Source: Magnetococcales bacterium DCbin2
Lineage (GTDB): Bacteria > Pseudomonadota > Magnetococcia > Magnetococcales > UBA8363
Direction of reading: 5' to 3'
Assembly (NCBI GenBank): GCA_002753615.1
Contig: PEAO01000009.1
Location: 8,005 to 44,540, forward strand
DNA: 36,536 nucleotides
The translations under genes and the position numbers were made by a program. Each line of letters opens with the position of its first letter. Position 1 is the stretch's first letter. This document shows positions 1-36,536 of this stretch, one piece after another. A model generated the notes under the pieces. That model was not told where the DNA came from and searched no databases. It worked only from the letters and a program-made list of their open reading frames with translations.

Positions 1-1431
1 GGGGGGTCCTGTGGGCGGGGGGTGGGGGGGGGGGGGGGGGACGAATTCACGGGTGGTGAACGTCAGTTTCCCCCCCATATCCAATACCATGCGCAATATC
101 TTTGGACGGGGGTGGCAGGCCAAAGCTTGGTGTTGCCATTGTTCCGCAATGGCATCCCCATCATAGGGGAACCCCAATTCTTTCGCGGAGTTGGTCAGGC
201 GGCGCATGTGTGCGGCCAAGTGTTCAATCACCCCTGCGTGATTGACCAGACATGTTTCAATCAGTCCAAAAGGTCGGGGGGGGGCTTCCAAAAACTGACC
301 CTTATGGGACAACTCATCCCATTCCGCCTCCATCTGGGAATCTGCCACAATGCCCCCCCCCAGGCCCATTTCTCCAGCCTCTGGTCCCCACCAGGTGACT
401 GTTCGGATGGCCACATTGAACGCCCATTGTTTGCCACCTGGGGCGAGTAAACCGATGCTTCCGGTGTACACACCTCTGGCACGATGTTCACATTCCCGAA
501 TGATTTCCATGGTGCGTTGTTTGGGTGCGCCGGTGATGGAGGCCGCTGGAAACATGGCCGCCATCACTTCGGGGAGTTCTATCCCCGCACGCAAACGTCC
601 GGTGATCCGTGTTTCCAAATGGTGGATGGTGGAAAAAGAACGTCTTTCGGCTACATGACGACCTTGTATGGTTCCAATGGTACAAATCCGACCCAAATCA
701 TTGCGTGCCATATCGACAATCATGACATGTTCCGCCTGATCTTTTTCCGAGACCTCCAATGCCCTGGCCAACCGGTAATCCTCCGTCACACTGGCTCCCC
801 TCGGTCGAGTCCCTTTGATGGGGGCGGTGACAATTTGGTCATGATCCGCAGCGATAAACAGTTCTGGTGAGAAAGAAGCGATCATCCCTTCGCCAAAATT
901 GAGCCAGGCTCCATAGGGGAAGCGATGTAATCCCTGCAAATGGAGGAATAATTCTCCAGGGTTGCAGGGTGCAATGTTGGCTGCGACGGTATGATTGACC
1001 TGATAGGTTTCCCCGCGTCCAATCGCTTGAAGAATTTTTTCCAAATCTTTTTGGTACTGTGTGAAATCCACGTTCAGCCGGGAGATTTTTCCCATGGCTT
1101 GTTGGCTTAATGTCATGGGGTCGGGCAATACAGCCCGTTGGGCACTATCAAATGCGGCCATCCAAACCAGAGGGCGGTTTTGTGCTGGGGGAACGACTGG
1201 AAGTCCGAAGGCTCCCCCCGCTTCGTAGGTGATGAAACCGGCGACCCAGTGACCTTGTTGTGCGGCCAACTGCGCGCGGGACAATACGGATGGAACGTCA
1301 TCGATGGCGTGGGCGACAAAGAATAAGCTGGGATGACTGAGCAATAAATAACCGTGGGTTAAATGGTTATAATCGCAGAGAAAACAAATTTGATTTTGCA
1401 ACAGAGTGGGGGTGATCAATACGGTCGGCAT
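1..1431 (-). CDS. pabB: Aminodeoxychorismate synthase component I, 5' part (window edge)
   Basis: Makes 4-amino-4-deoxychorismate from chorismate, the first step of p-aminobenzoate and folate synthesis in the cytoplasm. The frame is open from an ATG at 1431 to the window edge (477 codons), so the C-terminus is missing. Chorismate-binding signatures are visible: SPELF, PIKGTRPRG, VDMARNDLGRI, and SITGAPK followed by MEIIRE. After the catalytic domain the frame continues through LIETCLVNHAGVIEHLAAHMRRL and a proline-rich linker. This fits the fused PabB-PabC architecture, in which an aminodeoxychorismate lyase domain follows; that domain would lie outside the window. No convincing Shine-Dalgarno sequence precedes the ATG. 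Anthranilate synthase component I is the main alternative, but the linker and the text after the catalytic core favour PabB. Confidence 0.93.
   Translation of the reverse strand, partial: MPTVLITPTLLQNQICFLCDYNHLTHGYLLLSHPSLFFVAHAIDDVPSVLSRAQLAAQQGHWVAGFITYEAGGAFGLPVVPPAQNRPLVWMAAFDSAQRAVLPDPMTLSQQAMGKISRLNVDFTQYQKDLEKILQAIGRGETYQVNHTVAANIAPCNPGELFLHLQGLHRFPYGAWLNFGEGMIASFSPELFIAADHDQIVTAPIKGTRPRGASVTEDYRLARALEVSEKDQAEHVMIVDMARNDLGRICTIGTIQGRHVAERRSFSTIHHLETRITGRLRAGIELPEVMAAMFPAASITGAPKQRTMEIIRECEHRARGVYTGSIGLLAPGGKQWAFNVAIRTVTWWGPEAGEMGLGGGIVADSQMEAEWDELSHKGQFLEAPPRPFGLIETCLVNHAGVIEHLAAHMRRLTNSAKELGFPYDGDAIAEQWQHQALACHPRPKILRMVLDMGGKLTFTTREFVPPPPPHPPPTGPP
24..40. repeat. 17-base G homopolymer inside pabB
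   Basis: An uninterrupted run of 17 G on the + strand (17 C on the coding strand) lies in the polyproline linker of the pabB frame, with a second run of 6 G at 17-22. The frame stays open across it and encodes VPPPPPHPPP. Such a tract is prone to slippage during replication or sequencing. Confidence 0.9.
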
Positions 1432-1439
1432 AAGATTAA

Positions 1440-1830
1440 ATGATTAAAAGAAAAAAGGGGTCTGGGGGATTGCCCCCAGGGTTTTGACTTTGTTTTTGAC
1501 TTTGTTTTTCACGCGCCCCTTATCCCGAAGCATTTTTTTTGCGAAAAAAAAATGCGCAGGGCGCGCGCCTTGGTTTGCCTTTTTTCGCGGTTTTTGCGAA
1601 AAAAGGCAAACACAATGCAATGTTGAGGGTGTTAAAACATGGCATTATGCTTAAGATTTTTCGCAAAAGGCGCGAAAAACCTTAAGCTAAGGCGCGCGCC
1701 TGCGCATTTTTCCCTTAAAAAGAAGAAGCGCGGGAAAAATGCTTCGGGATAAGGGGCGCGTGGAAAAGCAAAGTCAAAGTCAAAACCCTGGGGGCAATCC
1801 CCCAGACCCCTTTTTTCTTTTAATAATTTC
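1440..1830. repeat. Nested long palindrome between pabB and the sdh operon
   Basis: The left arm (about 1443-1572) and right arm (about 1688-1828) are inverted copies. Both contain the ATTAAAAGAAAAAAGGGG outer end, the GGTCTGGGGG/CCCCCAG hairpin, GACTTTG repeats and a 28-base shared stretch containing CGCGCCCCTTATCCCGAAGC. Each arm holds its own small hairpin (1530-1555 and 1704-1742). The centre holds two more: TTTGCCTTTTTTCGC/GCGAAAAAAGGCAAA at 1574-1610, and CTTAAG(A/G)TTTTTCGC at 1649-1687. No gene is visible; open frames here are by-products of the palindrome. It could be a MITE-like element or two head-to-head copies of the dispersed repeat. Confidence 0.85.
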
Positions 1831-1864
1831 CCTGCTTTGAGTGTCAACACACCCTAAGGACAAA

Positions 1865-1897
1865 GACCACCCGGAAGGTTATGCCTCCCGGGTGGTC
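1865..1897 (-). terminator. Hairpin after the sdh operon
   Basis: A perfect 10-bp stem (GACCACCCGG / CCGGGTGGTC) with a 13-base loop lies 47 bases past the sdhE stop codon. On the minus strand the following bases are only mildly T-rich, so intrinsic termination is plausible but not certain. Confidence 0.5.
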
Positions 1898-1944
1898 TCC
1901 CGATACGCTCTTACTTTGTCAGTCCAGCAGTAACGTGCTTCGGA

Positions 1945-2829
1945 TCAAAGCCCCTTGCTTTTCAGGACGGGCCGAGGATCCACATGCAACCGTTCAAGGC
2001 CCAATTCCCCAGCATCCAACCCCATGGAGGCCCCCAAGAGTTGCGCAAAGTTCATTTCCGGGAGGCCAATTTTTTTGCCAACGACCTTTTCCGCCGGCAT
2101 TTGATAGGCATTCAAGGACATGTCGCACAAAGTGCAGGGGCTGATCATCAACTCAGCACCATTATCCTTGGCATCCAGGCAGTTGGTCGCCACCATGGAA
2201 CGCATTTCCCTGGGGTCCGAAAGCATCACATGGAAACCGCAACACTTGCGGGCACCACCGTAAGAGACCGGACTGCCACCCAGCACGGTGATGAGTCGAT
2301 CCAGATGGTCCGCCTCGTCACCCGCTTTGGATTCATAAATCTCCGACGGCCTCAGATTATGGCATCCGTAGAAAGGGGCTACCTTGAGACCTTTCAATGG
2401 TCGGGTGATCTTGCTCTTTAAAACTTTTTGATCCACCTGATCCATCACCACCCACAGCAAATGCTGCACCTTGATGGTGGCTCCATAGGGACGAACCCCC
2501 GCCTTTTTCAGAACGCCATTGATTTTCTCAAGGACATCCGGCTCATGCTTAAAACGATAGTTGGCATGACTCAGAGTCTGAAGACAGGTGTTACAGATGG
2601 TGCAGATATTACGCCCCGCCGCTTCAGCTTCCGAAAGGATACGCGCAGCCACTGCCAGAGAAAACGCCAGCTTCGCCTCCCGCAAACTCACCGCCCCACA
2701 ACAGGAGGCCCTGGGCATGGGATGCAGGGTGATGCCCAATTCACGCGCTACAGCATGGGCCGCACTTTTGGCCTCTTTTTGCACCTGTTTGCCTGCGCAA
2801 CCAGGATAAAAGGAAAATTCCAGAGACAT
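1945..2829 (-). CDS. sdhE: Succinate dehydrogenase/fumarate reductase third subunit, CCG-domain (HdrB-like, SdhE type)
   Basis: Quinone-reactive subunit of the non-classical SdhABE-type succinate:quinone oxidoreductase, homologous to heterodisulfide reductase subunit B. The 294-residue protein has two cysteine-rich CCG motifs. The first is C11, C43-C44-G45, then C76, C79 and C82. The second is FYGC near residue 155, CCGF, then CTLC. These bind a noncubane [4Fe-4S] cluster in this family and replace the haem-b membrane anchors of classical Sdh; no transmembrane helices are evident. GGGAG lies 8 bases before the ATG. It is the last gene of the operon, 25 bases after sdhB. It should not be confused with the small flavinylation factor also named SdhE. 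Confidence 0.88.
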   Translation of the reverse strand: MSLEFSFYPGCAGKQVQKEAKSAAHAVARELGITLHPMPRASCCGAVSLREAKLAFSLAVAARILSEAEAAGRNICTICNTCLQTLSHANYRFKHEPDVLEKINGVLKKAGVRPYGATIKVQHLLWVVMDQVDQKVLKSKITRPLKGLKVAPFYGCHNLRPSEIYESKAGDEADHLDRLITVLGGSPVSYGGARKCCGFHVMLSDPREMRSMVATNCLDAKDNGAELMISPCTLCDMSLNAYQMPAEKVVGKKIGLPEMNFAQLLGASMGLDAGELGLERLHVDPRPVLKSKGL

Positions 2830-2854
2830 ATTCTATTCTCCCAGATACCGGCCC

Positions 2855-3841
2855 CTATTCGGGAGCCACCTCTTTGGCCTTGGTCTCAACATCCAAGGGG
2901 TTCTCTTCGAGAATCCTGAAGATATTGCCCAACTCCTCCACACCGTCAATTTTGTGCGGAAACGGCGAAGGCACCTTGCCCTTTTTCATCAAATGAATCG
3001 CCATCCCCAACTCACCCAAAGTACCGACGATACCAATGGTACGCTGCATCAGCGTGAATTCGTTGAGATCACCCGTCTTCTGGATATCACCGTGGAATGC
3101 CAACGCATGCTTCGGACCCGGTCCATCAACATAACCTTTCTGCATCCCACGAGCGCGCAACTTGACGATGGCCTCCATGGGTTTCACATCCTTGGGACAG
3201 GTTTCCACACACTGCGCACACCGACAGCAACTCCACATCTGGTGTTCCTCGGAAAGCTCCCGCAACCGTGCGGTTTTTCTCCCTTCCCGTGGATCCGAAA
3301 CAAATCGAAACGCCTTGGCCAATGCCGCCGGTCCCACAAACTTGTCACTCACCTCCGCCATGGTGCAGTCCGAATAACAACTGCCGCACATGATACACTG
3401 GGTGACATGATTCACCTGATCATACGATGACCGTCCCACATTGGTATCCGTCTCCGGTCCTTCCTGGAGATAGGGCTTGATCTTGGCAACATGCTTGTAG
3501 AATGGGCGAATATCCACAACCATGTCTTTCAAGATGGGCTGGTTTGTCATCGGGGAGACATGAATCACCCCATTGGCATCCGCCACCTTTTCTACATGCG
3601 TCTTACAGGCCAGACGGGTGCGTCCACTGATCTTCATGGCACACGATCCGCAGATTGCCGACCGGCAGGACATGCGATACGTCAATGTCCCATCTTGATG
3701 TCCCTTGATCTGTTCAAGACAAATCAGAACCGTGGTGGTGGGTTCGGCAGACAACTTATAATCCTGCCAGCGGGACTCCACTTTGCCATCGCCAGTGACC
3801 TTGTTGCGCTGAACTCGAAACGTATAGGTCTTTTCAGCCAT
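2855..3841 (-). CDS. sdhB: Succinate dehydrogenase/fumarate reductase iron-sulfur subunit
   Basis: Carries electrons from the flavoprotein SdhA to the quinone-reactive subunit. From the ATG at 3841 it is 328 residues. A plant-type [2Fe-2S] domain shows C59, C64, C67 and C79 (CRSAICGSC...C). It is followed by ferredoxin-like clusters CIMCGSCYSDC near 149-159 and CCRCAQCVETCP near 205-216. A C-terminal tail of about 110 residues makes it longer than E. coli SdhB (238). An upstream in-frame TTG at 3853 is rejected because the Shine-Dalgarno GGAG lies inside it, 6 bases before the ATG. It sits 76 bases after sdhA. Confidence 0.95.
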   Translation of the reverse strand: MAEKTYTFRVQRNKVTGDGKVESRWQDYKLSAEPTTTVLICLEQIKGHQDGTLTYRMSCRSAICGSCAMKISGRTRLACKTHVEKVADANGVIHVSPMTNQPILKDMVVDIRPFYKHVAKIKPYLQEGPETDTNVGRSSYDQVNHVTQCIMCGSCYSDCTMAEVSDKFVGPAALAKAFRFVSDPREGRKTARLRELSEEHQMWSCCRCAQCVETCPKDVKPMEAIVKLRARGMQKGYVDGPGPKHALAFHGDIQKTGDLNEFTLMQRTIGIVGTLGELGMAIHLMKKGKVPSPFPHKIDGVEELGNIFRILEENPLDVETKAKEVAPE

Positions 3842-3917
3842 AACCGACTCCAAATGGTCTTTCGGAAGTTTGGGCCCCGGTCAACAATCCCCCCGGGAAT
3901 CGCACCCTTCTTCCGTG

Positions 3918-5618
3918 TCAGTAAGTCCGATCCATGGGTTTGTACTTGGGATTATCCACGGTGCGAACATCCTCATAACTCAACACCACCTGCTTTTTGG
4001 CGGGATCCCATTTGCTGATGGTGTGCTTGCGCCAGTTGGCGTCATCACGATCCTTGAAATCGGTCCGGGAATGAGCGCCTCGTGATTCCGTGCGTGCCAC
4101 GGCCCCGCGAACAATACACTCGGCCAAATCGATCAAATTACGCAATTCCCAGGCGCGCAGAAGATCGACGTTGAACACCGTTGACTTATCGTCCAAATGG
4201 ACCTTCTCGTAGCCATCCCGCCATTCGGGAATCATCCCCTCAATGGTCTTGAGAGATTCCGGTGTACGGAACACCGCACAATGAAGGTTCATCGCCGTCG
4301 CCATCTTTTCGTGCAACTGCACCGGACGGAGACCCGAATTCTTACGTTTCTTCAGCGTTTCAATTTCCCCTTTGACCTCTTCCACCGCTTCCATGGGGAA
4401 ATCGCGGAACGCCTTGCCCTTTTCCTTGGCCAACTTTTCGCTGGCATATCGCCCGGTAATCTTGCCAAACACAATGGTGTCCAGCAACGAGTTACCACCC
4501 AGACGATTGGCACCATGAACCGAGACACAGGCCGCTTCACCCGCCGAGAACAACCCCGGCACAGGTGCCTCACCCCACTTATCGGTACGAATGCCGCCCA
4601 TGGAATAATGGACCGTCGGACGGATGGGGATGGGGGCGAGGATGGGATCTACCCCTTCCAAGTCCATGGCCAACTCGCGAATCTGCGGCAGTCGTTCCAT
4701 GATTTTTTCTGCGCCAAGGTGCCGCAAATCCAGGAGGATGGCTCCATTGACGCCCCGTCCTTCCATGATTTCCGTTTGTTCGGCGCGGGCAACCACGTCA
4801 CGGGAAGCCAATTCCTTCTTTTTGGGTGCGTAACGACCCATGAAGCGTTCACCCTCGGAATTGATGAGGATTCCCCCTTCTCCGCGTGCCCCTTCGGTCA
4901 CCAGCACGCCGGTGGTCAAAAGACCCGTGGGATGAAACTGGACAAACTCCATATCACCCAGCGGGACACCAGCCCGCATAGCCAAAGCCATCCCGTCACC
5001 CGTATTGGTGGTGGCGTTGGTGTTGGAGATGTAAACGCGACCATAACCGCCGGTCGCCATCAAAAGTCCACGGCTGCGGACCGGAAATACTTCCCCGGTC
5101 TTCATGTCATAACAGACGACGCCGACGATATGCCCTTCCTTGTCGGCGGCTACCTTGAAAATGCTGACCTCCTCGTAAACCTTGACACCCGCCTTGACCA
5201 ACTGTTCCCACAAGGTATGCAGCAACACTTGACCAGTACGGTCGGCGGCGTAGCAGGTGCGATCAAAGCTGGCTCCGCCAAAGGCCCTTTGGGCGATGAT
5301 GCCACCCTCAAACCGTGAAAAGGGGGTCCCCATGGCATCCATTTCAAGAATGCATTCGGGTGCCTCCTGACACATCAAGTCGATGGCATCTTCATCACCG
5401 ATGTAATCCGCCCCTTTGACTGTATCGAAAGCGTGGGATTCACGAGAATCCTCGGGATTAATGGCGGCGTTGATCCCCCCCTGAGCGGCACACGAATGGC
5501 TGCGCAAAGGATGAATCTTGGTGATGATCGCCACGTCTATGCCCGCTTTTGCCCCTTCCAGGGCGGCACGCATGCCCGACAGTCCGGCCCCGACAATGAC
5601 CAGGTCATGGCTATTCAT
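3918..5618 (-). CDS. sdhA: Succinate dehydrogenase/fumarate reductase flavoprotein subunit
   Basis: Oxidises succinate or reduces fumarate with covalently bound FAD; first gene of the sdhABE operon. The 566-residue protein has the Rossmann motif VGAGLSG (residues 9-15), the flavinylation site [10 protein letters not shown] with His41, [15 protein letters not shown], and the substrate/active-site region [10 protein letters not shown]. An ATG at 5633 is also in frame, but GGGAGGAAAT precedes the ATG at 5618 and lies within the first codons of the longer form, so 5618 is preferred. There is no twin-arginine signal, unlike the periplasmic methylmenaquinol:fumarate reductase MfrA, so a cytoplasmic catalytic domain is expected. 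The direction in vivo cannot be read from sequence. Confidence 0.96.
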
Positions 5619-5644
5619 ATTTCCTCCCAACATTGCGTCTCAAA

Positions 5645-5704
5645 CGAAGATACACACATCTTCGAAGACGGACCCTAACTTAAGGATTCACAACGGCGAA
5701 TCCT
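5645..5704 (-). promoter_or_regulatory. Two small hairpins in the sdhA leader
   Basis: Two 7-bp stems lie upstream of sdhA: CGAAGAT/ATCTTCG at 5645-5664 and AGGATTC/GAATCCT at 5683-5704. They fall within a gene-free stretch of about 350 bases (5619-5965) between divergent sdhA and leuS. That stretch must hold both promoters, but I see only weak -35/-10 candidates (for example TTGCCT-17-TAATAC near 5873 for leuS). The hairpins could be leader structures or protein-binding sites. Confidence 0.3.
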
Positions 5705-5965
5705 AATGAATGCTTTGACTCGCGACCTTCCCCGAGCTTCCACCTAGAGTGTGATGAAACTACGTTATGTCGACATTGAGCGAGACTATACCAATACCAA
5801 CGCCCCTTGTCAAAATACTCTTTTACCGCCGACGACAATTTTTTACAATTCCCAAGGATTCTTCACGGCAATTGCCTCTCCGATTGGCTTGTGTTAATAC
5901 AGAAGCACGCTAGGGAACCTCTTCATATTTCAAACATTCAACCAGCAAGCCCCATCCAGGAAGAT

Positions 5966-8566
5966 ATGAGCGCATCCGACAGCCAAGAATTTCGATACAA
6001 TCCCCAGGCCGTTGAGGCTAAATGGCAGCAAATCTGGGAAAAGGAAAAAACTTTTCGAGCGGTGGAAGACCGGCAGCGGGAAAAATTCTATTGCCTAGTG
6101 ATGTTTCCCTATCCATCGGGACGGATACATATGGGGCATGTCCGTAATTATACCATTGGCGATGTGATTGCCCGTCATCAGCGGATGCTGGGGAAAAACG
6201 TCCTCAATCCCATGGGGTGGGATGCGTTTGGTATGCCGGCGGAGAATGCCGCCAGAAAACAGAATTCGGCACCATCCCGTTGGACCTACGCTAACATCGA
6301 CGCCATGCGCCAGGAGTTAAAAACCATGGGGCTGGCCTATGATTGGGATCGGGAGTTGGCGACTTCGGATGCCGATTATGCCCACTGGGAGCAGGCCCTT
6401 TTTCTCAAATTGTTTGACCGGGGGTTGGTCTATCGGAAAAAATCGTTGGTCAACTGGGATCCTGTAGATCAAACAGTTTTGGCCAATGAACAGGTGATCG
6501 ATGGTCGGGGGTGGCGCAGTGGTGCCCTGGTGGAACGTCGGGAGCTGTCGCAATGGTTTTTGCGCATCACCGCCTATGCGGATGAACTGCTGGATGGTCT
6601 GGAGACATTGCCAGAATGGCCCGCAACCGTCCGTACCATGCAGGCCAATTGGATTGGCCGTAGTCACGGGTTAGAATTTTCATTCGATCTGGAGGGGCTT
6701 CCAGAAAAACTTCCAGTTTACACCACCCGTCCCGATACCATCATGGGGGTGACGTTTTGTTCCATTGCCGCCGAACACCCCCTGGCCCGACGGGTGGCGG
6801 ACCAAAATCCTGAAATTGCCGCCTTTATCCAGGAATGCATGAAATCCGGTACCAGTGAAGAGTCTTTGGAGCGTCTGGAGAAAAAAGGGTTTGACACCGG
6901 ATTTAAGGCGATCCATCCGTTAACTGGGGAGAAAATTCCAGTTTTTATCGCCAATTTTGTCCTGATGAGTTATGGCACGGGGGCGGTCATGGCGGTCCCG
7001 GCGCATGACCAGCGGGATTTTGAATTTGCTCAAGTGCATGGTCTCCCCATCCGCATCGTCATTCAACCACCCGGCCAGACCTTGGATGTGGCGACACTGC
7101 GCGAAGCTTGGACTGGACCGGGTATTATGGTCAATTCCCAGTTGTTTGATGGCCTGGATCATGAAACAGGCAAGATGCGGGTTATGGATGAATTTGTCCG
7201 CCGGGGGTTGGGTCGTCGGCGGACCCATTATCGCCTTCGGGATTGGGGTATTTCCCGGCAGCGGTATTGGGGCAATCCCATTCCTATGATCCATTGTGAA
7301 TGTTGTGGGGTCGTGCCGGTTCCTGAGGCCGATTTACCGGTGTCATTGCCGGAGCAGGTGGATCTCCATGTCCAGGGCAACCCTTTGGATCATCTGACGA
7401 CCTTTACCGATGTGTTCTGTCCCCAATGTCACGGCCCGGCCCGGCGCGAAACCGATACCATGGATACGTTCATGGAGTCCTCTTGGTATTATCTGCGGTA
7501 TTGTTGCCGGGATTTTCAGGAGGGGCCGCTGGATGTGGATCGGGTCAATTATTGGATGCCTGTGGATCAATACATCGGCGGTATTGAACATGCGGTATTG
7601 CATTTGTTGTACGCCCGATTTTTTCACAAGGCGTTGCGTGATGAGGGGTTGGTGGCGAGCGATGAACCGTTTCGTCGGTTATTGACGCAAGGGATGGTAC
7701 GCAAGGATACGTTATTTTGTTCCGAGCATGGGTGGCGTTATCCGGTAGAGGTGGCGGAGGAGGGGGGAAAACTGGTTTGCAGCGCGTGTCGTCAACCCAT
7801 CGTGGTGGGGCGCAATGAAAAAATGTCCAAGAGCAAGAACAATGTTGTGGATCCGGCGGAACTCATCCGTGGGTATGGTGCCGATACCGCCCGTTTATTC
7901 ATGTTGTTTGCCGCCCCGCCACAGCAGGATTTGGAATGGAGCGATACGGGGGTCGATGGGGCGTGGCGTTTTCTGAATCGATTGTGGCGCATGGTTCGGG
8001 ATGTGGCGGTACTGGTTCCGGGGATCGCCCCGGCGCAGACGACGCCGGATGAGCTGGGGTTGAAGGAATTGCGGACAAAAACTCATGAAACTATCGATAA
8101 GGTTGGCCGTGATCTGGAACGGTTTGGGTTTAACACCGCGATTGCGGCGGTGATGGAATTGGTAAATGTAGGGACGCGCTGGTTATCGGAGAATCAAATG
8201 CCGGAGGGGCATCCCCAGGCGTTGGCTGTGCTACGGGAGTTGGCGGAGACGGCGGTTTTGCTGTTGCATCCCCTGGTTCCACATATTACCGAGGAGCTTT
8301 GGCAGATTTTGGGGCAGGGGAAACCCTTGGCATTCCAATCCTGGCCCAAAGTGGATCTTCAAGCCTTGGTGCGGGGGGAGATCACCATCATTGTCCAAGT
8401 CAACGGCAAACTGCGGGCTAAATTAACCGTTCCCGCCGATATTTCCCAGGCTGACCTGGAGGCATTGGCCCATCATGACGCGACCATTCTCGGCAATTTG
8501 CAGGGTAAAACCGTGATCAAGACCATTGTTGTCCCTGGGCGTTTGGTGAACATTGTTGCCAAGTAG
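5966..8566 (+). CDS. leuS: Leucyl-tRNA synthetase
   Basis: Class I synthetase that charges tRNA-Leu. From the ATG at 5966 it has 866 residues, matching bacterial LeuRS (about 860). The HIGH motif is HMGH (residues 55-58, in [20 protein letters not shown]). The KMSKS motif is KMSKS (619-623). An editing CP1 domain lies between them, including [13 protein letters not shown] and [15 protein letters not shown]. Zinc-type cysteine pairs occur at CECC and CPQC. The open frame reaches back to a TTG at 5807, but the extra residues are unlike LeuRS, and AGGAAG stands just before the ATG at 5966. It is divergent from sdhA. Confidence 0.97.
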
Positions 8567-8619
8567 GTCCAGTAGGTATGGATAAATATTCTCCCAATAT
8601 TGAGGCGATGGTATCAATC

Positions 8620-10920
8620 ATGATAAAAAAAGCGGTAATCACGGCACTGTTGTTGCCTCTCTGGATTTATGTTTCTGGATGTGGCGGGGCCAGCAACAGT
8701 GGCGGCGGCAGTGGATCATCGTCCACCACAGTATCGGGTGTCGTCATCGACGGTCCCGTCACGAGTTCCATTGTGACCTTCACCGATGGTAACGGTAAGT
8801 TTATCATCGCCGCCAAGACGGGGGCTGATGCCCAATATTCCATATCGATCCCTATCGGCACCTCATTTCCCCTGCATGTCAGCACCTCGGGTGGAACCGA
8901 TCGGGTGAGTGAGGAGGCTCCGGCTGCGATGGATTCTTTGGTGGCTGATGCCAGTCAAACAACCGCCAACGTGACCCCCATGACATCTTTGGTTTATCGG
9001 GCGGTGGTGGCCAATGCTGGCAATCTGGATAAGGTGACGGCCCCCATGATTGCTACCGCCAAAAAGGATGTGGTTGCCAAGTTTGGTTTTGGGATCGATG
9101 CTGAAAACAGCGGCATCGATCCGGTTACCAGCGCGGTGAATGCCAACACGATCACTTCGGTGATTCGTTCCTCCGAGGCGATGGCCGAAACGATACGGCG
9201 TGCCGTTGGTCCCAATCAGACGACTGTTGCCCAGGTATTGACTATCCTTGGTGAAGACATGGCGGATGGCTATTTGGATGGAAAAAAAGGGGGGGCGGAT
9301 CTGACCCATACCATGCCGACTGGTTTTGATGCTTCAACTATTGCAACGACGGTGGCGCAACAGAAGGTGGCGGTTGGTTTGGAAGTGGTTGCCAATCAAC
9401 TTACGGTTACCAAGTCGGATGGCTCCGAGCTTTCGTTGGCTGATTCCAAGACGCAGCTTTCGCGTGCGGTGAACCGGGTGGTTAGTACGGTGTCGGCGAG
9501 TACCGCCTTGGACAAGATGAATCAAATGCCATTATCTGAAAATCAAGTGACGCAGGTTACGACAGATATTAACGATGCCATCAAAGTTCATGGTATCCTG
9601 GGGGAAAGTACCAGTGCGTTAACCGCCCTAGGTACTGCGGCTAAAAACCTGAAAGCTGGCCAAGCTGGTATTGATCGGATCGACACCTTGGTGGCTTCAA
9701 CGGCTACAAGTACGGTTGATACCGTCACCAGTAATGTCAAGAATAGTACCTATGCGACCTCGGTTCTTTCATCGGCTGTCGCCACGGTTGGCCCTCCCGG
9801 CACGGTGACTGTATCGGGTATTGTGGTCGATGGTCCTGTGGTGGGGGCGACGGTCACCATCAGGGACAACACTGATGGAACGGTTCTTGGTACGGCGGTA
9901 ACCGGGGCGGATGCTCGGTATGTATTGATTATTCCGGCGGGATCGAGCTTTCCTTTGCATCTGAGTTCTTCGGGGGGAACCGACAAAGTATCGGGTGCTA
10001 CGGCGGCGCAGATGGATTCTTATGTGATCGATGCCAACCAGACCACCGCGAACATAACGCCGTTGACCACCGTGTTGTATCATGCGGCGGTGAATGCGGT
10101 GGGTGGTCTCCGTTACATGACGGCCACGTCTGTTTCCCAGGTTAAAACAGAGATGATGGCACAATTTGGTTTTGGCATTGATGCTCAGGAGGTGGAGTTG
10201 GATCCCGTGACCAGTCCCATCCGTTCCGGCAATGTTGTTTCGGTTGTCCGCTCTGCTGAGGCTATGGGTGAAACCATGCGGCGTGCTGTGGGTTCCAGCG
10301 CGACTGCCGTTACCCGTGCATTGGCGGTGATCGGTGCGGATATGAGCGATGGCACTTTGGATGGTTTGAAAAATGGCGTGACCATTGCGGAGACATTGGA
10401 AACCGGGTTGAGTGCTGTGGACTTGTCGATTGTGGTGACACAGCACAAGGCGATTGTCGGTGTGGAGGCGGCCAATAATAGTTTGAAGGTCACCCAATCC
10501 GATAGCACCCAGGTGACCGCTTCCAACGTCCTGACAAAACTTTCCCTGGCGAGTCACACCCTGGAGCCATCGGTTGCCCAGGCAACGGCTGCGACCTCCA
10601 TGGCGGCACTGTTGATCAGTACCAAACAAAAGGCGCAGTTGACCGCAGACCTGACCGATGCCTTGACCTATCAAACGTCTCAGGGGGCAACGACGACGGC
10701 ATTGACCGCCCTACAGACTGCAACGGACAGTATGGTATCAGGCCAGACGGGTGCCGGGGTGGTGAGTACCACGGTGATCGACACGGCGGCGAGCGCAACC
10801 AAAACCATCACCGACGGCATCAAGAACGGGACTTCCTCTGCTGTTATGGTGATATCAGATGTTTACCAACCCGTGTCGCAACGGGTCGGTAGTGACCATT
10901 GCAGTGGCGATTGTGTTTAG
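8620..10920 (+). CDS. Putative lipoprotein with an internal duplication
   Basis: Function unknown. The N-terminus MIKKAVITALLLPLWIY is a signal peptide ending in the lipobox VSGC (Cys21), followed by a Gly/Ser-rich stretch, so a lipid-anchored envelope protein is predicted. The mature part is two similar units of about 380 residues (starting near residues 38 and 405). Each opens with VSGxVxDGPV, a carboxypeptidase-regulatory-like or beta-sandwich fold, then SFPLHxSxSGGTDxVS, TTANxTPxT, FGFGIDA, DPVTS and (E)AMxETxRRAVG. The rest is Ala/Thr/Val-rich and probably helical. In-frame ATGs at 8578 and 8608 are possible starts; 8620 gives the best signal peptide. It is convergent with the RT gene, 8 bases apart. 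A 6-bp hairpin (10865-10890) inside its last codons may help termination. Confidence 0.75.
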   Translation: MIKKAVITALLLPLWIYVSGCGGASNSGGGSGSSSTTVSGVVIDGPVTSSIVTFTDGNGKFIIAAKTGADAQYSISIPIGTSFPLHVSTSGGTDRVSEEAPAAMDSLVADASQTTANVTPMTSLVYRAVVANAGNLDKVTAPMIATAKKDVVAKFGFGIDAENSGIDPVTSAVNANTITSVIRSSEAMAETIRRAVGPNQTTVAQVLTILGEDMADGYLDGKKGGADLTHTMPTGFDASTIATTVAQQKVAVGLEVVANQLTVTKSDGSELSLADSKTQLSRAVNRVVSTVSASTALDKMNQMPLSENQVTQVTTDINDAIKVHGILGESTSALTALGTAAKNLKAGQAGIDRIDTLVASTATSTVDTVTSNVKNSTYATSVLSSAVATVGPPGTVTVSGIVVDGPVVGATVTIRDNTDGTVLGTAVTGADARYVLIIPAGSSFPLHLSSSGGTDKVSGATAAQMDSYVIDANQTTANITPLTTVLYHAAVNAVGGLRYMTATSVSQVKTEMMAQFGFGIDAQEVELDPVTSPIRSGNVVSVVRSAEAMGETMRRAVGSSATAVTRALAVIGADMSDGTLDGLKNGVTIAETLETGLSAVDLSIVVTQHKAIVGVEAANNSLKVTQSDSTQVTASNVLTKLSLASHTLEPSVAQATAATSMAALLISTKQKAQLTADLTDALTYQTSQGATTTALTALQTATDSMVSGQTGAGVVSTTVIDTAASATKTITDGIKNGTSSAVMVISDVYQPVSQRVGSDHCSGDCV

Positions 10921-10928
10921 AAATATGT

Positions 10929-13900
10929 TTAATGATCGTTTTGTATAGAAAAATTTTCAGTATTCATATCATTGAATCGCGTAAAGCCCGCTGGTGGCGT
11001 TTTCCTTTTTCTAGGTGGTGGGGATAAAGTTGCATCGGGTCCAAAGTCGTTTACATCAATATCGAAAATACTGACACCAGCTTGTTTCCCACCGTGAAGA
11101 TGGGAGATTACTTTGTCGGTCCTTTCAGAAAATGGTGCTTGGACTGTAGAACCCCCAAATTCGCCACTATTTACCAAGACAATGTGTTGGAACATATGGT
11201 ATTGCAAAGCCGCTACCATGTTGTCGAACGTGGGTACATCCCGGTTGAGTGCCGGAATGATAAACATGTCAGAGATATTTGTGAGGTCAGCCGCAAGTTT
11301 AATATCGGTGGCATCATAGCAAATCGCGGAGGCTATTGCATATCCTCGGCGACGTCCCACATCGAGTTCAAAAACCAGTTGGTAGGGACGGTGACCGATT
11401 ACCCCAAGTGGCGTCTCAAGTTTTGTTGGATGTTTCTTACCCTGAAACCGGGTAATCCAAGATCGACCGGAAGAATTCTCATCAGGGATAAGCCAACAGA
11501 CTTCGTTGACATAATGACCAGAAGGAATCTGGCGTAGATTGAGTCCAGTGACAATGATAGCCTTAGTCTTGTCACTCAGACGTTTCAAAATCCAAATATC
11601 ATCTCGATGAACAGAAAGTTCAGGGAACACGATTAGATTGGCCAAAGGGTCTTCATCTTTTTCCGCGCTCGCAGTTTGCTGCACCCGGAGATGTTTAATG
11701 ACCAACGTACATATCTCGGTAATGTGCCGTTTGTGTTTTACTCGGAAGGCTGGGTTATCCAGGGTTGGGTCTGCTTTGCAGAAGTCATCTACTTGAGGGA
11801 CTAATGTCTGAACTAAGGCAATGCGTAGTGTTCGACCTTTGTCCCGGAGTGGGGGCTTGATGGGAATTGGGTAAATGGGAAGGAAGGAAGAAAACCCAAA
11901 TATTTTGGAGAGTTTTTTGAGTCGGTTTTTCAACAGGACTCTCAAATCACCCGGTGTATTAACTCGATCCCAACCCTCTACAAATCGATCTTTAATTTCT
12001 ACACCCGGCCATTGAAGCATTCGCATCAAAAGTTCGCTAACCCAGGGTGAAAAAGGGGCAGCTTCAGTGGCCATGCTCTCGGGTTTGTTCATAAGCCCCT
12101 GACGTCGGCTATACCAACTGCTACGCATGCCCCTATAGCCGTCCCAATCCTGACGGCCCAGATAGGGAGTGACGGTGAAATCCTCCTCTCCGGTAATGGC
12201 AGATCGCAACAAACGACCCAAGGCATAGAACCATATTGTTTCATCATCACACCAGATTGGCCGCTCAAGTCTTGGATCCTTGATGCCGTTGTGGTCAAGT
12301 GTGATTTTGATTTTATTTGGAAAATATTTTGGGTTCAACAACGCTGTCCAATCATCGACTTTGATTTTAACATTCCGCAGCGAAAATTGTTCATAGGATT
12401 GCTTCTTGTTGTCAGATTCTGGAATTTTTCCTATCAGGGCAATGGCTAATTTAATCCATTGGATTTCTTGTTGGAACGGGTTGTCATCCCGTGTGACTAT
12501 ATTCCACAGGGCAACATTGCAGCCATTCAACTTTTCCAGAGGACGATTGCTGTGAATCATTCCTTTTGGCACTCTGAGATAAGCCATTTCCGCCTTGATC
12601 CAGGGAGGATTTTCCTTGTCAACCAATGCCAGTATTCCCGGCATCAAGTCAGGCCGATTAAAACTGACTAACTCTAATAATTTAATTTTTTTATCTTCGG
12701 GAATATTCTTGAGGGATTGTACGAGCCACAATGAAAATTTTTGTGGATTGGGATGCATTTGTTGATGTACCAGGGCGCAAATCAGTAGTTCTCTGGGGAA
12801 CGATTCTTCGTCTAAAACTTTCTCGTAAGCGGAAATTTGTAATAAAGTTTTGTAGTGACGTAGAGAGGGATGATTTTTCCCAGTATCGATAAGTGGATGG
12901 GATTCCCACGTAGCCAATAATATCAACGCTTGTTGATCTACGTACCATGGAGTGTTTCCTTTTTTTATCAGATCCACGGCTTTGTTGCATAGTATGGCCC
13001 GGTATCCCTGTAAATCAGCGGAGTCAGGAATGCTTAGGTCAGGTGCGTTGACACCCGTTTCTACCGCTCCTGCCCGGAAAAGGTCGGCGTACAAATACAA
13101 AGCGATTCTTCTCTGAGCTTGAGAATCTCCATTTAGAAGGGACTCTAAAGATTCCAGAACCACCCGAAGCAATTTAGGACAGGGAAAAAGGTCCAATGCG
13201 TGGCGCAATACCAGAGACAAGGATGGGTCGTGGGACCAGGCGCGGATCATTTTTCGTGCCATCATCTCGATTTCATGATCGATGGCATTTTGCGACATGA
13301 ACCTGTTTTCCCCCGTAATCTCCAAGTCGGTCATGCTGCGTCGCTTGCGAAGTACATCCTTCAGGCGATAGGCGGCAAACCTTTTGATGGTATCATCGCG
13401 CACCTCTGACTTGGGAGTATCTACTTCGTCAAGAGGATGCCGTGAATCTGTCTCGGAAGGCATGCTGCAATCAAATTGGGTCGCCAAAGAGAGCATGGCT
13501 TCCAAATCAGCGGTGGTATCCTGGAGCGTTTCCATGTCGCCCGGTCCACTCAGTGCGCTCTGGATTAAGGACATCCGCGAGGTAACTCCGATCTGCCCTT
13601 CGATCAATCGGAAGGGGGTAATCTCTGTTTTACCTGTGTTGATCTCCAGTTTACGATATGTCTGGTCTTTTGAGTCATGGACGATTCCTTCGTCAAGACA
13701 CCCTGCAATCCATGTGTGGATACCTTCCTCTAAATCTTTATCACCACCATTCTTCACGCTGATCACCAAGCGCAGGTCATCTACATAACGACAATAGTCG
13801 TGGAGTATTGTTCCCTCTGGTAGGGCATAAGATTTTACAGAATCTTGACAGCTTATATGTTGTCCTACCACGTTGTCGAAATTGAGAAGGTAGGCATTGG

Positions 13901-14810
13901 CAAGAAATCCGCTGGCTACCAAGCCTTGTGGAAGTCCGTCTGGCGCACCACCTTTGATTATTTCCCAGTCGTCATGACTGAGCGTGTCCCACGTCCAGGC
14001 TGTAATTTGTTTAAATCGTTCCCAGAAATTTCCGTCAGATTCTCCGTCGGTTAATGTGTAATTTTTGATGTATGCATTGTAGGTTTCTTTGAGGCTTTGG
14101 ATTAGGGTTGGCCGATGGATCCGATCAAAGAAGGAGCTAATATCCAGTTTAACAATATAGACTTCTTCATTTTCGCCGATTTGATCCAGGACATTTCTTG
14201 CGATAATTTGAGGGCGGTTAAGGAATCGTTGATAATCTACATAATAGCGGCTGTAGGATTCACTGTTGCCCCAGCTAAAACGCGCCAGGGGGCGGTTATC
14301 TTTTCTAGTTGTTTCAGAATCAAAGGTGCAGAAGAGACGGTTGCCGTAACTATAAATTTTGCGGTGGCGGGCCTCGAAAAAATCGTTGACCGATGTATCT
14401 CCCTGGGCAGTTTCGATACAGTCTGCCAAGCAAAGCATCGCGGCGGTGGCCATGGTTTGCTCTCGGATGCCCAGATGGGCCAGGGGGCGAAGATAGAGTG
14501 GTTCCTTATCACTTTCTTCCCTTTCTGGTTCCCACTTGCCCTTTTTAAAGGTCCAACGATGGCTCTTGGGAGCGGGAACGAGCAACATGGGTTCTGGAGT
14601 AAAAAATCCAAATAATATTTCTACTCTCCACTGAGTGACGTAATCCTCCAAGTCAACTGCGGAACAATCCAGCTCCAACATATCTGCGTACCAATTGGTG
14701 CGGCGGATGTAGCGTTGAGATTTTTTCCATGCCTGGGTTAGAACCACCGGATCGGACAAGAATCTGGACTGGGCAAAAAGGCTGCGATATTTCTTGTTGA
14801 CTATAGACAT
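10929..14810 (-). CDS. Defence-associated reverse transcriptase with C-terminal nitrilase domain (DRT type 1 / UG1-like)
   Basis: A 1293-residue fusion. The N-terminal RT domain shows motif A LDISSFFDR (residues 222-230), motif B GLPQGLVASG (292-301), motif C YVDD (342-345) and motif D-like KTEITPF (394-400), so the polymerase looks active. Residues of about 430-980 are helix-rich, as expected for the alpha-helical repeat region of UG/Abi-type RTs. A C-N hydrolase (nitrilase) fold starts near 993 (RIALVQT). Its candidate Glu-Lys-Cys triad is E1064 in VFPELS, K1125 or K1126 in RFQGKKHP, and C1164 in ICYDATD. RT plus nitrilase in one chain is the UG1 architecture, shown in other bacteria to protect against phages; activity here is inferred. 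The gene is richer in A+T than its neighbours, suggesting transfer. The Shine-Dalgarno is weak. A methyltransferase gene lies 191 bases upstream on the same strand. Confidence 0.9.
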   Translation of the reverse strand: MSIVNKKYRSLFAQSRFLSDPVVLTQAWKKSQRYIRRTNWYADMLELDCSAVDLEDYVTQWRVEILFGFFTPEPMLLVPAPKSHRWTFKKGKWEPEREESDKEPLYLRPLAHLGIREQTMATAAMLCLADCIETAQGDTSVNDFFEARHRKIYSYGNRLFCTFDSETTRKDNRPLARFSWGNSESYSRYYVDYQRFLNRPQIIARNVLDQIGENEEVYIVKLDISSFFDRIHRPTLIQSLKETYNAYIKNYTLTDGESDGNFWERFKQITAWTWDTLSHDDWEIIKGGAPDGLPQGLVASGFLANAYLLNFDNVVGQHISCQDSVKSYALPEGTILHDYCRYVDDLRLVISVKNGGDKDLEEGIHTWIAGCLDEGIVHDSKDQTYRKLEINTGKTEITPFRLIEGQIGVTSRMSLIQSALSGPGDMETLQDTTADLEAMLSLATQFDCSMPSETDSRHPLDEVDTPKSEVRDDTIKRFAAYRLKDVLRKRRSMTDLEITGENRFMSQNAIDHEIEMMARKMIRAWSHDPSLSLVLRHALDLFPCPKLLRVVLESLESLLNGDSQAQRRIALYLYADLFRAGAVETGVNAPDLSIPDSADLQGYRAILCNKAVDLIKKGNTPWYVDQQALILLATWESHPLIDTGKNHPSLRHYKTLLQISAYEKVLDEESFPRELLICALVHQQMHPNPQKFSLWLVQSLKNIPEDKKIKLLELVSFNRPDLMPGILALVDKENPPWIKAEMAYLRVPKGMIHSNRPLEKLNGCNVALWNIVTRDDNPFQQEIQWIKLAIALIGKIPESDNKKQSYEQFSLRNVKIKVDDWTALLNPKYFPNKIKITLDHNGIKDPRLERPIWCDDETIWFYALGRLLRSAITGEEDFTVTPYLGRQDWDGYRGMRSSWYSRRQGLMNKPESMATEAAPFSPWVSELLMRMLQWPGVEIKDRFVEGWDRVNTPGDLRVLLKNRLKKLSKIFGFSSFLPIYPIPIKPPLRDKGRTLRIALVQTLVPQVDDFCKADPTLDNPAFRVKHKRHITEICTLVIKHLRVQQTASAEKDEDPLANLIVFPELSVHRDDIWILKRLSDKTKAIIVTGLNLRQIPSGHYVNEVCWLIPDENSSGRSWITRFQGKKHPTKLETPLGVIGHRPYQLVFELDVGRRRGYAIASAICYDATDIKLAADLTNISDMFIIPALNRDVPTFDNMVAALQYHMFQHIVLVNSGEFGGSTVQAPFSERTDKVISHLHGGKQAGVSIFDIDVNDFGPDATLSPPPRKRKTPPAGFTRFNDMNTENFSIQNDH

Positions 14811-15001
14811 AAGTCACAAATATAGATTGTCTTAATAAAATACATCATAAAATTCTGCTACCTCTTCGGGTTTTAGATGTAAAATATTTATTTTATATAT
14901 ATTTTATACAAACATCAATCCAAAATTTGCATGATTTAATTCAAAGTCTTTGTGGCAAGAAAGATCTCAGCAAGGATGTGATCATGCGTGAAATGGATTG
15001 G
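14811..15001 (-). other. A/T-rich spacer between methyltransferase and RT genes
   Basis: This 191-base stretch contains no open frame of note. It is far richer in A+T than the surroundings, with TATATATATTTTATACA-like runs on the + strand. It holds the RT promoter candidate and about 75 bases of leader before the RT ATG. I see no strong hairpin or inverted repeat typical of a retron msr/msd. Confidence 0.5.
14890..14918 (-). promoter_or_regulatory. Candidate sigma-70 promoter of the RT gene
   Basis: On the minus strand TTGATG is followed by a 17-base spacer and TAAAAT, about 80 bases before the RT start codon. The spacing is ideal and the -10 is 5/6 consensus. It suggests the RT can be transcribed independently of the methyltransferase. 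Confidence 0.5.
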
Positions 15002-16285
15002 TCATTTTTCCCACGCTCCTGAGACGGAAAACTCAATCAGTTCCTTTTTTGAATTGCGCTTGCGAATGGAGGTTATTGCAATGTTGGTAAAGCCCAATTC
15101 GGCCAGCATGTCGGCATAAAGACGTTCGGTTGGCAACAGGGTGCCGTAGAATTTTGAATTGCCAACGATGTAATGCACTCTGCCGCCTGGAGCCATGATG
15201 GTGGATAGGCTGGTGAAGTGATGCCACATATCTTCGGCGTATTTGGCGATATAGTTGGCCAGCAATTTGCCGTTGGCGTTGTCGGTATGGGCGATGGCGT
15301 TCAGCGTCGGACCTAGCCATTTGGGTACAAAGGCTCTGCCGTCTGGCTGCCAATCGGTCAAGCGGCTGGTGGCAATGCCCCAAGTGCCACCGATGGTCTG
15401 CCAGTCGAGTTCGCCGGCGTCGCGGGCGTTGGTGAGATAGTCAAGCCAATACATGTAAGGTCGCAATTCGCGGATATAGGACATGCGGTTCGCATAGGGC
15501 GGCGAAGTGATCACCAAATCGAATTGATCATTCATCTGACCAAGGGCGCGGGCGTCTCCGTGGATGATGCGGACTTGACCTTCGGGTGCTTGCATGGCTC
15601 CGATCAGGATATGTGACACGTCACCTTGAAACTGGCCTGACAAATCGGCGGGTAAATCCAGTTCAGCTTGGTCGGCGTTACGCAATGACATGGATTGATG
15701 ATCAAAGGCGGCGTTCGATAAAGTCATGAGGGTGCGGCAAAACGCAACCAGGAGCAAAGAGCGTTCGGGCGAATCGGACGCTGTGGCTTGTTCAATGGCA
15801 GGGCGCAAGCGGCACAGGAAAATGCGAGCCGGATCGCTCCACCAACGGGTAATATTATAAATGGGAGGTTCGGCCATAGGCTTGAAACCCCGTTTTTTTA
15901 CCAAAGCCAGGGCCTCGGCGCACGCCTGACGTGTGGTTTGGATCGTTACGGCGGAATAGGTCGCGGTTTTGGTCGCGGCCAGCCAAACCAGAAATGGGTT
16001 GATTTCAACAGTGGTGGCGGCATGGCCTTTGGTGGCGGTACAAAGGGCCGTTGTGGCGGTTCCGCAAAACGGATCAAGCACATGAGCCGGATTGCCTGGA
16101 AATGCGGCCAGAATTTCATCAACGACCTTGACCGAATAGGCAGGCGTCAGACGTAACCAGCTATGACGGCTCGATTTGTGTCCGTCCTTGCCGTTAAATT
16201 TGTGGGTATAGTCGGCCCGTTGGCGCAAGGTGGCGGGGGAGGATGTGGCGATATTGGAGGCGATTGCGGTAAGGAGCGGGGTCAT
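15002..16285 (-). CDS. Site-specific DNA methyltransferase (amino-methylating, TSPPY type)
   Basis: Predicted S-adenosylmethionine-dependent DNA N4-cytosine or N6-adenine methyltransferase. In the 427-residue protein, motif X-like RHSWLRLTPAYS (residues 40-51) is followed by motif I LDPFCGTATT (70-79). About 180 residues later comes catalytic motif IV TSPPYANRMSY (260-270), so the order is AdoMet-binding before catalysis. The ATG at 16285 (MTPLL) is preferred over a TTG at 16327, which lies in a palindrome. Neither has a strong ribosome site. No restriction endonuclease gene adjoins it; the neighbours are the RT-nitrilase downstream and rnf upstream. It could be an orphan regulatory methylase, the self-marking half of the defence cassette, or a remnant of a restriction system. 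The recognition sequence cannot be predicted from here. Confidence 0.85.
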   Translation of the reverse strand: MTPLLTAIASNIATSSPATLRQRADYTHKFNGKDGHKSSRHSWLRLTPAYSVKVVDEILAAFPGNPAHVLDPFCGTATTALCTATKGHAATTVEINPFLVWLAATKTATYSAVTIQTTRQACAEALALVKKRGFKPMAEPPIYNITRWWSDPARIFLCRLRPAIEQATASDSPERSLLLVAFCRTLMTLSNAAFDHQSMSLRNADQAELDLPADLSGQFQGDVSHILIGAMQAPEGQVRIIHGDARALGQMNDQFDLVITSPPYANRMSYIRELRPYMYWLDYLTNARDAGELDWQTIGGTWGIATSRLTDWQPDGRAFVPKWLGPTLNAIAHTDNANGKLLANYIAKYAEDMWHHFTSLSTIMAPGGRVHYIVGNSKFYGTLLPTERLYADMLAELGFTNIAITSIRKRNSKKELIEFSVSGAWEK

Positions 16286-16326
16286 GCGGCATCCGGCGTG
16301 AGCAAGGCACGTAACACGCTGTCTCA

Positions 16327-16340
16327 ATCACCTCGGTGAT
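16327..16340. promoter_or_regulatory. 14-bp palindrome upstream of the methyltransferase
   Basis: ATCACCTCGGTGAT consists of two 6-base inverted half-sites around TC, 42 bases before the preferred methyltransferase start. The position suits an operator, for example for autoregulation, but no regulator gene is adjacent. The rest of the gene-free stretch 16286-16587 holds one dispersed-repeat copy (16394-16446) and nothing else I recognise. Confidence 0.3.
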
Positions 16341-16393
16341 GGCCCAGCGAATCGACGTAACTGCTCAGATCCCCCACTCACATAAAAATCTTT

Positions 16394-16446
16394 GAAAAGT
16401 GAAGAAGGGGAGTGGGGAACTCTTTCCCCAGGGTTTTCACTTTAAG
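16394..16446 (+). repeat. Dispersed hairpin repeat, copy c
   Basis: TTGAAAAGTGAAGAAGGGG, then the stem TGGGGAA/TTCCCCA (16413-16430), then GGGTTTTCACTTT. It is very close to the copy at 34979-35031 and related to the copies at 1443 and 1768. It lies just beyond the 3' end of the rnf operon and could act in its termination. Confidence 0.7.
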
Positions 16447-16587
16447 TTAAAAACATCATCAATCCTATGGGTAATTCATCAGACATCTTTTATTTTTCAA
16501 TGATTTTATGGCATCGACCAGCAATCCGTGGCACAAGACAAGGATCAGCCGCCCTTTTTTCAAGGGGGGTTGAACGGCCAGTGCGGA

Positions 16588-17190
16588 CTATTTTTTGGCC
16601 CGTTTCATGTCGATCCACCGGACCCCCATCAGGATAAATCCCAGAACGATGAACGCCCCCGGAGGGAGGATAAAACCAATGGCCGGGTGAAAGGACGGTC
16701 CCATCACGTTGACGCCAAAAAATGTGCCAGACCCCAGTAGTTCACGGGATGCACCCAGAAGGGTCAACGCCAGCGTAAAACCCAAACCCATGGCAATGCC
16801 ATCGATGGCCGAAGATAACGGGGTGTTTTTGCAGGCAAAGGCTTCGGCCCTCCCCAGGATGGCGCAATTGACCACAATCAAAGGGATAAATATCCCCAAT
16901 ACCTTGTGCAGATCCAACAAAAAGGCATTCATCGTCAAGTCAGTGATGGTCACAAAACTGGCGATGATAATCACATAAGCGGGAATGCGCACATCATTGG
17001 GAATGTAGTTGCGTACCAGCGAAACCACAATGTTGGATCCCAGCAACACAAACGTGGTCGCCAGACCCATGCCGACGCCATTGATGGCGTTGGTCGAAAC
17101 ACCCAGCAAGGGACACATCCCCAGCAATTGGGCAAAAATGACGTTGTTATCCCAAAGTCCGTTTTTAATGATGGTACCGGTCTGGCTCAT
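16588..17190 (-). CDS. rnfE: Rnf electron transport complex subunit E
   Basis: Integral membrane subunit of the ion-pumping ferredoxin:NAD+ oxidoreductase. It has 200 residues and several hydrophobic helices, with the RnfA/E-family signature NNVIFAQLLGMCPLLGVSTNA near the N-terminus and LGIFIPLIVVNCAILGRAEAFA in the middle. The paired conserved cysteines (Cys25 in GMCPLLG and the one in VNCAILG) match those that hold an intramembrane [2Fe-2S] cluster with RnfA. Its ATG overlaps the rnfG stop codon by 4 bases, showing translational coupling. It is the last gene of the operon. Confidence 0.96.
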   Translation of the reverse strand: MSQTGTIIKNGLWDNNVIFAQLLGMCPLLGVSTNAINGVGMGLATTFVLLGSNIVVSLVRNYIPNDVRIPAYVIIIASFVTITDLTMNAFLLDLHKVLGIFIPLIVVNCAILGRAEAFACKNTPLSSAIDGIAMGLGFTLALTLLGASRELLGSGTFFGVNVMGPSFHPAIGFILPPGAFIVLGFILMGVRWIDMKRAKK

Positions 17191-17822
17191 TGCCCAACCT
17201 CCGCTGCCGTTTTCTCCGTGGAAGCCGCTTTATCGAACAATTTGGCCTCATTCTCCACAAAAAAGTCCAAACCCCGCTTGACCGCCCCAACCACCGCGCG
17301 TGGCGTGATGGTGGCACCGGCAAACTGATCAAAATCCCCGCCATCCTTTTTGACACCCCACTTGACGTTACTCAAGGTCTTCCCCTTGAAAGCATCCGGC
17401 CAAGCGGTCAACGTAATCTTATCACCCAATCCAGGGGTCTCCTTGTGGGATAATACCCGGACATTGGAGATGGTACCCCCAGCGGCGATCCCCATCATAA
17501 TCTCGATATCCCCGGAATAGCCATCCGGGGCGATCACCTTGAAGGCGGCACCCAGGGCAGTCTCCCCCTTACGACCACGATAGATGGTCACAGGCTTGCT
17601 CTTTTTTTCCAATCGCGGATCGGTGACCATCACGGTATCCTGGTCGGGCTGATTGTCAAACCCCTCCGGTAAAACTTGGCGCAAGGCACTCAAAAGCTCT
17701 TGCCGCTTGGCCTCGGCAATGGGACCGCTGGTCACGGCATCTGTCCCCGCCAGCAAAGCGGTCGCGATCAAGCCAACCAGCATCAGAACCAGACCCAATT
17801 TGAAAAAGTCAGGCATTGCCAA
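17187..17822 (-). CDS. rnfG: Rnf electron transport complex subunit G (FMN-binding)
   Basis: Periplasm-facing flavoprotein of the Rnf complex. The 211-residue protein has one N-terminal membrane helix (LGLVLMLVGLIATALLAG) and an FMN-binding domain. The covalent flavinylation motif is FAGATITPRAV, with the acceptor Thr in GAT. Family sequence VLSHKETPGLGDKI is also present. It is separated from rnfD by 17 bases and overlaps rnfE by 4 bases. The C-terminal tail is short, charged and variable. Confidence 0.96.
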   Translation of the reverse strand: MAMPDFFKLGLVLMLVGLIATALLAGTDAVTSGPIAEAKRQELLSALRQVLPEGFDNQPDQDTVMVTDPRLEKKSKPVTIYRGRKGETALGAAFKVIAPDGYSGDIEIMMGIAAGGTISNVRVLSHKETPGLGDKITLTAWPDAFKGKTLSNVKWGVKKDGGDFDQFAGATITPRAVVGAVKRGLDFFVENEAKLFDKAASTEKTAAEVGQ

Positions 17823-17839
17823 ACTCCTAAACAGTCATC

Positions 17840-18910
17840 TTAAATGTTCTTCTTGGTTTTTCCGTAGATTACCGGACGGGTGTACTGATCCAACAAGGGT
17901 ACTGTCGCGTTCATGATGACAATGGCGAAGGAAACCCCTTCTGGATAACCGCCCCAAGTACGGATAATATAGGTCAAAAGCCCGCAACCCGCACCGAAAA
18001 TGATCTGTCCCAAAGGGGTTACCGGGGAGGTCACCATGTCGGTCGCCATGAAAAAAGCACCCAATACCAAACCACCCGTGATCAGATGAAAGATAGGATC
18101 GGGATATTTCGTCCCATCGATCAGCCAGAACAACACCGCCGGTATCAAACAGCCCGCCAGCATCGAAAGGGGAATGTGCCAAGTGATAACCCGTTTTTTC
18201 AGGAGAAAAATACCCCCGGCTGTCAGAAAAAGCGCGGAAGTTTCCCCCAGTGAACCGGCAACCAAGCCACCCGTCGCATTGAAATAGCTAAAAGCGTAAG
18301 TTCCACCCAAAGCCTCTTGGACTGTCTTTCCCAGACTGACCTCTATGCGGTATTGCCCCAGGGGGGTTGCGGAACTGATGGCGTCCATGACCTCACCGGG
18401 GGCTACGTGCCCCGTGAAAATCAAAGCCAGGGCATCGCCAAAAGCCAGGGCCTCCTCACCAAACAAACCCACGGGATGGGGCCATGTGGTCATTTCCACC
18501 GGAAACGAAATCAAAAGAAACACGCGGGCGATCAAGGCGGGGTTGAACATGTTATAGCCTAACCCGCCATAAACCTGCTTGCCCAGCAAAATGGCAAAAA
18601 TACCGCCGACAACGCAAATCCACCACGGCGCATGGGGCGGTAGCGTCAAGGCCAGCAATAGCCCCGTCAATGCGGCAGAAAGGTCTCCCACAGGGGAAGG
18701 GCGCAGTCGCAGTTTGACCAGCAGATGTTCGGTTACCACGGCGGTCAGAGTCGTGATGACGATGACCCATAATGCCGGCCATCCAAACACAAGAATGGAC
18801 AGCAGGGTGGCAGGCACCAATGCCAAAATCACCGTATGCATGATCCGGGGAATGGAGTCTCCCCCGTGTACATGGGGAGATGATGTGAATGACAGGCTTG
18901 ATGGAGACAT
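17840..18910 (-). CDS. rnfD: Rnf electron transport complex subunit D
   Basis: Multi-pass membrane flavoprotein of the Rnf complex. The 356-residue protein shows helices throughout, GYNMFNPALIARVFLL, the flavinylation motif SSATPLG, and the C-terminal GGYPEGVSFAIVIMN signature. The frame is open back to 19051 but the added residues are Arg/Pro-rich and overlap the end of rnfC. The ATG at 18910, preceded by GGAA at a 6-base spacing, fits the family start. Confidence 0.95.
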   Translation of the reverse strand: MSPSSLSFTSSPHVHGGDSIPRIMHTVILALVPATLLSILVFGWPALWVIVITTLTAVVTEHLLVKLRLRPSPVGDLSAALTGLLLALTLPPHAPWWICVVGGIFAILLGKQVYGGLGYNMFNPALIARVFLLISFPVEMTTWPHPVGLFGEEALAFGDALALIFTGHVAPGEVMDAISSATPLGQYRIEVSLGKTVQEALGGTYAFSYFNATGGLVAGSLGETSALFLTAGGIFLLKKRVITWHIPLSMLAGCLIPAVLFWLIDGTKYPDPIFHLITGGLVLGAFFMATDMVTSPVTPLGQIIFGAGCGLLTYIIRTWGGYPEGVSFAIVIMNATVPLLDQYTRPVIYGKTKKNI

Positions 18911-18977
18911 CGTGCGTTCCGTTTCCAGTGTCCAAAAACTTAGGGTGCCGCCATACGTCAAACGGCTTGGGATCAAT

Positions 18978-20513
18978 TCATTCCTCAGGTAAAGACGCCT
19001 TCTTGCTCGCGGCAGGGGAACTCGCCTTGGCTTCGGAAGAGGAGCCGGCATCGGACTTCTTGGCCGCCATCTTTGCCTTCATCTCCTCTTTTTTACGCTC
19101 TTTCTCTTCTTTTTCCCGGGCCAACCGCTCTTCTCTGGCTTGGCTCCGCTGCTTGGTCAATGCCTTCTTTTTATCTTCCCGGTCTTTGACCTGTAATGCC
19201 AGCTTGCCATAGCGGAAATAGTGGACCAGGGGAATATTGGCGGGACACACATAGGCACAGGATCCGCACTCAATGCAGTCAAACAGATCGACCTTAGGCA
19301 GTTGGTCAATCTGGTCGGTCTTGGCAAACCACGCCATAGTGCAGGGGACCAACTGGATGGGGCAGGCGTTGACGCAACTCCCACAACGGATGCAGGGATG
19401 CTCCGTCTTTCCAGAGGATTCCTCCGGTGTCAGGGCCAAAATCCCCGAAGTCCCTTTGACAACGGGAATGTCGGTCTGATGCAGGGCCAAGCCCATCATC
19501 GGCCCCCCCATGATAACCTTCTTGGTATTGGATTTAAGTCCACCACAATGGCGGATGACATCATCGACGAGGGTTCCGATCAAGACCTCCACGTTGGCGG
19601 GCCGGGTAATTCCGCCGCCCGTGACGGTCACAATTCGGGAAACCAGGGGGCGACCCAGCTCAATGGTATCGCGGATGGCCACGGCGGTGGCAACATTGTG
19701 TACGATAACACCCACGTCCACAGGCAACCCTTTGGAAGGGACTTGGCGACCGGTGACGACCTCGATCAACTGCTTCTCCGATCCTTGCGGATACATGACC
19801 GGCAGGGAAACGACGCGAATATCGGATTGCCCAGCCACCGCCTTTTCCATAGCGGCGATGGCTTTGGGTTTGTTGGCTTCAATGCCGATGACACACTGTT
19901 TGGTTTGCAGGGCATGGAGCATGATACGAATCCCCGCGATCACATCCTGGGGACGTTCCTCCATCAGACGGGCATCGCAGGTCAGGTAGGGTTCGCACTC
20001 CACAGCATTGATCAACAGCAGATCCACAACCTTGTCGCGGGGGGGCGAAAGCTTAATAAAACTTGGGAAGGTCGCTCCACCCAGGCCCACGATACCGGCC
20101 CCCTTGATCCGATCACGGATGGCGGACGGATCCAAGGTGGCGGGGTCGGTTGTCCCTTGAAGCCCCGGATTCCATTGATCCGCACCATCGGGTGTGATGA
20201 CGACACACAGCATGGTGAGACCGGAAGGATGCCCTACCGGGTGTTCTTGGATGGCTTGGATGGTGCCGGAGGTTGGGGCATGAATGGTCGCAGAGACGAA
20301 TCCCCCCGATGTGCCGAGGAGATCCCCTTTGAACACCTTATCGCCCACCTTGACCGCCGGAACGCTGGGGGCACCCAGGTGCTGATGGAGTGGAACGATC
20401 AACTGTTTGGGCATGGGCATCGGCTCAATGGCACAATGCTCTGTGAGTTCTTTATGCCCGGTGGGATGCACGCCACCGTGAAATTTTTTTAAGACAGAAG
20501 CGACAATCCCCAT
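18978..20513 (-). CDS. rnfC: Rnf electron transport complex subunit C
   Basis: Peripheral NADH/FMN-binding subunit that passes electrons between NAD(H) and RnfB. From 20513 it has 511 residues. The start is KKFHGGVHPTGHKELTEH, typical of RnfC. The FMN/NAD region contains GLGGATFPSFIKL and INAVECEPYLTCD. Two [4Fe-4S] motifs follow, CIRCGSCVNACP and CIECGSCAYVCP. The last 70 or so residues form a Lys/Glu/Ala-rich extension, as in many proteobacterial RnfC. An in-frame ATG at 20600 has a better Shine-Dalgarno (GGGAG) and would overlap rnfB by 17 bases. Its 29 extra residues are unlike the family, so the start is uncertain. Confidence 0.94.
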   Translation of the reverse strand: MGIVASVLKKFHGGVHPTGHKELTEHCAIEPMPMPKQLIVPLHQHLGAPSVPAVKVGDKVFKGDLLGTSGGFVSATIHAPTSGTIQAIQEHPVGHPSGLTMLCVVITPDGADQWNPGLQGTTDPATLDPSAIRDRIKGAGIVGLGGATFPSFIKLSPPRDKVVDLLLINAVECEPYLTCDARLMEERPQDVIAGIRIMLHALQTKQCVIGIEANKPKAIAAMEKAVAGQSDIRVVSLPVMYPQGSEKQLIEVVTGRQVPSKGLPVDVGVIVHNVATAVAIRDTIELGRPLVSRIVTVTGGGITRPANVEVLIGTLVDDVIRHCGGLKSNTKKVIMGGPMMGLALHQTDIPVVKGTSGILALTPEESSGKTEHPCIRCGSCVNACPIQLVPCTMAWFAKTDQIDQLPKVDLFDCIECGSCAYVCPANIPLVHYFRYGKLALQVKDREDKKKALTKQRSQAREERLAREKEEKERKKEEMKAKMAAKKSDAGSSSEAKASSPAASKKASLPEE

Positions 20514-20583
20514 CCTCGTGGCCCCATTCGTTTCGTAAACAGCGTGGTGACACAACAAGCCAAACCGTCCAACACCGCAAAAA

Positions 20584-21123
20584 TCAATGAACAGCCCCAT
20601 GATCTCCCGGTTTATTCCATGTCCACGAGTACAGGGTGACCGGTACAGGGATCATATCGATGCAATCGACCGGACACGGCTCGATACAGGCTTTACATGC
20701 GGTACACATCTCCGCGATGACGGTGTGCGATTGTTTGTTGGCACCGACAATGGCGTCTACCGGACACGCCTTGATGCAGGCGGTGCAACCAATGCAATCT
20801 TCTTCGCGCACATAGGCCACCTTGGGTCCGGTATCGACCTCCATCTCCACCGGTTCCACCCCCAGCATGGAGGCGATTTTTTCCATGGTCTCGACACCGC
20901 CGGGTGCGCATAGGCCAATGTTGGAAACTTCCTCGGTGATGATGGCCTCGGCATAGGGGCGACACCCAGGGAAACCGCAATTGCCGCAATTGGTGGCAGG
21001 GAGAAGAGCGGTCAGATTATCCACTCTCGGATCGCCTTCTACATGGAATTTTTTGGCAGCAAGACCCAGGCCCAGGCCAGCGGCCAGTGCCAAACCACCC
21101 ATGCTCAACACCGCTTCGATCAT
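20584..21123 (-). CDS. rnfB: Rnf electron transport complex subunit B (ferredoxin-like)
   Basis: Entry point for ferredoxin electrons. The 179-residue protein has an N-terminal membrane anchor ([15 protein letters not shown]), then the DUF-type cluster motif [17 protein letters not shown]. Two classical [4Fe-4S] motifs follow, [16 protein letters not shown] and [22 protein letters not shown] lies 6 bases before the ATG. It is 60 bases downstream of rnfA and precedes rnfC, the usual rnfABCDGE order. Confidence 0.96.
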
Positions 21124-21183
21124 TTAGGTCTCCTTCACGCACGAACCCGAAAAGGTGTCGCAATGAACCATTATCTCTTTGAC

Positions 21184-21762
21184 TTACTTGACGATACCGC
21201 TGAATCCCATGAAGGCCAACGACAACAGGCCGGCACTGATCAAGGAAATCGGTGACCCTTTCAGCAACGCCGGGACATCCGAAAGGTCAATCCGCTCGCG
21301 CATACCGGCAAACAGGATCAGCACCATGCCAAACCCAATACCGGCCCCGGCACCGTAGGTCGAGGCTTGCAGGAAGGTATGTTCCTTTTGGATATTCAGG
21401 ATTGCGACCCCGAGGACGCAGCAATTGGTAGTGATGAGGGGGAGAAAGATTCCCAAAGCGGCGTACAAAACGGGGCTGGTTTTATGGATGACCATCTCGA
21501 TAAACTGAACCAGAGCGGCGATGATGAGAATAAAACAGATGGTTCGCAGATATTCGATCCCCAGGGGTTCGAGAACCGCCTTTTCGGCTACCCAGGAAAT
21601 ACCGGAGGCGAGGGTCATGACAAACACCACCGCATAGGTCATGCCGAGGGCCGTTTCAACCTTTTTGGAGACCCCCAGGAAGGGGCATATCCCCAAAAAC
21701 TTCGTCAATACAAAGTTGTTGACGAATATGGTGCTAACGAGAATAAGAACGAAATCGATCAT
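21184..21762 (-). CDS. rnfA: Rnf electron transport complex subunit A
   Basis: Integral membrane subunit, first gene of the rnf operon. The 192 residues are mostly hydrophobic, with the RnfA/E signature [21 protein letters not shown] and [19 protein letters not shown]. Its cysteines pair with those of RnfE to bind an intramembrane cluster. The ribosome site is weak. The spacer of about 290 bases to divergent apbC carries the rnf promoter, but I see no clear -35/-10 pair for it. Confidence 0.96.
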
Positions 21763-21970
21763 CGCATTGGGACTCTATCTCTGACGCTTCACAAATAACG
21801 AACAAAGGGTCACATGACCTGAACACCATCACATGCGTATGGTTCCAACTTTTAACCCATCTCCCATCGGAACGGCAAGACAAAATCTTCGCAAGTTTCC
21901 TTTTTTTATTCGTCTGTTGCATAAAGATATCGTAAAAACAGCATATGGGAATATGAGCGAGGAACCGACC

Positions 21971-21998
21971 TTGACACTGGGGACAATGACGATATTCT
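21971..21998 (+). promoter_or_regulatory. Sigma-70-type promoter of apbC
   Basis: A perfect TTGACA is followed by a 16-base spacer and TATTCT, about 55 bases before the apbC ATG. This is one of the best promoter matches in the window. Confidence 0.6.
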
Positions 21999-22052
21999 TG
22001 GTTGGGTAGATGTGTTTATCGTTCGCAGTTCCTTATAAGAGAGGAGATCCTG

Positions 22053-23135
22053 ATGGCTGTTGTGACACAAGTGCAAGTTCTTGATGCCCTGAAAAAAGTG
22101 ATCGATCCCGATTTACAACGCGATATTGTCACGTTGGGGTTTGTGAAAGATCTTCACATCGAGAATGGTCAGGTTTCCTTCAAGGTTGAGTTGACCACTC
22201 CCGCGTGCCCAGCCAAGGAGCAATTGCGCAGACAGGCCCTCGATGCGGTTATGGAAGTGGAAAATGTGCAGGGTGTTGATATCGAGATGACCTCGAAAGT
22301 TCGCGCATCGCCGCGTCGGGCAGCGGAGAATTTTATCCCTTTGGTAAAAAATGTCATCGCCATCGCTTCGGGGAAAGGGGGGGTCGGCAAATCGACCACT
22401 GCGGTCAATCTGGCTCTGGCGTTGGCGCAGACCGGGGCGCGGACCGGTATCCTTGACGCCGATATTTACGGCCCCAGTTTACCCAAAATGCTCAACGTTG
22501 AAAACAAGCCGCAAGCCGAAGAGGGGAAACGGATCCCCCCAGCGGAAGCCTTTGGACTCAAGGTGATGTCCATGGGGTTTTTCATGGACGAAGATACTCC
22601 GGTGGTCTGGCGCGGTCCCATGGTCGGCATGGCGGTGGAACAATTGCTGCGGGATGTGGATTGGGGTGAGTTGGATTACTTGGTTGTCGATCTCCCGCCG
22701 GGGACGGGGGATGCGCAGTTGACGCTGACCCAGAAGGTGCCGATCACCGGCGTTGTCATCGTCTCCACCCCTCAGGATGTCGCTCTGGCCGATGTCAAGC
22801 GGGGTATCAACATGTTCCGCAAGGTGGATGCCCCGATTCTGGGTATCATTGAAAATATGTCCTATTTTCTGTGTCCCAGTTGTGGACACCGGGCGGAAAT
22901 TTTCTCGCACGGCGGTGCGCGCAAGCAGGCTGCTGACTACGGTTTGGAATTTCTGGGAGATATTCCGTTGGATGGGGCCATTCGTGCCGATGCCGATGCT
23001 GGAATACCCATCATGATTGCCCACCCAGACAGCCCCCAAACCCAAAAATATCGCGAAATCGCCGCGCGTATCGCGGCAATCATCGCCACCATGGGGTTCG
23101 AGCGACCGACGTTCCCGGAAATCGTTGTGGAGTGA
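22053..23135 (+). CDS. apbC: Iron-sulfur cluster carrier ATPase, Mrp/ApbC family
   Basis: P-loop ATPase that binds and transfers [4Fe-4S] clusters to apo-proteins in the cytoplasm. The 360-residue protein has an N-terminal MIP18/DUF59 domain (residues of about 5-85), Walker A SGKGGVGKS (106-114), VDLPPGTGDAQLT, and the cluster-binding pair CPSC (274-277). GAGGAG precedes the ATG at 22053; the open frame extends to 22002 but that start lacks support. It is divergent from rnfA, whose complex needs many Fe-S clusters. A strong terminator follows. Confidence 0.96.
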   Translation: MAVVTQVQVLDALKKVIDPDLQRDIVTLGFVKDLHIENGQVSFKVELTTPACPAKEQLRRQALDAVMEVENVQGVDIEMTSKVRASPRRAAENFIPLVKNVIAIASGKGGVGKSTTAVNLALALAQTGARTGILDADIYGPSLPKMLNVENKPQAEEGKRIPPAEAFGLKVMSMGFFMDEDTPVVWRGPMVGMAVEQLLRDVDWGELDYLVVDLPPGTGDAQLTLTQKVPITGVVIVSTPQDVALADVKRGINMFRKVDAPILGIIENMSYFLCPSCGHRAEIFSHGGARKQAADYGLEFLGDIPLDGAIRADADAGIPIMIAHPDSPQTQKYREIAARIAAIIATMGFERPTFPEIVVE

Positions 23136-23146
23136 ATATGCTTTGT

Positions 23147-23184
23147 CATCCCCTGGGGTTGTTTGACCAGGGGATGGTTTTATT
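23147..23184 (+). terminator. Rho-independent terminator of apbC
   Basis: CATCCCCTGG (23147-23156) pairs perfectly with CCAGGGGATG (23167-23176), followed by GTTTTATTG. The T-tract runs into the stop codon of the convergent phasin-like gene. Confidence 0.85.
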
Positions 23185-23554
23185 GTGATGCGCTGGACCC
23201 ACCCTTTGAGGTTTGCAGCATGGGGGAGAATTCCTTGAGGCTGTGGCCTACAAGATTATTGAGCCGGATCTGAGCTTCGATGACCTCTTCCATGGATAAT
23301 TGCAGATGGTCTATGCACGATTCCCCCACGGAAGACCAAAGCGATGAGTGGATGGCAAAAATATCGGGAATCGTCATCACCCGTTTCATCAGGTCCAACT
23401 GGCTCAAACCTTCCGTCAAAATGTCTGACGATGTTTCCAAAGTAAGATTGGCCACCTTTTCCATGGTGTTGTGGGTGATTCTTTGGGCACTGGATACCGA
23501 ATTCCGAAAGGAAAAATATGTATTCGACAGACGCTTTGCGAGGCGCAATACCAT
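23180..23554 (-). CDS. Small helical protein, phasin-like
   Basis: 124 residues, all apparently amphipathic helix and without cysteines or a signal peptide. The pattern MEKVANLTLETSSDIL...LDLMKRVMTIPDIFAIHSSLW...MEEVIEAQIRLNNLV resembles phasin-family proteins, which coat polyhydroxyalkanoate granules. The similarity is by eye and modest. The ATG at 23554 is chosen because GGGAG lies 8 bases upstream and a promoter sits about 70 bases upstream; the open frame extends to 23653 without support. It is monocistronic and convergent with apbC. No PHA synthase gene is in the window. Confidence 0.6.
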   Translation of the reverse strand: MVLRLAKRLSNTYFSFRNSVSSAQRITHNTMEKVANLTLETSSDILTEGLSQLDLMKRVMTIPDIFAIHSSLWSSVGESCIDHLQLSMEEVIEAQIRLNNLVGHSLKEFSPMLQTSKGGSSASQ

Positions 23555-23624
23555 AACGATTCTCCCGTTTCGCCCAAGTGACCTGGGGATATGACCCGTC
23601 CAAAAAAGAGCTATGTTGCAAAGC

Positions 23625-23653
23625 AGCATACGTGATTGGTTAACGTGAATCAA
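23625..23653 (-). promoter_or_regulatory. Candidate promoter of the phasin-like gene
   Basis: On the minus strand TTGATT, a 17-base spacer and TATGCT, about 70 bases before the ATG at 23554. Both hexamers match 4/6 of the sigma-70 consensus. Confidence 0.5.
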
Positions 23654-23778
23654 TCCTTTCCATGAAGGTAATACGTTTTTTTACGTCACGGATCATGGAA
23701 CGCATGGTGGACCCCAAAAATGCGACAGTTGGCTAGGCTACCATTGCCTCTCCTAAATTCAACATAAGGAGGAGGAAA

Positions 23779-23910
23779 ATGAGTACAGAGGAATCCGGGG
23801 ACAGTACATCCATTCTCCTATTGCAATCTGGACCTTGCAATTTGGGGACACTGTACTGTTTTCCTTGGGTGGTCAGCAAAAAAATGATACCACTGTCTAC
23901 ACCAATTTAG
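23779..23910 (+). CDS. Possible 43-residue ORF or truncated gene start
   Basis: A very strong ribosome site AAGGAGGAGG (23766-23775) stands 3 bases before an ATG that opens a 43-codon frame beginning MSTEESGDSTS. The frame runs through the GGGGACA inverted repeat at 23792-23864. The likeliest reading is a former gene start interrupted by that repeat. The region 23655-24049 shows no other gene. Confidence 0.25.
   Translation: MSTEESGDSTSILLLQSGPCNLGTLYCFPWVVSKKMIPLSTPI
23792..23864. repeat. GGGGACA inverted repeat (mobile-element remnant?)
   Basis: AATCCGGGGACAGTACA at 23792-23808 and TGTACTGTTTTCC at 23852-23864 form an inverted repeat. Between them lie a second AATTTGGGGACA (23839-23850) and a TTGCAA pair (23821-23826, 23835-23840). 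Related motifs lie at 24825-24855, on the far side of the coiled-coil nuclease gene. Similar GGGGACA ends are often seen near REP-associated or other small transposons; no transposase is present here. Confidence 0.55.
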
Positions 23911-24049
23911 GAATGAGTTGGGTTGTGGTCTAAAAAAAGGAAATAAAAATCCCCTGCGCCATACGCTTCCCTTTTTGTTTCCTTGTCGTGAAAAAGGAGG
24001 GTAAACTGGTTCAAGATTATCCAGACCCTCTTGATCTTGGAACGCCATT

Positions 24050-24805
24050 ATGCCGAGTACGATGACAGTTGATGATATCTGGAGACTCTTTGAAGAAACA
24101 AGCCGCCAGTTCCGGGAGCAAAGCGCGGAGACGGATCGTAAATTCCGGGAGCAAAGCGTGGAGACGGATCGTAAATTCCGGGAGCGAAGCGCGGAGACGG
24201 ATCGGATACTCAAGGAGCGAAGCGCGGAGACGGATCGGATACTCAAGGAGCGAAGCGCGGAAATGGATCGGGTACTCAAGGAAACATCTCTCAAAGTCCA
24301 GGAGACTACTGCACAGGTGCAGGAGACCACTGCACAGATGCGGGAGACGGATCGCGTCGTCAAGGAGGTCTCCAGAAAAGTTGGCAGCCTGGGTAGTCGT
24401 TGGGGAGATTTCGTGGAAGGGTTGGTCGCTCCAGCCTGCGAGACTCTTTTTGCCGAAAGAGGTATCCCGGTTCATAAGGTCAGCCGTCAGATGAAAGCGA
24501 AACTGCCCGGCGGTCGCCACATGGAAATCGATGTTTTTGTGGTGAATACCGATGCCGTCGTGCTGGTGGAAGTCAAGAGTGCCCTGACCGTTGAGGACGT
24601 AAGGGACCACCTTATCCGCTTGGCAGAGTTCAAGGATTTTTTCCCGGAATATGCCAATAAGCGTGTCTTTGGTGCCGTGGCAGGAATTGTCATTGGAGAA
24701 CATGCCGACCGCTTCGCCATGAACAAAGGGCTATTTGTTATCGTGCAGTCGGGTGATACTGTGCGTATGGCCAATGAACCGGAGTTCCAACCGCATCCTT
24801 GGTAA
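24050..24805 (+). CDS. Coiled-coil protein with PD-(D/E)XK-like nuclease domain (DUF3782-like)
   Basis: 251 residues. Residues of about 10-110 are a charged coiled coil dominated by five copies of an 11-residue repeat (FREQSAETDRK type), then QETTAQ repeats. Residues of about 115-245 look like a restriction-endonuclease-like fold: EIDVFVVNTDAVVLVEVKS supplies Asp161 and the pair E174-x-K176 of a PD-(D/E)XK site. This is inferred from pattern, not activity. A start at 24062 (MTVDD) is also possible. It stands alone between GGGGACA repeat patches, which suggests acquisition by transfer. The substrate is unknown; related small proteins occur in cyanobacteria and other bacteria. Confidence 0.7.
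   Translation: MPSTMTVDDIWRLFEETSRQFREQSAETDRKFREQSVETDRKFRERSAETDRILKERSAETDRILKERSAEMDRVLKETSLKVQETTAQVQETTAQMRETDRVVKEVSRKVGSLGSRWGDFVEGLVAPACETLFAERGIPVHKVSRQMKAKLPGGRHMEIDVFVVNTDAVVLVEVKSALTVEDVRDHLIRLAEFKDFFPEYANKRVFGAVAGIVIGEHADRFAMNKGLFVIVQSGDTVRMANEPEFQPHPW
24110..24274 (+). repeat. 33-bp tandem repeat (5 copies) in the coiled-coil gene
   Basis: Five consecutive 33-bp units with few differences encode 11-residue units (F/L)(R/K)E(Q/R)S(A/V)E(T/M)DR(K/I/V). The high DNA identity indicates recent expansion. An 11-residue period suits a hendecad coiled coil. Confidence 0.9.
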
Positions 24806-24824
24806 GTCTCTTTCGGAATTCGTC

Positions 24825-24855
24825 AATCTGGGGACACCACTAATCTGGGGACATA
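24825..24855 (+). repeat. Two direct copies of AATCTGGGGACA
   Basis: AATCTGGGGACA starts at 24825 and again at 24842, 17 bases apart. It matches the motifs at 23792 and 23839. The rest of the gene-free stretch 24806-25033 should hold the gltB promoter, but I see no clear consensus. Confidence 0.6.
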
Positions 24856-25033
24856 TCCGTTCCCTTCGTGCCGAAATAAAAAAATTGAGTCTTGCACTTT
24901 TGGCTGTCAAGGGACTTCAAATGCAATGGCCCTGGCCTATCACCGTTGTGAGCGGGGGGAATAGCGGGTATAGTGCGTCGGTCAGATCGTGTTTAGGACG
25001 TTTATTCCATCTTTATTTGCTTAGGACGCAGTA

Positions 25034-28000
25034 ATGAAATATCCCGGATATCCCCAAAAAACCGGCCTCTACGATCCCAGGTTTGAACACGATGCTTGTG
25101 GTATTGGCTTCGTGGCCCAGATCAATGGCAAAAAATCTCATGACATCATCAAGACCGGTCTTGAGATTCTGATCAACATGACCCATCGGGGTGCCGTTGG
25201 ATCGGACCCCCTGACCGGTGACGGTGCGGGCATCATGATCCAAATGCCCGACACCTTCATGCGTAAAGAGTGCAAGGAACAGGGAATCGACCTCCCCGAT
25301 TTTGGCGATTATGGCATCGGTACCGTGTTTCTTCCCGCAGATGCGGCACTCAAGGAATCCTGCTGTCGGTTGGTGGAAAATACGGTTTCCGAAGAAGGGC
25401 AGATGTTTCTGGGATGGCGGGAAGTCCCGGTCAGTGTGGATGCCCGCATCGGCTATACCGCCAAGGCTTCCGAACCTGCCGTGCGCCAGCTTGTCGTGGG
25501 GGTTCGCAATCGCCCCGACGATGCCGATCCCATGTGGTTGGAGCGAAAACTTTTCATCATCCGCCGTCGTATCGAAAAACTCATCATGGGTTACGGTTCG
25601 GGGGAAATGAAGGCGTTCCATATTTGCAGCCTGTCTACGCGAACATTGGTCTACAAGGGGATGTTCCTCGCCGATCAATTGGGCGATTATTTCCCCGATC
25701 TCAGGGATCCCTCCATGGTGACTGCGTTTTCCATGGTGCATCAACGCTATTCTACCAATACCTTTCCCACATGGCATCTGGCGCATCCGTTTCGGATGAT
25801 CTGCCATAATGGAGAAATCAATACCCTGCGTGGTAACATCAACTGGATGCGGGCGCGGGAAGCCTCCTTGAGGTCCGATCTTTTTGGTGCGGATATCAAT
25901 AAATTATTTCCCATTGTTCCAGAAGGAATTTCTGATTCCGCCTCCTTTGATCGGGCGGTGGAGTTTTTGACCATCAGCGGGCGTTCTCTCCCCCATGCCA
26001 TGATGATGATGATTCCCGAAGCCTGGGAAAATCACAAGCATATGGATCCCGACCGTCGTGCCTTCTATGAATACAACGCTTCCATCATGGAACCTTGGGA
26101 TGGTCCGGCGGCGGTCGCGTTTGCCGATGGTCGCTATATCGGTGCGACTTTGGATCGCAATGGACTCAGACCGGCGCGCTACATGGTCACCAAAAGCGGT
26201 TTGTGCGTGATGGCTTCCGAGGCGGGTACGGTCAACATTCCGCCGGAAGAGGAGTTGTACAGTTGGCGTTTGCAGCCGGGGCGGATGTTTGTCATCGATC
26301 TGGAGAAAGGGTGTATCATCGATGACCAGGAAATCAAAGCGGAGATTATCGGGGCCAAACCCTATCGCAAGTGGGTTGAGGATGGGTTGTTGCGGTTGGA
26401 AAACATGGTCCCGGGAGAAAAAGAGGTTTTAGAGGCCCAACCGTTGCGTTTGCGTCAGGTTGCCAACGGGTATACCGAGGAGGATATCGGGGTCATCATG
26501 GTCCCCATGGGACTCAATGGTGAGGAACCGACGGGATCCATGGGCAATGATGCCGCGTTGGCGGTCCTTTCGGATCGTTCGCGGTCATTGTTTGGTTATT
26601 TCAAGCAGTTGTTCGCGCAGGTGACCAATCCCGCCATCGATCCGATCCGGGAAGAGTTGGTCATGAGCCTCAACATGCAGTTGGGTCCGGTGGGTAATCT
26701 TCTGGAGGCACTTCCTGGACATGTGAATCGGATTGCCCTGAACCAGCCCGTCCTCACCAATGCGGATCTGGAAAAAATTCGCGCCGTCAAGGTCAAAGGG
26801 CTTTTGGCAGCGACCTTTTCCACGCTGTTTTCCAAAAACGATGGGGCTGGTGGGATGCGTCAAGCCCTATCGGCCCTGTTCAATCAGATTTCCCAGGCGT
26901 TGACCCAGGGGGTGAACCTGATCATCCTGAGTGATCGTGGTGTGGGGCCGGATCGGTTGTCTATCCCTATTTTGTTGGCCACTTCGGCGGTGCATCACAA
27001 CTTGATCCGGTCGGGGGATCGCAACCGCGCCAGCATCATTGTGGAGTCGGCGGAGGTGCGTGAGGTCACCCATTTTGCGTTATTGGCGGGGTATGGGGCC
27101 AATGCCATCAACCCTTACCTCGCTTTTGAAACCTTGGCGGATCTGTGTGAACGCAAGCTTTATTTTGGAGATCTGCCGGTCAAGACGGTCCACTATAACT
27201 ATGTCAAGGCGATCAACAAGGGGATGCTGAAGGTTTTTTCAAAAATGGGTATCTCCACCATGTTCAGTTATTGCGGTGCCCAGATTTTTGAAGCCATCGG
27301 TTTGGATCACCATGTGGTCGAACGGTATTTTACCGGAACCGTTTCCCGTATCCAGGGGCTGACCTTGGAGCAGATTGCCCAGGAGGCGATTCGGCGTCAT
27401 GATGAGGCTTATGGTGCCGATGTTTCTTCGATGCTGCCGACAATGGCATTAGACATTGGGGGCGAATATAAATATCGCCAAGGGGGGGAGCGGCATCTTT
27501 GGAACCCGGAAACCCTGACCAAGTTGCAACATGCCACACGTCAGAATGATTACCGGATTTTCAAGGAATTCTCCCGCTTGATCGATGAGCAGGCGGAGTC
27601 TTTGTGTACCCTTCGGGGGTTGTTTATCTTGAAAAAAGCCCATGCGCCGGTCCCGTTGCATGAGGTGGAACCCGCTTCGGAGATCGTCAAGCGGTTTGTG
27701 ACCGGGGCGATGTCCTATGGTTCGATTTCCAAAGAGGCCCACGAAACCCTTGCCATCGCTATGAATCGTATTGGTGGTCAGTCCAACACCGGTGAAGGGG
27801 GGGAAGATCCTGAGCGTTTTCAACCCCGTCCCAACGGCGATATGGCACGGAGTGCCATCAAACAGGTCGCTTCGGGGCGGTTTGGGGTGAGCAGCCACTA
27901 TCTGGTCAACAGCAATGAGATGCAAATCAAGGTTGCCCAGGGGGCCAAACCGGGAGAGGGGGGACAGCTTCCCGGGTACAAGGTCAACGAAGTCATCGCC

Positions 28001-28273
28001 AAGGTGCGCAATACCACGCCGGGTGTGACGCTGATTTCGCCGCCGCCCCATCACGATATTTATTCCATCGAAGACTTGGCGCAATTGATCTTTGACTTGA
28101 AGAACGTCAATCCTGCGGCGCGGGTTTCGGTCAAGTTGGTTGCAGAAGTGGGGGTTGGTACGGTCGCCGCCGGGGTGTCGAAGGCGCATTCCGACATGAT
28201 TCTCATCTCCGGGGGGGATGGTGGCACGGGGGCCAGCCCTTTAAGTTCCATCAAACATGCGGGGATTCCGTGA
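25034..28273 (+). CDS. gltB: Glutamate synthase large subunit, N-terminal 1079 residues (ends at an in-frame TGA)
   Basis: Converts glutamine and 2-oxoglutarate to two glutamates, with GltD supplying electrons. The glutamine amidotransferase domain starts with the catalytic Cys22 in HDACGIGF. The central and FMN-binding synthase domains follow, with [44 protein letters not shown]-type text and [12 protein letters not shown]. The frame stops at TGA 28271-28273, exactly where the family has PWELGL, so this fragment lacks the rest of the FMN site and the [3Fe-4S] ligands. The remainder continues in the same frame (28283-29578); together they make about 1514 codons, normal for GltB. AGGA lies 8 bases before the ATG. 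The stop may be a real mutation or a sequence error. Confidence 0.93.
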
Positions 28274-28282
28274 ACCCCTTGG

Positions 28283-29578
28283 TTGTCGGAAACCCAGCAA
28301 ACCTTGGTTCTCAACGATTTGCGGGGGCGGATTCGGCTCCAGGTTGACGGGCAGTTGCGTACCGGGCGAGATGTGGCGGTGGCGGCGTTGCTGGGGGCGG
28401 AGGAGTATGGATTTTCCACCGCGCCGCTGGTGGTCGAGGGGTGCATCATGATGCGCAAATGTCATTTGGGGACGTGCCCGGTTGGGATTGCCACTCAGGA
28501 GTTGGAGTTGCGCCGGAAATTTACCGGGAAACCGGAGTACATCGTCAACTATTTCTTCTTTGTTGCCAATGAACTGCGCGAAATCATGTCGGAAATGGGG
28601 TTCAAACGTTTGGACGACATGATTGGTCGGGTGGATCGGATTCAGTCGAATCGCGCCATCGACCATTGGAAAGCCAAAGGACTGGACTTTTCCGCCATTT
28701 TAAAACGACCCGATGTCCCTTCCAACATTGCGGTGCGCAAGGTTCAGGATCAAGACCATGGCATCGACAAGGTGTTGGATCACAAACTGGTGGATCTGGC
28801 TTATCGTGCGTTTGATACGGGCCAACCTCTTGAGATACGTCTCCCCATTCGCAATACCGACCGCACGGTGGGTGCCATGTTGGGGGGGGAGATTTCCAAG
28901 CGGTTTGGTGGCGATGGCTTGCCGGACGATACCATCAACATTCAGTTTCGCGGGGTGGCGGGTCAAAGTTTTGGGGCGTTCAATGTCAAAGGGGTTTCTT
29001 TGAGCATTGAAGGTTCGGCGAATGATTATGTCGGCAAGGGGATGTCGGGGGGGCGGATCAGCATCCGCTTTCATCCCAATTCGCGTTTGGTTCCTGATGA
29101 AAACATTTTGGCTGGCAATACCATCCTTTATGGGGCTACGGGAGGCGAAGCCTATTTCAGCGGGGTGGTGGGCGAGCGGTTTGCGGTGCGTAATTCGGGT
29201 GCGGTGGCGGTGGTGGAAGGGTTGGGTGATCACGGTTGTGAATACATGACGGGTGGCATCGTCGTGGTTTTGGGCAAAACGGGACGCAATTTTGCCGCAG
29301 GAATGAGCGGTGGTGTCGCTTATGTCCTGGACAGTGAAGACCAGTTTAAAACCTTGTGTAACGCTTCGATGGTCGCCTTGGAAAAATTAGAAGCCGAAGA
29401 TGCCGAGATACTGAAGTCCCTGGTGGAGAAACATTTACGGTATACATCCAGTCGTTTGGCGGCGCGTCTTTTGGGCGATTGGCCGGGTGCGGTTGGGCAA
29501 TTTATCAAGGTCATACCCCATGAATACCGAAGGGTGCTTGAGGAAATGAAAAAAAAGGAGGCCGTTGGTCATGGGTAA
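28283..29578 (+). CDS. gltB: Glutamate synthase large subunit, C-terminal part after the TGA
   Basis: Continuation of gltB in the same frame. It begins SETQQTLVLNDLRGRIRLQVDGQLRTGRD, then GCIMMRKCHLGTCPVGIATQ, whose C-x5-C-x4-C cysteines bind the [3Fe-4S] cluster. It ends with the GXGXG beta-helix domain (GGRISIRFHP, GATGGEAYFSG, GLGDHGCEYMTGG). Only a TTG (28283) could start it independently, and no ribosome site precedes it, so a separate gene is unlikely. Its stop overlaps the gltD start by 8 bases. Confidence 0.9.
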   Translation: MSETQQTLVLNDLRGRIRLQVDGQLRTGRDVAVAALLGAEEYGFSTAPLVVEGCIMMRKCHLGTCPVGIATQELELRRKFTGKPEYIVNYFFFVANELREIMSEMGFKRLDDMIGRVDRIQSNRAIDHWKAKGLDFSAILKRPDVPSNIAVRKVQDQDHGIDKVLDHKLVDLAYRAFDTGQPLEIRLPIRNTDRTVGAMLGGEISKRFGGDGLPDDTINIQFRGVAGQSFGAFNVKGVSLSIEGSANDYVGKGMSGGRISIRFHPNSRLVPDENILAGNTILYGATGGEAYFSGVVGERFAVRNSGAVAVVEGLGDHGCEYMTGGIVVVLGKTGRNFAAGMSGGVAYVLDSEDQFKTLCNASMVALEKLEAEDAEILKSLVEKHLRYTSSRLAARLLGDWPGAVGQFIKVIPHEYRRVLEEMKKKEAVGHG

Positions 29579-30992
29579 AGCAACGGGTTTTATGGAGACT
29601 GGCCGGGAGGTTCCTGAGGAGCGGGACGTGAGTGAGCGTATCCGCGATTACAAGGAACTGTATCAACCGTTTCCCGTGGAGAAGCTTCGGGAACAGGCCT
29701 CACGCTGTATGGATTGTGGCGTTCCGTTTTGTCACTCGGGGTGTTCCCTCAACAATATCATTCCGCAGTGGAATGATTGGGTTTATCGGGGGAACTGGTC
29801 GTATGCGGTGGAGACGCTGCATCGTACCAATAATTTTCCCGAATTTACTGGTCGTGTGTGTCCGGCCCCGTGCGAAAGTTCCTGTGTGGTGGGGATCAAC
29901 CGTGAGCCGGTGACCATCCGGGAGATTGAGCGGACGATTGCGGAAGAGGGGTGGCGGCAAGGATTGATCGTCCCCCAGCCTGCCCGGAAGAAAACGGGCA
30001 AGCGGGTGGTGGTGATCGGGTCGGGTCCTGCGGGGTTGGCGGCGGCACAGCAGTTGGTCCGTATGGGCCATGAAGTGGAAGTGTTGGAGAAGAATGAGCA
30101 GCCGGGTGGGTTGCTCCGTTTTGGCATCCCCGATTTCAAGTTGGAAAAGACGGTGATTGATCGTCGCCTGGAGCAGTTGCGGACCGAGGGGGTGGTGATT
30201 CGGACGGGGGTGCGTGCAGGTCGGGATGTGACCATGGAGCAGTTACGCCGTGAATTTGATGCCATCGTGCTGTGTGGCGGTTCGGAGATTCCCCGTGATT
30301 TGCCCATTCCGGGACGGGAATTGGGGGGCATCCATTTTGCCATGGATTTTTTGACGCAGCAAAATCGCCGGGTTGCCGGTCGCGTCGTGCCGCCCCAGGG
30401 TGAGATTTTGGCTCAGGGGAAGCATGTCGTGGTCGTTGGTGGTGGGGATACGGGTTCTGACTGTGTGGGGACTTCCATTCGCCATGGGGCGTTGAGTGTC
30501 ACCCAGATTGAACTGTTGCCCAAGCCTCCTGATCGACGTTCTTTGGAGACGCCATGGCCTTTGTGGCCCAACATGTTGCGGACCTCATCATCGCATCGTG
30601 AGGGGTGTAACCGGATGTGGAGCATTCAGAGCAAGGGGTTCACGGGGGTGGATGGCCGGGTGCAGAAATTGGATTGTGTCCGTCTTTTGTGGGAGCAGCG
30701 GGAGGAAGGGGGACCGATGACGTGTAAGGAGCTACCAGATAGCCGGTTTACATTGAAGGCGGACCTTGTTCTTTTGGCCATGGGGTTTTTACATCCTGAA
30801 AAATCGGAGCTTTTGGCCGGGCTGGCATTGGATGCACGGGGGAATATCGCCGTGGATGGCAAGCAAATGACCAGTCAGGAAGGTGTTTTTGCGGCGGGGG
30901 ACATGGCGACGGGACAGTCTCTTGTTCTTAAGGCGATTGCGGGTGGTCGGAAGGCGGCCAATGGGGTGGATCATTGGTTGCGTCAAGGATGA
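29571..30992 (+). CDS. gltD: Glutamate synthase small subunit
   Basis: FAD/NADPH-binding partner that feeds electrons to GltB. The 473-residue protein has N-terminal Fe-S cysteines (CMDCGVPFCHSGCSLNN and CPAPCESSC). It also has the FAD motif VIGSGPAGLAAAQQL, the NADPH motif VVVGGGDTGSDCVG, and the C-terminal GVFAAGDMATGQSLV. AAGGAG lies 9 bases before the ATG, which overlaps the end of gltB; the alternative TTG at 29565 is not needed. A weak hairpin followed by TTTTT (31055-31085) may end the operon. Confidence 0.97.
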   Translation: MGKATGFMETGREVPEERDVSERIRDYKELYQPFPVEKLREQASRCMDCGVPFCHSGCSLNNIIPQWNDWVYRGNWSYAVETLHRTNNFPEFTGRVCPAPCESSCVVGINREPVTIREIERTIAEEGWRQGLIVPQPARKKTGKRVVVIGSGPAGLAAAQQLVRMGHEVEVLEKNEQPGGLLRFGIPDFKLEKTVIDRRLEQLRTEGVVIRTGVRAGRDVTMEQLRREFDAIVLCGGSEIPRDLPIPGRELGGIHFAMDFLTQQNRRVAGRVVPPQGEILAQGKHVVVVGGGDTGSDCVGTSIRHGALSVTQIELLPKPPDRRSLETPWPLWPNMLRTSSSHREGCNRMWSIQSKGFTGVDGRVQKLDCVRLLWEQREEGGPMTCKELPDSRFTLKADLVLLAMGFLHPEKSELLAGLALDARGNIAVDGKQMTSQEGVFAAGDMATGQSLVLKAIAGGRKAANGVDHWLRQG

Positions 30993-31114
30993 TGGGTCTT
31001 TGGAGAAGATAATTCATGGTGGTGTGAAGGACTGGGGTTGAAGTTTCCTTCTGACTTTCATAAACTGAAAGGGACCGAGTTTTTAACCATCTGAATGAAT
31101 TGGAGCGGCTACTC

Positions 31115-31441
31115 ATGGACGATCATGGCACGAATGCAGCAACCCCGCAGGGGGGGAGTGAAGGGCAGCACGGTAATGCAGGTCAAAGTCATTTGGAAAA
31201 TTTGATCGGCCAACTGGAGATTCGTTGGGGGAGGATGATGGATCTCATTGGTCGGCTTCGGGATGAAAATGCGTTTCTCCAGGAGCAGTTGCGCGAGCGG
31301 GAAGAGAAGTCGGGTACGTTTGAATCGCGGTATCAGGAAGCGAACCAAAGGGTTGCGGAACTGGTTCACGAGCGTGACCAGTTGGCAGGGCGGATGGAAT
31401 CCCTGTTGGCGCGGGTTCAACAATTTGAGAACACGCACTAG
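31115..31441 (+). CDS. Coiled-coil protein, ZapB-like (TIGR02449-type)
   Basis: 108 residues; after a Gly/Asn-rich N-terminus, residues of about 30-105 are a single coiled coil (LIGQLEIRWGRMMDLIGRLRDENAFLQEQL...). Small coiled-coil proteins of this type lie just upstream of zapA in many proteobacteria and are thought to act with the division ring; the position before zapA supports this. The ATG at 31115 follows a GGAG; a TTG at 31100 is the only other start. Confidence 0.75.
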   Translation: MDDHGTNAATPQGGSEGQHGNAGQSHLENLIGQLEIRWGRMMDLIGRLRDENAFLQEQLREREEKSGTFESRYQEANQRVAELVHERDQLAGRMESLLARVQQFENTH

Positions 31442-31467
31442 GGACAACGGTTGCATTGGTGAGGGCC

Positions 31468-31773
31468 ATGTCGGATATTGTGGAAGTGCGTGTGCATGGC
31501 CAAGTTTTCAAAATGCGGGCCAATGCCGAGGACGGACACTTGCAGCGTGTTGCCGAATACGTGGATGGTGTTTTGTCGCAGACATCGCGTAGTTTTGGGA
31601 ACCAGCCGGGTCATAGGGTGGCCATCATGGCGGCCATGCAGATTGCCGATTCGTTGATTCAGGAGAGGGCCAGCAAGGATGTTGGCGAGGCTCGGCGCGT
31701 AGAGACGAGTCGTGTCGAGGGCATTCTTGCCCGGATGATTGCCGAGAGTGACAAACTGTTGGCAGAGGAGTGA
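31468..31773 (+). CDS. zapA: Cell division protein ZapA
   Basis: FtsZ-binding protein that cross-links Z-ring filaments. The 101-residue protein begins MSDIVEVRVHGQVFKMRA and has LQRVAEYVDGVL and HRVAIMAAMQIADSLIQE, the ZapA globular head followed by a coiled coil. The ATG at 31468 is preceded by GAGG; the frame could extend to a TTG at 31456. It lies directly before the 6S RNA, the usual proteobacterial arrangement. Confidence 0.92.
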   Translation: MSDIVEVRVHGQVFKMRANAEDGHLQRVAEYVDGVLSQTSRSFGNQPGHRVAIMAAMQIADSLIQERASKDVGEARRVETSRVEGILARMIAESDKLLAEE

Positions 31774-31775
31774 TG

Positions 31776-31940
31776 AATCCCCCTGCGGTGTTCGATAGGA
31801 CAGACTTCCTTCTGAGCCGATAACTTACGAGCCCAGGGGACCTGCGCTGTCCGTGGAGCGTCCGCCCTTTTGGCAGACCGGAAGCGGTTATCAGGACCCC
31901 ACCTTACACTGAGGGTTCAGAGGAGCACGTTTAACGGCAC
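31776..31940 (+). ncRNA. ssrS: 6S RNA
   Basis: The stretch between zapA and the 5-FTHF cyclo-ligase gene, the conserved place of 6S RNA, carries its signatures: CTGCGGTGTTCG near the 5' end, CTGAGCCGATAAC, and GGTTATCAGGACCCC on the 3' side. GATAAC and GTTATC can pair across the apical hairpin arm, whose tip includes GTC.GCC/GGC.GAC. 6S RNA mimics an open promoter and sequesters sigma-70 RNA polymerase in stationary phase. The ends are approximate: AATCCCCC near 31778 can pair with GGGGGATT beginning near 31946, so the closing stem may reach into the next gene. Confidence 0.8.
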
Positions 31941-32546
31941 ATGTGGGGGGATTTTGATCAGGTGCAACCGAGCAAGGAAGCGTTGCGAAGAATGTTGCGT
32001 ACACGCCGTCGTGCTATGCCTCTGGCGGAGGTTGCGCGGTTGAGTGGTATGGTTTGTCGGCTGGCTGTGGGGCTTGCGGTGTATGTTCGAGCCAGTGTCG
32101 TCGGTGTTTACCATGCGGCTGACCATGAAGTCGATCCAGAATCTTTGATGCGACATGCGGTTTCGCTGGGTAAAAAAGTGGCTCTGCCGGTGACGGGTGC
32201 CGGGGAGAAGGGGATGGTTTTTGTGGAATGGGGACCGGAACGGGGGATGGCAGTGGGGCCTTTTGGGATCATGCAACCCTGTTGGACGGGTGAGATTGCG
32301 GATACGGTGGCACGGGATGACTTGGATGTGATTTTTGTCCCTTTGGTTGGGTTTGACCGGCGGGGGGGACGGATTGGATATGGTGGTGGTTATTTTGACC
32401 GTTATTTAGCGGGGGCACCCGGGGGAAAGCCGTGTTTGGTGGGGCTGGCGTATGGATGCCAAGAGGTGGCGGAGATCCCTGCCGAGCCGCACGATTGTAG
32501 ACTTCATTATGTGATTACGGAGGGGGGGGGGACATGTTTTGCATGA
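31941..32546 (+). CDS. fau: 5-formyltetrahydrofolate cyclo-ligase family protein
   Basis: ATP-dependent conversion of 5-formyl-THF to 5,10-methenyl-THF, a folate salvage step. The 201-residue protein has a basic N-terminal helix (KEALRRMLRTRRRAM) and the family signature VPLVGFDRRGGRIGYGGGYFDRYL. The ATG lies at the 3' end of the 6S RNA. Later starts (31992) would cut conserved basic residues. The stop codon lies inside its own terminator. Confidence 0.92.
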   Translation: MWGDFDQVQPSKEALRRMLRTRRRAMPLAEVARLSGMVCRLAVGLAVYVRASVVGVYHAADHEVDPESLMRHAVSLGKKVALPVTGAGEKGMVFVEWGPERGMAVGPFGIMQPCWTGEIADTVARDDLDVIFVPLVGFDRRGGRIGYGGGYFDRYLAGAPGGKPCLVGLAYGCQEVAEIPAEPHDCRLHYVITEGGGTCFA

Positions 32547-32559
32547 CCCCCCTTATTTT
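32526..32559 (+). terminator. Rho-independent terminator overlapping the fau stop codon
   Basis: GGGGGG.CATG (32526-32536) pairs with CATG.CCCCCC (32542-32552) around TTTTG, followed by TTATTTT. The last codons and the TGA of fau form part of the stem. Confidence 0.7.
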
Positions 32560-32662
32560 GAGTGATGGCCCGCTGCTTTGGGCAGTTGGGTGAGATCAAC
32601 CTTATGACGACCGCGACGGCCAGGAGACTTGGGGACGCCAGTGGTTTGGAGAACGAAGGCTT

Positions 32663-34222
32663 ATGAACATTTCCGCCCTTTTGGCAGGCTTGGTATTGGG
32701 GGCGGCCATTTCCTTTGCAATTGTTTTTTTCCGGCAGCGTGCCGTGCAACAGGTGCTTCGCCAAAGGGAAGAAAAAGCAGAACTGCTGATTAAAGCAGCC
32801 GAGGAAAAAACCGCCCATATCGCTGGGGAAATTGAGTTACGCAACAAGGCATCGCGGTTGAAGATTGAGGAGGAGATCAAGGGGAAGTATCAGGTTGTTG
32901 AAGAGGAGTTGGGTAAGCAGAAGAGTCGGATGGACAAGCGCGAGGAGCAGTTGGATCGCAAATTTGATCAACTGGATCAGCGGGAGCGGGAACACGAGCG
33001 GCGGCGCAAGCAGATTGAGGAGTTGGGGCAATCGGCTCAGGAGAAGATGCGGCAACATGAGGCGTTGGTGCTTCAGGCGGAGGCGCGTTTGGAGGAAGTT
33101 GCGGGGATGAGTGGGGATGCGGCGCGTGCGCATTTGATGGCCCGTTTTGAGGAGGATGCGCGGAATGCGTCGGGGCGGTTGTTTAAGCAATTGGAGGCGG
33201 AGGCGCGGGAAAGTGCGGATCGCAAGGCACGGGAGACGATAGCGACTTCGATTCAGCGGTTGGCGGGGGAGTATGTGTCGGAACAGACGGTTTCGGTGGT
33301 TGCCTTGCCGTCGGAGGAGATGAAGGGGCGGATCATTGGCCGTGAGGGGCGCAACATCCGGGCGTTGGAGACGGCGACGGGATGTGATTTGATCATTGAC
33401 GATACACCGGAAGCGGTGGTGATTTCGGGGTTTAATCCGGTCCGTCGGCAGGTTGCGCGGCAGGCGTTGGAAGAGTTGATCAGTGATGGTCGGATTCATC
33501 CGGCGCGGATTGAGAGTGTTGTGAAGAAGGCGACCTTGAATGTTCAGAATGAGATCAAGGAAGCGGGGGAGAAGGCGGTTTTTGACGTTGGGCTGACGGA
33601 TGTGCATCCAGAGATTATCAAGTTATTGGGGACGTTGAAGTTTCGCACTTCGTACACGCAGAATGTTTTATCGCATTCGGTGGAGGTTGCGTTGTTGTGT
33701 GGGGCGATGGCGGATGAGTTGGGGTTGAGTGGGAGCATTGCGCGTCGGTGTGGATTGTTGCATGACATTGGCAAGGCGGTGGATCATGACATGCAGGGTT
33801 CTCATGCGGTGATTGGTGGGCAGTTGGCCAAGAAGTATCGGGAGAAGCCGATCATTGTCAATGCCATTTGGTCGCATCATTTTGACATCGAGCCGAATTC
33901 TGTGTATGGGCCGTTGACCAACTCAGCGGATGCGTTATCGGCGGCGCGGCCTGGGGCGCGGCGGGAGAATGTGGAGACTTACCTAAAGCGTTTGGAGCAA
34001 TTGGAGGAGATTGCGACGGGTTTCCATGGTGTGGAGAAGGCGTTTGCGATTCAGGCGGGGCGTGAGGTTCGGGTGATTGTGCAGTATGACAAGGTGAACG
34101 ATGAGGGGTCGATGATGTTGGCGCGGGATATTGCGACCAAGGTTGAGAATGAGATGACCTATCCGGGTCAGATCAAGGTGACGGTGATTCGGGAGATGCG
34201 CACGACGCACATTGCCAACTGA
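32663..34222 (+). CDS. rny: Ribonuclease Y
   Basis: Membrane-anchored endoribonuclease that starts mRNA decay. The 519-residue protein has an N-terminal transmembrane helix ([18 protein letters not shown]), then a long charged coiled coil (about 25-200). A KH domain follows with [17 protein letters not shown], then an HD domain with [29 protein letters not shown] and [12 protein letters not shown]. All expected metal ligands are visible. It lies 116 bases after fau, beyond a terminator, so it likely has its own promoter. Confidence 0.96.
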
Positions 34223-34283
34223 GCGAACATGGATAGGTACCCCATGTGCGTATTTTTCCCTTGCCTGGAGGGATGTGTTTGCC

Positions 34284-34934
34284 ATGACGAAAACCGATCT
34301 TGTCCGCACCATTGCCCAGGAGCGTGGGTTGCCGACACAGCATGTTGCCGAGATCATCGATGCTGCCCTTGAGGGGATCATTAAGGGGTTGGAGGGGGGC
34401 GGATCGGTTCGTTTGCGTGGATTTGGGCAATTCAGTCTCAAGCGTCGCCTTCCGCGTAAGGGGCGGAGTTTGACGACGGGGGAGGCGATTGTTATCCCCG
34501 CCAAGCAGGTGACCGCCTTCAAACCGGGAACGGAGATGCAGCGTCGCTTGGAGGAGGTTTTGGACGAGGACTGGGTGGCGGCATTGGCCCCGCAAACGGT
34601 CAAGTCCAAACCCAAGGTTGCGACGCCGGATGAAAAGGCGAAGGCGTTACGGGATATTTTAATCAATATTCGGGAGATCCGGGATCACACAACCTTTTTA
34701 TGGCGCAAGATTTTGGGGGTAAAAGGGGATCGTGGCTCATTCACCTGTCAAATTCGGAAGAGTACTTTTTTTCAGGTTGAGGATAATATGACGTGGCTCC
34801 AGGGAAAGGGATTTTTTAAATTTTCCGTGGGTCCGGGATTTGATCAGAATGATGACAACGTGATGCAATTACGGGTTTACGAGATCAGCGAACAATTCAA
34901 CGAGTATGTTGGCCAGATTGTCAGTCAGAAATAA
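34284..34934 (+). CDS. HU/IHF-family DNA-binding protein with long C-terminal extension
   Basis: Residues 1-93 are a standard HU fold (MTKTDLVRTIAQERG, RLRGFGQFSLKRR, TTGEAIVIPAKQVTAFKPG). HU proteins are normally about 90 residues; this one has 216. The extra 120 residues start with a linker (TVKSKPKVATPDEKAKA) and continue with a globular-looking domain containing TTFLWRKILGVKGDRGSF and FFKFSVGPGFDQND, which I do not recognise. The start at 34284 is set by the HU alignment; the frame extends back to 34212 over the end of rny. A nucleoid or site-specific role is inferred from the HU part only. Confidence 0.85.
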   Translation: MTKTDLVRTIAQERGLPTQHVAEIIDAALEGIIKGLEGGGSVRLRGFGQFSLKRRLPRKGRSLTTGEAIVIPAKQVTAFKPGTEMQRRLEEVLDEDWVAALAPQTVKSKPKVATPDEKAKALRDILINIREIRDHTTFLWRKILGVKGDRGSFTCQIRKSTFFQVEDNMTWLQGKGFFKFSVGPGFDQNDDNVMQLRVYEISEQFNEYVGQIVSQK

Positions 34935-34978
34935 TTATTTTATGCTTGCGTAACCGTTCAGTTTACTTCTAAAAAACT

Positions 34979-35031
34979 TTTGAAAAGAAAGAAGGGGTCT
35001 GGGGAATTCTTTCCCCAGGGTTTTGATTCTA
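34979..35031 (+). repeat. Dispersed hairpin repeat, copy d
   Basis: TTTTGAAAAGAAAGAAGGGG, then TCTGGGGAA/TTCCCCAG hairpin, then GGTTTTGATTC. It is nearly the same as the copy at 16394. It follows the HU-like gene and may end its transcription. Confidence 0.75.
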
Positions 35032-35087
35032 AATAAGAAGTTCCATTCTCCGTTTTTGAATCTGCTCTTGAATTTAAACAAAGATTA

Positions 35088-35120
35088 AGAACTCTGGGGG
35101 AAATCTCCCAGATACCCCCG
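35088..35120 (-). repeat. Dispersed hairpin repeat, copy e (inverted)
   Basis: Read on the minus strand: GGGGGTATCTGGGAGATTTC followed by CCCCAGAGTT, an imperfect, inverted version of the copy at 34979. The two copies face each other in the 260-base gap 34935-35194, which contains no gene. A further palindrome AGGAGGGCCTCCT lies near 35154. Confidence 0.55.
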
Positions 35121-35194
35121 GACAGTCTGCGTCGAGGAGTTGGCTGACGCCAGGAGGGCCTCCTTGTGCGCATTCATGGAGACCCCCCCCGTGA

Positions 35195-35734
35195 TTATTG
35201 ACCCTTTTGGTAGGTTCCCACCAGTTCTGTGTCCGCCAGTATGTGGCCGGTCATCGCCTTGAGCAGTGTTGCTTTATCGGCGTGTGGTATCGTCGCAAGG
35301 GTGGTGTCCAAGGCATAGAGCTTGTGAAAATAACGGTGGCGTCCTATGGGGGGGCATGGGCCGCCATATCCGGTCCGTTCCCAATCGTTTAGCCCCCCTT
35401 GGGTTCCCTGGGGCAAACCGGCACTGGCACCCCCCGCAGCCAGTTCCCCATCCCGGGGCGGCAGATCATACAACACCCAATGGACCCAAACCCGCTGTGG
35501 TGCTTTCGGGTCGGGAACATCGGGATCGTCCACGATCAACACCAAGCTGCGACTCCCCTGGGGAACCCCGTGCCACGTCAGCGGAGGCGAACGATCTTCC
35601 CCCTCACAGGTGTATACCTTGGGAATCGCCCCCCCATGGCTGAACGCGCTGGAAGAGAGGCGCATCCCCCCTTCTGCGGCATAACCCAGGCCCGCCAACC
35701 CCAGCACCGCCGCAATGGTTAAAATTTTCATCAT
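35195..35734 (-). CDS. Secreted YbhB/YbcL-type PEBP-family protein
   Basis: 179 residues with a signal peptide (MMKILTIAAVLGLAGLGYA, cleavage after AYA-like GYA). The phosphatidylethanolamine-binding fold shows YTCEGEDRSPPLTWHGVP, LIVDDPDVPDP, WVHWVLYDLP, GYGGPCPPIGRHRYFHKLYALD. Its role in bacteria is not well established. GGGG lies 7 bases before the ATG; the next codon is also ATG. Probably periplasmic. Confidence 0.9.
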   Translation of the reverse strand: MMKILTIAAVLGLAGLGYAAEGGMRLSSSAFSHGGAIPKVYTCEGEDRSPPLTWHGVPQGSRSLVLIVDDPDVPDPKAPQRVWVHWVLYDLPPRDGELAAGGASAGLPQGTQGGLNDWERTGYGGPCPPIGRHRYFHKLYALDTTLATIPHADKATLLKAMTGHILADTELVGTYQKGQ

Positions 35735-35846
35735 CTTGTTTCCCCATATCCAAGAATTATGAACCCCTTATTCGTAGCGGATGTTTGATCCATTATCAAG
35801 GTGGTTGATGGATGAAAAAAAAACAGAATATTTTTTTCTCAAATTT

Positions 35847-36401
35847 TTAGAGCATGAGATCGGTCTCTTCCCCTTCTTTGGGGAAGGTGGGGATGGATTC
35901 TTTTTTCAGTTTATCCATGCCGATGGCGATGCCGTTGAGGGGGACGGGGATGACGACTGGGATTTTCTGTTTATCCCAAAGGACAAAACCGACTTTGAGG
36001 GCGGTTCCGGTGGCAAGTTCTTTCAGGAAATCGGGTTTGGCGTGGAGTGCGGCGATACATCCTTCGGGTCGGCAGCGTTGCATACTCATTTTGAGTTGTT
36101 TCCCCTGATCCACTCTCACGAGGACGCTGGTATCGAGGAAAATATTGATCGGGGTATGGATGATGAGGGCGGGTTCGCCGTTTTTACCGAACTGACCAAA
36201 GATCACCTTGACGATATTTTTTCCGGTATTGGGCGAGGTGATCACTTGCGCAAGGCCGCAGCGGGTTTTATCGACGCCGATGGCGGTACAGGAGAAGCTC
36301 CAGGCACCAAACTTATCGCCGACGGTCAGTTCGGCCCGGGCGGCTGCGGAGAGGCCCAGGGACAGAGCGAGGAGCAGAGAGGAGATTTTATAAGATTTCA
36401 T
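35847..36401 (-). CDS. Invasion-associated locus B (IalB) family periplasmic protein
   Basis: 184 residues with a clear signal peptide (MKSYKISSLLLALSLGLSAAARA). The mature part starts with the family pattern VGDKFGAWSFSC and has MQRCRPEGCIAAL, with cysteines that probably form disulfides. IalB-family proteins are common in alphaproteobacteria and not limited to pathogens; the function here is unknown. No good ribosome site is visible before the ATG. It lies 112 bases upstream of the PEBP-like gene on the same strand. Confidence 0.85.
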   Translation of the reverse strand: MKSYKISSLLLALSLGLSAAARAELTVGDKFGAWSFSCTAIGVDKTRCGLAQVITSPNTGKNIVKVIFGQFGKNGEPALIIHTPINIFLDTSVLVRVDQGKQLKMSMQRCRPEGCIAALHAKPDFLKELATGTALKVGFVLWDKQKIPVVIPVPLNGIAIGMDKLKKESIPTFPKEGEETDLML

Positions 36402-36512
36402 GGTGGCGCAAGCGTATCAGATTTGCCAAACTTTCTAAAGAATAAATGACTGTGGAATCAGGGCAATCGCATTTGAAATTGGCACGTCCAAATGCCTCGG
36501 AAAGAATAAATT

Positions 36513-36536
36513 ATTAAAAGAAAAAAGGGGTCTGGG
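36513..36536 (+). repeat. Dispersed hairpin repeat, copy f (cut by window edge)
   Basis: ATTAAAAGAAAAAAGGGG then TCTGGG, identical to the outer ends of the palindrome at 1443 and 1828. The hairpin half lies outside the window. Confidence 0.8.

What the first reader, a model, noticed from the sequence alone, without database searches (positions are those of the whole stretch)
10929..16285. RT-nitrilase defence gene paired with a DNA methyltransferase
Seen: one 1293-residue chain has intact RT motifs (YVDD) and a complete candidate Glu-Lys-Cys nitrilase triad, with a TSPPY-type DNA methyltransferase just upstream on the same strand and no restriction enzyme. Known: RT-nitrilase fusions are UG1/DRT type 1 anti-phage systems that normally work as single genes. 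Inferred: the methyltransferase may be a functional partner, for example marking host DNA, or just a neighbour in a defence hotspot between leuS/lipoprotein and rnf.
Basis: partly seen in the sequence, partly recalled or inferred. Interest (0 to 1): 0.7.

Follow-up and report, generated by a model that had tools for sequence, protein, structure and literature searches.

The report
Ordinary DRT1 beside decayed restriction-modification gene
The window holds a complete copy of a known single-gene anti-phage enzyme (DRT1) next to a DNA methyltransferase that is most likely the surviving half of a broken restriction-modification system, so the two look like neighbours rather than a new two-part system.

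Summary
The 1293-aa protein (10929-14810, -) is a full-length DRT1a/UG1 reverse transcriptase-nitrilase (PADLOC Drt1a, 1351 bits), homologous to solved E. coli DRT1 (9YFD), with active-site and lid residues present. The 427-aa methyltransferase (15002-16285, -) is real, but the partnership is not supported. In the two other searched genomes with 70-74% homologues it overlaps the end of a type II restriction-endonuclease gene (E 3e-85, 4e-87). In the window a broken remnant of that endonuclease's C-terminus meets the methyltransferase start in the same register: 8 of 13 residues, the highest among 72,641 ATG positions scanned. None of 90 other DRT1 loci examined carries this methyltransferase or endonuclease in the flank held. 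The other genome with both DRT1 and methyltransferase (G008) has them on different contigs. GC differs: DRT1 0.46, methyltransferase 0.55. The leuS/lipoprotein-to-rnf junction was seen only in this assembly; rearrangement and misassembly are not separated. Verdict: standalone DRT1 beside an orphan methyltransferase of a decayed restriction-modification operon. Known kinds; low interest.

The parts
10929..14810 (-). DRT1a (UG1) reverse transcriptase - helical repeat - nitrilase protein, 1293 aa
   Evidence: PADLOC Drt1a PDLC03745, 1351 bits, residues 4-1276; PDB 9YFD E 2.7e-192 in two stretches, 1-653 and 759-1278; one match in own genome
13776..13787 (-). RT motif YVDD (residues 342-345)
   Evidence: in 81 of 81 aligned homologues; the Asp pair D324/D325 of E. 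coli DRT1 is needed for defence (PMC13275509)
13548..13550 (-). Ser421, probable priming serine (LSGP)
   Evidence: Ser in 76 of 81 homologues; the other 5 have a gap-shifted TSS/ASS/ASC form; S402 is the primer in E. coli DRT1. Equivalence is inferred
11319..11621 (-). nitrilase active-site span: Glu1064, Lys1125, Glu1132, Cys1164
   Evidence: E1064, K1125 and C1164 in 81 of 81 homologues, E1132 in 80 of 81; C1116 of E. coli DRT1 is needed for defence
10989..11003 (-). C-terminal lid, Lys1270 to Ala1274
   Evidence: K and A in 81 of 81 homologues; by the offset at the end of the 9YFD alignment they equal K1219 and A1223, needed for defence; that equivalence is inferred
10852..10973 (.). left junction: homology to G004 ends at 10851 in the lipoprotein gene; DRT1 homology ends at about 10974
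   Evidence: 19 residues follow the lid Ala against a median of 6
14811..15001 (.). AT-rich spacer (GC 0.283) between methyltransferase and DRT1
   Evidence: two weak promoter-like matches on the - strand, the regional total not above shuffles (11 against mean 8.3, sd 3.2)
15002..16285 (-). DNA methyltransferase (DPFCGTATT ... TSPPY), intact, 427 aa; orphan M of a type II R-M system
   Evidence: PADLOC MTase_II PDLC03306 E 2.3e-27; 74% to G006 and 70% to G008
16282..16323 (-). frame-broken remnant of the endonuclease C-terminus: 13 codons and a stop that overlaps the methyltransferase ATG
   Evidence: 8 of 13 residues as in the G008 endonuclease tail, same register; highest of 72,641 ATG positions; another stop directly upstream
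16383..16452 (.). dispersed repeat at the right junction, beyond rnfE
   Evidence: 79% to 34970-35039; related repeats follow rnfE in G002 and G006 and the lipoprotein gene in G004

Best explanation
Two unrelated defence genes sit side by side. (1) A standalone DRT1a. By analogy with the E. coli enzyme it would make template-free DNA primed on one of its own serines, assemble into dormant filaments, and upon infection release a nitrilase activity that aborts the infection (mechanism inferred from homology; presence of the active-site and lid residues is shown). (2) An orphan type II methyltransferase left after its upstream restriction endonuclease was destroyed, only a broken C-terminal tail remaining against the methyltransferase start. 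The methyltransferase may still methylate DNA, but nothing found indicates that DRT1 needs it.
For: DRT1: Drt1a 1351 bits, 9YFD E 2.7e-192, residues kept. R-M origin: in G006 and G008 the methyltransferase ATG overlaps the stop of a REase_II gene; the window keeps the tail in that register, the highest of 72,641 positions, and the second highest (7 of 13) is the start of the viral-contig homologue L147. No association: 0 of 90 other DRT1 loci have this methyltransferase or endonuclease, with the RT found in 85 of 85 as control and a drt1b-like gene seen in 9 of 81. G008 has both genes on separate contigs. GC 0.461 against 0.546.
Against: The remnant is short. By plain tblastn over the whole window it is not distinguished from chance (E 2.4, with several unrelated stretches scoring the same or better; E 0.004 within the 331-nt gap alone), and by free local DNA alignment 4 of 2000 shuffles reach the G006 score and 63 of 2000 the G008 score; the case rests on its register. 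The methyltransferase is intact and conserved (dN/dS about 0.07-0.10 with dS saturated), so it may have a role. The two genes share a strand, 191 bp apart. The assembly is 78% complete and its junctions are unverified, so an intact endonuclease elsewhere is not excluded.
Confidence: 0.9

Rival explanations
1. Functional pair: the methyltransferase marks host DNA and DRT1 responds to unmarked DNA or depends on the mark.
For: Same strand, 191 bp apart, methyltransferase intact.
Against: 0 of 90 other DRT1 loci; E. coli DRT1 protects alone (PMC13275509); the neighbour in relatives is an endonuclease; GC mismatch.
Confidence: 0.04
2. Assembly chimera: the contig joins lipoprotein, DRT1-methyltransferase and rnf pieces that are not neighbours in the real genome. 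(Not exclusive with the best explanation.)
For: leuS and rnf on different contigs in 6 of 6 congeners with both found; G000 contig C20 ends in a repeat where the lipoprotein gene follows in G004; a repeat at the right junction.
Against: No repeat found at the left junction 10852-10973; between repeat and methyltransferase lies a decayed tail, which a join alone would not make.
Confidence: 0.25
3. The methyltransferase arrived alone, for example from a phage, and was never part of an R-M operon in this lineage.
For: Homologues without a detectable endonuclease on IMG/VR viral contigs L147 and L148.
Against: The window copy is nearer to the R-M copies (70-74%) than to the viral ones (58% and 45%) and keeps an endonuclease tail; but L147 seems to keep one too, so the tail alone does not exclude this.
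Confidence: 0.08

Closest known systems
DRT1 / UG1 (class 3 DRT), E. coli DRT1, PDB 9YFD, PMC13275509
   Same: RT and nitrilase regions in one chain, YVDD, nitrilase Glu/Lys/Cys, probable priming serine, conserved C-terminal lid; no drt1b beside it
   Different: 19 residues after the lid Ala against a median of 6; 1293 against 1229 aa
Type II R-M pair with PADLOC REase_II PDLC03512, as in relatives G006 and G008
   Same: Methyltransferase 70-74% identical; endonuclease tail in the same overlap register
   Different: Endonuclease reduced to a broken C-terminal fragment
Orphan methyltransferases beside degraded endonuclease genes (passage of PMC6471742 seen)
   Same: Intact methyltransferase next to a degraded endonuclease
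   Different: None evident

Membership tests
DRT1a / UG1 | Full-length match to the family profile | tested here: met
   PDLC03745, 1351 bits, residues 4-1276, profile 4-1176 of 1176
DRT1a / UG1 | RT active site YxDD | tested here: met
   Y342 V343 D344 D345
DRT1a / UG1 | Nitrilase catalytic Glu, Lys, Cys | tested here: met
   E1064, K1125, C1164, each in 81 of 81 homologues
DRT1a / UG1 | Priming serine equivalent to S402 | tested here: inconclusive
   S421 in a column with Ser in 76 of 81; E. coli-type sequences are gap-shifted there
DRT1a / UG1 | Anti-phage activity | not testable with these tools
   needs a plaque assay
Type II restriction-modification system | Methyltransferase of an R-M family | tested here: met
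   PDLC03306; two homologues beside a REase_II gene
Type II restriction-modification system | Intact cognate endonuclease | tested here: not met
   Only a broken tail in the window; no match in the 78% complete assembly
DRT1 plus methyltransferase two-gene system | Recurrent adjacency across genomes | tested here: not met
   0 of 90 other DRT1 loci examined

The most novel reading that the evidence does not exclude
In this lineage an orphaned R-M methyltransferase has been recruited beside DRT1, so that host methylation restrains or licenses the DRT1 response: a local, newly formed two-gene arrangement.
Probability: 0.03. Interest if true: 0.65.

Novelty: new member of a known kind. Interest (0 to 1): 0.15.

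Why it matters
It removes a tempting two-gene defence hypothesis and shows a compact way to expose such cases: look for the lost partner's tail in the ancestral start-stop overlap. It also adds an intact DRT1a from a lineage whose order-mates are titled Magnetococcales.

Tried and rejected
Functional DRT1-methyltransferase pair: rejected on 0 of 90 other loci. The 90 are 80 genome-contig loci and 5 plasmid loci plus L040, L043 and three viral-contig loci L155-L157. Limits: the 80 are the best of 233 confirmed matches; of the 85, 73 had 2 kb or more upstream and 62 had 9 kb or more. A strict motif scan for any methyltransferase gave 0 of 85; a looser one gave three frames: a methyltransferase-like one in L105, one in the RT frame of L078 and one in L138 that I did not examine. 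These scans miss some enzymes: L063 has an annotated type I endonuclease-methyltransferase fusion at its edge, about 6.8 kb from DRT1, which they did not list; 5-methylcytosine enzymes were not sought.

Methyltransferase as core gene: rejected; strong matches in 3 of 61 genomes, with weak ones in two more (22-28% identity), and at E 1e-30 in 3 of 398 of the phylum, the same three.

Hotspot between leuS and rnf: not supported. rnfE was found in 7 of 7 congeners (partial in G003) and leuS in 6 of 7 (not in G003); in those six they are on different contigs. The lipoprotein gene beside leuS was seen in G004 only. Sequence held beyond rnfE was short in G002 (155 nt) and G004 (1895 nt).

Methyltransferase structure: mean pLDDT 51 from three sequences, too poor, so no fold search was run; base specificity not determined. 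The first genome-contig scan with the RT alone confirmed no relative. The endonuclease had no Pfam match up to E 1, no PDB match up to E 1, no plasmid match and no confirmed viral-contig match. DRT1 had no phage-record match at E 1e-20.

Full report
Observation. The two genes are present at the stated place. The larger protein, 1293 aa, matches PADLOC Drt1a over residues 4-1276 with 1351 bits and the solved E. coli DRT1 9YFD with E 2.7e-192, in two stretches that cover residues 1-653 and 759-1278. Its own genome gives one match to it. The smaller is a 427-aa DNA methyltransferase (PADLOC MTase_II PDLC03306, E 2.3e-27).

DRT1 anatomy. Of PMC13275509 I saw the outline and abstract, passages and sections 5, 7, 8 and 10. 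In E. coli DRT1, changing the RT Asp pair D324/D325, the priming serine S402 or the nitrilase C1116 abolishes defence, and lid residues K1219 and A1223 are needed; about 18% of drt1 genes have a membrane partner drt1b, and DRT1 works without it. In an alignment of the window protein with 81 of 85 collected homologues (4 dropped as cut off or short), YVDD, E1064, K1125, C1164, K1270 and A1274 stand in the window and in 81 of 81; E1132 in 80 of 81; S421 in 76 of 81, the other five having a gap-shifted TSS/ASS/ASC form. Mapping of the lid and primer residues to the E. coli numbering is inferred. The window protein carries 19 residues after the lid Ala against a median of 6, so its end lies at the left junction. 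No drt1b-like gene can follow directly, because the convergent lipoprotein gene ends 8 bases away. A drt1b-like gene was seen in 9 of 81 homologous loci with enough downstream sequence, so the survey can see a real partner.

Origin of the methyltransferase. Of 61 genomes, strong matches occur in G000 (own), G006 (same genus, 74%) and G008 (same order, 70%); G037 and G051 give weak ones. In G006 and G008 the gene directly before it encodes 300 and 303 aa and matches PADLOC REase_II PDLC03512 at E 3e-85 and 4e-87; its stop codon overlaps the methyltransferase ATG in both. That endonuclease is found in 2 of 61 relatives (E 1e-3) and 2 of 398 genomes of the phylum (E 1e-20), G006 and G008 each time, not G000; the two sets overlap. 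Directly before the window methyltransferase, in another frame and with the same stop-ATG overlap, 13 codons give 8 identities to the G008 endonuclease tail, with a stop immediately upstream. Over 72,641 ATG positions in the window and the loci then held (R-M loci and own-genome copies of this stretch excluded; overlapping loci not merged), this is the only one with 8 identities. The single one with 7 is the start of the methyltransferase homologue on viral contig L147, and one has 6. Weaker tests: 4 of 2000 shuffles equal the G006 local DNA score and 63 of 2000 the G008 score, and tblastn over the whole window gives the tail only E 2.4, no better than unrelated stretches. The inference therefore rests on register and position. 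A passage of PMC6471742 says that a number of bacterial orphan methyltransferases neighbour degraded endonuclease genes; this locus fits that.

Association test. The methyltransferases (window, G006, G008) and endonucleases (G006, G008) were searched against 85 DRT1 loci: 80 from genome contigs (best of 233 confirmed) and 5 from plasmids. No match at E 1e-3 for either, while the RT query found 85 of 85. Five further loci (L040, L043, L155-L157) gave none, while the same run found the methyltransferase in 4 of 4 and the endonuclease in the expected 2 control loci. So 0 of 90 in the flanks held. Within the order, DRT1 proper is in 5 of 48 genomes (G000, G008, G023, and at contig ends G038 and G045); the other 16 genomes in that tally match only over short stretches of the RT region. 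Of the five, only G000 and G008 have the methyltransferase, and in G008 the two lie on different contigs, DRT1 near an IetS gene. G006 has the methyltransferase and its endonuclease but no DRT1.

Locus. GC is 0.461 for DRT1, 0.283 for the spacer, 0.546 for the methyltransferase, 0.543 for the lipoprotein and 0.546 for rnf. Against the closest relative G004, homology on the left stops at 10851 and resumes at 16585, on two different G004 contigs. In six of six congeners with both found, leuS and rnf lie on different contigs. A gene that follows the lipoprotein in G004 lies in G000 on contig C20, which ends in a repeat where the lipoprotein would follow. A related repeat lies at 16383-16452. Rearrangement at dispersed repeats and misassembly both remain possible.

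Conclusion. DRT1 is ordinary and complete as far as sequence shows. The methyltransferase is best read as the survivor of a type II R-M operon. A functional link has no support beyond adjacency in one draft assembly. Three searches of the paper library listed nothing on a DRT1/UG1-methyltransferase pairing (listings only), and the DRT1 paper does not contain the word methyltransferase. The order is inferred from records L065 and L066, titled Magnetococcales bacterium, which match the contig lengths of G023 and G045; the window's own name was not given.

Noticed in passing
window 31777-31953 (+): 6S RNA (RF00013), 86.9 bits.
   Followed up: no
window 1438-1829: MITE-like inverted element with 66-nt arms, 92% complementary; related stretches at 16383-16452, 34970-35039 and 36502-36536, and in congeners after rnfE or the lipoprotein gene.
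   Followed up: partly
window 24077-24367: 33-nt tandem repeats within ORF 24050-24805.
   Followed up: no
L147 3333-3359: The viral-contig methyltransferase homologue seems to keep an endonuclease-tail fragment (ALLTPETT, then a stop overlapping the ATG), suggesting capture from an R-M operon.
   Followed up: partly
L045 12336-14225 and L154 84-1974: An RT-bearing element beside rnfE in G004 (group II intron type by look; no family search made) has a 96.5% identical copy on another contig of the window's genome.
   Followed up: partly
L040 14059-17635: G008 DRT1 lies near an IetS-family subtilase and an AAA ATPase, an IetAS-like pair.
   Followed up: no
L046 4034-6791: leuS of the closest relative G004 is reported with two TAA inside the match and split near its 5' end; cause not examined.
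   Followed up: no
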